DNA from: Streptomyces sp. NBC_01314 | Lineage (GTDB): Bacteria > Actinomycetota > Actinomycetes > Streptomycetales > Streptomycetaceae | Assembly (NCBI RefSeq): GCF_041435215.1 | Contig: NZ_CP108394.1 | Location: 1,860,001-1,924,000 of the forward strand | Length of the DNA stretch: 64,000 nt | Reading direction: 5' to 3' | In this document: positions 1 to 64,000 of the stretch, piece after piece | Layout of the letters: every line of letters starts with the position of its first letter | Position numbering within the stretch: the first letter of the stretch is position 1 | Notes under the pieces: generated by a model | Database searches by the model: none | The model's input: only the letters and a program-made list of their open reading frames with translations | What the model was told of the DNA's origin: nothing | Program-made: the position numbers and the translations under genes

Positions 1-1349
1 TGGCCGGCCCGGACCACCTGGACCACTCCGGTGGCCAGGTCGACCTCCGCGTACAGGGCGGTCGCGAAGCGGTCGGTGTCGAGTTCGTGGAGGAAGGCGG
101 AGGCGCGGGCCATCACGGTGGCCGGGGTGTGGCCCTCGGTGGCGTAGGCCTTCAGGACGATACGGAGCTGGCCCATGACGGCCGCCGCGTGCGTGTCATG
201 GCCCTGGACGTCGCCGATGACCGCGCCGACACGTCCGCCGGGCAGCGGGATGAGGTCGTACCAGTCGCCGCCGATGTCCCGGCCGAGCGAGCCCCCGAAG
301 GAGGCGGCCCGGTAGCGGACGGCGATGTCGGCGCCCGGAAAGCTGGGGATGGACCGGGGCAGCATGGCCTGCTGGAGGCCCTCGGCGAGGTCCTTCTCCT
401 GCTCGTAGAACATCGCCCGCTGCAGGCTCTGGGCGATGCTGCTGCCGAGTGCGACGAGGACGTCGCGCTCCTCCCGCGTGAAGCCGCGCCGGTCGCTGTA
501 GAGCAGTCCCATCGCGCCGATCGGGCGGGCCTGCACGATCAGCGGGAGATAGGCGGCCGAGGTGATCTTGAGGTCGGTGATGTGCGGCCACAGCAGCGGA
601 TACGACTCGGCGAACTCCTCGGGCGACTCGATGAAGTGCGGTACGAGATGCCGTACGACCTCGTTCATCGGGTACTTCACGTCGAGGCGGGTGACCCGGG
701 TGCCGGGGACGTAGCTGTCCTCGGGGCCGGCGGCGACCATCCTGATCCGTCCGGCCTCCACCAGGCCCATGACCAGGCTGGCGGCGCCGAGGTGGGTGAG
801 GCCGTCGGTGTCGTCCAGGACGTCGATCACGTCCTGGACGGTCCGGGCGTGGGCCAGGGCGGCCGTGATGATCTGGACGACGTTGGTCTGCTTGCGGCGT
901 GCCTCGTCGTGCGCGGCCCGCTCGGTGCGGGAGCGGATCTCGCGCAGCTCCCGGGTGGCGTCGCGGACGATGCCGATGACGCGGTACGGGCGGCCCGTCC
1001 CGTCGCGGCGGATGTAGCCCTGGGTGTGGGTCCAGCGCAGGGTGCCGTCACGCAGCCGGATGCGGAAGTAGGCGCCGTAGTTCTCGCTGCCGTCCTTGAG
1101 TGCCTGCGAGACGAGGGTGTCGAGTCTGCGGCCCTCCATCGGGGGCACCCGCGGCGCCAGACTCTCGGGTTTGCCGTCGTACTCGTCCGGGCGCATGTCG
1201 AAGATCTCGTGTGCGGTGGCGTCCATGTGGAACGCGCCGGCGTCGAGGTCCCAGTCGAAGGTACCCATGAGGTTGAGCGCAAGGACCGAATCCGGGTGGG
1301 CGAGCCAGTCGTCCGGGACGTCCGAGTCGCTCGCTCCCCGATCAACCAT
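1..1349 (-). CDS. PAS-GAF-PP2C (SpoIIE-type) serine phosphatase, partial
   Basis: Open minus-strand frame from an ATG at 1349 to the window edge (about 449 residues, C-terminus missing). A PAS fold lies at about residues 20-130 (ending in a YRVIGIVRDATREL-like stretch), a GAF-like sensor follows, then the start of a PP2C/SpoIIE catalytic domain with metal-binding DIGGDWYD and GAVIGDVQGHD. In Streptomyces such phosphatases usually act on anti-anti-sigma factors in stress or development signalling; the partner is not in the window. No good Shine-Dalgarno precedes the ATG. The gene is divergent from the lipase maturation factor-like gene. Family assignment is firm, substrate unknown. Confidence 0.88.
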   Translation of the reverse strand, partial: MVDRGASDSDVPDDWLAHPDSVLALNLMGTFDWDLDAGAFHMDATAHEIFDMRPDEYDGKPESLAPRVPPMEGRRLDTLVSQALKDGSENYGAYFRIRLRDGTLRWTHTQGYIRRDGTGRPYRVIGIVRDATRELREIRSRTERAAHDEARRKQTNVVQIITAALAHARTVQDVIDVLDDTDGLTHLGAASLVMGLVEAGRIRMVAAGPEDSYVPGTRVTRLDVKYPMNEVVRHLVPHFIESPEEFAESYPLLWPHITDLKITSAAYLPLIVQARPIGAMGLLYSDRRGFTREERDVLVALGSSIAQSLQRAMFYEQEKDLAEGLQQAMLPRSIPSFPGADIAVRYRAASFGGSLGRDIGGDWYDLIPLPGGRVGAVIGDVQGHDTHAAAVMGQLRIVLKAYATEGHTPATVMARASAFLHELDTDRFATALYAEVDLATGVVQVVRAG

Positions 1350-1436
1350 GGGGACACTTTGACAGTATTTGCCCGATTTTTCGAGTGGGGGGACCGGTAT
1401 CGACCCGGCGTCGATCCGCTCACTATCGTCGGTAGC

Positions 1437-2861
1437 GTGGACTGGTTCACCGCACCCGACTACTGGCTCGGCCGGCTGCTCTTCCAGCGGGCTCTGGCCG
1501 CCGTCTACGTGGTCGCTTTTCTGGGAGCGGCCCTGCAGTTCCGCGCGCTGATCGGGGAGCGCGGGATGCTGCCGGTGCCCCGTTTCGTGGAGCGGGTGCC
1601 GTTCCGGCGGGCGCCGAGCGTGTTCCACCGCCACTACTCGGACCGATTCTTCGCGACGTGGGCCTGGGCGGGCTGTGCGGTGTCGGCGGCGCTCGTCGCG
1701 GGGCTGGACTCCCTGCTGCCTCTCTGGGCGGGCATGGTGCTGTGGCTCGTGCCCTGGGCGATGTACCTGTCGATCGTGAACGTCGGCCAGACCTGGTACT
1801 CGTTCGGCTGGGAGTCCCTGCTCCTGGAGGTCGGCTTCCTGGCCGTCTTCCTGGGCAACGACGAGGTGGCGCCGCCGGTCCTCGTACTGTTCCTGCTGCG
1901 CTGGGTGCTGTTCCGGGTCGAATTCGGCGCCGGGCTGATCAAGATGCGCGGCGATGCGTGCTGGCGGAACCTGACCTGTCTCTACCACCACCACGAGACC
2001 CAGCCCATGCCCGGTCCGTTCAGCTGGTTCTTCCACCACCTCCCGAAGCCGTTCCACCGGGTCGAGGCGGCCGCCAACCACGTCACCCAGCTCGTGGTCC
2101 CGTTCCTGCTCTTCGCCCCGCAACCGGTCGCGACGGTCGCCGCCTCACTGATGATCCTGACCCAGCTGTGGCTGGTCCTGTCGGGCAACTTCTCCTGGCT
2201 GAACTGGATCACGATCGTGCTGGCCCTGTCCGCGGTCGACCTCGGGACGACGGCGCCGGACACCCCGGACGCGCCGCTCTGGTACACGGTCGTCGTGCTC
2301 GCCGTCGCCGCGCTGATCCTGTGGCTCAGCTACCACCCGGTCCGCAACATGATCTCCCGCCGCCAGGTGATGAACCGCTCCTTCGACCCGCTGCACCTGG
2401 TCAACACCTACGGGGCGTTCGGCAGCGTCAGCCGGGTGCGGTACGAGGTGGTGGTCGAGGGTACGGCGGACGACACGCCGCGCGAGGACTCGCGGTGGCG
2501 GGAGTACGAGTTCAAGGGCAAGCCCGGCGATCCGGGGCACTGGCCGCGCCAGTTCGCCCCGTACCATCTGCGGCTCGACTGGCTGATGTGGTTCGCCGCG
2601 CTCTCCCCCGCGTACGCCGGCTCCTGGTTCGGCGCCCTGATGGAACGGCTCCTGGAGAACGACCGCGACACCCTCCGCCTGCTCCGCCGCTCCCCCTTCC
2701 CCGCCGACGAGCCGCCCCGGTTCGTCCGCGCCCGCCTCTTCCGCTACCGCTACACGACCTGGCGCGAGCTGCGGGAGACCGGGGCGTGCTGGGAGCGGAC
2801 GTACGTACGGGAGTTCATGCCGCCGACGCGGCTGGCCCCGTCGACCGCGCGGAAGTCGTAG
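1437..2861 (+). CDS. Lipase maturation factor (LMF) family membrane protein
   Basis: A 474-residue integral membrane protein with several hydrophobic segments in its first two thirds, and the LMF hallmarks WYSFGWESLLLEVGF, FRVEFGAGLIKMRGD and LTCLYHHHETQPMPGP. The C-terminal part is hydrophilic, with RYEFKGKPGD-like and RQFAPYHLRLDWLMWF stretches typical of the family. The GTG at 1437 is chosen because homology begins with DWFTAPDYWLGRLLF and the frame upstream is shadow of the divergent phosphatase. In vertebrates LMF1 assists lipase folding in the ER; the bacterial role is not established. A TTGACA hexamer at 1359-1364 lies in the divergent spacer but has no convincing -10 partner. Confidence 0.85.
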   Translation: MDWFTAPDYWLGRLLFQRALAAVYVVAFLGAALQFRALIGERGMLPVPRFVERVPFRRAPSVFHRHYSDRFFATWAWAGCAVSAALVAGLDSLLPLWAGMVLWLVPWAMYLSIVNVGQTWYSFGWESLLLEVGFLAVFLGNDEVAPPVLVLFLLRWVLFRVEFGAGLIKMRGDACWRNLTCLYHHHETQPMPGPFSWFFHHLPKPFHRVEAAANHVTQLVVPFLLFAPQPVATVAASLMILTQLWLVLSGNFSWLNWITIVLALSAVDLGTTAPDTPDAPLWYTVVVLAVAALILWLSYHPVRNMISRRQVMNRSFDPLHLVNTYGAFGSVSRVRYEVVVEGTADDTPREDSRWREYEFKGKPGDPGHWPRQFAPYHLRLDWLMWFAALSPAYAGSWFGALMERLLENDRDTLRLLRRSPFPADEPPRFVRARLFRYRYTTWRELRETGACWERTYVREFMPPTRLAPSTARKS

Positions 2862-2931
2862 CGGGGCCACGGACGGACTTCTTCACGGCGGACTCTCGAC
2901 GCGGGGCCGTGCCGCAAGGCACAGTGCTCCC

Positions 2932-2956
2932 GTACTCGATCACTACTCACGAGTAC
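2932..2956. repeat. Inverted repeat GTACTCG-N11-CGAGTAC upstream of amidase
   Basis: Perfect 7-bp arms at 2932-2938 and 2950-2956, about 50 bp before the amidase start. The position fits an operator or the top of a hairpin between the two genes; function is inferred from position only. Confidence 0.35.
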
Positions 2957-3008
2957 GCCTCTCCGCCGCGTACGACACCGACGCGCACGACACCGCCAGG
3001 GAGCTCCC

Positions 3009-4358
3009 GTGACCAGCTGGGTCGGCCGGACCGCCGCCGAGATATCCGCCGCCGTGCGGGAGAAGCGGGTCACACCGCGCGAGGTGGTGGCCGAGCATCT
3101 GGCGCGGATCGAGACGTTGGACGGGCGGCTCGGGGCGTTCCGCAAGGTCCGGGCGGAGGCGGCCCTGGCGGAGGCCGACGTGGTGGCCGGCCGGGCCGAT
3201 CTGGCCGAACTGCCCCTGGCGGGCGTGCCGGTGGCGATCAAGGACAACCTCGCCGTGCGGGGCGAGTCCACCCGGAACGGGTCCGCCGCGACCCCGGACA
3301 CACCGGCCGAGGACGACCATGTGACGGTGGCCCGGCTGCGGGCGGCCGGCGCGGTGGTCGTGGGGCTCACGAACGTGCCCGAGCTGTGTGTCTTCGGCAC
3401 CACGGACGGCGTGCACGGCACCGCCCGCAACCCGTGGGACACCTCGCGCACCACGGGCGGCTCGTCGGGCGGCAGCGCTGCCGCGGTGGCCGCCGGACTG
3501 GTGCCGCTGGCCCTCGGCAACGACGGGATGGGCTCGCTGCGCATACCGGCCGCCAACTGCGGTCTGCTCGGCCTCAAGCCGGGCTTCGGTGTGATCCCTG
3601 CGGACATCGGGCACGGCGACTGGTTCGGCATGTCCGAGAACGGCCCGCTCGCCACGACCGTCGAGGACGCCCGGCTGATGTTCGGGATACTGGCGGGCAC
3701 GGACACCGGACGGCCGTCCGGGACGGCCCCGTCCTCCCCGAGCATCGCCCTGTCCGTGCGCAGCCCCCTGGTAGGGGTGACCGTCACCCGCCCGTACGCC
3801 GATGCCGCGCGCCGGGCGGCCGAACTGCTGGCCGGGGCCGGGCTGCGGGTCCGGCCGGCCGACCCGGCGTATCCCGTCTGGCTGGGCACGACCTCGCTGG
3901 CGCACTGGACGGCGGGCACCGCGGTGGACGCCGAGGGCCTCGATCCGAAGCTGCTCACCCGGCGCACGCGGGTGCACGCGGCCGTGGGGCGGCGCTTCGT
4001 GAAGGGGGTTCGCGCGGGCGACCGCCGGGAGCGGCTGCGCCGACGCCTGGAGCCGTTCTTCGCCGAGCACGACGTGCTGCTCACTCCGGCGCTCGCCCGG
4101 CGCGGGCCCACCGCCGCGAACTGGCACGAGCGGGGGTGGCTGCGCAATCTGCTGGTGAACACCAACTACTCGCCGCTGACCCCGCCGTGGAACCTCACGG
4201 GCTGGCCGGCGATGTCGGTGCCGTTCGGCACGCTGCCGTCGGGCGCGCCCTGCGCGGTGCAGCTGGTGGGCCGCCCGGGTTCGGAGCTCGAACTCCTGGA
4301 GGTCGCGGGCCGGTTGGAGGAACTGAACCCGTGGCGGCGGACGGCACCGATCGGCTAG
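3009..4358 (+). CDS. Amidase signature (AS) family amidase
   Basis: 449 residues from a GTG (MTSWVGRTAAEISAAV) preceded by GGGAG. The Ser-cisSer-Lys triad is readable: catalytic Lys in VAIKDNLAVRG (residue about 79), Ser in TTGGSSGGSAAAVA (about 150) and nucleophile Ser in GNDGMGSLRIPAANCG (about 177). The second block is usually GSDGGGSIRIPA, so GNDGMGSL is a mild variant. AS enzymes hydrolyse amides (aryl or aliphatic amides, or misacylated tRNA in GatA). There is no gatC or gatB neighbour, so a stand-alone amidase is likelier than GatA. Substrate unknown. Confidence 0.85.
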   Translation: MTSWVGRTAAEISAAVREKRVTPREVVAEHLARIETLDGRLGAFRKVRAEAALAEADVVAGRADLAELPLAGVPVAIKDNLAVRGESTRNGSAATPDTPAEDDHVTVARLRAAGAVVVGLTNVPELCVFGTTDGVHGTARNPWDTSRTTGGSSGGSAAAVAAGLVPLALGNDGMGSLRIPAANCGLLGLKPGFGVIPADIGHGDWFGMSENGPLATTVEDARLMFGILAGTDTGRPSGTAPSSPSIALSVRSPLVGVTVTRPYADAARRAAELLAGAGLRVRPADPAYPVWLGTTSLAHWTAGTAVDAEGLDPKLLTRRTRVHAAVGRRFVKGVRAGDRRERLRRRLEPFFAEHDVLLTPALARRGPTAANWHERGWLRNLLVNTNYSPLTPPWNLTGWPAMSVPFGTLPSGAPCAVQLVGRPGSELELLEVAGRLEELNPWRRTAPIG

Positions 4359-4407
4359 TCCCCCGACACGGCCCAGCCGCGCGCGAACAACGCCCCGTGA
4401 CAGCCCC

Positions 4408-4463
4408 TGTCCGAACAGCCGTGTCCGCACGGTCTTGTCCGCACGGTCTTGTCCGCACAGCCG
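4408..4463. repeat. Four tandem 14-bp repeats
   Basis: Four contiguous 14-bp units starting TGTCCG: 4408-4421 (TGTCCGAACAGCCG), 4422-4435 and 4436-4449 (both TGTCCGCACGGTCT), and 4450-4463 (TGTCCGCACAGCCG). The outer units end ACAGCCG, the inner ones CACGGTCT. They lie in the 3' spacer between convergent genes, after the amidase stop. No function is known. Confidence 0.8.
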
Positions 4464-4501
4464 TGTCAGGGCGCCGTGTGCGCGATGTACGGGCTTCTCC
4501 G

Positions 4502-4538
4502 GTCTGCATGGGCGTGAGTCCGGCACGCCCATGCAGAC
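4502..4538. terminator. Hairpin between convergent amidase and small ORF
   Basis: Perfect 15-bp stem: GTCTGCATGGGCGTG (4502-4516) and its complement (4524-4538), with loop AGTCCGG. It sits between converging transcription units and could terminate both. There is no T-tract, which is common for Streptomyces terminators. Confidence 0.7.
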
Positions 4539-4560
4539 GGCGATCGCGAGATCCTGCCGG

Positions 4561-4734
4561 TCAGTCCACGCTGGGCAGGATGTGGGGCTCGGCGAGGTCG
4601 TCCTCGTAGCCCGCCAGTCGGATCGGGGCGGACCTGGCCCACACGTCCAGGCTGCCGAGTTCCTTCTTCGACCGGCCGCCGCCCTCGGTGCGTTCCTTGG
4701 GGCGTTGATCGCCATTCGCGTTCTCTGGTGTCAC
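4561..4734 (-). CDS. 57-residue small protein, unknown function
   Basis: GTG start at 4734 preceded by a near-perfect Shine-Dalgarno AAGGAG six bases upstream, which makes this short frame credible. The product starts MTPENANGDQRPKERTEGGG, is hydrophilic in its first half and ends LAGYEDDLAEPHILPSVD. It has no signal peptide, TM helix or Cys. The layout (polar leader, short distinctive acidic C-terminal end) is compatible with a RiPP-like precursor or a small regulatory partner, but no modifying enzyme is recognised beside it. I do not recognise the family. Confidence 0.6.
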   Translation of the reverse strand: MTPENANGDQRPKERTEGGGRSKKELGSLDVWARSAPIRLAGYEDDLAEPHILPSVD

Positions 4735-5230
4735 CGCGCACTCCTTATGTGTCGGGTCACCCTCGGGACGTCGGCCCAGCCTGCCGCTGTGCGCCTGACG
4801 TCCGCTCGGGTCTGAGTCGATGTCAGTTCGGACGCGGTGGCGCCGGATTACCTGGATGTGAGAGCAGGCCGTGGTGACCGGCTTGTCCCGGGACGGACCG
4901 TGGGTGCGGGTGGGACCCATTTCAGGCTGTCCGTCCGGTACAGAGTAACCAGATGAGCGGGCGGCCGCTCTATGGGGCTGAAAACACGAGGTAACTGTCT
5001 TGAGTCGTTCAGCGCCCAGCAGGCCTTACACTAGGGCAATTTGACCCATTCGGTAGCTTTTCTCATCACCCGTTCGGCTCAGTACTCGAACCCCGCACCA
5101 GCCCGACGACCCATCGGATCGCTGGCCTCGGCGCGTAGTTCAGGTCCCGTTGGCCGGATCGCAAGCCGACCATGATCTGCTCATGTGTCGCAACGGCATT
5201 TCTCGCGGGCGGACTCGGGAGGACCGGCGG
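4735..5230. other. 496-bp divergent spacer without a gene
   Basis: Separates the small ORF (leftward) from the HD-like gene (rightward), so it should hold both promoters. It contains a relatively AT-rich patch (about 4975-5070) with TTGACC at 5042 and TACACT near 5030, but no pair of hexamers with canonical spacing. No coding signal. Confidence 0.5.
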
Positions 5231-5806
5231 ATGGAACCGCGCAGCGTCGATGAGCTGATGGATCTGCTGCATGCCCGCCGGGGCGGCGACAGGGTGCCGG
5301 ACCGCCGCCGGGACGGTCCGGCCCGCGCTCCGGGGACCTGCTCCGATCCGCACGAACACGCGCTGCGGACCGCCGCGCTGCTGCGCCGGGGACGGCCCGC
5401 CGACAAGGAGCTCCAGGTGGCCGGCCTGGTCCATACCCTCGGGCAGTTGCTCCGACCGGGTGACGACACGAGCCACGCGGACCCGGCCGACGACGGGGAC
5501 CTGGCCGCCGACGCGGTCCGGCCGCTGCTCGGCGACCGGGTCGCACATCTCGTACGCCTGCACGCCCTCGGCCCCGACCACCTCGTACGACTGCATGCGG
5601 GCGGCTGGGTGGACGCCGGTCTCGTCGAGGACGTGCTGACGCTACGCCAGGCGGATGAGGCGGGCCGGTCGGCCGGGGTGAACGCCGGGGTCCTGGAGGA
5701 CTGGCGCACCGTGCTGGAACTGGTGGCGGACCGGGCGCACCGGACCGAGGGGGCGCCCCGGCCCGGCCGGGCCGGGGCGTCGTCTCACCACTTGCCGGGC
5801 GCGTAG
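5231..5806 (+). CDS. HD-domain-like protein with degenerate HD motif
   Basis: 191 residues. The ATG at 5231 is chosen because GGGAGGA lies 7 bases upstream. The core resembles small HD phosphohydrolase or oxygenase-like proteins: DPHEHALRTAALLRRG (residues 39-54) followed by LQVAGLVHTLGQLL (61-74). At the position where the family has His-Asp (LLHDIG/LVHDLG) this protein has His-Thr (H68-T69), and later His and Asp ligands are only partly recognisable, so metal-dependent catalysis is doubtful. The 3' end overlaps the convergent SDR-like gene by 22 bp. It may be a binding or regulatory relic of an HD enzyme. Moderate confidence in the fold, low in function. Confidence 0.6.
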   Translation: MEPRSVDELMDLLHARRGGDRVPDRRRDGPARAPGTCSDPHEHALRTAALLRRGRPADKELQVAGLVHTLGQLLRPGDDTSHADPADDGDLAADAVRPLLGDRVAHLVRLHALGPDHLVRLHAGGWVDAGLVEDVLTLRQADEAGRSAGVNAGVLEDWRTVLELVADRAHRTEGAPRPGRAGASSHHLPGA

Positions 5807-7287
5807 TCCTTCAGGAAGACGCCGTACAGGTCCTCACCCTGCTCGCCGAGCACGACGGGGTCGTACACGCGGGCCGCGCCGTCGACGAGGTCGAGCGGGG
5901 CGTGGAAGCCCTCGTCGGCGAGGCGCAGCTTGTCGAAGTGGGGGCGCTCGTCGGTGATCCAGCCGGTGTCGACCGAGGTCATGAGGATGCCGTCGGCCTG
6001 GAACATCTCCTGGGCGCTGGTCCGGGTGACCATGTTCATCGCGGCCTTGGCTGCGTTCGTGTTCGGGTGGCCCGCGCCCTTGTAGCCGCGGCCGAAGACG
6101 CCTTCCATCGCCGAGACGTTCACGACGTACGCGCGCCCGCTGGTCGCCTTCCTGGCGGCCTCGGCCATGGCCGGGCGGAGCTTGCTGATCAGGATGAAGG
6201 GCGCCGTGTAGTTGCACAGCTGGGTCTCGAGGAGCTCCACCGGGGAGATCTGTTCGATGGTCTGCACCCAGGTGTTGCTGTCGACCACGTCGGGGACGAG
6301 GCCGCCCGCGTCGATGGCGGTGCCGTCGAGGTGTCGGGCGACGCTGGCGTTGCCCGCGACCAGGGCGAGATCGGCGACCTGCTGTGCGTCGAGGCCGCTG
6401 ACGCCCACGGGCAGTGCGGTCAGCCCGGTCGAGCCGTCCACCGCACCGGAGTTGAAGGCGCCGATGACGTGGTACGCGGGCAGCTCGCCGGCGGGCAGCG
6501 GGGTGCTCTCCCCCTCGACCAGGGCGGCGTAGGCGGAGGGCAGGCGGCGTACGGTCTGGGTCGCGTTGTTGATGAGGATGTCGAGGGGGCCCGACTGGGC
6601 GACCTGGTCGGCGAGGGCGACGACCTGGGCCGGGTCGCGCAGGTCGGTGCCGACGACCTCCAGGCGGTGCATCCAGTCCGCCGAGTCGTCCATGGCCTTG
6701 AAGCGGCGGATGGCGTCCTTCGGGAAACGCGTGGTGATCGTGGTGTGCGCGCCGTCGCGCAGCAGCCGCAGGGCGATGTACATGCCGATCTTGGCGCGTC
6801 CGCCGGTGAGGAGGGCGCGCTTGCCGGTGAGGTCGGCGCGGGCGTCGCGCTTGCCGCGGTTCAGGCGGGCGCAGTCGGCGCAGAGCTGGTGGTAGAAGTA
6901 GTCGACCTCGACGTACCGCGTCTTGCAGGTGTAGCAGGAACGGGGGCGCTGGAGTATCCCCGCGATCTTCCCCTCCGCGGTCACGGACGACGGCAGGATG
7001 CCCTCGGTCTCGTCGTCGATCCGCTGGGCGGAACCGGTGGCCGTGGACTCCGTGACCGCCTTGTCGTGCGCGGTCTTGGCGGCCCGGCGGTCCTGGCGGC
7101 GGCGCTGCTTCACCGTGCGGTAGACACCTGCCGTCGCCCTGCGCACCGCGATCGCGTCGGGGTGGTCGACGTCCAGCTTGTCCAGCTCGTCGAGCACGCT
7201 GAGGCACACGGCGAGCCGGTCCGGGTCGATGCCCGGGCCGTGCACGACCTCGTCCGTGGTCGCCGGGCCGTCCTCTGTCACCGTCAT
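5785..7287 (-). CDS. SDR-like oxidoreductase with N-terminal zinc ribbon
   Basis: 500 residues from ATG 7287 (MTVTEDGPATTDEVV). An N-terminal helical/basic segment leads to a four-Cys zinc ribbon, CYTC (118-121) and CADC (136-139), then a Rossmann fold with TGGRAKIG (161-168), DILINNATQ and a C-terminal substrate region. The usual SDR Ser is present in VVNVSAMEG, but the YxxxK motif reads TNAAK, so the catalytic Tyr is absent while Lys is kept. This suggests a non-standard or non-reductase role. Upstream in-frame Met codons are less likely because they lie in low-complexity sequence. The gene converges with and overlaps the HD-like gene. Confidence 0.8.
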   Translation of the reverse strand: MTVTEDGPATTDEVVHGPGIDPDRLAVCLSVLDELDKLDVDHPDAIAVRRATAGVYRTVKQRRRQDRRAAKTAHDKAVTESTATGSAQRIDDETEGILPSSVTAEGKIAGILQRPRSCYTCKTRYVEVDYFYHQLCADCARLNRGKRDARADLTGKRALLTGGRAKIGMYIALRLLRDGAHTTITTRFPKDAIRRFKAMDDSADWMHRLEVVGTDLRDPAQVVALADQVAQSGPLDILINNATQTVRRLPSAYAALVEGESTPLPAGELPAYHVIGAFNSGAVDGSTGLTALPVGVSGLDAQQVADLALVAGNASVARHLDGTAIDAGGLVPDVVDSNTWVQTIEQISPVELLETQLCNYTAPFILISKLRPAMAEAARKATSGRAYVVNVSAMEGVFGRGYKGAGHPNTNAAKAAMNMVTRTSAQEMFQADGILMTSVDTGWITDERPHFDKLRLADEGFHAPLDLVDGAARVYDPVVLGEQGEDLYGVFLKDYAPGKW

Positions 7288-7483
7288 CGCGCTGCCGCTT
7301 CCCTGATCACCCGCGGCTCGCCGACCGCGTCCGCCACCGAACGCGGAATTGTACGTAGCGACGGCCCCGGTCTCCAAAACCCAGGTCTCGCCCCCGCCGC
7401 CCCTACCCGTCCCGACCCCAGGGGCTGCCGCCCCTCGGACCCCGCTCAGGTGGGTTGTTCGCGTGCGGGCGGGTGTGGCTTGT

Positions 7484-7527
7484 CGCGCGGTTCCCCGCGC
7501 CCCTTCAGGGGCGCGGGGAACCGCGCG
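7484..7527. terminator. Perfect 20-bp-arm palindrome
   Basis: Arms of 20 bp (7484-7503 and 7508-7527), perfectly complementary around a TTCA loop; the core reads GGTTCCCCGCGCCCC. It lies after the acyltransferase stop and before the SDR-like start. Near-identical palindromes recur in many Streptomyces intergenic regions (established observation). Termination or mRNA stabilisation is the usual guess. Confidence 0.8.
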
Positions 7528-7608
7528 AACGGGGTCCGGGGCGGAGCCCCGAGGATGGGACGGATAGGGGCGGCGGGGGCAAGGAACCCCGCGCTCACCG
7601 CCCGGGTG

Positions 7609-8955
7609 TCACGCCTCACACGCCGCCAGTAGTTCCTCGACCTCCCGGGTCACCGCCTTGCCCAGCACCTCCAGATCCGGCACGGCCTCCGCGTCGGCGA
7701 CGAGGCCGTAGTGGACGCTCCCCCGGTACGTCGAGACGGCGACCGCGAGGGACTGGCCGTGGGCGAGCGGGGCCAGGGGATAGATCTCCGCGAGCGGGCA
7801 GCCGCCGAGCCGGAGGCCGAGGCTGGGGAGGGGGACGCTGGTGACGAGGATGTCGAACCAGAGGCGGGCGGCCTGGCTGACGAGGGGCCCGCCGAGCCGG
7901 TGGCCGAGGGGCAGCACATGATCCGCGAGGAGGGCGACCGCACCGGCGCCCCGGTTGGGCCCGGCGTCCTTGTTGCGGTCCATCGCCGTGCGCACCGTAC
8001 GCAGCCGCCTGAGCGGGTCCGGGTCGTCCACGGGCAGTTTCATCAGGTACCCGGAGAGCCTGTTGCCCTGCGGGTGCGCCGTGCGCGGCCGGCGCCTGGA
8101 GACGGGGATCAGGGCTCGGGGCGCGACCCCCTCGCTGCCGTCCCCCCGCTCGTCCAGCCAACGCCGCAGCGCCCCCGCCACCACGGCGATCAGGACGTCG
8201 TTGACGGTGCCGCCGACGGTCTTGCGGATCCGGTGCACGTCGTCGAGGTCCACGAGCACCCCGGCGGTACGGCGGGTCCCGCTGGCCTCGGAGGTCAGCG
8301 CGGCGGACGAGCGGGCGCCGAGTGTCGCGTCGAGCGTGGTGCGGGCGACGGAGGCGCCGATGTCGAGGGCGCGGCCGAGGTCGGACAGGGTGCCCCGGAG
8401 CAGGCCGGGCAGCTTGCGCACCTCGTCGAGGAGGCCGCGCGGCGGCTCCGCGGGGCGCGGCCGGGGCGCGGGCATGTCGATGGGGTCCATGACGGCGGCG
8501 GCGAGCGTCAGCGCCCGGAGTCCGTCGGCCAGGGCGTGGTGGAACTTGAACAGGACGGCGAAGGAGGCGCCGTCCTCCCCCGGCAGCACATGCGCCTCCC
8601 AGGGCGGTCGGCCGCGCTCCAGCGGGCGTTCCATCAGCCGCCCGGCCACCTCGTGGAAGTCGGCGGTCGGCGCGTGCAGCCGTACGTGGTCGAAGGGCTC
8701 GAAGTCGGTGACGGGCTCCCGGGTCGCGCCGCCGAACGCCAGCGGCAGCCGTACGTCCGGGCGCCATACGTCCCGGATCCGCATCCGCAGCCCCGGCACC
8801 CCGGCGGCCCGCGTGGCGAGCAGCTCGGCGGCGTGGGCTCCCGCGGTGGGCGAGTCCGCCGTGAAGACGCCGAGGGCGGCCAGATGCATGGGGTGTTCGG
8901 CGGACTCGATGTTCCAGAACGCCAGGTCGAGTGGGGCGAGCAGATCAGGAGTCAA
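7609..8955 (-). CDS. Wax ester synthase/diacylglycerol acyltransferase (WS/DGAT) family
   Basis: 448 residues, read from TTG 8955 (TPDLLAPLDLAFWNIES) with a weak GAGG upstream. The N-terminal DLAFWNIESAEHPMHLAALG block, the catalytic HHALADG (residues 139-145), a central PRALIPVSRRR stretch and the mid-domain GGTVNDVLIAV are all typical. The family transfers acyl groups from acyl-CoA to fatty alcohol or diacylglycerol, making wax esters and triacylglycerol at the inner membrane face; Streptomyces accumulate TAG. It appears monocistronic, with a hairpin after it at 7484-7527. Confidence 0.88.
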   Translation of the reverse strand: MTPDLLAPLDLAFWNIESAEHPMHLAALGVFTADSPTAGAHAAELLATRAAGVPGLRMRIRDVWRPDVRLPLAFGGATREPVTDFEPFDHVRLHAPTADFHEVAGRLMERPLERGRPPWEAHVLPGEDGASFAVLFKFHHALADGLRALTLAAAVMDPIDMPAPRPRPAEPPRGLLDEVRKLPGLLRGTLSDLGRALDIGASVARTTLDATLGARSSAALTSEASGTRRTAGVLVDLDDVHRIRKTVGGTVNDVLIAVVAGALRRWLDERGDGSEGVAPRALIPVSRRRPRTAHPQGNRLSGYLMKLPVDDPDPLRRLRTVRTAMDRNKDAGPNRGAGAVALLADHVLPLGHRLGGPLVSQAARLWFDILVTSVPLPSLGLRLGGCPLAEIYPLAPLAHGQSLAVAVSTYRGSVHYGLVADAEAVPDLEVLGKAVTREVEELLAACEA

Positions 8956-9010
8956 TGGCTTGCCTCGCGTCGACGAAGGGGGAGTCAGCAGTCAATCGCT
9001 GTTGGCCGAT

Positions 9011-9030
9011 TACGGTCAAGTACGATCAAG
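9011..9030. promoter_or_regulatory. Tandem 10-bp repeats upstream of WS/DGAT gene
   Basis: TACGGTCAAG followed immediately by TACGATCAAG (9 of 10 identical), read CTTGAYCGTA twice on the transcribed strand, 55-75 bp before the acyltransferase start. Spacing of one helical turn fits a dimeric or tandem activator/repressor site. No factor can be named. Confidence 0.4.
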
Positions 9031-9054
9031 CTACGCACAGTTAACAACAGATTA

Positions 9055-9082
9055 CGTCCCGCCTCCTGATGAAGGCGGGACG
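9055..9082 (-). terminator. Terminator after glgA-glgC
   Basis: Perfect 9-bp stem CGTCCCGCC/GGCGGGACG with a 10-nt loop, 39 bp past the glgC stop, in a comparatively AT-rich setting. Confidence 0.65.
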
Positions 9083-9120
9083 CATGGGACATCTGTGTTC
9101 ACGGGGGTCACCCTGACGGA

Positions 9121-10341
9121 CTAAGGCACCTGCTGGCCCTTCCCCAGGGCTATCACTCCGCCCCTGGAGACCGTGTACAGCTCGGCGTCCCGCTCGGGGT
9201 TGACTCCGATCGTGGCACCCGGTGGTACCTGGACGTTCTTGTCGAGCACGGCACCCCGGACGACCGCGCCCCGCCCGATGTGGACGTTGTCGTGCAGGAT
9301 CGAGCCCTGGACGACCGCGCCCGGGTCGACGACGACGCCCGGGGAAAGGATGGACCTCGTCACCTGGCCGCGTATCAGGCAGCCCGCACTGATGATCGAC
9401 TCGCTGGCGATGCCGCCCGCGTTGAAGCGCGCCGGGGAGAGCTGGCCGGAGCTGGTGTAGATGGGCCAGCTGCGGTTGAAGAGGTTGAAGGCGGGGCGTT
9501 CGGCGATGAGGTCCATATGGGCGTCGTAGTAGGCGTCGAGCGAGCCGACGTCCCGCCAGTAGCCCTGGTCGCGGGTGGTCTCGCCGGGCACGTGGTTGGC
9601 GCTGAAGTCGTACAGCTGCGCCTCGCCCCGGTCGGTGAGCTGGGGAAGGATCGAGCCGCCCATGTCGTGGATGGAGTCCTCGTCCTCGGCGTCCCGCTGG
9701 AGCGCCTCCACCAGGGCCTTGGTGGTGAAGATGTAGTTACCCATCGAGGCGAACACGGATTCGGGGTCGTCGGCCAGGCCCGGCGGGTCGGACGGCTTCT
9801 CCAGGAAGCGTTCCACACTCTGGCCGTCGGAGCCGGGGGTGATCACGCCGAAGGACGACGACTCCGTGCGCGGTACCCGGATGCCGGCCACCGTCACGCC
9901 CGCGCCGCCCTCGATGTGCTGCGTCAGCATCTGGCGGGGGTCCATGCGGTAGACGTGGTCGGCGCCGAACACGGCGACGTACTCCGGCTGTTCGTCGTGC
10001 ACCAGGTTCAGGGACTGCAGGAGCGCGTCCGCGCTGCCCAGGTACCAGCGCGGACCCAGCCGCTGCTGTGCCGGCACCGGCGTGACGTAGTTGCCCAGCA
10101 GACTCGACATCCGCCAGGTCGTGGTGATGTGCCGGTCCAGCGAGTGCGACTTGTACTGCGTGAGCACGCAGATGCGCAGAATGTCCGCGTTGACGAGATT
10201 GGAAAGGACGAAATCCACCAACCGATACGTTCCACCGAAAGTCACCGCTGGTTTCGCACGGTCGGCGGTCAGGGGCATCAGCCTCTTGCCCTCCCCGCCC
10301 GCCAATACGATTCCCAGCACCGAAGGTCCACCCCGCCGCAT
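9121..10341 (-). CDS. glgC: Glucose-1-phosphate adenylyltransferase
   Basis: 406 residues. It catalyses ATP + glucose-1-phosphate to ADP-glucose + PPi, the committed step of glycogen and GlgE-type alpha-glucan synthesis. The nucleotidyltransferase core shows [16 protein letters not shown] near the N-terminus, a [19 protein letters not shown] block, the [10 protein letters not shown] active-site region and [15 protein letters not shown]; a left-handed beta-helix with hexapeptide repeats ([15 protein letters not shown]) is C-terminal. Normal length. It lies 45 bp downstream of glgA on the same strand, presumably co-transcribed. Confidence 0.97.
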
Positions 10342-10386
10342 CCCGCCGCCCCTCTACGCCCGCTCGTGCCGAACCCTGATCCTTGA

Positions 10387-11538
10387 CTACGCCCGTTTGA
10401 GGACTTCCTCGTAAAGACGGACCGTCCGCCGGGCGACCGCGTCCCAGCCGAACTCCCGCACCGCGCGCTCCCGTCCGGCCTCGCCCATACGGGCGGCCGC
10501 CCCGGGATCGGCGAGCACCGAGTCGAGGGCGCGGGCCAGCCGGTCCTCGAAACCGTCCTCCGTCGACACGAGGAGACCCGTGACACCGTCCTCCACGACC
10601 TCCGGGATACCGCCGACCCGCGAGGCCACCACGGCCGTGCCGCAGGCCATGGCCTCCAGGTTGACAATACCCAGCGGCTCGTACACCGACGGACAGACGA
10701 ACACGGCGGCGTGCGTGAGGAGCTGGATCACATCCGGGCGCGGCAGCATCTGCGGGATCCAGAACAGGCCCTCGCGCGCGCGGCTGAGTTCCGCGAAGAG
10801 ATCACGGAACTCCTGATCTATCTCCGGGGTGTCCGGCGCGCCCGCGCAGAGCACCACCTGCACCGCCGGGTCGATGTCCCGTACGGCGCGCAGCAGGTGG
10901 GGCACGCCCTTCTGCCGGGTGATGCGGCCGACGAACAGGACGTACGGGCGGCCGGTGTCCACGCCGATGCGGTCGAGGACGTCCGTGCCGTGGTCCGGTG
11001 TGTAGAGGGAGGTGTCGATGCCGTTGTGCACGACGTGGAGCTTCGCCGGGTCCAGGGCGGGATAACAGCCGAGGATGTCGTCACGCATGGCGCCGGACAC
11101 GGCGATCACCGCGTCGGCGGACTCCACGGCGGTGCGCTCGGCCCAGCTGGACAGGGCGTACCCGCCGCCCAGCTGTTCGGCCTTCCAGGGGCGCAGCGGC
11201 TCCAGCGAGTGGGCGGTCATCACATGCGGGATGCCGTGCAGCAGCTTGCCGAAGTGGCCGGCGAGGTTGGCGTACCAGGTGTGCGAGTGGACCAGTTCGC
11301 GGCCTTCGAGACCGGCCGCGATGGAGAGGTCCACGGAGAAGGTGCGCAGCGCGTCGTTGGCGCCGTCGAGCGCGGACCAGGGCCGGTGGCGTACGACACC
11401 GCCGCCCGCCCCCTCGCCCCAGCAGTGCACGTCCAGGTCGACGAGGGACCTCAACTCATGGGCGAGAAACTCGACATGGACACCCGCGCCACCGTAGACG
11501 TCGGGCGGATACTCCCGGGTCAGCAGGCCGACTCGCAC
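10387..11538 (-). CDS. glgA: Actinobacterial glycogen synthase-type glycosyltransferase
   Basis: 383 residues from GTG 11538, with a GGGGG Shine-Dalgarno about 7 bases upstream. GT-B glycosyltransferase: MRVGLLTREYPPDVYGGAGVH at the N-terminus, RPYVLFVGRITRQKGVPHLL at the start of the C-terminal domain and VCPSVYEPLGIVNLEAMACG (EX7E) near residue 300. This is the short Corynebacterium/Mycobacterium-type enzyme; in mycobacteria the orthologue (GlgM) mainly makes maltose-1-phosphate from ADP-glucose, so that activity is possible here. First gene of the glgA-glgC operon, so ADP-glucose supply and use are co-expressed. Confidence 0.93.
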   Translation of the reverse strand: MRVGLLTREYPPDVYGGAGVHVEFLAHELRSLVDLDVHCWGEGAGGGVVRHRPWSALDGANDALRTFSVDLSIAAGLEGRELVHSHTWYANLAGHFGKLLHGIPHVMTAHSLEPLRPWKAEQLGGGYALSSWAERTAVESADAVIAVSGAMRDDILGCYPALDPAKLHVVHNGIDTSLYTPDHGTDVLDRIGVDTGRPYVLFVGRITRQKGVPHLLRAVRDIDPAVQVVLCAGAPDTPEIDQEFRDLFAELSRAREGLFWIPQMLPRPDVIQLLTHAAVFVCPSVYEPLGIVNLEAMACGTAVVASRVGGIPEVVEDGVTGLLVSTEDGFEDRLARALDSVLADPGAAARMGEAGRERAVREFGWDAVARRTVRLYEEVLKRA

Positions 11539-11654
11539 CCGGAACCCCCTGTCTCAGCGGCTGGTTCCCACATGGTCACCCAGAAGGGTCGGTTGGGGAA
11601 GACCACGATTTTCGCGCGGCGGCGCTCCCGAGGTCGAGGCGGCGGGAACCGAGG

Positions 11655-12398
11655 TCAGATGCGGCGGCGACCGCCGAGGGGTCGCGGGCCTGGCGGCCGG
11701 TCGAAGCAGCAGTCGCCGCACAGGCCGCCGCCGGGGAGCCGGTAATAGAGACAGCAGCTGCGGCGGCGGTGTGTCACCGGGTCGAGCGTGCCCGCCAGGC
11801 CGGGGTGCGCGAACAGGTCGGCGGCGAGCGCGCGGGCCCGAACCGCCGCCTCGGTACGGCCGTTGGCAGCCGCCCAGCGATCGATCTGGCGCACGGCGCC
11901 CATGAGCGCGGAGGCCGCGTTCCCCCACAGCAGGCGCTCGGATAGGGGCAGTTGAGCGCGGAGCGCCGCCGCCAGCGGGACGAGATGGCCGTCCCGTACG
12001 ACCTCGCCGATCCGCTCGGCGGGCAGGCTCCGCACCTCGGTCAGCCACAGCTCGTCCGGGGCGCTCGCGTCCGCGTCCCAGCGCAGGAGGCGCGGATCGA
12101 GGTCGGGGACGCGGCCGTACAGGGCGGTCGCGCCGAGGGCCACCGACCACATGCGGGCGGCGAGACCGAGGTGGGCGATGGAGGCGGCCACGCGCGGTTC
12201 GGGCGCCCGTACACTCCGCGCGACCTTCCGGACACGGAAAATTACGGGATCCACGTAAACCTCCCCTTTCACATCGGCATCCCGTGCCGCGTAGGCCTCC
12301 GCGAGGGTGGGCAGGGGGCCGTGCGGCGGTCGGCCCGTGCGTAGTACGAAGAAGCCGCCGAGGGCAGCGAGCGCGGTGAGGTCGGGGTCGTCGTCCAC
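11655..12398 (-). CDS. FhuF-like (2Fe-2S) protein
   Basis: 247 residues from GTG 12398. The C-terminus has a Cys cluster of the FhuF type: SCCLYYRLPGGGLCGDCC, matching C-C-x10-C-x2-C, which in FhuF holds a [2Fe-2S] cluster for ferric-siderophore reduction. The rest is helical. No siderophore transport genes are nearby, so a specific siderophore cannot be named. The start lacks a clear Shine-Dalgarno and may be off by a few codons. Confidence 0.75.
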   Translation of the reverse strand: MDDDPDLTALAALGGFFVLRTGRPPHGPLPTLAEAYAARDADVKGEVYVDPVIFRVRKVARSVRAPEPRVAASIAHLGLAARMWSVALGATALYGRVPDLDPRLLRWDADASAPDELWLTEVRSLPAERIGEVVRDGHLVPLAAALRAQLPLSERLLWGNAASALMGAVRQIDRWAAANGRTEAAVRARALAADLFAHPGLAGTLDPVTHRRRSCCLYYRLPGGGLCGDCCFDRPPGPRPLGGRRRI

Positions 12399-12626
12399 GA
12401 GGACGAGTAGTACCAGGGCCCGCAGGTGTGCTCACCTGGGGGCCTGCACTCCGTGTCGCCCACCTTGGGGATGACCGTGGGCGCGTCGTACTCCAACGGC
12501 AGTAGGACTCATTGAGTGCTCAGGTACGACGACGCGAACACTTTCGCGAGGCATCGTGGTCACCATGAAAGCCGAGCGTTCACCGCGCCGGGCCCGGAGC
12601 CCCCGCGCCTCGCTGAGGAGCAGCTC

Positions 12627-13745
12627 ATGAATGCCCTCGCGTTCTCCATGCTGTTGTCGTTCGTCTCCGCCGTGGCGTACGCGGGCGGGGCGATCGTCCA
12701 GGAGCGTGTCGCGGTGTCGTCCCCCGGCCCGTCCTACGCGCCGCTGCGCCGACCGGTGTGGTGGGCCGCCGTCGGGCTGAACGGCCTCGGCGGGCTGCTG
12801 CACGTGGTGGCTCTGGCCTACGGCCCGCTGAGCCTGGTGCAGCCGCTGGGCGCGCTGACCATCGTCTTCGCCCTGCCCATGGCGGCGCTCTTCGTGGGCC
12901 GCAGGGCGGGCGCGACGGCCTGGCGGGGCGCGATCATGGCGACGGTGGGTCTCGCGGGCCTGCTCTCGCTGGTCGGTGCGGCCGACGTGCAGTCGCTCGA
13001 CACCGTCCAGCGTGTGGTGGTCGCCGTGGTCAGCGGTGGCGCGGTCGCGGCGCTGATGGTGGCGGGCCGCGCGGCGCACCGCCACCCGGCGGTGCGCAGC
13101 ATCCTGCTGGCGGTCGCCTCCGGTGTCGCGTTCGGCATGTCCTCGGTCTTCACGAAGACGGTCGCCGTCGACTGGACGGACGGTGTCGCGCTCTCCGACC
13201 TGCCCACCCTCGCGGTCATAGGCGCCTTCGCCACAGCCGGTCTGCTGCTGTCCCAGGCCGCCTACCGGGGCGGCGGCCTCGCGGCCCCGCTCGCCACCCT
13301 GACCGTGGTGAACCCGGTGGTGGCGGCCGCGGTCGGCATCACGATGTTCGGCGAGACGTTCCGCTACGGCACGGCCGGCACCCTCCTCGCGCTGGGCTGC
13401 GGCGTCGTCGCGGCGGGTGGTCTGATCCTGCTGACCACGGAGCGCCTCGGCGACGAGGTCCGGGCGGAGCGGACCGAGGTGGACGTCACGGTCACGGCCG
13501 CCGACCGGGAGTCCCTGGCTCTTGAGGAGCTGCTCGCGGGCCTTCCGCGGCGAACCGCGGAGGTCCCGGACGCCGACGACGCGATCGGCCTGGACAAGCG
13601 CGTGGTCGTACCGGCCCCGTTCCTGGGGAGGAGTGCGGCGGACGAGGACGACGCTGCGCCCGGCCTGCCGCTGCGGCCGTTCGACGACGAGCTGTATGTG
13701 CCCAGGGCACTCCTCGACCGGCATCGCGACCGCGTGAAATCCTGA
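12627..13745 (+). CDS. DMT-superfamily membrane protein (EamA-like)
   Basis: 372 residues from ATG 12627, GAGGAG six bases upstream. About nine hydrophobic helices in residues 1-290 arranged as two EamA-like halves (LSLVQPLGALTIVFALPMAA and LAAPLATLTVVNPVVAAAVG are equivalent blocks), then a hydrophilic acidic tail of about 80 residues. Members export or import small molecules or act as uncharacterised membrane proteins; the substrate is unknown. Divergent from the FhuF-like gene, convergent with the wall hydrolase. Confidence 0.8.
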   Translation: MNALAFSMLLSFVSAVAYAGGAIVQERVAVSSPGPSYAPLRRPVWWAAVGLNGLGGLLHVVALAYGPLSLVQPLGALTIVFALPMAALFVGRRAGATAWRGAIMATVGLAGLLSLVGAADVQSLDTVQRVVVAVVSGGAVAALMVAGRAAHRHPAVRSILLAVASGVAFGMSSVFTKTVAVDWTDGVALSDLPTLAVIGAFATAGLLLSQAAYRGGGLAAPLATLTVVNPVVAAAVGITMFGETFRYGTAGTLLALGCGVVAAGGLILLTTERLGDEVRAERTEVDVTVTAADRESLALEELLAGLPRRTAEVPDADDAIGLDKRVVVPAPFLGRSAADEDDAAPGLPLRPFDDELYVPRALLDRHRDRVKS

Positions 13746-13772
13746 GCGGGAGGCCCGGACCGGGCCTCCCGC
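13746..13772. terminator. Bidirectional terminator between convergent genes
   Basis: Stem GCGGGAGGCCC/GGGCCTCCCGC (11 bp, extendable to 12) with a 3-5 nt loop, starting right after the DMT stop and 25 bp past the wall-hydrolase stop. Confidence 0.8.
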
Positions 13773-13797
13773 CCCGGTTCGGGCCTCCCGGACCGCG

Positions 13798-15119
<1,322 letters not shown>

Positions 15120-15269
15120 CTATTGAGGCAGGTAGGGCCCTTTTCCCGTACTCAAGCCCGGCAGGCCGCGCAGTGCGGACGGGGCCGGTGCACGTCAGGA
15201 TGGCCGGAAGGACAATACTGGCGGGCAGGAACGGCACCACCGATATCAGGATCCATAGGAGCCAACCGT

Positions 15270-16709
15270 ATGAGCACTTCAGCCCAGATCGGCGTCACCG
15301 GCCTCGCGGTCATGGGGAGCAACCTCGCCCGCAACTTCGCCCGCAACGGCTACACGGTCGCCGTCCACAACCGCTCCGCGGCGAAGACCCAGGCGCTGAT
15401 CAAGGAGCACGGGCACGAGGGCGACTTCATCGCGGCCGAGACCGCCAAGGACTTCGTGCAGGCGCTGGAGCGGCCCCGGCGCCTGGTCGTCATGGTCAAG
15501 GCGGGCGGGCCGACGGACGCGGTGATCGAGGAGTTCGCGCCGCTCCTGGAGCCCGGCGACATGATCATCGACGGCGGCAACGCGCACTTCGCCGACACCC
15601 GCCGCCGTGAGGCCGCGCTGCGCGAGCAGGGCATCCACTTCGTCGGCGCGGGTATCTCCGGCGGCGAGGAGGGCGCGCTCAACGGCCCGAGCATCATGCC
15701 GGGCGGCCCGGTCGAGTCCTACGACTCCCTCGGCCCGATGCTGGAGAAGATCTCCGCGAAGGCCTCCGACGGCGCGCCGTGCGTCACCCACGTGGGGCCG
15801 GACGGCGCCGGGCACTTCGTGAAGATGGTCCACAACGGCATCGAGTACGCCGACATGCAGCTGATCGGCGAGGCGTACCAGCTGCTGCGCGATGTGGCCG
15901 GATACACCCCCGCACAGATCGCGGAGATCTTCCGCACCTGGAACACCGGGCGGCTCGACTCGTATCTGATCGAGATCACGGCCGAGGTGCTGGCGCACGT
16001 GGACGCCGCCACCGGCAAGCCGTTCGTGGACGTGGTCGTCGACCAGGCGGAGCAGAAGGGCACCGGCCGCTGGACCGTCCAGATCGCGCTGGACCTGGGC
16101 GTCCCGGTCTCCGGGATCGCCGAGGCCGTCTTCGCGCGCTCCCTGTCGGGCCACGCCGCACTGCGCGACGCCTCCCGCTCGCTGGCCGGCCCCAAGGCCA
16201 CGCCGCTCAGCGCGGCCGAGGCGGGCGCGTTCGCCGACCGGGTCGAGCAGGCGCTGTACGCCTCCAAGATCGTGTCGTACACCCAGGGCTTCCACGAGAT
16301 CGACGCGGCCCGCGACGAGTACGACTGGAACATCGACCTCGGCAAGGTGGCGTCGATCTGGCGGGGCGGCTGCATCATCCGCGCGGCCTTCCTCGACCGG
16401 ATCCGGGCCGCGTACGACGCCCGGCCCGACCTGCCGAGCCTGCTCTCCGACGACGCGTTCGCCCAGGAGATCGCGGCGGCGCAGGACGACTGGCGCGAGG
16501 TGCTGGTGGCGGCGACGCGTCAGGGTGTGCCGACGCCCGGGTTCGCGGCGGCGCTGGCGTACTACGACGCGCTGCGTGCGGAGCGGTTGCCCGCGGCGCT
16601 CACGCAGGGACAGCGGGACTTCTTCGGGGCGCACACGTACCGGAGGGTGGACCGGGAGGGGTCGTTCCACACGCTGTGGGGGCAGGGCCGGGGCGAGATC
16701 GAGGCCTGA
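15270..16709 (+). CDS. gnd: 6-phosphogluconate dehydrogenase (decarboxylating)
   Basis: 479 residues from ATG 15270 with AGGAG 8 bases upstream. Oxidises 6-phosphogluconate to ribulose-5-phosphate + CO2, making NADPH in the oxidative pentose phosphate pathway. Rossmann motif GVTGLAVMGSNLARN (the usual GLAVMGxNL), signature IIDGGNAHFADT, GAGISGGEEGALNGPSIMPG, the catalytic Lys/Asn block GAGHFVKMVHNGIEYADMQ, and a C-terminal tail with RRVDREGSFHTLW. Full length of the long homodimeric class. Confidence 0.97.
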   Translation: MSTSAQIGVTGLAVMGSNLARNFARNGYTVAVHNRSAAKTQALIKEHGHEGDFIAAETAKDFVQALERPRRLVVMVKAGGPTDAVIEEFAPLLEPGDMIIDGGNAHFADTRRREAALREQGIHFVGAGISGGEEGALNGPSIMPGGPVESYDSLGPMLEKISAKASDGAPCVTHVGPDGAGHFVKMVHNGIEYADMQLIGEAYQLLRDVAGYTPAQIAEIFRTWNTGRLDSYLIEITAEVLAHVDAATGKPFVDVVVDQAEQKGTGRWTVQIALDLGVPVSGIAEAVFARSLSGHAALRDASRSLAGPKATPLSAAEAGAFADRVEQALYASKIVSYTQGFHEIDAARDEYDWNIDLGKVASIWRGGCIIRAAFLDRIRAAYDARPDLPSLLSDDAFAQEIAAAQDDWREVLVAATRQGVPTPGFAAALAYYDALRAERLPAALTQGQRDFFGAHTYRRVDREGSFHTLWGQGRGEIEA

Positions 16710-16745
16710 GGTCGCCTGCGATCTCCTGAGCTCGCCTGAGGGGGT

Positions 16746-16820
16746 GGGGGTGCGGAGCGCTCCGCACCCCCGGGCAGGTTGATGTGGCCCGGCATGGAGA
16801 AGTCCATGCCGGGCCTTTTT
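16746..16820. terminator. Two stacked terminators after gnd
   Basis: The first hairpin, 16746-16771, is a perfect 26-bp palindrome (GGGGGTGCGGAGC and its complement). The second has stem GGCCCGGCATGGA (16786-16798), loop GAAG, its complement (16803-16815) and then TTTTT (16816-16820), a textbook intrinsic terminator for gnd. Confidence 0.88.
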
Positions 16821-16835
16821 CTGCCTCTGATACCG

Positions 16836-17072
16836 CTACGACAGCGGGCCCGGCCTCGGTTCGCCCGGGACCGGTTCCGGGCCCGGAGGGCTGGGGATCG
16901 GGTCCGGCTCCGGGGTGGGGACGGGGTCGGGGGTGGGGACAGGGGTGGGCGTGGGGACGGGGGTGGGAACGGGGTCGGGGTGCGGGGTCGGCGGGAAGGG
17001 ATCCGGGTGCTCAGGGCCGCCCGGGCCCGGGATGGGGCCCGGGTGCACGGGGTCCCGGTCGGGGTACGTCAT
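16836..17072 (-). CDS. Proline-rich low-complexity small protein
   Basis: 78 residues from ATG 17072, GGAGG 5 bases upstream. More than a third Pro, built of short DPVPTP/TPVPTP-like repeats (PHPDPVPTPVPTPTPVPTPD); no signal peptide or TM helix. The DNA is a GGGGTGGGGACG-type purine-rich repeat, which can also mimic coding potential. The Shine-Dalgarno and convergent position after a strong terminator support a real gene. Extended Pro-rich proteins often act as spacers or binding partners; no function is assignable. Confidence 0.55.
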   Translation of the reverse strand: MTYPDRDPVHPGPIPGPGGPEHPDPFPPTPHPDPVPTPVPTPTPVPTPDPVPTPEPDPIPSPPGPEPVPGEPRPGPLS

Positions 17073-17190
17073 CGCGTCCTCCAGCCATGGGGTACGTCGG
17101 TCCATGGACCACTGCCACGGGTACCCGTCACCCGCACGGCCAGTCACCCGGTCGGCCGAGCCGCCGTGACCGCTCCAGCCGACGAGTCCC

Positions 17191-17535
17191 TCAGAAGCCC
17201 TCAGGGTGGGCGACGAGCCAGTCCTTCGCGGCCCGCAGCAGCTCCGGATCGACGGCCGGGGCCTCCTCGGGATGGCGTTCGGCCCACTTGACGACGTACG
17301 GGCAGAGTGGCGCGACGACAACGCCCTCGCGGGCGGCGATGCCGTACAACTCCCGGGCCAATGAGCCCGCGACACCCTTTCCCTCGTGCGCGGGCTCGAC
17401 GATCGTATGGACCGGGACGAGCGCACGCTGTGGGGCTTCGAGGACGAAGTACTGGATGTGACCGGCCAGTTCGTCACCGGCGAAGGCCTCCAGTCGGCCG
17501 GCCGCCCGGTCGTCACGGATCTGTACGTCGCTCAT
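17191..17535 (-). CDS. GNAT-family N-acetyltransferase, small GTNAT type
   Basis: 114 residues. Minimal GCN5-like fold: EAFAGDELAGHIQYFVLE, then the acetyl-CoA loop HTIVEPAHEGKGVAGSLARE (R/Q-x-x-G-x-G/A equivalent HEGKGVAG) and VVAPLCPYVVKWAERHPE, which is the COG2388/YidJ pattern. Likely a small-molecule or protein acetyltransferase. It follows panD on the same strand with a 48-bp gap, possibly co-transcribed. Confidence 0.85.
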   Translation of the reverse strand: MSDVQIRDDRAAGRLEAFAGDELAGHIQYFVLEAPQRALVPVHTIVEPAHEGKGVAGSLARELYGIAAREGVVVAPLCPYVVKWAERHPEEAPAVDPELLRAAKDWLVAHPEGF

Positions 17536-17583
17536 GGCACTCCTCGCGTGCGGATCGGGGACGCCGGGCGGCCACGCCCGATC

Positions 17584-18003
17584 TCAGACGGTGACGGCCT
17601 GCGGGCTGCGCCGCTGGTCCGACCCCGGCACCGGCTCGGAGGCGTCCGAACCCAGGGCCACGATCCGGTTGTCGCCGTCCACGTGCACGACCCTGGGCTC
17701 CAGGGCGCGGGCCTCTGCGTCGGAGACCTGAGCGTAACTGATGATGATCACCAGGTCCCCGGGATGGACGAGGTGGGCCGCGGCACCGTTGATCCCGACG
17801 ACCCCCGAACCACGCTCGCCCTCGATGACGTACGTCTCCAGACGGGCGCCGTTGGTGACGTCGACGATGTGCACGAGCTCGCCCGGCAGCAGATCGGCGG
17901 CGTCGAGCAGTTCGGCGTCGATGGTCACGGACCCGACGTAGTGCAGGTCGGCCTGGGTGACGGTGGCGCGGTGGATCTTGGACTTGAATAGAGTACGCAG
18001 CAC
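17584..18003 (-). CDS. panD: Aspartate 1-decarboxylase
   Basis: 139 residues from GTG 18003 with AGGAG 8 bases upstream. Makes beta-alanine from aspartate for pantothenate/CoA. The pro-enzyme self-cleavage site Gly-Ser is present in HYVGSVTID (residues 24-25), giving a pyruvoyl Ser25; catalytic-region residues [20 protein letters not shown] and the [11 protein letters not shown] strand are intact. Its first ten codons and promoter are duplicated at 41,910 and 44,230, so the present 5' end may have been supplied by an integrated element (see the att-like repeats). Confidence 0.96.
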
Positions 18004-18250
18004 TTTGGACTCCTGGAAGACGGCTCCCTGCCAGCTTTGTGCAGGTCAAGGGCGGTCTTCACTCTACAGGGGCACGCGTCGAAGTCGACGATTGTGAGGA
18101 ACATCGCTTCTCCTGGGGAAACGACTCCCTGCCTTGGCTTCCGCGCCGACTAGGCTGTTGTGACGCCACCGACCAGGTGCCTGTTCGGACAGCCTTTCAG
18201 GATGTTCGGGAACTGATGCTGACCAGATGCTGACTTACCTGACGATGCGC
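17974..18250. repeat. att-like repeat copy 1: panD 5' end and promoter
   Basis: About 275 bp shared with 41910-42195 (estimated by eye above 90% identical) and 44230-44515 (clearly more diverged). It starts inside panD codon 10 (GATCTTGGACTTGA on the plus strand), runs through the start codon, RBS and promoter, and ends near CTGACGATGCGCCAG. It contains an arm-like TTTGTGCAGGTCAA (18036-18049) and two TGCTGAC words 11 bp apart (18217, 18228). Here it is joined to the intact panD body. Confidence 0.9.
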
Positions 18251-18478
18251 CAGGCACGCGCTCCGTCGAGCACGGAGCCACTCTCCGCGTCGACCTGGAA
18301 GTCGTTCAACGCGCCCGGCAGCCCGGGGCTTCATCCGGTCCCGGAACAATAGACGGTCGGAGTAGACCTACGACTGACTGATGCCCCACCGGCGCCTGTG
18401 GAGCACACGATCCGGGCAGCCCTGTGGTTTCAACCAAGTCGGGCTCCCGACTGTGACCGATCGATCGCGACCACTACC
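18251..18478. other. Spacer between att-like repeat and IS701, no gene seen
   Basis: 228 bp with no coding frame I can support. This would be the inner left end of the island, where an integrase gene might be expected; none is present. Confidence 0.5.
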
Positions 18479-20012
18479 GGTAGTTCGTTAAATCCGGCGG
18501 TGGCGTGGGTTGACGACGGGTCGAGTTGGTCGTAGGCCGGTCATAGGAGCCAACTGCCTTGCCGGAGGCTAAAGATGACTGCCCGCCGTCCGTGTCCGCC
18601 TGCGCCGGGGCCGCTGGAGGACTACGCGGCCCAGTTCGACGACCTCTTCTTCAGCCTGGCCCAGCGGCGAGGATTTCGCGAGTATCTGACCGGGCTGCTG
18701 GCGCCGCGAGAGCGGAACAAGACGATCACCTGCCTGGCCGGGGCGGAGCCAGTGGCCGGTGCGGGGAAGCCAGGGGTACAGCGGCTGCAGTTCTTCCTGT
18801 CCGAGTCGCCCTGGGAGGCCGAACAGATCAACGACCGGAGGCTTGAACTGCTGCGCAAGGAACCGGCGACCGCTCCGCACGACGGCGGGATCATCGTGAT
18901 CGACGACTCCGGGGACCGCAAGGCCGGCACCGCGACCGCGAATGTGGGCCGGCAGTGGCTGGGCCGGTACGGCAAGACCGACAACGGCATCGTCACGGTG
19001 ACCACGGTATGGACCGACGGCCGCGTCTACTACCCGCTGCACACGCACCCCTACACCCCTGCCCACCACTTCCCCCGCGGCCGGTCCGACCCGGCCTTCC
19101 GCACGAAACCGCAGCTGGCCGCCGCCCTCGCGGCCCGCGGGAAGGAGGCGGGCTTTTCCTGCCGGGCGGTGGTCGCCGACTGCGCCTACTCCGTCAGCGA
19201 CGACTGGTATCTCGCACTGCGCGAGGCCGGCCTGGCCTACGTGGTCGCGCTCAAGCCGCACCGCGGCACCTGGGCCCCGGCCGACCAGCCGCACACCCCC
19301 ATCGAGGCCGCGCACGCCCTGACCTGGCGCGATGCCAGACATCCAGGCGACTGGACGCCCGTGGAGCGTCACTTCCGCGACGGGCACACCGAGACTTGGT
19401 GGGCCGCCGATGCCCGACTGGGCGGCTACGGTCCCGACTCGCCCTGCCGTCTGGTCGTGGCCACCACCGACCCGGCCGCCCTGCCGGAGAAGGCCACCTG
19501 GTATCTGGCCACCAACCTGCCCCACCCCGACGCACCCCACCACGCCGCCGGCCCGCACCCGCCCGCCGACCTCGCCGAGATCGTCCGACTCTACGGACTG
19601 CGGCCCTGGATCGAGCAGAGCTACAAGCAGATCAAGGACGAACTCGGCTGGGCCGACTTCCAAGTCCGCTCCGACCGCGCCATCCGCCGCCACCAGACCC
19701 TGGTCAACTGCGCCTTCTCCTTCTGCTGGGACCAGTGGTTCACCCCACCCGGACCCCTGGATGCCACCGCGCCGGACCCCTGCCCCGACGAGGGGCCAGA
19801 GAGGGGGACCAACCGAACCCCACCCACCCCAACTGCCCTGCTGGCCCAAGGCATTACGTTCGGTCCGCTCCTGGCTCACCCCCGCCATCACCCTCACCCG
19901 ATGGTGGCAAGCATGGACGGACACGGACCCACCCCCCGACCTCCAGGCCCTAATCGACGCGGTCACCACCGGACACGGTATTGATCTCTATCTCCGGATT
20001 TAACGAACTACC
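18479..20012 (+). mobile_element. IS701-family element
   Basis: Bounded by perfect 19-bp inverted repeats GGTAGTTCGTTAAATCCGG (18479-18497) and its complement (19994-20012); 1534 bp. The IS630 element starts only 2 bp beyond its right end. I could not establish a target-site duplication. Confidence 0.88.
18575..20003 (+). pseudogene. IS701-family transposase, frameshifted near C-terminus
   Basis: Starts MTARRPCPPAPGPLEDYAAQ in one frame, with DDE residues in GGIIVIDDSGDRKAG, AVVADCAYSVSDD and IEQSYKQIKDELGWADF. After about 19,760 that frame degenerates into low-complexity sequence, whereas another frame continues with the family's usual end (LPCWPKALRSVRSWLTP ... GHGIDLYLRI, stop at 20003). 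An indel between about 19,760 and 19,840 is inferred. The catalytic core is intact, so residual function is possible, but the normal C-terminal about 60 residues are displaced. Confidence 0.75.
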
Positions 20013-20014
20013 GC

Positions 20015-21187
20015 TACTCAGGTTGAACTCGTAGTGTCTGCCTGAGCGATCACCAAGGTTCGATGATCAGTCCGGTCCCGGCGAGGCAGCCGTCGATCAG
20101 GTGGGGTCTGAACTGGATCTTCTTCAGCTTGCGTTTGACGATGCGGACGAGGCCGCTGAGGTCGGGGGCGACGAAGTTGGCGATGGCGCGCTTGAGGAGC
20201 GACCACACGCCTTCGGCGGGGTTCAACTCCGGTGCGTAGGACGGCATCTGGAAGATCCGTAACCAGTCCGCGTGTTCCTCGGCGAAGGCAGCGAGATCCT
20301 TGGCAAGGTGGACGTTGAGGTTGTCCCAGCACCACACCAGGGGGGCGTTGAGCTGCTGGTGGGCGGTGATGATCAGGTCACGGTACTCGTGCCAGGCGAA
20401 CGTCTTCGGCTCACCCTTGCGGCCGTGGTAGACGTGCAACCGGTAGAAGAAGTGCGGGCGGCTGCCGGGCCGGTAGCAGACGGCGCCGGCGATGTTGACC
20501 CGGCCGTTCCCCCGGCCCCGCACCCGCACCACCGGGCGTGCTCCGCGCGGTGCCCAGGTACGGCCTTTCGGCGGCCTCAGCCCCTGGCCCGCCTCGTCCT
20601 CGAAACAGATGTAGGCGCCCAGGTCCGCCGCTGTCCTTTTAACTCCGGCCACACCTCGTCCTTCCACATCTCGATGGCTTCCTCGTCGCGCTCGATCGCG
20701 TGGCGCACCGGGACCTGGCAGGACCAGCCGTGCCGTTTCAGCAGTTTGGCCACCCCCTGGATCGTGTAGCCCTTGTGGAACAGCCTGCCAATCAGGGTCT
20801 TGATCCGGCCCAGCGTCCACCGCTGGTCATCGCTGAAGCCGTGGGCCAGAGGCCCCCGCTTCAGCTCCGCCTCCAGCCGGTCCCACTCCCGCACCGACAG
20901 CCGCTCCCGCGACACGGGCCCCTTCGACTTCAGCGCCGCGACCCCGCCCTCGCGCCACACCTTGCGCCACCGCCGCACCGTGCGCTCCGTGACCCGCAGG
21001 TCGGCCGCGATCACCGTGGCCTCATCACCGCGCCCGAACCGCTCGGCCGCCTCCAGCCTCAACAGTTCCCGCTTCTCCTGCTCGACGGGCGTATACCCGC
21101 CCCTCTGCGCATACCTCACGATCCCGTCGTACCGCAGGGATCACGAACCGTCACGACCCCACAGGCTCTACGAGTTCAACCTGAGTA
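20015..21187 (-). mobile_element. IS630-family element inserted at TA
   Basis: 1173 bp with perfect 20-bp terminal inverted repeats TACTCAGGTTGAACTCGTAG (20015-20034) and its complement (21168-21187). The outermost TA at each end matches the TA duplication typical of IS630/mariner elements. It lies immediately next to the IS701 right end and just before the Pycsar-effector-like remnant. Confidence 0.88.
20050..21119 (-). CDS. IS630-family transposase, two overlapping frames
   Basis: The upstream frame (21119 to 20577) encodes the helix-turn-helix part (RVTERTVRRWRKVWREGGVA; GFSDDQRWTLGRIKTLIG). The downstream frame (ending 20050) carries the DDE part: YICFEDEAGQGL, PLVWCWDNLNVH and SYAPELNPAEGVWSLLKRAI. 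The frames meet at GAGTTAAAAGGA, where a -1 slip on AAAAG joins ...VWPELK to ...RTAADLGAYICFEDE. Programmed frameshifting is usual in this family, so the transposase is probably functional as a fusion. Confidence 0.82.
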
Positions 21188-21194
21188 CCACCTG

Positions 21195-21773
21195 ATGGGC
21201 AGTTGCGCTCCAGCCGCCTGCCCAGACTTCTACTCCAAGCCGCAAGGCAACGAAAGGGAGCAGGCAGAGCCGCAGAACGTCCCACTGCACGTCTCGGCAA
21301 CAACCGGTGCGCCCCCAAGTGGCGAAGACAGGATGTTCGTCGAGGTGCAGCGTGCGAATACGAAAGCAACAGCACTGAGTGGAGTCACCGGTGCACTACT
21401 TGCGATCACGGCGGGGACGGCACTGTCCACACCGGTCAACTCGTCGCGCATGCTCAGCGCGGCTATGGCACTGGTGGGCACGCTGCTCGGGGCAGCCCTG
21501 GTATCGGGGCTGATGGCCCTGCGCCCCAACATCCCGAAGGACAACGGGCTCGTTTGACGTGAGGAGTTCATCAGCGGAGGCAGTGGAAGCAGGCCCTCGT
21601 CGGTATCCGACCCGCGACGCCCGGTGAACTGCTCCGATTTACCAGAACGTGAGGCCGCTCTGACCGCACTCGCGCGCCGAAAGTTCCGGGCGATCAAGGT
21701 GGCCGCCGATTTCACCGTGGCCGCAATCAGTGTGGCCGGATTAGTCCAGTTGCTCACCTTCCTTGCGTCCTGA
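21195..21773 (+). pseudogene. Pycsar-effector-like (DUF5706-type) membrane protein remnant
   Basis: The first frame (ATG 21195 or 21333, stop 21557) has a cytoplasmic helix FVEVQRANTKATALSGVTGA, a TM segment (LLAITAGTALSTP), a second TM segment (AMALVGTLLGAALVSGLMA) and LRPNIPKDNG, the order seen in Pycsar TM effectors. A different frame then gives the expected C-terminal helix REAALTALARRKFRAIKVAA followed by a third TM segment (AAISVAGLVQLLTFLAS, stop 21771-21773). The middle is deleted or frameshifted, so the gene is broken. No cyclase partner is nearby; IS630 abuts its 5' end. Family call is by memory of the pattern. Confidence 0.55.
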
Positions 21774-21988
21774 AAATCCCACCCTCTATGTGACTCCGCC
21801 GGGAGGCCTGGATCCGGTGCTGGGGACGATCAATGGGCGAGGCAAGCCGTGGACTCGCGGGACCGTTCGGAGATGCCACACACACTCCTCGCCGCTGTCA
21901 CCGCGGAACCTTCGACAATTCCGAATGTGTACACGGGTGAGTCGTGAGAGGTTGTCCCTGCGGCGTCTGGCCGCGAATGGGGGCGAGC
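21774..21988. other. Spacer before the interrupted module gene
   Basis: 215 bp without a gene; it probably contains the promoter of the interrupted ORF starting at 21989. A GGGGGCGAG Shine-Dalgarno-like run immediately precedes that ATG. Confidence 0.4.
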
Positions 21989-22166
21989 ATGCTGTTTGAC
22001 GAGCTGACGGCACTGGCGACAGAAGGCGGACGGGCAGTGGTCCGGGCCGTGGGTACCGCGGCCTGGCCCGTGACACAGCGTCGTGCCGCGGAGTTGGTCG
22101 GCCGCGGTGACGCCGAACGCGTGAGGGCGGAGCTCGTACGGCTCGATCGCACCGCGCAAGCCCTAA

Positions 22167-23833
22167 CCTCGCCGTTTCGGTTGGGGTGCGGCTGAGGGTT
22201 GGGTAGAAACGCAAAAGTGCCTTCCTGAGCTGGGACGATGGACCTTGTCTAGGGGTTCTGTCGTCGCCAGAGGAAGGCACTTTCTGCGTGAAGGATATCG
22301 GTTCGCGGCCCCGGCTTGTGGTGTCCACTGACGGGTCGGGGGTGGTCGGGCACGCCGGAGCACGTTTGCTGGCGGACCTCGCCGAAGCGACCGGGCTGAC
22401 GGCGGCGTATTCCACCGTGCTCCGGCCGCTTCGGCCGCGCGGCACCGGCCACGACCCGGGCCGGATCGCCACCGATCTCGCAGTGATGCTCGCCGACGGC
22501 GGCGAGGCGATCGCGGATCTGGCCGTTCTGCGGGACCAGCGCGAGGTGTTCGGCCCGGTGGCCTCCACGCCGACGGCTTGGCGGCTGCTGGCCGCCGTCG
22601 ACGAACGCATACTGGACCGCCTGCGGTCGGCCCGCGCCGCAGCCCGGGAAGTGGCCTGGCTACAGGCCGCCGAGACCCGCACCGCGATACCCGCAGTGAA
22701 GGCCGGCGGACGCGAACTGCCCGGCCTGGTCCTGGACCTCGACGCCACGCTGGTCACCTGCCACTCCGAGAAAGACCAGGCCGCACCCACTTACAAAGGC
22801 GGCTTCGGGTTCCACCCGTTGCTGTGTTTCCTGGCCAACACCGGCGAGGCGATGTCCGGGCTGCTGCGGCCTGGCAACGCCGGAGCCAACACCGCCGCCG
22901 ATCACATCACCGTGCTCGACCAGGCCCTCGCGCAGATCCCCGACGCCCATCGGCACGGCACCGACATCCTGGTCCGCACCGACAGCGCGGGCAGTGCGAA
23001 GGCGTTCCTCACGCATCTCCGCGCCTTGCGTGACAAAGGCCTTCACCTGCGTTTCTCGGTCGGATACGCGGTCACCGCACCGGTCCGCCGCGCAATCCGC
23101 GCCCTGCCCGAACAGGTCTGGCACCCCGCCCTGGACCAGGACGGAACACTGCGTGCCGGCGCCGAGGTCGCCGAGCTGACCGGCATGGTCGACCTGAACG
23201 GCTACCCGGCCGGAACCCGCATCATCGTGCGCCGCGAACGCCCGCACCCCGGCGCCCAACTGTCCCTGTTCGACCAGGACGAGGGCCTGCGGCACCAGGT
23301 CTTCCTCACCGACACCCCGTACTCCGGCGGCGGCTCGGCCCAGTTCCTGGAGGTCCGCCACCGTGGACACGCCACCGTCGAGGACCACATCCGGTGCGGC
23401 AAGACCACCGGCTTCGGACGCTTCCCATCCCGCCTGTTCTCCGTCAACGCCGCCTGGCTCGAGCTCAGCCTCGCGGCCATCGACCTTCTGGCCTGGACCC
23501 GCGTCCTGCTGCTGGACGGCGAACTGGCCACCGCCGAACCCAAGAAACTCCGCTACCGGATCCTGCACGTCGCTGCCCGTCTCACCCGCGGCGGCCGTCG
23601 CCTCCATCTGCGGATCGCAGCAACCTGGCCCTGGCGACACCAACTCGCCGCCGCCTTCCACCGTCTGGCCGCCCTACCCCGCCCCGCCAACTGACCAGCC
23701 ACCCCGGCCACCTACGACACGAAAGACCTTGGAGAACCCGACCACCGCGCCGGGTCCCCACCATGCCCACCGCCCGATACCGCCTCGATCAACCCCACAG
23801 CGCCACCTCGTCACCCCAAGCGAAACAGCGAGG
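22167..23833 (+). mobile_element. IS1380-family element, copy 1
   Basis: 1667 bp with imperfect terminal repeats (CCTCGCCGTTTCGGTTGGGG at left; CCTCGCTGTTTCGCTTGGGG at right when reversed), flanked by a 4-bp duplication CTAA (22163-22166 and 23834-23837). Same length and, where compared, same sequence as copy 2 at 35563-37229 in the opposite orientation. Confidence 0.95.
22288..23694 (+). CDS. IS1380-family transposase, copy 1
   Basis: 468 residues from GTG 22288 (MKDIGSRPRLVVSTDGSG). DDE-type transposase with LPGLVLDLDATLVTCHSEKD, DILVRTDSAGSAKAFL and the C-terminal CGKTTGFGRFPSRLFSVNAA block of the IS1380 family. Identical to the protein at 35702-37108. An inverted AGTGCCTTCCT word flanks its promoter region inside the element. 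Confidence 0.93.
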   Translation: MKDIGSRPRLVVSTDGSGVVGHAGARLLADLAEATGLTAAYSTVLRPLRPRGTGHDPGRIATDLAVMLADGGEAIADLAVLRDQREVFGPVASTPTAWRLLAAVDERILDRLRSARAAAREVAWLQAAETRTAIPAVKAGGRELPGLVLDLDATLVTCHSEKDQAAPTYKGGFGFHPLLCFLANTGEAMSGLLRPGNAGANTAADHITVLDQALAQIPDAHRHGTDILVRTDSAGSAKAFLTHLRALRDKGLHLRFSVGYAVTAPVRRAIRALPEQVWHPALDQDGTLRAGAEVAELTGMVDLNGYPAGTRIIVRRERPHPGAQLSLFDQDEGLRHQVFLTDTPYSGGGSAQFLEVRHRGHATVEDHIRCGKTTGFGRFPSRLFSVNAAWLELSLAAIDLLAWTRVLLLDGELATAEPKKLRYRILHVAARLTRGGRRLHLRIAATWPWRHQLAAAFHRLAALPRPAN

Positions 23834-24422
23834 CTAACGGTCCCGCCGTCAGGCGAAGCCAGCGCGGAGCGGGCGCGGCAGGAAGGGCTGTGGGCCGGAC
23901 GGTTCGAGGCTCTGCTGGACCGCCTCGAAGGGACCAAACAGTCCGGGACTGCAGCAGAGTTGCGCGCGCTCCTTGAGTCCCTCACTGCCTCCGTGGGCGA
24001 CACCGGCAACGCGACGGCCCGCGACGGCAGCAGCGCGATCACCGGAATTCGGAACGCCGGCGGTAGCCGTCCCGGCCCGTCGAAGGTCGCGCACACGGGA
24101 GACGCGGAGGCCGCCGGACCCGGCTCCAGCGCCGTCACCGGAATCGTCAACGAATAGGCCGGTCCCAGGACAGCCAGGTGCCTCGTGCAGAGCGTTGCAC
24201 GCACCGCAGACACCGACGATCGACATCTCACTCCAGAACTCATCACCGAGTCCCGTGAACTGGCAATCAGCAATTTTGAGAAACGTGCTGCCTCACGCAC
24301 TGCGTACCTCCGAAACGCGGCCTGCGTAGCAAGATTTATGGCCCACATAGGCGCATCGGTCGACCAAGCCTAGGGCGGCGCCGAAGCCGGTATCGCCGGA
24401 ATTTGTCCCGCTTCCGGCCCCT

Positions 24423-24640
24423 TCCTTGCGTACGAAGGACTCTACTTCTCGGCTATGGCGTACATCCGTCAAGCCTTGGGAGTGTTCGAGAAAGTCATGG
24501 GCGAGGATCATCGCTATACGTTGTCCTCGCGCGACACCCTTACCTACGCCTATCTGCCGGTGCGTGACCTGGCGCGGGAGTCCCGCTGTTGGAGCGGGCG
24601 CTGCGGGACAGCTAGCGGGTGCGGGACAAAGACCGTCCGG
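24423..24640 (+). pseudogene. Tetratricopeptide-repeat fragment
   Basis: No start in frame. Reads ...AYEGLYFSAMAYIRQALGV then FEKVMGEDHRYTLSSRDTLT, the TPR_10/12 pattern (G-D-H-x-x-T-L-x-x-R) found in NB-ARC-TPR and kinase-TPR proteins, followed by LLERALRDS and a stop. The rest of 24158-24721 has no supportable gene. Probably the relic of a STAND-TPR partner of the interrupted small gene at 21989. Confidence 0.5.
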
Positions 24641-24721
24641 TCGTAGTGAACGTCGGCATCAAACTCGCCGCGGTCGCCGATCGCAACGGACAGCGAGGTT
24701 AATCATGGCCGGGCGGTCACA

Positions 24722-27700
24722 TCACCTCCCGCTCACCGACACCACCGTCCCCTCCCGCCCACTGCAGCAGTGCTTGAACTTCCGCCCCCGCCGCATCATG
24801 CATGGACACGGCGCGTTCCTGCGTGGCCGCACCACCGCGAACGGCACGGTTGCACCCACAGCCTGCCCAAGGAGGATGGCGCGCTGGAGGTACGTGGGGT
24901 CGTCCGCCACCATGCCTGGAAGGTTTCGGCCGGCGATGACGATCAGGGAGCCATGGTGGGCCCGCTCGTACCAGTGAGGTAAGAAGTTGAGCGGCAGCCC
25001 TGGCAGGAGGTCGCCGTGAGGGTTGCTGAGAGTGATTTTGTGGTCGACCAGGCGGGCCTGAAGGTCCCGTTCCGGCACGGGCGGCAGATCGCGGAGGTCG
25101 AGGGGCTTGCCGCCGTTATTGGTGTACAGGGTGCGCAGGTTGGTGAGGCCCGACTCCAGGAAGAGCCGGAGGGTGACGTCCTCGATGCGGCGGCTGCCGT
25201 TGATCGCTCCCCAGCCGCCGTGGCAGTCGAGGACGATGCCGGCGCGGTCGCCGCCAAAGAGGATGCATTCGGCGTCGAAGCGATCCGGGGAGCGATCGGG
25301 GGCCGGGCCGGTGAGTTCGATCACGTCGGAGAGGTGGCAGTGGGAGTGCGCGAGCCGGAGCATCGGGTGTTGGACGTCCGGGTGGCGGAGGTAGAGGAGT
25401 TCGGCCTCGCCGGACTCGTCGATGATCAGATTGCACATAGTGCAGTACTGCCTGGAGGTGGCGAACCGAAGCGTGAGCGACTCGAGGTCGAATGCGGCCA
25501 GCGCCTGCTGCACGGAGTCGGAGATCCGCACGCTGCGCAGCCGGGACGGGGCAGCAGGCGGCACCACGGCGTCGTCGCGACCGTTCCGGAGGGCGCGGGC
25601 GCGGAGTGATTCGACGACGCGCATGTCGACCGGACCGCCGCCCACGAGCTCCTCGATGCTGGGCACGGTGCTGTCCGGGTCCGTGTCGTGGTGGAGTGCA
25701 CCCAGGAAGACCAGGGTCTCGCCCGCCTCCGGCCAGTTGCCGAGCGCCTGGTGGAGTGCGAAGGCCTGCCGGGCGCGGGAACGCGCGGCATCCGAGGCAT
25801 GGAGGGCCTTCTCGGCGCGGGCCAGGTTGAACAGGCAGGTGGCGCGCAGGGGGCCGTCGTCGAGACGTTCGCTGATCTGCAGGGCCGTGCGGAAGGACGC
25901 GGCCGCGGCGTGGTGGTCACCGGCCTTGGCGTGGCAGGTACCGAGGTTGGTGTGCAGGGACGTCAGCACGGAGTCCATGCCGAGCTTTTCAGCAAGCGGG
26001 ATGTTCTTGGTCATCAGGGCGAGGGCTTCGTCCCGGTTGCCGGTATGCAGCATGCAGGTCGTGGCCTGCGCGCGGGCGGTCAGGAGGACATGGAGATCTT
26101 TGTGCTCGGCAGCGGCTCGCGCGGTCTGTTCGTACTGGTCGGCGGCTTCGGCCCACCGCCCTGCTCGTGCATGGATGTTGCCCAGTGCCATCCGGCAGTG
26201 CAGGACACCGTCGACGTCGTTGTGCCGCTCGCAGTCGTCGAGTGCCCTGATGATCGCGGACAGGGCTTCGGTGTGCAGGCCGCGTCGCGAGTGGAGGACG
26301 GCCAGGGCGCGCGTCGCCCGGGCCCGGGTGCTGGGGGAGGCGGCGTCGCTGAAGTCGGAGACCACAGACCGCAGCATGCGGGCGCCGTCCTGCCACTGCC
26401 CCGAGACGACCAAAGCTTCGCCCAGGGCCGCCCGCACCTGGGCGAGTGCCCGACTCTCGTCAGTGGCGGCGAGAGACTGCTCTGCTTCGGTCAGCAGGCG
26501 GACGGCGTCTGTGATCCTCCCCCGGTGCCACAACAACTGGGCACGCTTCTGCAGGACATCTGCCTGAAGAACTGGGCTGCCGGACTCTTGGGCCATGTCC
26601 GACGCGACCTCAAACTGCGACTCCGCCGTGTCGTGGTGCCCGATGCCGCCGCTGTACGCGGCGAGATAGGTCAGGGCGCGCGCCGCATGCTGGTGGTCGC
26701 CGATTCCGATGGCGAGCTCGGCGCACTCCGCGAGGTACGTCGCGGCCCGGTCGAGGTCAGCATGGTGCGCGGCATCCTCACCGAGCCGGAACAACGCCCG
26801 GACCTGGCCCTGCACGTCACCCGTCTCCTGATGGATGGACAGGGCAGCCTCGAGCGGCTCGGCCGGAGCCGACTCCGGCCGAGCGCTGGCCGGGACCGCC
26901 GCGAGGTCCATCAGCGCCCGCGCCTCCCACTCCCGGCTGCCGATGGCCCGTGCCCGTTCGATGTCCCGGACGGACTCCTCCGCTGCCTCCGCCACTCGGC
27001 CCGTACTGCTCAGCAGTCTGGCGATCGACCGGGTGGCGAGCATCTCGCCGAAGCCGCTGCTCCGGCTCAGGTCACGGCTGTTGCGCAGGTAATTCTCGGC
27101 CCGGCGGGTCTGTCCGACCGCCATGTACGCCTGGCCCAGGTTCCCTAAGGCGAGCGCGAGTGCCTGATGATGCCCGACGGTCCGCCAGTAGTGCAGTCCG
27201 CTTCGCAGGTACGCTATGGCATCGCGGGGCCGGCCCAGGTTGATCAGTAGCGTCCCCAGGCCGAGCTGCGCCATGAACAGATGCTCGGCATCGTTGGCCG
27301 CGCGCGCCGTTTCGGCGCAACGGTAGTACAGATCCACCGCATCCTGGCTCTCGCCGAGGTGCCCGGCAACCACAGCCCGGTTGTACAGCGCGGTGGCCGT
27401 CCAGTTGGCGTGTCCGGCCAGCTCCCCGGCCTCCTGTACGCACTGGTAGACGCGGTCCAGCTCCTTCCAGTGGCTAGCAACCCGCAGATGCTCGGTGAGG
27501 GCGAAGGCGAGAAGCAGTAGTTGGTCCCAGGCCTCGTACTGCCGGGCCGTTTCAACGAGGGCGACCGCGCCGGGACGGTCCGCGTCCAGCGACCGCAGCG
27601 CTTCGGCACTGCTCTCGGCAGGGACGGTCGCCTCCTCGTCCAGGAAACCGATCGCATCGGTAGCCGACCGCACGCGGACGGCTGTGACGAGACAGGCGTG

Positions 27701-28978
27701 ACGAACGACATTCGCCCGTTGCGTCCCCGACCACGGCGCGGACGTCAGCCGAGCGAAGCGGTGCTGAATTTCGTGCATCACGAATCGGTCGTCGTCGAGC
27801 TGCTCGATGAGGCTGAGCTCGACCAGCGAGTCGAGGAGCGCGGCCGTGTCCGCGAGGTTGTCGTCGTCGACCTCACCCAGCGGCGGCTGCGCGATGCCCG
27901 CTGCGACGACATCGACGGTGAACGACATGTGCGGCAGGACGCCGAGCGCGGAGAAGACCTGTGCCTGATCGCGTTCGAGCGCGTCGAAGCTCTGCTGGAA
28001 CACAGGCTGCAGCGCGGTCTGGCCGGCGACGAGGGCCTTGACGCTGCGGTCGGGATTGGTGATCTCGGAAAGGTAGCGGTCGGCGTTCACGCGGGGCCGG
28101 CGGGCCAGATGCGCCGCGGCGATGTGCAGGGCGAGCGGGTGACCGGCGCACGCCGCGGACAGCGCGGCCGTCTGCTCGCCGGTCAGCCGGCCGGGACCGG
28201 CGACCGCCTGTACGAGCTCCTCGCTGGGCGCGGCCGGCAGTGGACCGAGGTCGATGAGGCGGACCATGCCGCTGAGCCCGCTGAGCTTGACGCGGCTGGT
28301 GCCCACCAGCGCGAACGGGCCGTCGACGGCGAGGATCTCAAGGAGCGCCTCCTCCGAGACGATATCGTCGACGAGCAGCAGGACGCGCTTGTCGGCGAGC
28401 GCCGTCCGTAGCAGCGCCAGCTGCTGGTCACGGCGGTCCGGCAGGGGAGGCTCGGGTGGAAAGAGCGCGTGGAGTATCGACGACACAAGGTCCGTGGGGC
28501 CGGTCGACAGCGCGAGATTGATGTGGAACTGGCCGTCCGGGTAGTGCTCCGCAGCTAGCCGGCACATGCGCAGGGCGACGTCGCTCTTCCCGATGCCAGG
28601 GGCCCCAGTCACCACAACCGCCGCCCGGCCGCCGCCGTCCGCGTGCCGCAGCACGTCGAGACCGGCGGAGATCTCCGCCTCGCGCCCGAACAGTCGCGGG
28701 CGCCGTTCGCCGGGCAGGACGGAGTCCTGCACCGAGCGGGACTGTAGGGACGGCAGCGTCACCCGGACGTCGCCCGACACGTACCCAGTGATTGCCACCC
28801 CACCGTGCGAGGCATACGCCGTCCCCGTCGCTCTGACCGAGACGAAGCCGGGCCCGTCAGCCGCCGTCGCCGCGCTGACACCGGTGATCGCGGTGCCGCC
28901 GTCCGTCGCCCGGGCGTCGCCGCTGTCCCGCACCTCGGCGCCCGGCCGTGCGTCGCCGGACCCGTTCTCGTCCTCCAT
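24722..28978 (-). CDS. STAND/NB-ARC-TPR ATPase with C-terminal SEC-C zinc motif (module 1)
   Basis: 1418 residues from ATG 28978 (GGGGAG 8 bases upstream). The N-terminus carries two copies of the shared motif: SGDARATDGGTAITGV (19-34) and TGTAYASHGGVAITGYV (51-67). The NB-ARC domain has P-loop GAPGIGKS (125-132), Walker B LLLVDD (200-205), GTSR (226-229), GHPLALH and an MHD-like VMHEIQHRF. TPR repeats fill about 430-1090. The C-terminal region has a CTMC...HSHC pair and ends in a SEC-C-like APCPC...FKHCC. Such proteins are switch-like ATPases that sense a ligand via the repeats and signal through the N-terminus. It follows the two-TM gene by 16 bp. Confidence 0.85.
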   Translation of the reverse strand: MEDENGSGDARPGAEVRDSGDARATDGGTAITGVSAATAADGPGFVSVRATGTAYASHGGVAITGYVSGDVRVTLPSLQSRSVQDSVLPGERRPRLFGREAEISAGLDVLRHADGGGRAAVVVTGAPGIGKSDVALRMCRLAAEHYPDGQFHINLALSTGPTDLVSSILHALFPPEPPLPDRRDQQLALLRTALADKRVLLLVDDIVSEEALLEILAVDGPFALVGTSRVKLSGLSGMVRLIDLGPLPAAPSEELVQAVAGPGRLTGEQTAALSAACAGHPLALHIAAAHLARRPRVNADRYLSEITNPDRSVKALVAGQTALQPVFQQSFDALERDQAQVFSALGVLPHMSFTVDVVAAGIAQPPLGEVDDDNLADTAALLDSLVELSLIEQLDDDRFVMHEIQHRFARLTSAPWSGTQRANVVRHACLVTAVRVRSATDAIGFLDEEATVPAESSAEALRSLDADRPGAVALVETARQYEAWDQLLLLAFALTEHLRVASHWKELDRVYQCVQEAGELAGHANWTATALYNRAVVAGHLGESQDAVDLYYRCAETARAANDAEHLFMAQLGLGTLLINLGRPRDAIAYLRSGLHYWRTVGHHQALALALGNLGQAYMAVGQTRRAENYLRNSRDLSRSSGFGEMLATRSIARLLSSTGRVAEAAEESVRDIERARAIGSREWEARALMDLAAVPASARPESAPAEPLEAALSIHQETGDVQGQVRALFRLGEDAAHHADLDRAATYLAECAELAIGIGDHQHAARALTYLAAYSGGIGHHDTAESQFEVASDMAQESGSPVLQADVLQKRAQLLWHRGRITDAVRLLTEAEQSLAATDESRALAQVRAALGEALVVSGQWQDGARMLRSVVSDFSDAASPSTRARATRALAVLHSRRGLHTEALSAIIRALDDCERHNDVDGVLHCRMALGNIHARAGRWAEAADQYEQTARAAAEHKDLHVLLTARAQATTCMLHTGNRDEALALMTKNIPLAEKLGMDSVLTSLHTNLGTCHAKAGDHHAAAASFRTALQISERLDDGPLRATCLFNLARAEKALHASDAARSRARQAFALHQALGNWPEAGETLVFLGALHHDTDPDSTVPSIEELVGGGPVDMRVVESLRARALRNGRDDAVVPPAAPSRLRSVRISDSVQQALAAFDLESLTLRFATSRQYCTMCNLIIDESGEAELLYLRHPDVQHPMLRLAHSHCHLSDVIELTGPAPDRSPDRFDAECILFGGDRAGIVLDCHGGWGAINGSRRIEDVTLRLFLESGLTNLRTLYTNNGGKPLDLRDLPPVPERDLQARLVDHKITLSNPHGDLLPGLPLNFLPHWYERAHHGSLIVIAGRNLPGMVADDPTYLQRAILLGQAVGATVPFAVVRPRRNAPCPCMMRRGRKFKHCCSGREGTVVSVSGR

Positions 28979-28994
28979 TAACCCGCTCCCCGAG

Positions 28995-29339
28995 CTAGCT
29001 GTAGTCGATCCCGGTACTGGCACTGCTGCCGGACCCGTCAGCCGTCGCGTCACCTGTTCGCTCCACCCGCGCCGATCCCGTGCCCGCCCCACCGGGCCTG
29101 CGGATCCCGGTGTGCGCCGACCCACCACCGGACGCCTGCGCCTGGCCAGTATCCGTGGCCGAGTCCCCCTGCCTGGGCTGCAACCACGCCCACACCAGCG
29201 CTGCGACCCCGGTGCCGACCTGCAACGACGCCCCGACCAGCTCCCCGGCCCCTGACCCGTTCAGCAACCACACCATCGGCGTCGCCGCGATGCAGGCCAC
29301 CCCGACCACGATCAGCACGATCTTCCACGGCCGTGTCAC
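28995..29339 (-). CDS. Small two-TM protein with motif tail (module 1 partner)
   Basis: 114 residues from GTG 29339. Two hydrophobic segments (about 6-26 and 34-53), then a Gly/Ala/Ser/Thr-rich tail with two copies of the shared motif: DTGQAQASGGGSAHTGI (63-79) and RTGDATADGSGSSASTGI (94-111). It lies immediately upstream of the STAND ATPase whose N-terminus carries the same motif, so a homotypic interaction is inferred. It may be the membrane-acting effector or membrane anchor of the module. Architecture matches the protein at 34944-35291. Confidence 0.75.
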   Translation of the reverse strand: MTRPWKIVLIVVGVACIAATPMVWLLNGSGAGELVGASLQVGTGVAALVWAWLQPRQGDSATDTGQAQASGGGSAHTGIRRPGGAGTGSARVERTGDATADGSGSSASTGIDYS

Positions 29340-29448
29340 GCCGTCCCGCCTTCCCCCTGGCCAGCCTTTCCGCAGGTATAGCAAGGACGCTCATGCCGTT
29401 GCCACTGGTTCCGGCGGTCCCGGTTGTCCATGGTCTTACCTCGAACGA

Positions 29449-30925
29449 GGGTCTATCAGGAATTAGGTGTGATTCGTCTGTTTGGCCTACGAGTTGGTGG
29501 GTGGGCTGTTCGGCCTACACTCGTCCGGCGGTAAGGCGGCCGTCGAAGAGGACGTCGAACTCGTTGAGGGCGGACTTCCAGCGGTTGTTCCAGCGCTGGC
29601 GGCCGCGGCCGGTGGGGTCGAGGGCGAGGGTGGCGAGGTAGAGGCGTTTGAGGGCGGCCTGCTCGTTGGGGAAGTGCCCGCAGGCCTGGGCCGCGCGCCG
29701 GTAGCGGGCGTTGAGGGACTCGATGGCGTTGGTGGTGTAGACGACCTGGCGGATGGCGTCGGGCAGGCCGAGGAAGGGTACGAACTCGCTCCAGGCCCGC
29801 TGCCAGGTGCCGGCGATCGAGGGGTAGCGCTTGCCCCACGTGGCGTCGAAGTCCGCGAGCCGTTGCCGGGCCTCTTCCTCGTTGACGGCGGTGTAGACGG
29901 GCTTGAGGTCGCGGGCGACCTCGGCCCAGTCGCGGCGCGATGCGTAGCGCAGGCTGGCGCGGATGAGGTGGACCACGCAGGTCTGCACGACGGTCTGGGG
30001 CCAGACGGTGTTCACCGCGTCGGGCAGGGCGCTCAGCCCGTCGCAGACCAGCATGAGCACGTCGCGGACGCCTCTGTTCTTGATCTCGGTCAGGATGGTC
30101 TGCCAGTACTTGGCGCCCTCGCCGCCGTTGCCGGCCCACAGTCCGAGGATCTCGCGGTAGCCGTCCGCGGTGACCGCGACGGCCACGTAGACCGGCCGGT
30201 TGGCGACGTGACCGTCCCTGATCTTGACGTGCACGGCGTCGATGAAGACGACAGGGTAGACCGGATCGAGCGGGCGGGTGCGCCATTCCGCCATCGATTC
30301 CAGGGCCTTGTCGGTGATCGTGGAGATGGTCTCCTTCGTGGTCGTCATCCCGTACGTCTGGGCGAGGTGGGAGACGATCTCGCCGGAGGTCAGGCCCTTC
30401 GCGGTCAGTGAGAGCACCAGGTCGTCCAGCGCGCCGGTGCGGCGGGCGTGCACGGGCAGCAGCCGGGGCCGGAAGGTGCCCAGCCTGTCTCTGGGGACCT
30501 GCACCGTCACGGCGCCGACCTCCGTCATGACCTTCTTGGCCCGGTAGCCGTTGCGCATGTTGCCGCCCGAGCGGGACCCGCGCCCGCCGACCCGGCCGGC
30601 CTCGGCGGCGAGGTGCTCGTCCATCTCGGCCTCCAGGGCGGCCTGCATCAGATGCTGGGCCAGTTCGGGCAGCAGCCCGCCCTCGCCCATCAGCCGCAGC
30701 CCTTCGCCGCCATGGACCTTCTCGGCCGCGAGCGCGGCCAGCTCCTCCAGCAATTCGCTGGACAGACCGTTCTCAGACACCGGCATCGACTTCACGTCGG
30801 CACCCTGGACACTGCCGTCGGCCACGGCAAGCGACACGCGGTCTACGGCCTCAATCAGGTGACCTGTCGTCGCATTCATCAGATGACTCCTTCGGGAAGG
30901 ATCACACCTAATTCATGACACTCCC
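29449..30925 (-). mobile_element. IS256-family element
   Basis: 1477 bp. Imperfect inverted repeats of about 25 bp with a perfect inner GAATTAGGTGTGAT, and an 8-bp target duplication TCGAACGA at 29441-29448 and 30926-30933, as expected for IS256. Confidence 0.93.
29515..30879 (-). CDS. IS256-family transposase
   Basis: 454 residues, intact mutator-type transposase: VVFIDAVHVKIRDGHVANRP (first D), VLMLVCDGLSALPDAVNTVW (second D) and the C-terminal IESLNARYRRAAQACGHFPN block with the catalytic Glu. Normal length for the family, so probably active. Confidence 0.95.
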   Translation of the reverse strand: MNATTGHLIEAVDRVSLAVADGSVQGADVKSMPVSENGLSSELLEELAALAAEKVHGGEGLRLMGEGGLLPELAQHLMQAALEAEMDEHLAAEAGRVGGRGSRSGGNMRNGYRAKKVMTEVGAVTVQVPRDRLGTFRPRLLPVHARRTGALDDLVLSLTAKGLTSGEIVSHLAQTYGMTTTKETISTITDKALESMAEWRTRPLDPVYPVVFIDAVHVKIRDGHVANRPVYVAVAVTADGYREILGLWAGNGGEGAKYWQTILTEIKNRGVRDVLMLVCDGLSALPDAVNTVWPQTVVQTCVVHLIRASLRYASRRDWAEVARDLKPVYTAVNEEEARQRLADFDATWGKRYPSIAGTWQRAWSEFVPFLGLPDAIRQVVYTTNAIESLNARYRRAAQACGHFPNEQAALKRLYLATLALDPTGRGRQRWNNRWKSALNEFDVLFDGRLTAGRV

Positions 30926-31416
30926 TCGAACGATCCGGGCGACGGTGAACAGGGCGTCGGATCGCTCACCCGTGGCTCACTGTGAAGCATGCCTACGTGA
31001 GTGCAGTCCGGATGCGCCAGGATGCCTAAATCCTGAATGTTGCTTCGGGGAGGACGTCGGTTCGGGCAGCGGCAACACTGACGGCCAGCAGAAGCGGGCG
31101 GACCTTGGTGTACCCGGTGAAGGAGGTGTTCGCGCGTCACCCGAAGGCATGGTGGTGGCTGGCGCTCGTCGTTGAGGGCTTCCCTGTAGGCGAGCCAAGA
31201 GTGGTTGGCGACGGCGAAATGTATGTAGTTACTTCACCGGCTTGCTGCTCCTGGCGGTTGGCGGTTGGCGGTTGGCGGTTGGCGGTTGCGGTCGCCGGCC
31301 GTGCTGCCGACGGTCCGCCACCTGCCGTCGTCAGGGATGTTGCCCAGCTCCGCCGAGGGCGAGCTGTCCCTCCCCTCCTAGCGTGAAGACCGTAACTGCA
31401 GGGGAAGTTGGGAGTT
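30926..31416. other. Spacer without a recognisable gene
   Basis: Between IS256 and the IS3 remnant. A short plus-strand frame from about 31105 (LVYPVKEVFARHPKAWWWLA) might be a protein fragment, but it runs into the GGCGGTT array and has no homology I recognise. Confidence 0.4.
31253..31287. repeat. Five tandem GGCGGTT heptamers
   Basis: Five perfect head-to-tail copies of GGCGGTT. Simple-sequence array of the kind prone to slipped-strand change; no known role. Confidence 0.9.
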
Positions 31417-32344
31417 ATGGCGGAGAAGCGACGGAAGTTCGATCCGGAGTTCCGTGAGGGGGCTGTACGGATCGTGACGGGGACCGGCAAGCCGATCGCC
31501 GAGGTCGCGAAGGACCTTGGCATCAACGAGACCACTCTGGCCAGCTGGGTCTCCCGGGCCCGCCGGGCCGGTACCACGCCGGCCGGTGAGAGCGATGAGC
31601 TGGAGCGGCTGCGGTGGGAGAACGCCCAGCTCAACGGGGCAACAAGGAACTGGTCATGGAGCGTGATGTGCTCAAACGCTGCATGGTCCTGTGGGTGAAG
31701 TAGCTGGGGCGGACCCGTCCCAAGTGGTCGGGGTGATCAGCGACTTCAGGACCGTGCACAACATCCCGCATCGCGTCTCGTGCCGTGCGCTGGGCGTGAG
31801 CGAGTCGTGGTTCTACAAGCACCGCACCCGCAAGCCCACCGGGCGGCAGACGCGTCACCTGCGGCTGGTCCAGGCGGTCCAGGCGGTCCAGGAGGAGTTC
31901 ACCGACTCCGGTGGCACCTACGGCTCACCGAAGATCTGGATCATGCTGGTCCGCAAGGGCTGGCGCGTCTCGGTGAACACCATCGCGAAGATCACGGCCG
32001 AGCTCGGCCTGGCGGGCCGCACAGTTCACAGACGCCGCGGGCTGACCCGCCCCGGCAAGCGGCCGGCGAGTCCGGACTTCGTGCGCCGCGACTTCACCGC
32101 GGAGGCTCCCGACCTGGTCTGGTGCGGGAACATAACGGAGATCGAAACCGGCGAGGGGAAGCTGTATCTGGCCACGGTCATCGACCTGTTCTCCCGCCGC
32201 CTGCTCGGCTACGCGATGGGAGCCCGACATGACGCCGATCTGGTCGTCGCCGCCCTGCACATGGCCGTCGCGACCCAAGGCGCAGTATTCGGCCAGCCAG
32301 CCGATCGCGCGATCGAGGAATGCGGCGACAATACGGGAGGTTGA
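31417..32344 (+). pseudogene. IS3-family transposase remnant (orfA and orfB)
   Basis: orfA starts at ATG 31417 (MAEKRRKFDPEFREGAVRIV) but is frameshifted at about 31635, after which the expected NKELVMERDVLKRCMVLWVK lies in another frame. orfB (about 31691 on) has VVGVISDFRTVHNIPHRVSC and the start of the rve domain, but the first catalytic Asp is replaced in LVWCGNITEI (D to N), and the frame stops at 32344 before the second catalytic block. No right end is visible. Dead element. Confidence 0.85.
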
Positions 32345-32504
32345 GCGTAGGCGCCGTCCGCCGACCACAGGGTCCGCCCGCTGGTCATCCACACCTTGAT
32401 CGGCAAGTGGTTTGGGGTAGGGGCGGGCCTTCTGAGGATGAATACCCCAGGGTGTGTTCCAGCTATCCAAACTCCCTACCGTCGGACGACAGCTGGGTGG
32501 CCTG

Positions 32505-34904
32505 TCATCCTGCGGTTCCGGCGTCTGCGGACCAGTAGGCCAGAATCTGGCGTATGTCTGTGGTGACATGGTGATACAGGCCGAGAAGTCGTGTCGCGTG
32601 GTCGGCCACGTTCTCCATCTGGGCGCGGGCGCTCTCCTTCTTGCCTGCTCGCCAGGTCCACTCGGCGAGTACAGAGCGGCAGGTGAGCGTGCGTACCTGG
32701 TCGGGGCCGAACACAGTGATGAACAGTGGTACGAGCTCGGTGAGTTCTGTGACGGCCTCGTCGAGGTGGCCCGCTTTGCCGCGTTGTTGGGCTAGGTTTG
32801 CGCGGGTGATCAGGGACTCGCTGTGGAGCTCTCCGTGCACCGCAAGCTGGTCGGCCAGCAAAGGCGTAAGGATTTCGATCGCTTCTTCGTTGTGCCCCAG
32901 TCGGCCCAAGCAGCTGGCCAGAGCGTTGCGGGCGACCATGGTGCGAGGATGACGCGGGCCGCTGATTCGCATAGTGCCCTCGACGACAGTGCGCAGTTCC
33001 GGCAGGGCTTCGGCTTCCCGTCCGCATTGGGTCATGTAGTGAGCGCGGTTGCGCCGAGTGACGAGAACGTCCTCGTCTGACGGAGTAGGCAGTCGCTGCA
33101 GCGTGTCGAGGAGACGGTCGTACTCAGCGACTGCCCCCTCATAATCCCATGCAACGCCGCGCCAGTGCGCCAGATTGTTCAGAGTGGTCAGCACATGCTC
33201 GTGCTCGTCGCCCAGAAGGCCGCGTTGAGCGGCCAGCACAGCTTGGAGCTCCTCCACCGCCGCTGACACCTCGCCGTCCTCGGCCTGCAACCCTGCGATG
33301 TCGCTGCGTAGGAACAGGGTCTCCGGAGCATTTTCGCCCAGTAGCCGTCGCGCGGTGCGCAGCATCGATCTGTAGTGCAGCAGTCCCTGATCCCTGCGCC
33401 CGGTGGCCTGCAACTGTAAGCCAAGCCGCGTAAGTACGCGGTGAGGCCCCTGTGCATCCCACAACGCATCCGCCGTGTCATGCGCGACAAGGTGCTCCGC
33501 GCTGGACACCAGGGAGCGGCCGGTGGCGGTGTCCGTGTAGTCCACGCCCGGCGGCCACGTCTCCTCAAGGGCGTCGGCTGCCGCTCGGACCGCGGTGTTC
33601 AATTCCGAGGGCTGGACGCTTTCTCGTACAGCGCGCTGGATGAGCTGGTGCATGCTGACGAAATCGTCCCGCTCGTCCGTTCCTCGGGGCGCCGGGTTCA
33701 CGAGACTGAGTCGGCGTAATACCTGTAACGCCCGTCGAGCGTGATGGGCTGAGGCTGGCAGTTGTCGACCGCTCGGCTGCTGCGTATTGAGGTACTGGAC
33801 CAGGGCGGGCGTAGTGATCGTCGCCATGGGAACCGAGTGGGTGTCCAGCAGGCACAGCATCGTGAGCAGCGGACGCGCGAGGCCCGCGGGAGCGAGCTCG
33901 TTCGCTCGTTGTACCGACAGGTGCCACGCAGCGGCCACGGTGTGCTGCTGCGCGTCCGGGAGGCTACTGTCGTCAGGCAGAATGTCGGCCAGCTGCAGGG
34001 TGCGGTCCGCGAGCAGAGCTCGGTACTGCGCAACGGTCAAAGAGCGATCCTCGCAGAGGTAGGCGGCTGCCTGCGCAAGCGCAAGGGGCAGATGGCCGAG
34101 ATCGTCAGCGAGGCGGTCAAGATCGGCGACGTCCTGCTCACGTCCCTGCAACTTAAGGACTCTTTGCAGGTAACGCCTTGACGTGGCCGGGGAGTACAAG
34201 CCGACGTCCACGCGAGCACGGTGCTCGGTGTGCCAGGCGGCGTCCTTGCTGCGGGTGGTCACCACGCACCGTCCGCTGGCCGTGCGCGGCGGCCACCAGT
34301 CCCGCAATGCCCCCACATCCGGCACATCGTCCAGAACCACTAGCCAGGTTCGGGGCGTTGTGGCAAGCCACGAGAGGAAGAGGGCAGCTTCGTCATCCAC
34401 GTCGCCCGAAGCACTCAGACCGGTGACGGCACGCCAGGCACGGGCGTAGGTGCCCACGATGTGCTCAATGCGATCGGCGGTCACCCAGACGACCAGATCC
34501 ATCCGCGCCGGTGGCGAAGTAACAGGGGCGGACCGCTGTGTGTCAGTGTTGACGGAGGCTGAGTCGACGTGCCGAGAGCGAGTCTTCGCGAGCATGTCCG
34601 CGGCGAACTCGGCCGCCACCTGCGTCTTGCCCACACCCCCCATGCCGCACAGGACCATTGTCGAGGGGGTCGCGTCGGCGGAGTCGATCCACTCGCGCAG
34701 ACTCGACGAGGCCTCACGAGGCTCGAACCGGGAGGCGGGCACCGGGACAGAGCCCACGAGCAGCGGCCACTGCGGTCGGAAGGCTTCCTTGACTACGATC
34801 GTGACGTTTTCGACGTAGCCGCTGTTCGCCCAGCCATTGGGTTCGGCATGAGCGCTGCCGGTGTCCGAGACCTTGAGCATGTTCCTGTCCCTGCGCATGG
34901 ACAT
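32505..34904 (-). CDS. STAND/NB-ARC-TPR ATPase (module 2)
   Basis: 799 residues from 34904; Met-9 (MLKVSDTGSAHA) is an alternative start. One copy of the shared motif lies at the N-terminus: DTGSAHAEPNGWANSGYV (14-31). NB-ARC: P-loop GMGGVGKT (87-94), Walker B WLVVLDD (187-193), VVTTRS, GHLPLALAQAAAYL and an MHD-like SMHQLIQ. The second half is TPR (RSMLRTARRLLGENAPETLF; GDEHEHVLTTLNNLAHWRG; GPRHPRTMVARNALASCLGR). Sensor-switch ATPase by family; ligand unknown. It begins 39 bp after the small two-TM gene, forming a second copy of the module at 24722-29339. Confidence 0.87.
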   Translation of the reverse strand: MSMRRDRNMLKVSDTGSAHAEPNGWANSGYVENVTIVVKEAFRPQWPLLVGSVPVPASRFEPREASSSLREWIDSADATPSTMVLCGMGGVGKTQVAAEFAADMLAKTRSRHVDSASVNTDTQRSAPVTSPPARMDLVVWVTADRIEHIVGTYARAWRAVTGLSASGDVDDEAALFLSWLATTPRTWLVVLDDVPDVGALRDWWPPRTASGRCVVTTRSKDAAWHTEHRARVDVGLYSPATSRRYLQRVLKLQGREQDVADLDRLADDLGHLPLALAQAAAYLCEDRSLTVAQYRALLADRTLQLADILPDDSSLPDAQQHTVAAAWHLSVQRANELAPAGLARPLLTMLCLLDTHSVPMATITTPALVQYLNTQQPSGRQLPASAHHARRALQVLRRLSLVNPAPRGTDERDDFVSMHQLIQRAVRESVQPSELNTAVRAAADALEETWPPGVDYTDTATGRSLVSSAEHLVAHDTADALWDAQGPHRVLTRLGLQLQATGRRDQGLLHYRSMLRTARRLLGENAPETLFLRSDIAGLQAEDGEVSAAVEELQAVLAAQRGLLGDEHEHVLTTLNNLAHWRGVAWDYEGAVAEYDRLLDTLQRLPTPSDEDVLVTRRNRAHYMTQCGREAEALPELRTVVEGTMRISGPRHPRTMVARNALASCLGRLGHNEEAIEILTPLLADQLAVHGELHSESLITRANLAQQRGKAGHLDEAVTELTELVPLFITVFGPDQVRTLTCRSVLAEWTWRAGKKESARAQMENVADHATRLLGLYHHVTTDIRQILAYWSADAGTAG

Positions 34905-34943
34905 CCGTTCAGGTGCTGCTATAGACAGCTGGTCGGGTGTGGG

Positions 34944-35291
34944 TCAACTCAGGCGGATGCCTGTGTTGACGTTGCCGCCGTCGCCGTAGGCGTCCCCGGT
35001 GCGCTCCACCCGGAACTCGCCATGCAGGCTGTCCGCCGGGCCCGTGATGCCGCTGTTGACATCCGCCCCCGATCGGGCTGACGCCGTGCCCGTTTGCAGT
35101 GCGACGGCGTCAGCTGGCTGCCCGTCACGCTGCGAAAGTTCCCGAGCCAGAGCGATCACCGCCGCGCACGCGGCGATGATGGAGGCCACTTGCCCCGCCG
35201 CATTCAGATCCACGGTGAACCACACCACCACCATCGCAGCGATGACAAGCACCGAACCGGCGATCACCGCGTACCGCTTCCAGTTGTTCAT
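34944..35291 (-). CDS. Small two-TM protein with motif tail (module 2 partner)
   Basis: 115 residues from ATG 35291 (MNNWKRYAVIAGSVLVIAAM). Two hydrophobic segments (about 7-27 and 32-48), then a tail with two shared-motif copies: QTGTASARSGADVNSGI (66-82) and RTGDAYGDGGNVNTGI (97-112). Length, topology and position before a STAND-TPR gene match the protein at 28995-29339, although the TM sequences are quite different; only the tail motif is conserved. Confidence 0.75.
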   Translation of the reverse strand: MNNWKRYAVIAGSVLVIAAMVVVWFTVDLNAAGQVASIIAACAAVIALARELSQRDGQPADAVALQTGTASARSGADVNSGITGPADSLHGEFRVERTGDAYGDGGNVNTGIRLS

Positions 35292-35562
35292 ACCGGGATA
35301 CTGCCTCAACAACGGGACGGTCGGGCCCAAGCGTTGGCCTCACTTGGAATCGACTGGCCCTGTGAGCTGCGGGGCAGAGCCCCGGCGGGGAAGCGTGTGG
35401 AGAGCAAAGTACAGCGATGGACCGCGCGCTCGAACGGCTCGGGCAGTTGGAAGTCGGTGCCCGGCCTTCCCTTGCCAGTCCCGAAGCTGAGGGGACCCGC
35501 ATACTGAAGAGGGCTGTGCCGGCACAGCCCGAGATCCGGCGCCAGTCGAAAGGAGCAGTTAG
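35292..35562. other. Spacer before IS1380 copy 2
   Basis: 271 bp that should hold the leftward promoter of module 2. A plus-strand frame from 35416 (MDRALERLGQLEVGARPSLA) runs into the IS; I do not recognise it as a gene. Confidence 0.4.
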
Positions 35563-37229
35563 CCTCGCTGTTTCGCTTGGGGTGACGAGGTGGCGCTGTG
35601 GGGTTGATCGAGGCGGTATCGGGCGGTGGGCATGGTGGGGACCCGGCGCGGTGGTCGGGTTCTCCAAGGTCTTTCGTGTCGTAGGTGGCCGGGGTGGCTG
35701 GTCAGTTGGCGGGGCGGGGTAGGGCGGCCAGACGGTGGAAGGCGGCGGCGAGTTGGTGTCGCCAGGGCCAGGTTGCTGCGATCCGCAGATGGAGGCGACG
35801 GCCGCCGCGGGTGAGACGGGCAGCGACGTGCAGGATCCGGTAGCGGAGTTTCTTGGGTTCGGCGGTGGCCAGTTCGCCGTCCAGCAGCAGGACGCGGGTC
35901 CAGGCCAGAAGGTCGATGGCCGCGAGGCTGAGCTCGAGCCAGGCGGCGTTGACGGAGAACAGGCGGGATGGGAAGCGTCCGAAGCCGGTGGTCTTGCCGC
36001 ACCGGATGTGGTCCTCGACGGTGGCGTGTCCACGGTGGCGGACCTCCAGGAACTGGGCCGAGCCGCCGCCGGAGTACGGGGTGTCGGTGAGGAAGACCTG
36101 GTGCCGCAGGCCCTCGTCCTGGTCGAACAGGGACAGTTGGGCGCCGGGGTGCGGGCGTTCGCGGCGCACGATGATGCGGGTTCCGGCCGGGTAGCCGTTC
36201 AGGTCGACCATGCCGGTCAGCTCGGCGACCTCGGCGCCGGCACGCAGTGTTCCGTCCTGGTCCAGGGCGGGGTGCCAGACCTGTTCGGGCAGGGCGCGGA
36301 TTGCGCGGCGGACCGGTGCGGTGACCGCGTATCCGACCGAGAAACGCAGGTGAAGGCCTTTGTCACGCAAGGCGCGGAGATGCGTGAGGAACGCCTTCGC
36401 ACTGCCCGCGCTGTCGGTGCGGACCAGGATGTCGGTGCCGTGCCGATGGGCGTCGGGGATCTGCGCGAGGGCCTGGTCGAGCACGGTGATGTGATCGGCG
36501 GCGGTGTTGGCTCCGGCGTTGCCAGGCCGCAGCAGCCCGGACATCGCCTCGCCGGTGTTGGCCAGGAAACACAGCAACGGGTGGAACCCGAAGCCGCCTT
36601 TGTAAGTGGGTGCGGCCTGGTCTTTCTCGGAGTGGCAGGTGACCAGCGTGGCGTCGAGGTCCAGGACCAGGCCGGGCAGTTCGCGTCCGCCGGCCTTCAC
36701 TGCGGGTATCGCGGTGCGGGTCTCGGCGGCCTGTAGCCAGGCCACTTCCCGGGCTGCGGCGCGGGCCGACCGCAGGCGGTCCAGTATGCGTTCGTCGACG
36801 GCGGCCAGCAGCCGCCAAGCCGTCGGCGTGGAGGCCACCGGGCCGAACACCTCGCGCTGGTCCCGCAGAACGGCCAGATCCGCGATCGCCTCGCCGCCGT
36901 CGGCGAGCATCACTGCGAGATCGGTGGCGATCCGGCCCGGGTCGTGGCCGGTGCCGCGCGGCCGAAGCGGCCGGAGCACGGTGGAATACGCCGCCGTCAG
37001 CCCGGTCGCTTCGGCGAGGTCCGCCAGCAAACGTGCTCCGGCGTGCCCGACCACCCCCGACCCGTCAGTGGACACCACAAGCCGGGGCCGCGAACCGATA
37101 TCCTTCACGCAGAAAGTGCCTTCCTCTGGCGACGACAGAACCCCTAGACAAGGTCCATCGTCCCAGCTCAGGAAGGCACTTTTGCGTTTCTACCCAACCC
37201 TCAGCCGCACCCCAACCGAAACGGCGAGG
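35563..37229 (-). mobile_element. IS1380-family element, copy 2
   Basis: 1667 bp, reverse-oriented twin of 22167-23833, flanked by the 4-bp duplication TTAG (35559-35562 and 37230-37233). The two copies bracket about 11.7 kb containing module 1 and module 2. Confidence 0.95.
35702..37108 (-). CDS. IS1380-family transposase, copy 2
   Basis: 468 residues, identical to the copy at 22288-23694. Intact DDE transposase. Sequence identity with the first copy means recent spread or gene conversion. Confidence 0.93.
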   Translation of the reverse strand: MKDIGSRPRLVVSTDGSGVVGHAGARLLADLAEATGLTAAYSTVLRPLRPRGTGHDPGRIATDLAVMLADGGEAIADLAVLRDQREVFGPVASTPTAWRLLAAVDERILDRLRSARAAAREVAWLQAAETRTAIPAVKAGGRELPGLVLDLDATLVTCHSEKDQAAPTYKGGFGFHPLLCFLANTGEAMSGLLRPGNAGANTAADHITVLDQALAQIPDAHRHGTDILVRTDSAGSAKAFLTHLRALRDKGLHLRFSVGYAVTAPVRRAIRALPEQVWHPALDQDGTLRAGAEVAELTGMVDLNGYPAGTRIIVRRERPHPGAQLSLFDQDEGLRHQVFLTDTPYSGGGSAQFLEVRHRGHATVEDHIRCGKTTGFGRFPSRLFSVNAAWLELSLAAIDLLAWTRVLLLDGELATAEPKKLRYRILHVAARLTRGGRRLHLRIAATWPWRHQLAAAFHRLAALPRPAN

Positions 37230-37364
37230 TTAGCGCAAGAACGCAGAGATGCCGCAGCGACTACCTACCGGTAGGTGCAGGACGTCTGGATACGCGCAGA
37301 GCGCGGGCCTTCTTCTCTCACCCGCGCCCGGCCTCAGCATGCTGTGCTGGCGGTGTCACCGGAC

Positions 37365-38105
37365 TCACGCAGAACTCCGCTCAGCGCCAGCTGTCGCGTA
37401 CTCCACGACGAGAGGACTCGCTACCAGGCATCGGGAAGGGGTCTCGGCGCTGGGAAGAAGCCCTGTGACGCGTGCGTATCCGGTCATCATCGTTGATGTG
37501 TCGATGCCATGGTCTCCCTCGTCCAGGGCATGCAGCAATGCCTGGACTCCTCGCCCGTGCAGGTCAGCAGCTGTCGGCTGGTCCCCGGACAGTGGCTCGC
37601 GATGCCCGGCGAGTGCCTCGACGACCTGTCCGGCCCGGGTGACGAAAGAGGCGCCCAGGCTGGATGCGGAGTTCGCCACCTCGAGCTCGGGGCCGTCCAC
37701 CGGCATCGGCGTCCAACCCCGCAGATGCCGGGCTGAACCGTGCATCAGCAGTCGGACGCCTCCGGCTGTCGCGTGATCTGCGTTCCGTATCCGCACCGAG
37801 TCCACGAAAAGCACGAGATCCTGGTGGGCGCCGCTGAGCGTCACGCACCGCAGCGGGGCTTCGAACTGTACCCACTGGCCGGGACGCAGCCCGGGTGTGG
37901 TGTACCACTCCGCAACGAGCTCCAAGTGCCGGTACACATCCCGCAGGTGCCGCAGCTGCCCGAGTTCGCCGTCCGTGGTCGGCGCGTCCATGTCGATGCC
38001 GCCCAGTGGCGTGGTCAGCCGAAGGCCACTCGTCCGCGGCATACGCCGGGGCTCAGGCACGAACTGCCGTAGCTTTCCGTCCGATAGATAAGCGATCTCA
38101 CGCAA
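37365..38105 (-). CDS. DUF7019/SAVMC3_10250-like protein
   Basis: 246 residues read from TTG 38105 (LREIAYLSDGKLRQFVPEPR), GGGGA six bases upstream. Conserved-looking blocks are GLRLTTPLGGIDMDAP, RHLELVAEWYTTPGLRPGQW, VQFEAPLRCVTLSG and LLMHGSARHLRGW, which I associate with the Streptomyces SAVMC3_10250 family found in NB-ARC/TPR neighbourhoods; catalytic activity is unknown. It is cytoplasmic, with no TM helix. Divergent from the coiled-coil membrane protein gene. Family recall is from pattern, not a search. Confidence 0.6.
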   Translation of the reverse strand: MREIAYLSDGKLRQFVPEPRRMPRTSGLRLTTPLGGIDMDAPTTDGELGQLRHLRDVYRHLELVAEWYTTPGLRPGQWVQFEAPLRCVTLSGAHQDLVLFVDSVRIRNADHATAGGVRLLMHGSARHLRGWTPMPVDGPELEVANSASSLGASFVTRAGQVVEALAGHREPLSGDQPTAADLHGRGVQALLHALDEGDHGIDTSTMMTGYARVTGLLPSAETPSRCLVASPLVVEYATAGAERSSA

Positions 38106-38283
38106 GGCGCATCCCCGTTTGGTGTGCTGATTCCGTGACACGCCATACTGCCACGCAACTCCGACACCAGCCGACGGCATCCAACCCGCGTGCATTTTCG
38201 GTCAGTTGAACCTCAGCAGGGCGTGCGAACACTTGATAATGAGCGAGCACGCGCGCAACGCCGCGATGACCACGGGGGACGTA

Positions 38284-40083
38284 ATGGGCGACCGTAGTGA
38301 GGCGGACTCAGCCTTGGACCGGCTCATCGAACAGCTGGAGGGCGTAGGGAAAGAACAGGTTCGCCACGGGGGAAGGCTGGACTCCTTCGAGGAAGGTCTG
38401 CAGGGTGTACGCGCCAAGGTCGTCCAATTGCGCGGTGACGTCACCGAGGTCCGCCAGGAGGTCGCGGGACTGGAGAGTGCGGTCAGCGACACCCGCGAGG
38501 TCTTGGACGCGTTCATCCAGCAGTACGGCCGCGACCGTGAGGTGGCTCGGGCCCAGGCCGAACTGGCCCGTCTGACCACCGTCTTCCATGCGGAATTCGC
38601 CCAGCGCAAGCAGACCCGTGCCCTGGCACGTGGGCTGGCTCACACCCTCACCGCGCAGGCTGTGCGCAGGAAGATGGTCAATACCATCACGGTACGGTCC
38701 TGCGCCGAGGAACGGATGCTCCTCGAACCGGCCTACTGGCTGGCTCCCGCGATAATGGCAGTGGCTGCGAATTTCCGAGACGAGACCGAGCAGGGCGAGC
38801 GCGCCCGGGCGCACGCCTGCACTCTGGACGCGGCCAAGGCCAACCTGTTCTTCGCTCTGACTTCTTCCCGTCTCGGAAACGAGGACGAAGCGGCTGCCTG
38901 GATGGACACCTACCTACAGTCACTCGATCCTGAGGAACTTGGTCAAGACTTCTGTGTCGTCCTGGACGCCATCGCGAGCAACGAATTGGGGGAGGAAGCC
39001 CTCAGTTACACCCGGCAGACCATGGCAGGCTGGAATCAAAGCACGCATCGGACGTCTGCCCACAATTCGATCATGGACATGCCCGGCGCCGCTCAGTGGA
39101 GTGGCCGGCTTCGGAACCTGCGCCGGCAACTGTCTGAAGACGAGTACACGGCACTGCGCGAGACATGCTCAGACCAGTGGGACGCCCTCCAGGTCGGCTG
39201 GGAACTCGCGACCGTGCCCGGGAGAACTCTCGCCTACCTCCAGCGCACGTTCCCGGACGGCCCAGACGGAGTTGACCGGCCCGTCAGCGACGGCCGCCAC
39301 GTCGAAACCGCTCTCGAGCGGCTCATCAATCAACTCGAACCCGATGAGGCACACCTGCACGAGCAGATGCGCCGGCTTGAGCGCATCATCGAACACGGGG
39401 GAGATCTGGAAGCAGCCGCCCAGGCAGACGAGTCGCCCCTAGGTCCGGAAACCGAGCCAGTGCCCTTCGTGACACTCCTCGACCAGGCCGTCTTCGCACC
39501 GGACACGGCACGGCTGGGCCCATCAGCCCGCCGTATGGCCCTCCGTGCCATTTGGCCGAGCCTGGAGGGCGCCGCCGATCGCGTCGTCACAGAATCCCGG
39601 CGTCAAATCCCCCACCGCATCACCCTGAGCGTCGCCGGCTACTCCTGGACTCTCCCCACGGACCCACACCGCACCGTAGAGCCGGACCGGCTCATTGACG
39701 ACCTCGCCACACGACTTGAGCAACGAACTCAGGCCCGCTCGGACGCCGTAGTGCGCCGCTGGCCGCGCGTCTGTAGCGCCTTGCTGTTCGGAACCGTCAC
39801 CGGGGCGCTGGTGGTGCCGTTCGTCGACGGCGTGTCACGGGCCCTGTTCTTCCTGCTGACCCTCACCGCAGTCGCGTGGGTCCTTTGGGAGATTTGCGGC
39901 GTTCCCCTGCGGAAGAGGCATGTGCGTGAGCAGGGCGATCAGTCACGCCATGATGCCGTTGCGACATTGGCCAAAGCACTGCGACAGCGGGAGGACTTCT
40001 TCACGGAATGGCTTGAGAGCATGGAGGACCTGGCAGCCCTCACCCGCTGGGCGGGCACCGCGAACAGCGCTGACCACGGATGA
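38284..40083 (+). CDS. Coiled-coil two-TM protein of unknown function
   Basis: 599 residues from ATG 38284 (GGGGGA 4 bases upstream); Met codons at 38206 and 38239 are in frame but lack a Shine-Dalgarno. N-terminal coiled coil (about 8-90: ALDRLIEQLEGVGKEQ, VRQEVAGLESAVSDTREVL), a helical middle, a second short LERLINQLE repeat near 345, and two TM segments at about 498-516 and 520-538 followed by a 60-residue helical tail. I do not recognise a family. Its start 28 bp before the kinase and its place among STAND modules suggest a membrane-associated member of a conflict or stress system. Confidence 0.65.
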   Translation: MGDRSEADSALDRLIEQLEGVGKEQVRHGGRLDSFEEGLQGVRAKVVQLRGDVTEVRQEVAGLESAVSDTREVLDAFIQQYGRDREVARAQAELARLTTVFHAEFAQRKQTRALARGLAHTLTAQAVRRKMVNTITVRSCAEERMLLEPAYWLAPAIMAVAANFRDETEQGERARAHACTLDAAKANLFFALTSSRLGNEDEAAAWMDTYLQSLDPEELGQDFCVVLDAIASNELGEEALSYTRQTMAGWNQSTHRTSAHNSIMDMPGAAQWSGRLRNLRRQLSEDEYTALRETCSDQWDALQVGWELATVPGRTLAYLQRTFPDGPDGVDRPVSDGRHVETALERLINQLEPDEAHLHEQMRRLERIIEHGGDLEAAAQADESPLGPETEPVPFVTLLDQAVFAPDTARLGPSARRMALRAIWPSLEGAADRVVTESRRQIPHRITLSVAGYSWTLPTDPHRTVEPDRLIDDLATRLEQRTQARSDAVVRRWPRVCSALLFGTVTGALVVPFVDGVSRALFFLLTLTAVAWVLWEICGVPLRKRHVREQGDQSRHDAVATLAKALRQREDFFTEWLESMEDLAALTRWAGTANSADHG

Positions 40084-40111
40084 CACAACCGGACGAACAG
40101 ATGGGGCGAGG

Positions 40112-41275
40112 GTGGATACCTCCACACTGATCGGTGGCCGTTTCAAGCCAAAAGACGGCCCCACCAGTGGCGCCATGGGTGATGTGTGGACGGCCGAGGA
40201 CGTGAGGCTGGGCCGCACCGTGGCTGTGAAATTCCTCGCGCAGCGCCGCCTCATACAACAGGGCGCCCCTACGGAGTTCACCGAGACGGCCGCGAGAATG
40301 TTCGAACGGGAGGCGCGGGCCATGGCCCGGGTCAACCACCCGCGCGTCGCCACCCTCTACGACAGCGGCGAACACGACGGCGCCTTCTACATCGTCATGG
40401 AGTATGTCGAGGGCAAATCCCTCGCCGAGCACCTCAGGACCGGGCCGAGGCTTCCGTTGGAGCGCACCATGCGTTGGACACGCCAGATCTGCGAGGGACT
40501 CGACGCCGCGCACAACGCCAAAGTGATCCACCGCGACATCAAACCCGACAACATCATGATCACGCAGCAGGGGGACGTGAAGCTCGTCGACTTCGGGCTG
40601 GCGTTCCTGGCCGACGTCACCCAGACCCACACCGTTGCGGGCACCCCCCTGTACAAGGCACCCGAGCGGTGGCACGGCGAGACAGGCAGCGAACGCAGCG
40701 ACCTATATTCCTTGGGCTGTGTCCTGTACGAGATGCTGACTGGGCACCCGCCCTTCGGAAGCCCTCACGACGACCCCATGACCGTGGGCCGGATGCACCA
40801 GGACGATACGCCGGCACCCCCGAGCGCCCACCGCCCCGGCATCCCCGCCCAACTCGACACCCTCGTCCGGACTCTCCTGGCCAAGGACCCAGCAGACCGC
40901 CCTAAAAACGCCCACACGACCGCGCACGCAGTTGGCGAGCTGTCGCACGTCCTGGACGCAACAGACGACACGAGCAGACGAGCCGACCTGCCCGACCCGC
41001 CCGGCAACAGCGGCGGCCTCTCAAAACGCATCGAAGCACTAGACCTACGCATCTTCGAGCTGGAAATCCTTCACGACCGTAGCGATCAGCCTGTGATCGA
41101 GGCACGCACCGAACACGCCGAACTCACCGGCCAGTCAGGCGACACCCGAGGAGCAGCAGCCCTCTACGACCAAATCGCCCGTGACTGCCAGAACTTCTTC
41201 GGCCCCTACGACGTCCGGACACTGGACGCCTTCGAGGGCCTCGCACGGTGGAACGGCAGAGCGCGCGCGAGGTAA
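40112..41275 (+). CDS. Hanks-type Ser/Thr protein kinase, probably C-terminally truncated
   Basis: 387 residues from GTG 40112. Kinase subdomains are intact: a Gly-rich loop variant GPTSGAMGDV (16-25), AVKFLA with Lys40, HRDIKPDN (140-147, catalytic Asp142), DFGLA (160-164) and KAPERWHGETGSERSDLYSLG. No TM helix. The last about 70 residues resemble the start of a TPR array (YDQIARDCQNFFGPYDVRTL) and end abruptly at RWNGRARAR beside an IS5 remnant, so a longer TPR sensor part may have been lost. Probably co-transcribed with the upstream coiled-coil membrane protein (28-bp gap). Confidence 0.85.
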   Translation: MDTSTLIGGRFKPKDGPTSGAMGDVWTAEDVRLGRTVAVKFLAQRRLIQQGAPTEFTETAARMFEREARAMARVNHPRVATLYDSGEHDGAFYIVMEYVEGKSLAEHLRTGPRLPLERTMRWTRQICEGLDAAHNAKVIHRDIKPDNIMITQQGDVKLVDFGLAFLADVTQTHTVAGTPLYKAPERWHGETGSERSDLYSLGCVLYEMLTGHPPFGSPHDDPMTVGRMHQDDTPAPPSAHRPGIPAQLDTLVRTLLAKDPADRPKNAHTTAHAVGELSHVLDATDDTSRRADLPDPPGNSGGLSKRIEALDLRIFELEILHDRSDQPVIEARTEHAELTGQSGDTRGAAALYDQIARDCQNFFGPYDVRTLDAFEGLARWNGRARAR

Positions 41276-41425
41276 AGGGTCTTACAGAAGGCCGTGAACA
41301 GCAGGCCAGGGGATCGGGGGCGTTCGGTTGGTGAAGGCCATCGCCGTGCGGTCAGCAGTCGCTGAAGATCGTGAAGTTCTTCATCCAGGAGAAGGCATGC
41401 TCGACGCCGGCGGGACCTCGCGATG
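41276..41425 (-). pseudogene. IS5-family transposase C-terminal fragment
   Basis: On the minus strand it reads GVEHAFSWMKNFTIFSDC then a stop, matching the conserved EHAFSWMKNWRIL-type end of Streptomyces IS5-family transposases. Its position just after the kinase suggests it trimmed the kinase 3' end. 41426-41727 holds no recognisable gene. Confidence 0.6.
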
Positions 41426-41727
41426 GTGGGCGCTATCCTCCTCTCCCTGAAACAGCGGCTGTCCGGAGGAATCCGGTATCCGGCGCTGCCGGGGACGCCG
41501 CTGCTCCGCTTAATCCGCCACCATCTTTTGGGCCCGGTTCCCGGCGGACATCCGCAACAGACCGCGTCGTCCGCTTCTTCTCCGCATATATCTGCGTAAG
41601 GCGCTCGCTCGCGTCGTCCTGGGTGCCGAAGCCGAGTCTCCTCGCGCTGCTTACCGAGCGTCCCAGAAAAGGGTGTACGGGTGCGGGCGCCGCGTCGAGC
41701 TGGCACAGCCGCGTTCTTTGAAGAACG

Positions 41728-41909
41728 ACCCTGCGCCGCAGGCGAGTTGTCGAGCCACCTAGCGAACCCTCCCCGAGCGGGAGCTAGGTATCTGAGCCCA
41801 GGTCCCCGCTGCGGCGGTCATCAGGTCAGCAAACGGGAACGCTTCCCCGCCCAATGCTGACCAGAGCGGCCTGATCAGGCGTTTGACCTGCACAAATGCC
41901 CGGATGCTA
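41728..41909. repeat. Element right-end sequence A
   Basis: Homologous (roughly three quarters identical by eye) to 44038-44229. Contains GGTCAGCA (41825) and TGCTGACC (41855) words and TTTGACCTGCACAAA (41882-41896), the inverse of the arm found across the core at 41972-41985. It ends GCTA directly before the panD-derived core. Confidence 0.75.
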
Positions 41910-42195
41910 GATCTTGGACTTGAATAGAGTACGCAGCATTTTGGGCTCCTGGAAGACGGCTCCCTGCCAGCTTTGTGCAGGTCAAGGGCGGTATTCACTC
42001 TACAGGGGCACGCGTCGAAGTCGACGATTGTGAGGAACATCGCTTCTCATTGGGATAGGGCTCCCTGCCTGGGCTTCCGCGCCAACCAGGCTGTTGTGAC
42101 GCCACCGACCAGGTGCCTGTTGGGACAGCCTTTTCAGGATGTTCGGGAACTGATGCTGACCAGATGCTGACTTACCTGACGCCACATCAGGTGCA
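41910..42195. repeat. att-like repeat copy 2: displaced panD 5' end
   Basis: Near-identical to 17974-18250. On the minus strand it keeps an RBS (CAGGAGCCCAAA), an ATG start (GTG in the intact gene) and codons [10 protein letters not shown], then a TAG stop. Arms: TTTGTGCAGGTCAA at 41972-41985 and paired TGCTGAC words near 42153 and 42164. It is the left end of a second, about 2.3-kb unit. Confidence 0.9.
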
Positions 42196-42331
42196 TGCGG
42201 GTCACAGGATGACTCGCTGCCCGGGAGCACGCACTGCAACCCGAAAGATTCGCGAGGAGCTCGGGTCTGCTGCATGATCGGGTGACATCTGAACTGGCTT
42301 GCCCTGTGGGGCGGGTGGGAAGGATGTCGCT

Positions 42332-42613
42332 GTGCCCAAGCCTTGTCCGGAAGAGTTCCGCCAGGACGTCGTGCGAGTCGCGAGGAACCGCGGCCCGGGT
42401 GTGACGGTCGAGCAGGTGGCCACCGGTTTCGGGGTCCACCCGATGACGTTGTGGAAGTGGATGCGCCGGGCGGACATCGATGACGGGTCCAAGCCCGGGG
42501 TGACCAGCCAGGAGAGCGCGGAACTGCGGGAAGCGCGGCGGCAGATCAAGCTGCTGGAGCAGGAGAACGAGGTCCTGCGCCGGGCCGCTCTCTCTCAGGC
42601 GTTCTCGTCATGA
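42332..42613 (+). pseudogene. IS3-family orfA fragment
   Basis: From GTG 42332: VPKPCPEEFRQDVVRVARNR, HTH VEQVATGFGVHPMTLWKWMR, and a leucine-zipper-like RRQIKLLEQENEVLRRAA, the usual orfA plan. The end is altered (LSQAFSS) and orfB is absent. The left IS end is probably near TGACATCTGAACTGGC (about 42280). It overlaps the 3' end of the nucleotidyltransferase gene. Confidence 0.75.
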
Positions 42614-43254
42614 ATCCGCGCACCGAGATCCTCCGCCCACTCCAGCGCCCACGCCTTGAGTCCTTCGATCTGCCGGGAGGTGAGCCCGTACGCCGTGTAG
42701 TCCTCATCCTCGTACCAGTCCGCGCCGACGAGCCGGTCCCGGAGGTCTTCGAGGCTGAACTCGTCGTGGGCGCGACGGCGGCCCAGGGATTCGAGGTCGG
42801 CGGTGGAGCGGTCGCGGGAAGCAGCTTGGACGTCGATGAGGTCGCGGACGGTGCCGCGGTCGGCGAGGGCACGGACCTTGGTGCCGATCACGTCGTCGAG
42901 GGAAAGAACGGGGCCGTAGGGGGTCTGGGCGGGCGGAGCCCAGAACGCCTCCTTGAGGACGTCGACCTCGCACTCCTCGCCGGTGTCCGGATCGGTGACG
43001 AGGAACCGGCCGCTGAGCGGATCGGTCTGGACGTGCGTGGTCCGCCATCCGCGCGCGCTGAGGCCCGCTGTGAGTGAGGCGACGATCTCCTGCATCGGAG
43101 CGGGGTTCTCGGTGGCGACGTCGAGGTCACGGCTGAAGCGTTCGACCAGGCCGTGGGCCTGCACGGCGTATCCGCCGGTGAGGACCAGAGGGTAGGGGGA
43201 GCCGAGGTCGAGGATGTCGGCGAGGAGACGCTCGTGGAGCGGAGTGAGTTTCAC
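42595..43254 (-). CDS. AbiEii/MenT-type nucleotidyltransferase (candidate toxin)
   Basis: 219 residues from GTG 43254. Nucleotidyltransferase signature at residues 27-45: LTGGYAVQAHG then FSRDLDVAT (G-G-x-D-x-D), and the downstream conserved Lys block GTKVRALADRGTVRDLIDVQ typical of AbiEii/DUF1814. Such enzymes transfer NMPs to tRNA or other targets and act as toxins in type IV-like toxin-antitoxin or abortive infection systems. The start overlaps the stop of the upstream gene (GTGA), implying translational coupling. The 3' end abuts IS3 debris but the protein looks complete. Confidence 0.82.
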   Translation of the reverse strand: MKLTPLHERLLADILDLGSPYPLVLTGGYAVQAHGLVERFSRDLDVATENPAPMQEIVASLTAGLSARGWRTTHVQTDPLSGRFLVTDPDTGEECEVDVLKEAFWAPPAQTPYGPVLSLDDVIGTKVRALADRGTVRDLIDVQAASRDRSTADLESLGRRRAHDEFSLEDLRDRLVGADWYEDEDYTAYGLTSRQIEGLKAWALEWAEDLGARIHDENA

Positions 43255-43613
43255 GCGGCTGTCGTGTCGGCGAGAGCGGTGCGGAGCTGCTCGGGGAAGG
43301 CGTCCTCCCAGACCTCGCGGATGTAGGGACTGATCAAACGCCGCAGCACGGGCCACTGCTCGGTGAGTAGCCGGTGGTGCAGGAGAGTCACCAGGTCCTC
43401 ACTCAGTCCTTCGGCGAGGACTGTCCGGTAGAGCGTCATGCGGGACTTCGGACGGTCCAGGCTGTAGCTCGTCCTCCCGGACCAGACGATGTGGAGCGGC
43501 AGGTCCACGTTGCCCTCGACGGGGCCGGCCAGCTCCTGCAAGCGCTCGGGCAACCGGCTGCGGTAGCGGTCTCGCAGCACCTCGGCACGGGGGGCGGTGA
43601 TCGTCGTGTCCAT
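43251..43613 (-). CDS. Coupled partner of the nucleotidyltransferase (candidate antitoxin)
   Basis: 120 residues from ATG 43613 (MDTTITAPRAEVLRDRYRSR). Helical, with a central VDLPLHIVWSGRTSYSLDRP stretch and LYRTVLAEGLSEDLVTLLHH. It does not show the winged-helix AbiEi antitoxin pattern, so it is an unusual partner. A four-base GTGA overlap with the downstream nucleotidyltransferase and the upstream position are what an antitoxin would have; this is inference. Confidence 0.65.
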   Translation of the reverse strand: MDTTITAPRAEVLRDRYRSRLPERLQELAGPVEGNVDLPLHIVWSGRTSYSLDRPKSRMTLYRTVLAEGLSEDLVTLLHHRLLTEQWPVLRRLISPYIREVWEDAFPEQLRTALADTTAA

Positions 43614-44037
43614 GCATCCAGTATCGCTGCTGGGAGGCGGCGGCATGGCGGATACGGGGCTCCTCTCTCGTACGTACGGGTCGGGCGCCACCCGCCCTTC
43701 CCTCGAACACCTCACCCCGTGGGCGCCTAGCGCATCATGGCCTACCCGTGCAGCCCCCGGGTGGTGCGGCAACCGGCTGCCCTGCCGACCTAGGACCAGC
43801 CCCGCTCGCGGGCGCGGGTGATCGTGACGCAACAGGTCACGCGGAGGCCGCCGCGGTGGGGTGGGCTGCGGCTTCGGTCTCGGTCTCGGTGTCGGGAATG
43901 ACGACGGTGTCGAAGCCGAGGGCCATGACGTCGGCGCAGTGGACGAGAAGGACACCGGGGGCAGGCTAGGTCGCGGCAGCGGCCGGAGCATCCATGGGGC
44001 ACGCCGCTTCGGCCCCGAACGCAGCCCAGTTGCTCAG
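43614..44037. other. Spacer with short fragment, no intact gene
   Basis: Should include the promoter of the toxin-antitoxin-like pair. On the minus strand about 43837-43963 reads VLLVHCADVMALGFDTVVIP and stops, which looks like a tail of some protein but has no start and is not recognised. Confidence 0.4.
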
Positions 44038-44229
44038 GACCCATGCCGCGGACGAGTTGTCGAGTCACGCAGCGAACGTCCCAAGCGGGAGTTAGGCACC
44101 TCTGTCCAGGTCCCCCGTCGTAGCGGCCACCTGGTCAGCAAGCTGGGACGCTCCCGGGCCCAATGCTGACCGTTTGCTGACCCGAGCGGGGCTATCAAGC
44201 CTTTGACCTGCAAAAACGCCCAACCGCTA
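44038..44229. repeat. Element right-end sequence B
   Basis: Homologue of 41728-41909 with GGTCAGCA and two TGCTGACC words and the arm TTTGACCTGCA (44202-44212), ending GCTA before the panD-derived core. Marks the right end of the 2.3-kb unit. Confidence 0.75.
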
Positions 44230-44515
44230 GATCTTGGACTTGATCAAAGTTCGCAGCACTTTGGACTCCTAAAAGACGGCTCCCCGCCAGCTTTCTGCAG
44301 GTCAGGGGCGTCGTTCACTGTACACGGGCACGCGTCGAACTCGAAGATGTCGGGGAACATCGGTTGACTCTCACGACAAGGCTCTCTACCTGCACTCTCA
44401 CGAGAGCCTGGCAGCCGTGACAGCGCTGATCTGGCATCTTTTCGGACAGCCGTTTCGGAATATTCGGAGACTGATGCTGATCAGTTGCTGAGTTATCTGA
44501 TGATGCATCAGGCAG
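44230..44515. repeat. att-like repeat copy 3: diverged panD 5' end
   Basis: Same layout as copies 1 and 2 but more diverged. Minus strand: RBS TAGGAGTCCAAA, GTG start, codons for LRTLIKSKI, then TAG. Arm TTTCTGCAGGTCA at 44292-44304. It ends CTGATGATGCATCAG, where CTGATG/CATCAG form a perfect inverted pair. Either the oldest displaced 5' end or the end of a third, lost element. Confidence 0.85.
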
Positions 44516-44585
44516 ATGGGCGGCCTCTCAGCACGCAAGTCCGAGGTATCGGCCGCAAAGCGAGCTGGTGGGCGCCACACAACAG

Positions 44586-44720
44586 TTGTCGCCGTCGGCG
44601 CAGGAGGCTCTTCGATTGCGGGCGGTGACCGCGTTGGTGGTGGGCCGGACTCGCGAGGATGTCGCGGCGGTGTTCCAGGTGCCACTCAAGACGGTGGACA
44701 ACTGGTGGCCGAAGTGCTGA
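44586..44720 (+). pseudogene. IS630-family transposase N-terminal fragment
   Basis: Reads LSPSAQEALRLRAVTALVVG then RTREDVAAVFQVPLKTVDNW and stops (TGA 44718-44720). This is the helix-turn-helix part of Streptomyces IS630 transposases; the catalytic part is missing. Unrelated in sequence to the complete IS630 at 20015. Confidence 0.7.
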
Positions 44721-44762
44721 CAGGCGGGCGCGAGGCGACGGTTTGGCATCGTGCCGCTCGCC

Positions 44763-45000
44763 CTACCGCTTCAGCTCAACGTCGAAGAACAGCACCGAAG
44801 TGACGAGCATGAGCCCGTAGACCGCGTTGATCCGCGAGTACTGCGTACGGGACACGCCGTGCGCACTCGGGTGCCTGCCGAACACACGCGGAATGGGGTC
44901 GCCGTTCTTCGGCCAGTACTCGGCGTGTGCGTACCAGACCGGAGCGAACGTCAGGGCAACCCGAATCTGATAGTCGTTCAGATCAAACTTTGCCTGGCCC
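44763..45000 (-). pseudogene. C-terminal fragment of an unrecognised protein
   Basis: Minus-strand frame without start reads KFDLNDYQIRVALTFAPVWY ... SRINAVYGLMLVTSVLFFDV and ends ELKR-stop at 44763. Protein-like composition and good codon bias suggest the 3' end of a real gene cut at about 45,000. Family unknown. Confidence 0.4.
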
Positions 45001-45039
45001 TTCCTATTGGACGTGACGGCCTGCCGGTGTCAGCGCGCG

Positions 45040-45345
45040 CCATGGACCTGACCCAGCTGAACGTCAGCGAGCTGGTCACCAATGCCCGCAAGCACGCCCC
45101 CCGGTCCCGTCCTAACGCAACTCCGCCTCGCGGGGACCTGGTGGAAGTCGTCGCCTGGGACAGCGAACCCGTCCTGCCGGTGGCCCGAGCCGCCGACCCC
45201 GGCCGCGTCGGACAGCACGGTCTGGAAATCGTCATGGCCATCTCCCAGGGCTTCGAAGTCCAGCGCGAGCCGGTCGGCAAACGCATCACCGCCCGCATCG
45301 CCCTCCCCGACGACCCCGGCGGAGACTTCACCGGACGCCATCCCT
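45040..45345 (+). pseudogene. HATPase anti-sigma factor-like fragment
   Basis: Contains LNVSELVTNARKHAP (N-box of RsbW/SpoIIAB-like HATPase_c_2), a frameshifted spacer where another frame reads GPVLTQLRLAG, then GDLVEVVAWDSEP (G1-like) and DPGRVGQHGLEIVMAISQGF (G2). The start is missing and one internal frameshift separates the boxes. Streptomyces have dozens of such anti-sigma kinases; this one is dead. Confidence 0.65.
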
Positions 45346-45689
45346 CATTAAACAACCCGCCACGGCCATGGTCAGCACCGTCTGCGACTACAGCAGCGCA
45401 GGACCGGTGCCTCAAGCGTCTCTGGGGTTCGGCTGGATGGCTGCGCGGTCAGCCTGGTGGCCGTGTCTGTCGTGTCTAGCAGCAACGTCCCTGAGGGGCT
45501 GCCCAGTTCGGCGGGGATGAAGAAGGCTGGCCGCAGCCGGGGCTACGTCTTCGGTGTCTGGACAGCGATCGCCGCAGCCAGCACGGTCTCGGCCGCCCTT
45601 GGTTGCCGACACGGCGATTCCTGAGGCGTTCGACGACGCTTACCCGGCCATCGGACTGATCCCGGGAAAAGGGCCAGTGCTGTGTAACC

Positions 45690-46552
45690 GAGGTCAATGC
45701 CCGCCACCCCGCCGTGCTCGTCCAGGACCACGGCGAACTCGTCGTCCACCTCACCCATCCGCCTCACCGCGTCCGGCAGCAGGAGCGGCCTGCGGGCGAG
45801 CGCGCCCGCGACGTCGTCCGGGTGATCACCCAGGACGGGGTAGGTGGAGTGGCCGTGCTTGCCGATCAGCTCGACCGCTTCGGCGGCGGAGGCTCCCTTG
45901 CGGACGAAGACGGCGTCCACGCGCGGCACCATCACCTCACCGAGGGTCCGCTCGGAGAACTCCAGGGCGTGGTCGATCAGGTCGGCGGTGTCCTTGGGCA
46001 GCTCGCCCTGCTCGTGGGACTCACCGATCCGATGGCCGAGCTCCTCCAGAGTGGCGCCGTGGTGCAGCTCCTCGACGGGCTCGATACCGACCTTGCGCAG
46101 CAGCCCGTTCGCCGCGCCGTCGAAGACCCGTACGAGGGGACCGACGACCTACAGGTAGCCGAGGGTGGAGGCGGCAAGAGCCTTCGCGAGCCGCGCCGGC
46201 ACGGCGATCGCGAGGTTCTTTGGCGCCAGCTCGCCAGCACCATCTGCACGACCGTGGCCAGCACGAAGGCGAGGATGACGGAGATGCTGGAAACGGCCAC
46301 CTCGGGAATGCCGATGCCGGTCGGGTTTGAACAGCGCGGACACGGACGGCTCGGCGATGAAACCGACGACCAGGCCGGTCACGGTGATGCCCAGCTGGGC
46401 GCCGGACAGCATGAACGACAACCGCTCCAGCACCTTCAGAGCACGGGCCGCCCGCCGGTCGCCCGCCTCGGCCTCACGGGCAAGGGCGAGCCGGTCGGCG
46501 GAGACGTACGCGAACTCCTGGGCCACGCTGGTCACGCGGAGCTCGAAGGCAC
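45690..46552 (-). pseudogene. CNNM/TlyC (DUF21-CBS) membrane protein pseudogene
   Basis: Pieces in three minus-strand frames line up in order: SVAQEFAYVSADRLALARE with LSFMLSGAQLGITVTGLVVG (about 46,350-46,540), SSISVILAFVLATVVQMVLA, ELAPKNLAIAVPARLAKALA, HHGATLEELGHRIGESHEQG, then VMVPRVDAVFVRKGASAAEA and the CBS part HGHSTYPVLGDHPDDVAG, FAVVLDEHGGVAG. It lacks the first TM helix, part of the CBS pair and the C-terminal domain. Intact homologues are corrosion/ion-efflux related membrane proteins. Confidence 0.8.
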
Positions 46553-46801
46553 GGGCGAGCCGGGCGAGCAGGCCGCCCGGGACGGCGCTGCGCTATTGGG
46601 ACACACCCTGTGGCTCGGTGACAGCAGACACCATCCCGCAACGACACCCGCAACGACAGTCGACAAGCCCGTGACTGGACACTTCGGTCATAGAACCCCC
46701 GCCCTGGACGGCGCTGCGCATCCTTCCCACCAGCACCGGCACAAGAGCCGCGAGACGAAAGGATGGCCTCACCCTTCGTCTGCTCGTGACTGGCATTGAG
46801 C

Positions 46802-48590
46802 GACTCTGTCGGGAATCTTGAGATCCGGGGTCACTTTCCTTGCCGCCACCACAGGGGGCGAGGCAGGCCGCGTGCGTCGAGGTATTGCTGGAACGCCGTG
46901 GGAGGGCGGGGCCGGTAGGAGTGGCCGACGGGCTCTTGGAGGCTCAGCCGCTCGACGTTGATCGCGAGTGCGGTCAGGACGTGCTGGACGTGCGTTTTGG
47001 CCAGGCCGCGGTAGCGGCACCGGCGTGCTCGATGACCGTGCGCGAACTCCTCGATGGTGCCCTCGGCCCCGGATCGCAGCCCGTAGAGCCTGCGCCAGTT
47101 TGCATCCTGCTGATCGGCGCGATTCTTGGCCTGGAGTTCGTGCATGCGACGGGTCGGGAAGTACAGGCTGCGAAACGAGCCCGGGGTGCACGCGGCCTGC
47201 TCGGGGCAGCGGCCGCACTGGCGGGCGTCGAACCGGACCACCACCGATGTCGGCTCCGCCACCGGAAGGTCCCGCCAGTTGCCGCTGACCTGCCCGTTGG
47301 GGCAGGTGACCTCGCGTTGGTCGAAGTCGATGACAAAGTTCTCCCTGCCGAAGCCATCCTCGGCCCGGTGCTGTGGCGAGGTGCTGGAGGGAAGCGGCCC
47401 GACCAGGGTGACGCGGTGGAGGCGGGCAGCGGCGTCCATGCCGGCGACGGAGGTGTAGCCGCCGTCGACCAGGTGCTGCCCAGGCAGGCGAAGCCGCTTG
47501 AGGCGGGCATGGATGCCGGGCAGTGCCTGGCTGTCCGCGCTGGAGACGACGGTGGCCACGTCGGTGATGACGTTGATCCGCTTGTCGTCGCAGGTCTCGG
47601 TCACGTGCGCGAGGTAGCCGGTCCAGCGGGTATCGCCGCGCCGCGTCCAGCGGGCCTCGGTCTCATACGGCGACTCGATCCGTACCCGGGAAGGAGGCCG
47701 GCCATCGCGCTCGGTGCGCGGCCGGAACCGTCCGCGCCCGTCCACAAGGAAGTGCTGCACCAGGATCGTTCGGAGCACCCGGGCCTGCGCCGGAACGGCG
47801 CCGCCGGGGAAGCGGGCGTCAAGTCGCTGAAGCAGTTCGCGGGCGTCGGCGCCCACCTGCTCGAGCCGGGCGACGGGGTGGCTGGGCTGGGAGCACAGGC
47901 GCACCTGCCGCCCGTAGCGTTCGGCCCACTCGGCGGTGACCAGCTCATCCAGCAGTTCCGGCGCGCCTCGGGCCACATCCTCCAGGACGGCGCGCACCGC
48001 CTCGGACACCAGCTCCAGGCGGGTCAACTCCCGCGCGGCGGACAGGACGTAGATGGAGTCGGTGCGCTGCTTGCCGCGCCCCTTGAGCAGGCCGGCCCGC
48101 CGGATCCGCGTGAGCGCGAGGCCCAGCAGCCGGTCGGCTCGGTCGCCCTCGGCGAGCCGGTCGCGAAAGTCGGACAGGACGCTGTGATGGAAGCCGGGGT
48201 CTTCCAGTTCCAGTCCGAGGGCGTATTTGAAGTCGATGCGGCAGCGCACCGCTTCGGCGGCCTGACGGTCGGACAGGTTCATCGCGTACTGCAGCACGCA
48301 GACGGTGGCCAGCTGGGCAGGCGAGAGTCCGGGGCGGCCGTCGCGGGGGTACCAGGCGGTGAAGTCCTCGTCGTTCCACAGGCCGTCGAGGCGGTCGCGG
48401 ATCCACATCGCGGTGGTGCCGTGGGGGTTGCTGGCTCGGGCGACCCGCATGGTCAGCGGCGGGATCTCGGCTCCGGGACGAGGACGGAGGGACATATCGG
48501 GCTCCTGGGGAACATGAGCAGAACGTTCCAACGAGCCTGACGCAACGTCACGATCGTTTACGGCCCGTCCTCAAGATTCCCGACAGAGTC
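46802..48590 (-). mobile_element. IS1182-family element
   Basis: 1789 bp with perfect 21-bp terminal repeats beginning GACTCTGTCGGGAATCTTGA (46802-46822 and 48570-48590). Flanks share CATTGA words, but I could not define a target duplication. Confidence 0.88.
46831..48531 (-). CDS. IS1182-family transposase
   Basis: 566 residues, complete: N-terminal DUF772-like AMWIRDRLDGLWNDEDFTAW, LSPAQLATVCVLQYAMNLSD, then DSIYVLSAARELTRLEL and the DDE_Tnp_1_6 C-terminus RRLYGLRSGAEGTIEEFAHG, CRYRGLAKTHVQHVLTALAI. Cys pairs (CGRCPEQAAC) near residue 445. Probably functional. Confidence 0.93.
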   Translation of the reverse strand: MERSAHVPQEPDMSLRPRPGAEIPPLTMRVARASNPHGTTAMWIRDRLDGLWNDEDFTAWYPRDGRPGLSPAQLATVCVLQYAMNLSDRQAAEAVRCRIDFKYALGLELEDPGFHHSVLSDFRDRLAEGDRADRLLGLALTRIRRAGLLKGRGKQRTDSIYVLSAARELTRLELVSEAVRAVLEDVARGAPELLDELVTAEWAERYGRQVRLCSQPSHPVARLEQVGADARELLQRLDARFPGGAVPAQARVLRTILVQHFLVDGRGRFRPRTERDGRPPSRVRIESPYETEARWTRRGDTRWTGYLAHVTETCDDKRINVITDVATVVSSADSQALPGIHARLKRLRLPGQHLVDGGYTSVAGMDAAARLHRVTLVGPLPSSTSPQHRAEDGFGRENFVIDFDQREVTCPNGQVSGNWRDLPVAEPTSVVVRFDARQCGRCPEQAACTPGSFRSLYFPTRRMHELQAKNRADQQDANWRRLYGLRSGAEGTIEEFAHGHRARRCRYRGLAKTHVQHVLTALAINVERLSLQEPVGHSYRPRPPTAFQQYLDARGLPRPLWWRQGK

Positions 48591-48599
48591 CCTCATTGA

Positions 48600-48906
48600 C
48601 AGACACCCAAGTCACCCGCCGCACCAGCGAGTACACGGAAGCAACAAGGTCGCAACGGCGTGGAGGCGCGCAGCGGGCCTCGTCGAGTACGTCGGCGCAC
48701 TCCGACTTCATGCAGAGGGTCTGCCACCCGGACCGACCAGGGAGGAAGCCGATGCATGGATCGCGTGGACCGAGAGCCACGCGCAAAGCCTGAATCCGCT
48801 CAACGGTTCACCGTTGCTCCCGGATATCCCCGCGCCACGCACCGAGGACCCGGGCGAAGGTCAGGTCTCGGCGAGATGCCGGTCACCTGCGGCATCGGAA
48901 AGGTAG
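48600..48906 (+). pseudogene. C-terminal fragment of a mobile-element-type protein
   Basis: A frame without start reads AGLVEYVGALRLHAEGLPPG, PTREEADAWIAWTESHAQSL, NPLNGSPLLPDIP and stops near 48906. The WIAWAENYVxxLDPL-type ending is common on Streptomyces proteins of unknown function near integrated elements. It probably marks the right edge of the island; IS1182 abuts it. Confidence 0.45.
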
Positions 48907-48925
48907 TTCACAGTGGCAACGATCC

Positions 48926-50095
48926 TCATGCGTCCAAACCACCGCGTTTGACGAGCTGGCTCGCGATGACGTTCCGCTGAATCTCGTTGGTGCCCTCGCC
49001 GACGATCATCAGCGGGGCGTCACGGAAGTAGCGTTCGACGTCGAACTCCGTGGAGTAGCCGTAACCGCCGTGGATGCGCACGGCGTTGAGGGCGATCTGC
49101 AGGGCGGCCTCGGAGGCGAACAGCTTCGCCATCCCGGCCTCCATGTCCACCCGACGTCCGGCGTCCGCCTCCCGGGCCGCGTACAGGGTGAGCTGGCGGG
49201 CCGCCGTCAACGAAGTGGCCATGTCCGCGAGGTAGTTGCCGATCGACTGGTGCCTCCAGATCGGCTTGCCGAACGACTCCCGCTGCTGGGCGTACGCGAG
49301 GGCGTCCTCGAACGCCGCCCGGCCGACCCCGAGCGCGCGGGCGGCGACCTGGAGGCGTCCGGTCTCCAAACCCTTCATCATCTGCGCGAAGCCCTTGCCC
49401 TCCACACTGCCGAGTACGGCGTCGGCCGGTGCCTGGTAGTCCTCGAAGGACAGCTCGCAGCTCTCCACGCCCTTGTAGCCGAGCTTGGGCAGGTCACGGG
49501 AGACGGTCAGCCCCGGACCGTGCTCCACGAGTAGGATCGAGATGCCCTGGTGAGCCGGGGTGGCGTCCGGGTCGGTCTTGCACAGCAGGGCGATCAGGCC
49601 GGACCGGCGGGAGTTGGTGATCCAGGTCTTCGACCCGTTGACCACGTATCCGCGATCGCCGTCCTTGCGGGCGACCGTGCACATTGCCTGCAGGTCGGAG
49701 CCGCCGCCCGGCTCGGTCAGGGCCATGGTCGCGCGGATCTCGCCGGTGGCCATCTTGGGCAGGTACCGGCGCTGCTGCTCCTCCGTGCCGAAGTCCAGCA
49801 GCAGCTTGGCGACCACGGTGTGGCCGCCCATCGCGCCGGCCAGGCTCATCCAGCCGCGCGCCAGTTCCTCGGTGATCAGGACGTAGCACGGCGTGGAGAC
49901 GGGGGTGCCGCCGTACTCCTCGGGGACGGCGAGGCCGAAGACGCCGAGCCGCTTCATCTGCTCGATCAGAGCCTCGGGGTAGGTGTTCGCGTGCTCCAGT
50001 TCCCGGACGACCGGTTGCACCTCCTTGTCGACGAAGTCGCGCACCGTGTGGACGATGAACTGCTCGTCCTCGGACAGGATGTCGAGAGTGCTCAT
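48926..50095 (-). CDS. Acyl-CoA dehydrogenase
   Basis: 389 residues from ATG 50095. FAD-dependent alpha,beta-dehydrogenation of an acyl-CoA. Complete ACAD fold: TMALTEPGGGSDLQAMCTVA (FAD-binding signature), VNGSKTWITNSRRSG, the QRESFGKPIWRHQSIGNYLA block, IHGGYGYSTEFDVERYFRDA, and the catalytic Glu in MIVGEGTNEIQRNVIA. Chain length is not predictable; neighbours suggest a dicarboxylyl-CoA. It follows the CoA-transferase by 63 bp on the same strand. Confidence 0.93.
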   Translation of the reverse strand: MSTLDILSEDEQFIVHTVRDFVDKEVQPVVRELEHANTYPEALIEQMKRLGVFGLAVPEEYGGTPVSTPCYVLITEELARGWMSLAGAMGGHTVVAKLLLDFGTEEQQRRYLPKMATGEIRATMALTEPGGGSDLQAMCTVARKDGDRGYVVNGSKTWITNSRRSGLIALLCKTDPDATPAHQGISILLVEHGPGLTVSRDLPKLGYKGVESCELSFEDYQAPADAVLGSVEGKGFAQMMKGLETGRLQVAARALGVGRAAFEDALAYAQQRESFGKPIWRHQSIGNYLADMATSLTAARQLTLYAAREADAGRRVDMEAGMAKLFASEAALQIALNAVRIHGGYGYSTEFDVERYFRDAPLMIVGEGTNEIQRNVIASQLVKRGGLDA

Positions 50096-50158
50096 GCGTG
50101 GCGCTCCTCGTGGAAATTGTTGACGGCGTTGATGCCGCCGATGTCTCAGACCGGCGTT

Positions 50159-51358
50159 TCAGATGACGCGGTCGGCTCTCAGGCTGCCGATGTCGGCCGT
50201 GCTGTACCCCAGCTCGGCCAGGACCGTCTCGGTGTGTTCGCCGACCGCGGGGACGGGATCCATACGCGGCGCGAGGCCCGCCAGGTCCGCAGGCGGCAGC
50301 AACGCCGGCACCGTGGCTCCGCCGGGTATCCGTACGTCTCGCCAGCGGTCCCGGCCGCTGAGCACCGGGTGCTCCAGGAACTCCGCCACGTCGTTCACTC
50401 CGGCGTTGGCGATCCCCGCCGCGTCCAGCAGTTTCATCACCTCGTCGCCGTCCAGCTCACCGAACCGCTCGGCCACGATGGCGTTCAGCTCCTCGCGGTG
50501 GGCGACGCGGGCGGAGCCGGTGGCGAAGCGTGGATCGGCGGCGAGCCCTGGCAGGCCGAGGAACCGGTCGCACAGGGCCGCCCATTCGCGCTCGTTCTGG
50601 ATGGAGAACAGCACGTCCTTGCCGTCGGCAGTTGTGTGGGCGCCGTACGGGGCGATGGTGGCGTGCTGGGTGCCGAGGCGCGGGGGCTGGGCGCCGCCGA
50701 AGCGGGTGTAGTAGGCGGGTTGGTTCATCCACTCGGCCAGTGCCTCGAACAGCGAGACCTCCACGGCACGGGCGATGCCGGTGGTGGCGCGGGTGAGTAG
50801 TGCGGTGAGGATGCCGGAGTAGGCGTACATGCCTGCGGCGATGTCGGCGATCGAGACTCCGACACGGGCGGAGCCGTGCTCGTTGCCGGTGAGCGAGACG
50901 AGGCCGGTCTGGCACTGCACCAGCAGGTCGTACGCCTTGCGGTCGGCCCACGGGCCGCTGGAACCGTAGCCCGAGATGGAACACGGGATGAGAGAGGGAA
51001 ATCGTTCGGCGAGCGCCTCGGCGCCCAGGCCCATGCGTGCGGCCGCACCGGGGGCAAGGTTCTGCACGAACACGTCCGAGTCTGCGAGGAGTTGTTCCAG
51101 GACGGCTCTTCCCGCGTCCGACTTGAGGTCGAGCGTGACGGACTCCTTGGACCGGTTGAGCCACACGAAGTAGCTGGACTCGCCGTGCACCGTTGTGTCG
51201 TAGCGGCGGGCGAAGTCGCCTCCGTCCGGCCGCTCCACCTTGATGACCCGGGCGCCGAGGTCGGCCAGCTGGCGGGTGGCGAAGGGGGCGGCCACCGCCT
51301 GTTCGAGGCTGACGACGGTGAGGCCGGCCAGCGGCAGCGCTTCGGTGGGCTCGGTCAT
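50159..51358 (-). CDS. CaiB/BaiF family (type III) CoA-transferase
   Basis: 399 residues from ATG 51358, GGAGG six bases upstream. Family landmarks: LAGLTVVSLEQAVAAPFATR, LADLGARVIKVERPDGGDFA, YFVWLNRSKESVTLDLKSDA, the DVFVQNLAPGAAARMGL stretch (catalytic Asp region), and IADIAAGMYAYSGILTALL. It moves CoA from a donor (often succinyl- or formyl-CoA) to a carboxylate, the activation step of the pathway. First gene of the leftward arm, divergent from lysR. Confidence 0.93.
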   Translation of the reverse strand: MTEPTEALPLAGLTVVSLEQAVAAPFATRQLADLGARVIKVERPDGGDFARRYDTTVHGESSYFVWLNRSKESVTLDLKSDAGRAVLEQLLADSDVFVQNLAPGAAARMGLGAEALAERFPSLIPCSISGYGSSGPWADRKAYDLLVQCQTGLVSLTGNEHGSARVGVSIADIAAGMYAYSGILTALLTRATTGIARAVEVSLFEALAEWMNQPAYYTRFGGAQPPRLGTQHATIAPYGAHTTADGKDVLFSIQNEREWAALCDRFLGLPGLAADPRFATGSARVAHREELNAIVAERFGELDGDEVMKLLDAAGIANAGVNDVAEFLEHPVLSGRDRWRDVRIPGGATVPALLPPADLAGLAPRMDPVPAVGEHTETVLAELGYSTADIGSLRADRVI

Positions 51359-51489
51359 GGGTGGCCTCCAGGGGGATGCGGGTCCCGAACCAGGGCTACC
51401 ATCATGAATGCTCATGGTGATGTCAGTGAAATACCATTGCGTGATACCCCCATACGCACACCGGATGGCTGCGGAAAGAAGGCCCCCTC
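51359..51489. promoter_or_regulatory. CoA-transferase/lysR divergent control region
   Basis: 131-bp spacer between divergent genes, the classic LysR operator position. It contains CATCATGA (51400-51407) and TCATGGTG (51412-51419), inverted with one mismatch and a 4-nt gap, and a pair of ATACC words at 51431-51448. Which is the binding site is not known. Confidence 0.45.
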
Positions 51490-52443
51490 TTGGACGTCAA
51501 GCAGCTCAAGGCGATCGTCACGGTCGCCGAGGTGGGCAGCGTCACGCGTGCCGCGGCGCTGCTGCATCTGGTGCAGCCCGCGGTGACCCGGCAGATCCGC
51601 ACCCTGGAACAGGAACTCGGCGTCGAACTCTTCGAGCGGACCGGGACGGGCATGCGGCCCACCGAGGCGGGCGCGATCATGGTCGACCGTGCCCGGCGGG
51701 CCCTCAACGAGCTGGAGCGGGCCCGCGCCGAGGTGCAGCCGGCTCCGGGCGAGGTGTCCGGCATCGTCACCGTCGGCCTGCTGGAGAGCACCAGCGACCT
51801 GCTTTCCGAGCCGCTGGTGACCGCCGTCGCCCGCAGTCATCCCGGCGTCGAACTTCGACTGATGACCGCCTACTCGGGGCACCTCCAGCAGTGGCTCGAC
51901 GACGGCGACCTGGATCTGACCCTGCTCTACAACCTGGACAGCACGCCCTCGCTCAATGCCCACCCGCTGGTGCGCGAGCGTCTGTGGGCGGTCGCTCCGC
52001 CGTCGGCCGGCCTGCGCGCCGACCGTCCGGTGCCGTTCACGGAGGCGGCGGGGCATCCGCTCGTCATGCCCGCCTCGGGGCATGCGCTGCGCCGGCTGAT
52101 CGACGCGGCGGCGGTGCGCGCCGGCTCCGCCCTGGACGTCGTCGTGCAGACCAACTCCATGCGGGTGCAGAAGCAGCTCGTCCGGGCGGGACACGGCTGG
52201 ACCGTCCTGCCAGGCGTCGGCATCGCCGAGGATGTGACACAAGGCGTCCTGAGCGCCGCGCCGCTGAGCGAGCCCGACGTGTGGCGGTCGATCGTCCTCG
52301 GCACTCCGCGGTCCGGGCGCACCCCGCCCGCCGTGGAGGTCGTCGCGCGTGAGCTGGTCCGCAGGATCAACTCGGCGGTGGCCCAGGGCAGATGGCCGTC
52401 CGCCCAGATCCAGGGCACTGACGCTGCCGCCGAGGACGAGTGA
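51490..52443 (+). CDS. LysR-family transcriptional regulator
   Basis: 317 residues, TTG start at 51490 with AGAAGG upstream. N-terminal winged HTH (MDVKQLKAIVTVAEVGSVTR; QPAVTRQIRTLEQELGVELF) and a C-terminal effector-binding domain (VTVGLLESTSDLLSEPLVTA; GWTVLPGVGIAEDV). Its location between the two arms makes it the likely regulator of the whole 48.9-59.2 kb cluster, with a pathway intermediate as inducer. Its stop is 37 bp before the hydrolase gene. Confidence 0.93.
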   Translation: MDVKQLKAIVTVAEVGSVTRAAALLHLVQPAVTRQIRTLEQELGVELFERTGTGMRPTEAGAIMVDRARRALNELERARAEVQPAPGEVSGIVTVGLLESTSDLLSEPLVTAVARSHPGVELRLMTAYSGHLQQWLDDGDLDLTLLYNLDSTPSLNAHPLVRERLWAVAPPSAGLRADRPVPFTEAAGHPLVMPASGHALRRLIDAAAVRAGSALDVVVQTNSMRVQKQLVRAGHGWTVLPGVGIAEDVTQGVLSAAPLSEPDVWRSIVLGTPRSGRTPPAVEVVARELVRRINSAVAQGRWPSAQIQGTDAAAEDE

Positions 52444-52480
52444 CGCGCAGCACCCCGAGAACACCATCGAAGGAACCTCC

Positions 52481-53293
52481 ATGAACGACACGGCCCCCCG
52501 GTCGACCGCCATCGCCCGCGCCCAGGACGGCATCGCGCTGGCCTACCAGCGTCAGGGCTGCGGATATCCGCTCGTCCTCCTGGCCGGGCAGGCGAACAAC
52601 CACCGCTGGTGGGACGCCGTACGCGGGGACTTCCACGCCAGGCACTCCACCATCACCCTCGACCTGCGCGGCACCGGCGACAGCGACAAGCCCCGAGGGC
52701 CCTACTCCACGCAGCAGTTCGCCGAGGATGTCATCGCCGTCCTTGATCACGCGGGCGTCGAGCGGGCCGACGTCTACGGCACCTCCATGGGTGGCCGCGT
52801 GGCCCAGTGGGTGGCCGCGCGCCACCCGGACCGTGTGCGGCGGCTCGTCCTGGGCTGCACCTCGCCCGGTGGTCCGCACGCCGTCGAGCGCGACAGGTCC
52901 GTACGACGGGCCCTGGCCCAGCCGGACCCGGAGGCCGCCCGGCAGGCGCTGACCGACCTGATGTACTCCCCCGCCTGGCGCGCCGCCCACCCCGGTCCCT
53001 ACAGCACCCTCGGCGATCCCGGGATGCCCCCGCACGCCCGCCACGGCCATCTGGTCGCCAGCAACGGGCACGACGCCTGGGACACCCTCCCCCTCATCAC
53101 CGCCCCCACCTTGATCCTGCACGGTGACCAGGACCGGCTCACTCCGCCGGAGAACCTCTCCCTGCTCGCTGCCCGCATCCCCGACGCCCGGACGCATCTG
53201 TTCCCCGGCGCCCGGCACGCCTACTTCGAGGAGTGCCGCACGGAGGCCGGTCCGCTCGTCGAGGCGTTCCTCAACGAAGGCGAACGGTCGTAG
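52481..53293 (+). CDS. Alpha/beta hydrolase
   Basis: 270 residues from ATG 52481, AAGGA 7 bases upstream. Nucleophile elbow YGTSMGGRVAQW (Ser about 102), oxyanion-region PLVLLAGQANNHRWWDAV, catalytic Asp in LILHGDQDRLTPPENL and His in FPGARHAYFEE. It resembles enol-lactone and ester hydrolases. In this cluster it may open a lactone or hydrolyse an ester precursor of the acid substrate; substrate unproven. Confidence 0.9.
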   Translation: MNDTAPRSTAIARAQDGIALAYQRQGCGYPLVLLAGQANNHRWWDAVRGDFHARHSTITLDLRGTGDSDKPRGPYSTQQFAEDVIAVLDHAGVERADVYGTSMGGRVAQWVAARHPDRVRRLVLGCTSPGGPHAVERDRSVRRALAQPDPEAARQALTDLMYSPAWRAAHPGPYSTLGDPGMPPHARHGHLVASNGHDAWDTLPLITAPTLILHGDQDRLTPPENLSLLAARIPDARTHLFPGARHAYFEECRTEAGPLVEAFLNEGERS

Positions 53294-53437
53294 CCGAACC
53301 ACGGGTCATCGGGGCCCACGGCTCCCTGCTATGCGAGCGAGGCATGCGGGTATCACGCCTTTCTATTGTCCAACCTCATCCATCAGCACCCATGATGTGT
53401 GGCACCTTGAGCCGACCGATCAGCGGAGTCGCTACGG

Positions 53438-53974
53438 ATGAGCCAGACACATGCCCCCGCACCCTCCTGGCAGGAGGACGTGTTCACCGCGCTGAAGAAG
53501 CGCGGAGTCCAGCAGATCGCCTACGTCCCCGACTCCGGTCACTCCCACACCATCCGCGAGGCCCGACGCGACCCCGCCATCCACGACGTGGTGCTCACCA
53601 CCGAGGAGGAGGGCGTCGCCGTCGTCGGCGGAGCGTGGCTCGGCGGTCAGCGGGCGGTGCTGCTGATGCAGAGCAGCGGCGTCGGCAACTGCGTCAACAT
53701 GTTCTCCCTGCTGGAGATGGCCCGGTTCCCCTTCCTGACACTGGTGACGATGCGCGGCGAGTACGCCGAGTTCAACCCGTGGCAGGGCCCCATGGGCCGC
53801 ACCACCCAGCAGGCCCTGGAACTCATGGGCATCACCGTCCTGCGGGCCGACGACCCCGAGGACGTCGCGGAGACCGTCGAGGCCGCCCTGGACTCGGTGT
53901 TCGAGGCCGGTGAGCGCGTCGCCGTGCTCCTCGGACAGAAGCTGATCGGCCGCAAGAAGTGGGAGCGCAACTGA
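53438..53974 (+). CDS. ThDP decarboxylase, alpha (PYR-domain) subunit
   Basis: 178 residues. A stand-alone PYR domain resembling sulfopyruvate decarboxylase subunit ComD and phosphonopyruvate decarboxylase: TEEEGVAVVGGAWLGGQRAV contains the activating Glu, followed by LLMQSSGVGNCVNMFSLLEM and RGEYAEFNPWQGPMGRTT. The stop overlaps the next start (TGATG), so the two subunits are translationally coupled. Predicted to decarboxylate a 2-oxo acid to an aldehyde; substrate unknown. A 144-bp gap upstream may carry a second promoter. Confidence 0.85.
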   Translation: MSQTHAPAPSWQEDVFTALKKRGVQQIAYVPDSGHSHTIREARRDPAIHDVVLTTEEEGVAVVGGAWLGGQRAVLLMQSSGVGNCVNMFSLLEMARFPFLTLVTMRGEYAEFNPWQGPMGRTTQQALELMGITVLRADDPEDVAETVEAALDSVFEAGERVAVLLGQKLIGRKKWERN

Positions 53975-54567
53975 TGACCGCCACTCTTCCCCGCCTCGAC
54001 CGGCGCCGCTTCGTCGCCGACCTGATCGGCCGCCTCCCCGAGGACGTCCTGATCGTCACCGGCCTCGGCTCTCCCAGCTACGACGTGTTCGCCGCCGGCG
54101 ACCGCCCCGGCACCTTCTACCTCTGGGGCGCGATGGGCGCCGCCGCCCCGCTCGCCCTCGGCCTCGCCCTGGCCCGGCCGGACCGCCCGGTCGTCGCCGT
54201 CACCGGCGACGGAGAACACCTCATGGGCATCGGCGCCTTGGCCACCATCGGGGCCGTACTCCCTCCCAACCTGACGGTTGTGGTGCTGGACAACGCCCAC
54301 TTCGGCGAGACCGGTATGCAGCCCAGCCACACCGGGCTCGGCACCGACCTCGTCACCGTCGCCCAGGGCTTCGGCATCCGCGACGCCGTGCGGATCACCG
54401 ACGCCGACCGGACGGAAGACCTCGCCCTGCGTATCAAGGCGCGCGCGGCGACGACGTATGCACAGGTGCTGATCACCACCGACGAGCCGCCGCGCGCCCT
54501 GCCGCCCCGCGACGGCGTCGCCAACAAGAACTCCTTCCGCGCCGCACTCGGCCTGAGCACCTTCTAG
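53974..54567 (+). CDS. ThDP decarboxylase, beta (PP-domain) subunit
   Basis: 197 residues, ATG overlapping the alpha-subunit stop. ThDP/Mg-binding motif VAVTGDGEHLMGIGALATIG ... VVVLDNAHFGETG (GDG-x25-N type), and GLGSPSYDVFAAGDRP with LWGAMGAAAPLALGLAL. Partner of the preceding PYR subunit, as in ComDE. Product aldehyde is presumably passed to the adjacent aldehyde dehydrogenase. Confidence 0.87.
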   Translation: MTATLPRLDRRRFVADLIGRLPEDVLIVTGLGSPSYDVFAAGDRPGTFYLWGAMGAAAPLALGLALARPDRPVVAVTGDGEHLMGIGALATIGAVLPPNLTVVVLDNAHFGETGMQPSHTGLGTDLVTVAQGFGIRDAVRITDADRTEDLALRIKARAATTYAQVLITTDEPPRALPPRDGVANKNSFRAALGLSTF

Positions 54568-54580
54568 CCAAGGACTCTCC

Positions 54581-56046
54581 ATGCAGCGCTACGAGATGTT
54601 CATCGACGGGGAGAACCGGAAGCCCGGCGCGGGCGAATGGTTCCCCACCGACAACCCCTACCTGGGCACCCCATGGGCCGAGATAGCCAAGGGCACCGCG
54701 GAAGATGTCGACGACGCCGTCCGAGCCGCCCACCGCGCCCTGCACAGCGGCCCCTGGGCCGAGCTCACCGCCAGCGCCCGCGGCTCGCTGCTCCGGCGGC
54801 TCGGCGACACCATAGCCACGAACGCCCGCCGCCTCGCGGAGACCGAAGTCCGCGACAACGGCAAGCTGTTCACGGAAATGTACGGCCAACTGAACTACGT
54901 ACCCCAGTGGTTCCACTACTACGGCGGGCTCGCCGACAAGATCGAGGGCACCGTCCCCCCGTTGGAAAAAAGGGCTACTTCGCCTACACGAAGAAGGAGC
55001 CCGTCGGGGTCGTCGCGGTCATCACACCGTGGAACTCCCCGTTGTTGCTGCTGGCCTGGAAGATCGCCCCGGCCCTGGCTGCCGGCTGCACGGTGGTGGT
55101 CAAACCGTCGGAGTTCACCTCCGCCTCCACCCTCGAACTGGTCCGGCTCCTCCACGAGGCGGGGCTGCCGCCCGGTGTGGTCAACGTCGTCACCGGCTTC
55201 GGCCAGGACGTCGGCGCCGCCCTCGTCGAACACCCCCTCGTCCGCAAGATCACGTTCACCGGCTCGGACGTCACCGGCCGCCACATCAACCAGGCCGCCG
55301 CGCGCGACTTCAAGCGCGTCAGCCTCGAACTCGGCGGCAAGTCGCCCAACATCGTCTTCGCCGACGCCGACCTGGACGCCGCTGTGAACGGCACGGTCTC
55401 CGGCATCTTCGCCGCCACCGGACAGACCTGTATCGCCGGCTCCCGGCTCCTGGTGCAGCAGAGCGTGCACGACGAGGTCGTGGGCCGCCTGGTCGACCTC
55501 GCGCGCACCGCCCGGATGGGCGACCCCATGGACGAGGCCACCCAGGTCGGACCCATCACCACCCCGGCCCAGTACGCCAAGGTCCTCGACTACATCGACA
55601 TCGCGCAGCGCGAAGGCGCCCGGCTCGCCCTCGGCGGCAAGGCCGCGGACGGCGGAGGCTGGTTCGTCGAGCCGACCGTCTTCACCGGCGTAAGCAACAG
55701 CATGCGCATCGCCCAGGAGGAGGTCTTCGGTCCCGTCCTCGCCGTGATCCCCTTCCACGACGAGGACGAGGCCGTCACCCTCGCCAACGACAGCCGCTAC
55801 GGCCTCGGCGCCGGCGTCTGGACCAGCGACATCGGCCGCGCCTTCCGCATGGCCGACCGCATCCGCTCCGGCACCGTCTGGGTCAACACCTACCGCGCGG
55901 TCAGCTACCTGATGCCCTTCGGTGGCTTCAAGGACTCCGGCATCGGCCGCGAGAACGGCATCGGCGCCATCACGGCGTACCTGGAGGACAAGAGCGTCTG
56001 GATCAACACCGGCGCGGCCACCGGCAACCCGTTCGTCCTGCGCTGA
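54581..56046 (+). pseudogene. Aldehyde dehydrogenase, frameshifted in an A tract
   Basis: The first frame (MQRYEMFIDGENRKPGAGEW to KIEGTVPPLEK) is correct until the six-A run at 54966-54971; the expected LEKKGYFAYTKKEPVGVV then lies in a shifted frame to the stop at 56046. One extra A restores a 488-residue protein. All ALDH elements are present across the break: ITPWNSPLLLLAWKIAPALA, LELGGKSPN (general-base Glu), FAATGQTCIAGSRLL (nucleophile Cys), EEVFGPVLAVIPF and MPFGGFKDSGIGRENG. It may be a true mutation, a sequencing error, or rescued by slippage. Confidence 0.85.
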
Positions 56047-56094
56047 AAGGCCCCCAAGGACATCTCCCCGGCGACAAGAGCAACGGAGCTTCCC

Positions 56095-57459
56095 ATGTCG
56101 CAGTCCAGCACCCCCGTCCCCGCACCGACCCGGGTCACCGCCAACGTCATACGCGGCTGTCTGGGCAACCTCGTCGAGTGGTACGACTGGTTCGTCTACG
56201 CCACATTCAGCGTCTACTTCGCATCCGTATTCTTCCCCAAGGGCAACCAGACGGCCCAACTCCTGTCCACAGCAGTCGTCTTCGCCGTCGGGTTTCTGAT
56301 GCGCCCCCTCGGCGGCTGGCTGCTCGGCGCATACGCCGACCGGCACGGCCGCCGCCGGGCACTGACCCTGTCGGTCACACTCATGAGCATCGGCTCGCTG
56401 ACCATCGCCTTCACCCCCTCCCACGACGCCATCGGCCTCTGGGCACCGGCCCTCCTGGTGCTGGCCAGGCTCACCCAAGGGCTTTCCGTCGGCGGCGAGT
56501 TCGGCTCCAGCGCCTCCTACCTCGCCGAGATCGCCCCGCCCGGCCGACGGGGCTTCTACTCCAGCTTCCAGTACGTGTCCATCGTGCTCGGCCAGCTCGC
56601 CGCGCTGCTCGTGATGATCGTGCTGCAGAACCTGCTGACCGAGCAGCAGTTGCAGAGCTGGGGCTGGCGCATCCCCTTCGTGATCGGCGCCGTCTCCGGT
56701 CTGGTCGTGATGTACCTGCGCCGCACCATGGAGGAGTCGCGGCACTTCCAGGAGGAACAGGCGAAAGCCGCCCTGCAGGATCCGGCCGTCAAGGAGCGCA
56801 AGGGGGTGCGGGCCCTGTTCGCCGAGTACCCACGCCAGCTGATCGCCGTCTTCGGACTGGCCATCGGCGGCACCGTCGCCTTCTACACCTACACCACATA
56901 CCTTCAGAAGTACCTGGTGAACACTGCGGGCATCCCCAAGTCGACGGTGTCCGTCATCGGCTTCGCCGCCCTGTTCGTCTACATGCTGCTCCAGCCGGTG
57001 GCCGGCCATCTGTCCGACCGCGTCGGACGACGCCCGGTGATGTTCGTCTTCTCCGTCGGCGGCATGCTGCTCACCGTCCCGATCATGACCGTCCTCGGCC
57101 ACACCGGTAATCCGTGGATCGCCTTCCTGCTGATGACGATCGCCCTCACCTTCGTGACCTGCTACTCGGCCCTGGCCGCCATCATCAAGGCGGAAATGTT
57201 CCCCACCAAGGTCCGGGCCCTGGGCGTCGGCCTCCCGCACGCCCTGGTCACCGCCACCTTCGGCGGGATGACGGAACCCATCGCGCTGGGCCTGAAGAAC
57301 AGCGGCCACGAGACGGTCTTCTTCTGGTACGTCACCGGGTGCATCGCGCTGACCTTCGTGGCCACACTCCTCGTACGCGAGCCGTCCCGCACATCGCTTC
57401 TTGAGACCGCCGAAGCCCCCGCTTCCCGTCCGCTGCCAAAGACAGCACCGCTCACCTGA
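56095..57459 (+). CDS. MHS-family (MFS) metabolite:H+ symporter
   Basis: 454 residues, 12 predicted TM helices. Family motifs: NLVEWYDWFVYATFSVYFAS, GFLMRPLGGWLLGAYADRHG with RRRALTLSV (MFS loop 2-3) and GLSVGGEFGSSASYLAE. The MHS family includes alpha-ketoglutarate, citrate and other carboxylate symporters, matching uptake of the pathway substrate. 48 bp after the ALDH stop. Confidence 0.92.
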   Translation: MSQSSTPVPAPTRVTANVIRGCLGNLVEWYDWFVYATFSVYFASVFFPKGNQTAQLLSTAVVFAVGFLMRPLGGWLLGAYADRHGRRRALTLSVTLMSIGSLTIAFTPSHDAIGLWAPALLVLARLTQGLSVGGEFGSSASYLAEIAPPGRRGFYSSFQYVSIVLGQLAALLVMIVLQNLLTEQQLQSWGWRIPFVIGAVSGLVVMYLRRTMEESRHFQEEQAKAALQDPAVKERKGVRALFAEYPRQLIAVFGLAIGGTVAFYTYTTYLQKYLVNTAGIPKSTVSVIGFAALFVYMLLQPVAGHLSDRVGRRPVMFVFSVGGMLLTVPIMTVLGHTGNPWIAFLLMTIALTFVTCYSALAAIIKAEMFPTKVRALGVGLPHALVTATFGGMTEPIALGLKNSGHETVFFWYVTGCIALTFVATLLVREPSRTSLLETAEAPASRPLPKTAPLT

Positions 57460-57501
57460 TCACAGCCCAGCCGCACGCAAGACCTCAAGGACAGAAGGAC
57501 G

Positions 57502-58371
57502 ATGCAGCCCACCCCACCCCCGCTCAGCACCTACGTGGAGTCGTGGACTCCTGGGCCCATCGAGGAGCAGGACCCGCTGGGCGTCGGCCCGGCGGCGGCC
57601 CTGTCGGCCGTCCTGGACCTGCCCGCCCCCACCGTGAAGGCCGGCGACCCGCTGCCCCCGCTGTGGCAGTGGCTCTACTTCCTGCACTGGCCCGCCGGGC
57701 AGGAACTCGGCACCGACGGCCACCCGTCGAACGGCCGTTTCCTGCCGCCCCTGCCCCACCGGCAGCGCATGTGGGCCGGCGGCCGCTGCGAAATCACCGA
57801 GCCGCTCCGCCTCGGCGAACCCGCCGAACGCGTCAGCTCCCTCGCTTCCGTGACCGCCAAGCGGGGACGCACCGGGGAGATGCTGTTCGTCACCGAACGC
57901 CGCGAATTCCGCCAGCACGGGCGGACCTGCCTCGTGGAGGAGCAGGACATCGTCTACCGGTCCGGACGCAGCGCCGGACAACACCCGCCCGCCGTCGACC
58001 AGTCAGCCCACCCCCACGCGGACGAGCCGTGGCAGCTTGACCTGCGCCCTGACCCTGCCCTGCTCTTCCGCTTCAGCGCCCTCACCTCGAACGCCCACCG
58101 CATCCACTACGACGCCCCGTACTGCCGGGACGAGGAGGGCTATCCCGGACTCGTCGTCCACGGCCCCCTGCTGGCCCTGTTGATGCTGGAACTCGCCCGC
58201 CGTCACGCCCCCGACCGGCAGGTGCGCTCCCTGTCGTACCGGCTGCGTCGGCCGGTGTTCGCCGGCGAACACCTCGTGGCCTGCGGCACGCCCCACGGCG
58301 ACCGCGCCGAACTGCGCGTTGCCACCCATCGGGAGGAACGGCACGCCGAGGCGGAGGTGACCTTCGCATGA
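57502..58371 (+). CDS. HTD2/MaoC-like acyl-CoA hydratase (mesaconyl/itaconyl-CoA type)
   Basis: 289 residues. Double hot-dog protein: N-terminal half with PHRQRMWAGGRCEITEPLRL, C-terminal hot dog with FRFSALTSNAHRIHYDAPYC (His/Asp active-site block) and GYPGLVVHGPLLALLMLELA, the pattern of mesaconyl-C4-CoA hydratase and itaconyl-CoA hydratase-like proteins. Would hydrate an enoyl-CoA to the 3-hydroxyacyl or citramalyl-type CoA that the downstream lyase cleaves. The stop overlaps the lyase start (ATGA). Confidence 0.85.
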   Translation: MQPTPPPLSTYVESWTPGPIEEQDPLGVGPAAALSAVLDLPAPTVKAGDPLPPLWQWLYFLHWPAGQELGTDGHPSNGRFLPPLPHRQRMWAGGRCEITEPLRLGEPAERVSSLASVTAKRGRTGEMLFVTERREFRQHGRTCLVEEQDIVYRSGRSAGQHPPAVDQSAHPHADEPWQLDLRPDPALLFRFSALTSNAHRIHYDAPYCRDEEGYPGLVVHGPLLALLMLELARRHAPDRQVRSLSYRLRRPVFAGEHLVACGTPHGDRAELRVATHREERHAEAEVTFA

Positions 58372-59192
58372 CCCCGGTCTTCTCCGCTCGCAGCCTCCTC
58401 TTCGTGCCGGGACACCGGCCCGACCGCTTCGACAAGGCTGCCTCCTCCGGCGCCGACGTGGTGATCATCGACCTTGAGGACGCGGTCGCCGCCGAGGAAA
58501 AGGACCGCGCCCGCGACAACGCCGCAGCCTGGCTCGCCCTGGGCAACCGCGCGATCGTACGGATCAACGCGCCCGGGACCCCGTGGTCCGAGGCCGACCT
58601 GCGCATGGCGGCCGACCACGGCTGCCCGGTCATGGTGCCCAAGGCGGAGGACTCCGCCGTACTGGCCGACCTTGCTGCCCGGACGGCCGGCCGATGCGAC
58701 CTCGTCCCACTCGTCGAGACCGCACTCGGCGTGGAACGGGCGCGCGAGGTGTGCGCCGCGCCGGGCGTCGCCCGTGCCGCCTTCGGCAACGTCGACCTGG
58801 CCGCCCAGCTCGGCATCGCCCAGGACGATCACACGGCCCTGGCCTACGCACGCTCCCGACTGGTCGTCGCCTCGGCCGCGGCGGGCATCTCCCCACCCAT
58901 CGACGGCGTCACCACCGCCGTACGGGACATGGACACGCTCTCCGCCGACATCGCCCACGCCCGACGGCTGGGCTTCACAGGCAAACTCTGCGTCCATCCG
59001 TACCAACTCCCCCGAGTGGCCGAGGGGTTCGCGCCCTCGGCCGAGGAAATGCGGTGGGCACGCACGGTCCTCGGCGCCGGGGACTCGGTCACCACGGTCG
59101 ACGGGCAGATGGTCGACAAGCCGGTGCTGGAACGCGCACGACGCGTCCTGGCACAGGCCCACGGACCGCACGGACCGCACCCCGCAACCTGA
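58368..59192 (+). CDS. CitE-like CoA-ester lyase
   Basis: 274 residues. HpcH/HpaI-citrate lyase beta family: RSLLFVPGHRPDRFDKAASS, VVIIDLEDAVAAEEKDRAR (metal-binding Asp/Glu), NRAIVRINAPGTPW (substrate Arg), VPLVETALGVERARE and LCVHPYQLPRVAEGF. No citrate lyase alpha or gamma genes are present, so this is the stand-alone type acting on malyl-, citramalyl- or related CoA esters, cleaving to acyl-CoA plus a 2-oxo acid. Last gene of the rightward arm. Confidence 0.92.
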   Translation: MTPVFSARSLLFVPGHRPDRFDKAASSGADVVIIDLEDAVAAEEKDRARDNAAAWLALGNRAIVRINAPGTPWSEADLRMAADHGCPVMVPKAEDSAVLADLAARTAGRCDLVPLVETALGVERAREVCAAPGVARAAFGNVDLAAQLGIAQDDHTALAYARSRLVVASAAAGISPPIDGVTTAVRDMDTLSADIAHARRLGFTGKLCVHPYQLPRVAEGFAPSAEEMRWARTVLGAGDSVTTVDGQMVDKPVLERARRVLAQAHGPHGPHPAT

Positions 59193-59626
59193 CAGGGCTG
59201 GTGCTCCGAGCGCGGGTGCGACGAAGTTCGACGCACGTGCCGGGCCGCGGCGGTGGAGTCGGTGTGGTCCACGTGTGCTTGCGCCGCCTCGCTCGTGAGG
59301 CTGAGTGTGGCCAGGTGGCCGGGACCGCATACTGCCCCTCGCGACGGGCGTGGTCCAAGGACGGGTTCCAGGCACCATCTTTGGGAGCCCGTCCTGAGGA
59401 TCGGTGAGTTGCGCCGCCTCTCATTGTGAGACGAGATCGGACCTTCTCCGTATAAATGGCTTGCCCTTTAATGGTGCCCACTCCACGCCGGCGCCCCGGC
59501 CCATCGCCTCTCGGGAATTCCAGCATTCAGAGAACGTGATTTGGGCCAGAAGTCCAGAACGAGACCGCAAGCCAAGCAGTCTACGGCTGAGGCGCGCCGG
59601 CACTCTTCCCTGCCCGGAGGAATTCC
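59193..59626. other. Intergenic region between catabolic operon and permease
   Basis: 434 bp without a gene. Contains the hairpin at 59359-59394 and an AT-rich patch with TATAAA at 59451; TTGTGA at 59424 lies too far (21 bp) for a standard -35. Promoter of the permease presumably lies here. Confidence 0.45.
59359..59394 (+). terminator. Likely terminator of the catabolic operon
   Basis: Stem GGACGGGTTCC pairing with GGGAGCCCGTCC (one G-T wobble, about 11 bp) around a loop of about 13 nt, 167 bp after the CitE-like stop. No long T-tract. Confidence 0.5.
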
Positions 59627-61156
59627 ATGAGCCATCCGTCGTCAACTCCACCCGACCTCGTTCCATCCCTTCCGGGGTCATCCAGCTCTCCACCGGAAGG
59701 GGGGTCGGCCACGGAAGGGTCGGGATATCGCAAAGCCCTGAAAAATCGTCAGATCCAGATGATCGCGATCGGTGGCGCCATCGGAACGGGTCTCTTCATG
59801 GGGGCCGGCGGACGCCTGAACCAGGCGGGTCCGTCCCTCATCCTCATCTACGCCGTCTGCGGGTTCTTCGCTTTCCTCATGCTTCGGGCGATGGGCGAAC
59901 TGATTCTGCACCGTCCGTCATCCGGGTCGTTCGTCTCGTACGCCCGTGAGTTCTACGGCGAGAAGGCGGCGTACACCGCCGGCTGGCTGTACTGGCTCAA
60001 CTGGGCGATGACCTCCATCGTGGATGTGACGGCGGCGGCTCTGTACATGAACTTCTTCAAGAAGTACTGGGAGCCGATCTCCTCGGTCCCTCAGTGGGTG
60101 TGGGCCCTGACCGCCCTGGTCGTGGTGCTGGCGCTGAACCTGTTGTCCGTCAAGGTGTTCGGTGAGATGGAGTTCTGGTTCGCCCTGATCAAGGTGCTGG
60201 CGCTGGTGGCCTTCCTGGTCGTCGGGACGCTGTTCGTGGTCTTCGGGACTCCCGTCGACGGCCACGAGGTCGGTTTCAGCATCATCGGTGACCACGGAGG
60301 GCTGGTTCCCAACGGAGTGCTGCAGGCGGTCGTCCTCGTCCAGGGTGTGATGTTCGCCTACGCAGGAATCGAACTCCTCGGCACGGCCGCGGGCGAGACC
60401 AAGGAGCCGGGAAAGATCATTCCGAGGGCGATCAACTCCGTCATTCTACGCATCGCGATCTTCTACGTCGGATCGGTCCTTCTGCTGACCCTGCTCCTGC
60501 CGTACACGGCCTATCAGGCCGGAACCAGCCCGTTCGTCACGTTCTTCGGCTCCATCGGAGTCAGCGGCGTCGATGCGATCATGAACCTGGTGGTTCTCAC
60601 AGCCGCTTTGTCGTCGCTCAACGCGGGTCTCTATTCCACCGGCCGCATCCTGCACTCCATGGCCAAGAACGGTTCGGCGCCCCGCTACGCCGCACGCATG
60701 ACCCCGTCAGGCGTGCCCTACGGCGGAATAGCGCTCACCGCCATCGTGACACTGGTGGGAGTCGCTTTGAATGCTGTCGTTCCATCCCAGGCATTCGAGA
60801 TCGTCCTCAACATCGCCTCTCTGGGCATCCTGGCAAGCTGGGGAACGATCGTGCTCTGCCAGTTGAAGCTGTACCGAATGGCTGAACAGGGAAGGGTGGA
60901 ACGGCCTAAGTTCCGGCTGTTCGGAGCCCCGTACACCTCGTATCTGACTCTTGCCTTCCTTGCCGCCGTGCTCGTACTCATCGGACTCGACTATCCGATC
61001 GGTACCTATACGATGTTCTCCCTCCTGCTCGTCATTCCCGCACTCGTCGGTGGGTGGTTTCTCTGCCGTGACCGCATCGCCCTGATAGCGAGTCAGAGGA
61101 GGGGGCACGACAGCCAGGGCGACTTCAAGTTCCCGGTAGGAGCGGGCTGTCGGTGA
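59627..61156 (+). CDS. Amino-acid permease (APC family) with IS-derived C-terminus
   Basis: 509 residues; GGAGG precedes the ATG. Twelve TM helices with the amino-acid permease signature [60 protein letters not shown] and [20 protein letters not shown], closest in pattern to the GABA/aromatic/asparagine permease branch. The frame enters the ISAs1 element at about 61115, so the last 13-14 residues ([11 protein letters not shown]) come from IS DNA and replace the native tail. All TM helices are retained, so transport may persist. Confidence 0.9.
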
Positions 61157-62384
61157 TGCCCCAGATCCAGACGGCGTGTTCGGGTGCGTCCCGGATCGCT
61201 CGGGTGGTCTTGGCGATGTTGTCGGCTCCCAGCAGCCGCAGCCTGCCGATGGCCAGGTTCCGCAAAGTGGCCATCGCCCGCGGCGCGTTGCCGGTGTGGA
61301 CGGTGGATGCATCCTCGGCGAACACCACATCTCTGACATGGTGGCTGGAATTTTCGATTCCCCAGTGCCCACGCACATATCCGCCCAGGTCAGCGGGGCT
61401 GGCCTGGTGGGTATCGAGGCTGGTGACGGCGTAGACCGTCTCCCGGGTCTGCCGCTTGCCGCTCTCCTGACGCCGCCGGTGGATGCGCAAGGCCAGCCGC
61501 GCTTTGGGGAAGGCGATCCCGCCCAGGTTCGCCGCGATGGCCATGGTCTTGACCGAGCGGGACTCCCTCCGCCCGTGCCCGGCCTGGGAGACGGTGTGGG
61601 CCACGGGCACCTGCCCCCACGGCAGGGCCCTGACCTGGGCCGACGCGGTCGGCTGATTTCCCTTGATCACCGCGATGTAGTGGGCTTTCTTCTCCTGCAC
61701 CAGCCAGCGCACCTGGTCCTTGACGCTGTGCAGAGCGTCGAAGGTGACCACGGTGCCGGTCAGATCGAGCGGTTCCAGCAGCGGGCGGAAGGCGGCTGTC
61801 TCGTTGGTCTTGGCCCCCACCTCGCGCTGGGCCAGGGTGACGGTGGGGGCGTGGGTGACGGCGGACAGCAGGTGCCGGTGGCGCTGCTGGCGATGCGCGG
61901 AGCCGGACAGTGCCTTGCCGTCCACCGCGATCGCCGGCCGTGGCGCGAAGCCGGTGGCGCCGACGGCGGTGTGGTCGCGTTCGGCCAGGTAGGCGCCGAT
62001 CGCGGCGTCCAGGGCATCGCCGTCGAGGGCGGCCAGGAGCCGGGTGAAGGTGGCATGGGACGGGGCGCGGCGACGTCCGGGCAGGTGGCGGCGGATACCG
62101 AGCAGCTCCAACACCGTGATGGTGGCGCGCTGTCCCCACTCGGTGATCTCGGTGATGGTCCGGGCGCCGGAGACGACTGCGCAGGCACAGATCAGCAGCA
62201 GGCCGACCAGGGGATACCACCGTCCGCGACGTGAACGCGGGTCGGGTACGCGCTGGAGGTAGGCGCGCAGGCGGCCGGTGTCGTGCTGGTAGAGGGGACC
62301 CAGTTTCGCCAGAACGGCAGGGACCGGGGAGGATGGAGCGGCAGGCACGGGACCTCGATGTGATCAGCTGGCGTAGACACCCTG
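61115..62384 (-). mobile_element. ISAs1-family element
   Basis: Terminal CAGGGCGACTT (61115) and, reversed, CAGGGTGTCTA at 62384 are short imperfect inverted ends of the ISAs1 type, enclosing one intact transposase. About 1270 bp. Flanking duplication not identified. Confidence 0.75.
61125..62348 (-). CDS. ISAs1-family transposase
   Basis: 407 residues, complete. N-terminal DUF with [20 protein letters not shown], the first catalytic block [16 protein letters not shown] (Asp), [17 protein letters not shown] (Asp), and [20 protein letters not shown] (Glu) typical of ISAs1/H-repeat transposases. Convergent overlap with the permease 3' end. Confidence 0.94.
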
Positions 62385-63114
62385 ATGATCACCGGTCTCG
62401 TGCCTGTGCTGTTGCCACGTCAACTCCCGCTGGGCGCGGACGATCTACGCGATCCCGGAACTTGCAACCGCCCTGCACGACAGCCGGGTCGCGCCCGTCG
62501 GCGTACCGGCCCAATCGGCGGGATTCGATTCCTCCGGTACGACCTGATTCCCTCGGTTCGTCGCCGCGGTGAGACCCATCACGGCGGTGGGCGGTTGTGT
62601 GCCTCGACCGGGGCACGCAACCGCCCTTCCCGTTCCGATCCCGACCGGCAGCGAGCAGGGACTCGGCGAGGCCCGGGGGCTGGTCGTCCCGTCGGCGAAG
62701 CCACCGACCGAACCACGAACGCCCAGCGCCGAAGGCGCCGCCACCCCATGTCCATACGGGCGCGGAACAACGCGTCTGCGCGCAGGCTCTCAGGACGACG
62801 CGAGAGCTGTCCGAGGCCGACGCGAAGGCCGAGCCGGTCATAATAGGTGCTCTTTCCGGCCGTCCGTCGTCACCGAGGCCCAATCGGAAACCCGCTGGCA
62901 GGCCACGCTCTGCCCAGTGCCCGAGTGCGGACTTCCGGACTGTTCACGAGGCGGAGGCTGCCGGGCCGGACCTTTTGTCCCGAGGGCTCCCGTCCGACAG
63001 GACGGCCCCGTCGACGGTGACGTCGACGGGGCCGTTGCGGTTCGTGCGGGGTCGGTCCTGTGGCGGCTGGACGTCGCGGCCAGCACGGCCGACGTCGTCT
63101 CGGGGCCTGAGCCG
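62385..63114. other. 730-bp stretch without a supportable gene
   Basis: Codon statistics are poor in all frames and no family motif is seen. It includes the hairpin at 62589-62626. It may be decayed DNA adjacent to the IS. Confidence 0.5.
62589..62626. terminator. Strong stem-loop in gene-poor region
   Basis: 15-bp stem with one mismatch: GGGCGGTTGTGTGCC (62589-62603) and GGCACGCAACCGCCC (62612-62626), 8-nt loop. Possibly a surviving terminator of a lost gene, or for leftward read-through from 63115. Confidence 0.55.
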
Positions 63115-63936
63115 TCAGGCGCCGGCGTCCGCGCGTGACACGAGGTCCGCGATACGGGCCCACATCCGCGGCGGGTTGGAGTACATCGGGAAATGGGCGC
63201 AGTGCTCGATCTCGGCGAGCTCGACGCCGCCTTCGGCTAGGGCGGGGAGGTAGGACAGCGTGCTGTTCTGCTCCCCGTACATGAACATCTTCGGCGCGGG
63301 GAGTCCGAGGAACCGGTCGAGCAGCTTGCCGTGGTCGGAGAGGTCGACCATGGACTCGAAGATGGCCCTGACCGCTGCGGCCCGGACCTTGTGGGGAAGG
63401 CTCGACGCGTACAGGGCGCCGCCGTAGAAGCGGGAGCCGCCGACGCGTTCGGCGAACCGGGCCAGGAACTCGTCGGGGTCGTCCTGGGAGTGAGTGACGA
63501 TCTGCCGGCTGAGGAAACAGTCCTCGGGTGCGACGTTGCCCTCGATGTTGGTGAAGCTCGCGACCCTGTCGGGGTCGCCGTCGGCGAGCATGAGTGCGGT
63601 CAGGCCGCCCATCGAGTGCCCGATGACATGGAACCGGTCGATCTGCCGGGCCCTCAGTACCTGTTCGGCGACGGAGACGAGGAAGGGGATGGAGACGGCG
63701 CCCAGGTTCGCGCAGCTGCTGGCGCCGCAGCCGGGCGCGTCGTAGGCCAGGACGGGCCGGTCGGCCAGCGCGGTCTGGTGGACGACATCCGCGTAGTCCT
63801 CCTTCGTCGAGCCGAAGCCGTGCAGGAAGACCAGGGGCGTGCCGGTCCCACCGCGGTGGAGGCCGGACACCTCGACGCGGGTCGCGCCGACGGTGAGGGG
63901 GAGCGTGAAGCGTTCGAGCTTCCTCACCGGGCTCAT
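63115..63936 (-). CDS. Alpha/beta hydrolase
   Basis: 273 residues from ATG 63936, GGAGGAGG nearby. Elements: TPLVFLHGFGSTKEDYADVV (oxyanion region), nucleophile elbow HVIGHSMGGLTALML, and a late His in IEHCAHFPMYSNPPRMW. No signal peptide. Broad serine-hydrolase family; substrate unknown. The ATG overlaps the stop of the gene entering from the right (ATGA), so the two are translationally coupled. Confidence 0.88.
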   Translation of the reverse strand: MSPVRKLERFTLPLTVGATRVEVSGLHRGGTGTPLVFLHGFGSTKEDYADVVHQTALADRPVLAYDAPGCGASSCANLGAVSIPFLVSVAEQVLRARQIDRFHVIGHSMGGLTALMLADGDPDRVASFTNIEGNVAPEDCFLSRQIVTHSQDDPDEFLARFAERVGGSRFYGGALYASSLPHKVRAAAVRAIFESMVDLSDHGKLLDRFLGLPAPKMFMYGEQNSTLSYLPALAEGGVELAEIEHCAHFPMYSNPPRMWARIADLVSRADAGA

Positions 63937-64000
63937 CGGACCTCCTCCAACTGTTGCGCGGCCGTCTCATGCACCGTGGATCCGAAGGCGGTCCGCAGTC
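63933..64000 (-). CDS. 3' end of an unidentified gene at the right edge
   Basis: The minus-strand frame reads LRTAFGSTVHETAAQQLEEV, Arg and a TGA overlapping the hydrolase start. Only about 22 codons are visible, too few for family assignment; the overlap implies one operon. Confidence 0.55.
   Translation of the reverse strand, partial: LRTAFGSTVHETAAQQLEEVR

Follow-up and report, generated by a model that had tools for sequence, protein, structure and literature searches.

A short motif rich in Gly, Ala and Thr, referred to here as the TG motif, is shared by the N-termini of STAND ATPases and the C-terminal tails of small proteins encoded beside them in Streptomyces sp. NBC_01314. The best reading of these genes, judged from their sequences, is a BASS-type signalosome in which a bacterial NLR would act on an effector through a two-repeat motif similar to that of HET-s, the effector being in most cases a predicted membrane hairpin. 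The window, which is the whole stretch of 64,000 nucleotides that was analysed, contains nine copies of TG-x-A-x-A-(x)-G-x-A-x-(T/S)-G-(I/V/Y) in five genes, named A to E, and a six-frame regular expression search finds none in the other window genes. This agrees with the preliminary description, which had placed the motif in the same five genes, and all nine of the strings that it quoted are present in the translations where it had put them. The repeats are ~17 residues long, and the tandem copies in A, C and E are ~31 residues apart.

The gene for receptor B (24722..28978, minus strand) encodes a protein of 1418 amino acids from a likely ATG at 28978, which features two N-terminal motif copies, SGDARATDGGTAITGV and TGTAYASHGGVAITGY (28775..28927, minus strand), an NB-ARC domain, TPR repeats and a C-terminal Cys motif. 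Directly before it lies the gene for effector C (28995..29339, minus strand; 114 amino acids from a GTG start at 29339 that is inferred from relatives), a predicted two-helix membrane hairpin with a tandem motif tail at its C-terminus (28998..29153, minus strand) recognized by both the motif and the tandem profile. Receptor D (32505..34904, minus strand) features an NB-ARC domain, TPR repeats and a single N-terminal copy, DTGSAHAEPNGWANSGY (34815..34865, minus strand), and its neighbour, effector E (34944..35291, minus strand; 115 amino acids), is again a predicted two-helix membrane hairpin, with a tail at 34947..35096 (minus strand) that is found by the motif and the tandem profile. The NB-ARC matches score 25.4 bits for B and 27.3 bits for D against a curated Pfam cut-off of 23.5, and TPR_12 is found in both, so that B and D are predicted STAND (NB-ARC) ATPases with a repeat domain. 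The C-terminus of receptor B (24722-24830) is Cys-rich and SEC-C-like (TIGR04102, E 0.026, below cut-off).

C and B are on one strand with C first and a gap of 16 bp, and E precedes D with a gap of 39 bp. The 3' ends of genes A and B face each other. In a related locus, L089, C is followed by B and then by A, which is encoded on the opposite strand in one uninterrupted open frame. Based on the gaps, the strands and the L089 arrangement, there are two modules in the window, C-B with A alongside and E-D, rather than the three that had been proposed. The paired proteins had also been described as dissimilar beyond the motif, which does not hold, since C and E are both two-helix hairpins that align weakly and B and D both feature NB-ARC and TPR regions. 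At E <= 1 there are eight relatives of E besides E itself and four of the D N-terminus, partly on contigs of equal length, as expected of a kept pair. C and E were also considered as SLATT two-helix effectors, and no Pfam family matches either at E <= 0.1.

The chance background of the motif was taken from 39 further stretches of this genome, each of 20 kb, of which 19 surround other NB-ARC hits and 20 are spaced controls. The regular expression has two matches there, one in a short ORF of 51 codons and one in a short ORF of 65 codons. A search of the whole genome with the tandem profile at E <= 10, in which 150 out of 831 first-look candidates were scored, yields four strong matches, with E-values from 9.7e-24 to 2.0e-19, all inside the window; among the scored candidates nothing comparable is found elsewhere, and the next E-value is 0.17. 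Because 19 of the background stretches surround other NB-ARC hits, the motif does not generally accompany NB-ARC domains in this genome. Low-complexity coincidence, arising from Gly/Ala/Thr-rich, GC-rich coding, would draw on the biased composition of the repeats and on a window G+C of 65-73% (2 kb steps); however, the unit profile at >= 11 bits has one match in ~1.31 million six-frame ORF residues of the 39 stretches versus nine copies in five neighbouring genes, and the pairing described below is conserved from genome to genome. The motif background, the own-genome tandem search and the cross-genome pairing together rule out this explanation, whose probability is practically nil.

The tandem tail profile matches at E <= 0.01 in at least 86 of 392 genomes of the genus, with 17 candidates scored per genome. 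Places at E <= 0.001 plus a few weaker ones were fetched as 78 loci, leaving out three places that repeat another near the opposite chromosome end. Three genomes (G150, G198 and G253) have equal-scoring motif matches near opposite contig ends, as if in terminal inverted repeats. After three artefacts were dropped, 72 of the 78 loci contain 73 tail ORFs, which carry two scored copies in 60 cases and one in 12, while one ORF is recognized by the tandem profile only. In 69 of the 73, no more than 4 residues separate the end of the tail from the stop. A P-loop ORF on the same strand follows directly in 55/73, and 39 of these 55 contain a unit at >= 11 bits; several of the other 16 P-loop partners bear a weaker copy by eye. 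For the remaining 18 tail ORFs, the next ORF has a unit and no P-loop in 3 and neither in 9, and there is no ORF of at least 300 codons in 6. Wherever a downstream ORF features both the motif and a P-loop (40 cases, with those of the window), the motif comes first. Pfam scans of 68 downstream ORFs, the window's two included, find NB-ARC in 44, TPR_12 in 45 and NACHT in 9 at E <= 0.01, and one partner is VMAP-C (E 9.8e-37). The co-occurrence with STAND partners that a motif profile had been proposed to reveal is therefore seen in the P-loop and NB-ARC counts, and the opposite outcome, a motif mostly in unrelated proteins with no NB-ARC genes, is seen neither here nor in a set chosen blind to the partner, which shows the same pairing.

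This second set was obtained by scanning named genomes with two hairpin patterns and confirming candidates by similarity to the whole small protein, and it is independent of the partner because only the hairpin patterns and the small-protein similarity were used for picking. It consists of 25 loci, all from Streptomyces, in which a P-loop ORF is next in 20 and contains the unit in 17 (hand count). Several genomes are common to both sets, so the second set tests the way of choosing and not new organisms. A class-wide search at E <= 0.001 matches in 15 of 394 genomes, seven of them outside the genus. A hairpin protein with the tail is present in five of these seven (L199, L201, L204, L205 and L207), and in three of the five a motif-bearing long ORF overlaps or adjoins the hairpin. 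The other two are a match in an unrelated repeat protein (L211) and a locus without the motif by pattern (L210). Additionally, three plasmid records encode a relative of E, and in the two that were opened the next gene, with TPR in one and HEAT repeats in the other, starts with the motif.

Several partners are of other kinds. The VMAP-C partner (L135:6674-7993) has the motif near its N-terminus and suggests a link to vWA-MoxR ternary systems. The partners of three TG-motif hairpins (L124:7377-8459, L149:4206-5378 and L163:7096-8256) lack a P-loop; each features a stretch resembling the motif at its N-terminal end, together with a hydrophobic helix and an extended C-terminal portion, with no Pfam family over cut-off. 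The distances between receptor motifs and between effector motifs are correlated (Mantel r 0.39, exceeded in 0 of 2000 permutations; partial r given NB-ARC 0.23; n=34). The last motif residue tends not to be the same in receptor copies as in effector copies.

The tail is joined to three N-terminal domains, which are hairpin-like in 64 proteins, type A in 9 and type B in 3, a total of 76 with the window's three included. Hairpin-like proteins are those of neither type A nor type B that have a strongly hydrophobic stretch ahead of the tail. Type A is a predicted five-helix domain, and a profile of the type-A protein, tail included, has a match in 21 of 41 genomes. Many of these matches end ahead of the tail, in ORFs that carry other C-termini. 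In our own reading four relatives (L169, L170, L174 and L175) bear RHIM-like tails, and the next ORF starts with a stretch that is similar by eye. The ORF beside the tail has a P-loop in L170 and L175, and in L169 and L174 it encodes a protein that has a single hydrophobic helix. The C-terminal part of the latter two neighbours appears lectin-like by eye, which points to a possible transmembrane receptor using the RHIM-like motif. Pfam assigns no RHIM family to the alternative tails of L169, L170 and L174, the three that were scanned. One effector domain, as these predicted domains and tails indicate, plugs into different receptor motifs, and a type-A domain with different tails therefore fits what an adaptor slot predicts. 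The earlier proposal that the motif acts as an adaptor between a sensor ATPase and a membrane effector, with a presumed contact between the tail and the ATPase N-terminus, is supported by this swapping, by the pairing and by the strand pairs predicted for the tail of C.

The K+R counts in the 59 proteins with two hydrophobic stretches are 120 on the N-side, 21 in the loop and 86 on the C-side, and due to this distribution the tail is predicted to face, and should face, the cytoplasm. The structure prediction that had been suggested for the tail yields strand pairs: an AlphaFold2 single-chain model of effector C (pLDDT 78.6) features two helices followed by two strand-turn-strand units, with block means up to 93. 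A Foldseek search of the PDB with this model at E <= 10 returns only four matches, none significant, which are the HET-s (twice), HELLF and FapC amyloids. No Pfam family, the HET-s motif family included, matches the tails at E up to 10 for the pieces of A and for L089 or at E up to 0.1 for C and E.

Taken together, the motif is probably a homotypic adaptor, most likely of the amyloid type (a beta-arch, two-rung solenoid), through which the sensor would template the effector. A cytosolic STAND/NB-ARC sensor with TPR repeats may bind a trigger, which could be a phage or another invasion signal. Oligomerisation is established for the STAND/NB-ARC family, and the triggered sensor would oligomerise and presumably cluster its N-terminal motif copies. 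The clustered receptor copies would then template the cytoplasmic tails of the small effectors encoded just upstream, as the pairing and swapping suggest, and the clustered two-helix hairpins may perturb the membrane so that the cell is killed or arrested. B may drive two unlike effectors, the hairpin C and the helical bundle A, which is broken, and D would drive E. A three-gene cluster is mentioned for a fungus (PMC7889193). Templating, trigger and membrane damage of this kind are most likely by analogy with fungal HET-s and with published BASS systems (PMC7889193, PMC8086366, PMC9815663, PMC12261475).

Three other explanations share part of this evidence. The motif could be a homotypic adaptor without amyloid, in which the copies fold into a beta-roll or beta-helix of limited size and so stack the receptor and the effector in a discrete complex. 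The strand-turn-strand units are predicted for a single chain, the Gly/Ala-rich pattern is regular with no Q/N-rich core, and it is, we presume, somewhat like the beta-roll repeats of bacterial adhesin heads. However, the only PDB matches of the model, though weak, are amyloid structures, the gene layout mirrors that of known amyloid signalosomes, and the type-A domain swaps its TG tail for RHIM-like tails; this explanation is unlikely. Resting-state inhibition, in which the ATPase N-terminus binds the tail and keeps the effector inactive until sensing frees it, would give the same adjacency and effector-first gene order, and the difference at the last motif residue between receptor and effector copies is in its favour. 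It is improbable given the swap with RHIM-like tails, which activate by templating in known systems as far as the source covers them (PMC7889193).

The pair might also have no role in immunity, the small protein being a membrane-anchored regulator of the ATPase in development or secondary metabolism. The ATPase and TPR part of B resembles AfsR-type regulators with a score of 177.9, far below the curated cut-off of 1430. D reaches 271.7 bits with the FxSxx-COOH system TPR protein model (NF040586), under its cut-off of 300, and was rejected as a member. The patchy distribution over the genus, the plasmid-borne copies and the several receptor types (NB-ARC, NACHT and VMAP-C) argue against such a role, which is quite improbable.

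The pairs resemble BASS NLR/BELL pairs, which occur in filamentous actinobacteria and in which the genes are adjacent and the motif is located N-terminally in the receptor and C-terminally in the effector (PMC7889193, PMC8086366). Both C-B and E-D feature the adjacency of NLR and effector genes, and the shared motif occupies the same ends. In contrast to the helical bundle of BELL, most effectors here are hairpins, and some partners are not NLRs. Among the ten published families (BASS1-10), BASS4 is described as relatively often repeated on the BELL side (PMC8086366), and it is the likeliest counterpart of the TG motif, if there is one. The likeness to HET-s and HELLF (HRAM) is that the C-terminal part of the effector contains two pseudo-repeats with a linker between them, tandem in A, C and E, and that the effector C model matches both fibre structures weakly and non-significantly; the differences are the Gly/Ala/Thr-rich repeats of ~17 residues and the HeLo domain, which was not found here. 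As in fungal cell-death prions, the sensor probably activates its partner by co-assembly. In our own reading, RHIM-like tails are found on the type-A domain upstream of ORFs that match them, which is a likeness to RHIM, PP and BASS3. The RHIM core is (V/I)Q(V/I/L)G, and the TG motif was rejected as RHIM, PP or BASS3 after inspection of the nine window copies, in which this core is absent. Bacterial STAND immune ATPases of the NB-ARC/NACHT kind, known under names such as bNACHT and Avs, share the STAND core and repeat region; they have a fused enzyme domain, whereas the effector here is separate and would be joined through the short motif.

A literature search with six motif strings returned no relevant account of the motif among the matching papers, and it is not mentioned in the parts of the literature on bacterial conflict systems that were covered. 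The features that look new are the use of a hairpin as effector, the HET-s-like tail in tandem and the non-NLR partners. It is conceivable, though the doubts are greater than the confidence, that the pairs form a class of their own, so far unpublished, among bacterial amyloid signalosomes. In such a class, a two-repeat Gly/Ala/Thr motif, folded as a HET-s-like beta-solenoid, would link sensors of many types, from NB-ARC, NACHT and VMAP-C proteins to single-pass membrane proteins that have a large C-terminal portion, with a minimal effector, the two-helix membrane hairpin, and the last residue would distinguish receptor copies from effector copies (Tyr versus Ile/Val). Should the templating reading hold, bacteria would share the two-repeat logic of fungal HET-s on the basis of another sequence, and dozens of natural receptor/effector pairs, 55 of which have a P-loop partner, would be available together with domain swaps. 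Two questions could then be addressed directly, namely whether the NLR-like ATPases of bacteria use amyloid templating for signalling and how the pair specificity is determined. The window effectors, with 114-115 residues, would be very simple executioners for study.

The putative effector A is broken in Streptomyces sp. NBC_01314. Its first part, which contains the type-A helical domain, occupies 21977..22162 on the plus strand, with a start at 21977 or 21989 inferred from relatives, and its second part (23839..24157, plus strand) ends in a tandem motif tail (23999..24154, plus strand) found by the motif and the tandem profile. The interruption that had been noted for the gene at 21989 is a transposase-bearing element at 22163..23838 (plus strand; transposase ORF 22288-23694), the ends of which were set by self-match. 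The element is present as two identical, inverted copies of 1,676 bp, at 22163-23838 and 35558-37233. The copies bracket the region in a composite-transposon-like arrangement, one inside gene A and the other ~270 bp upstream of E. Outside the element pair there is an inverted repeat of 272 bp with 95% identity (17974-18244 and 41910-42181). More transposase-like ORFs, judged by eye, are located among and around the modules (18575, 20050-21119, 29515 and 31408-32344).
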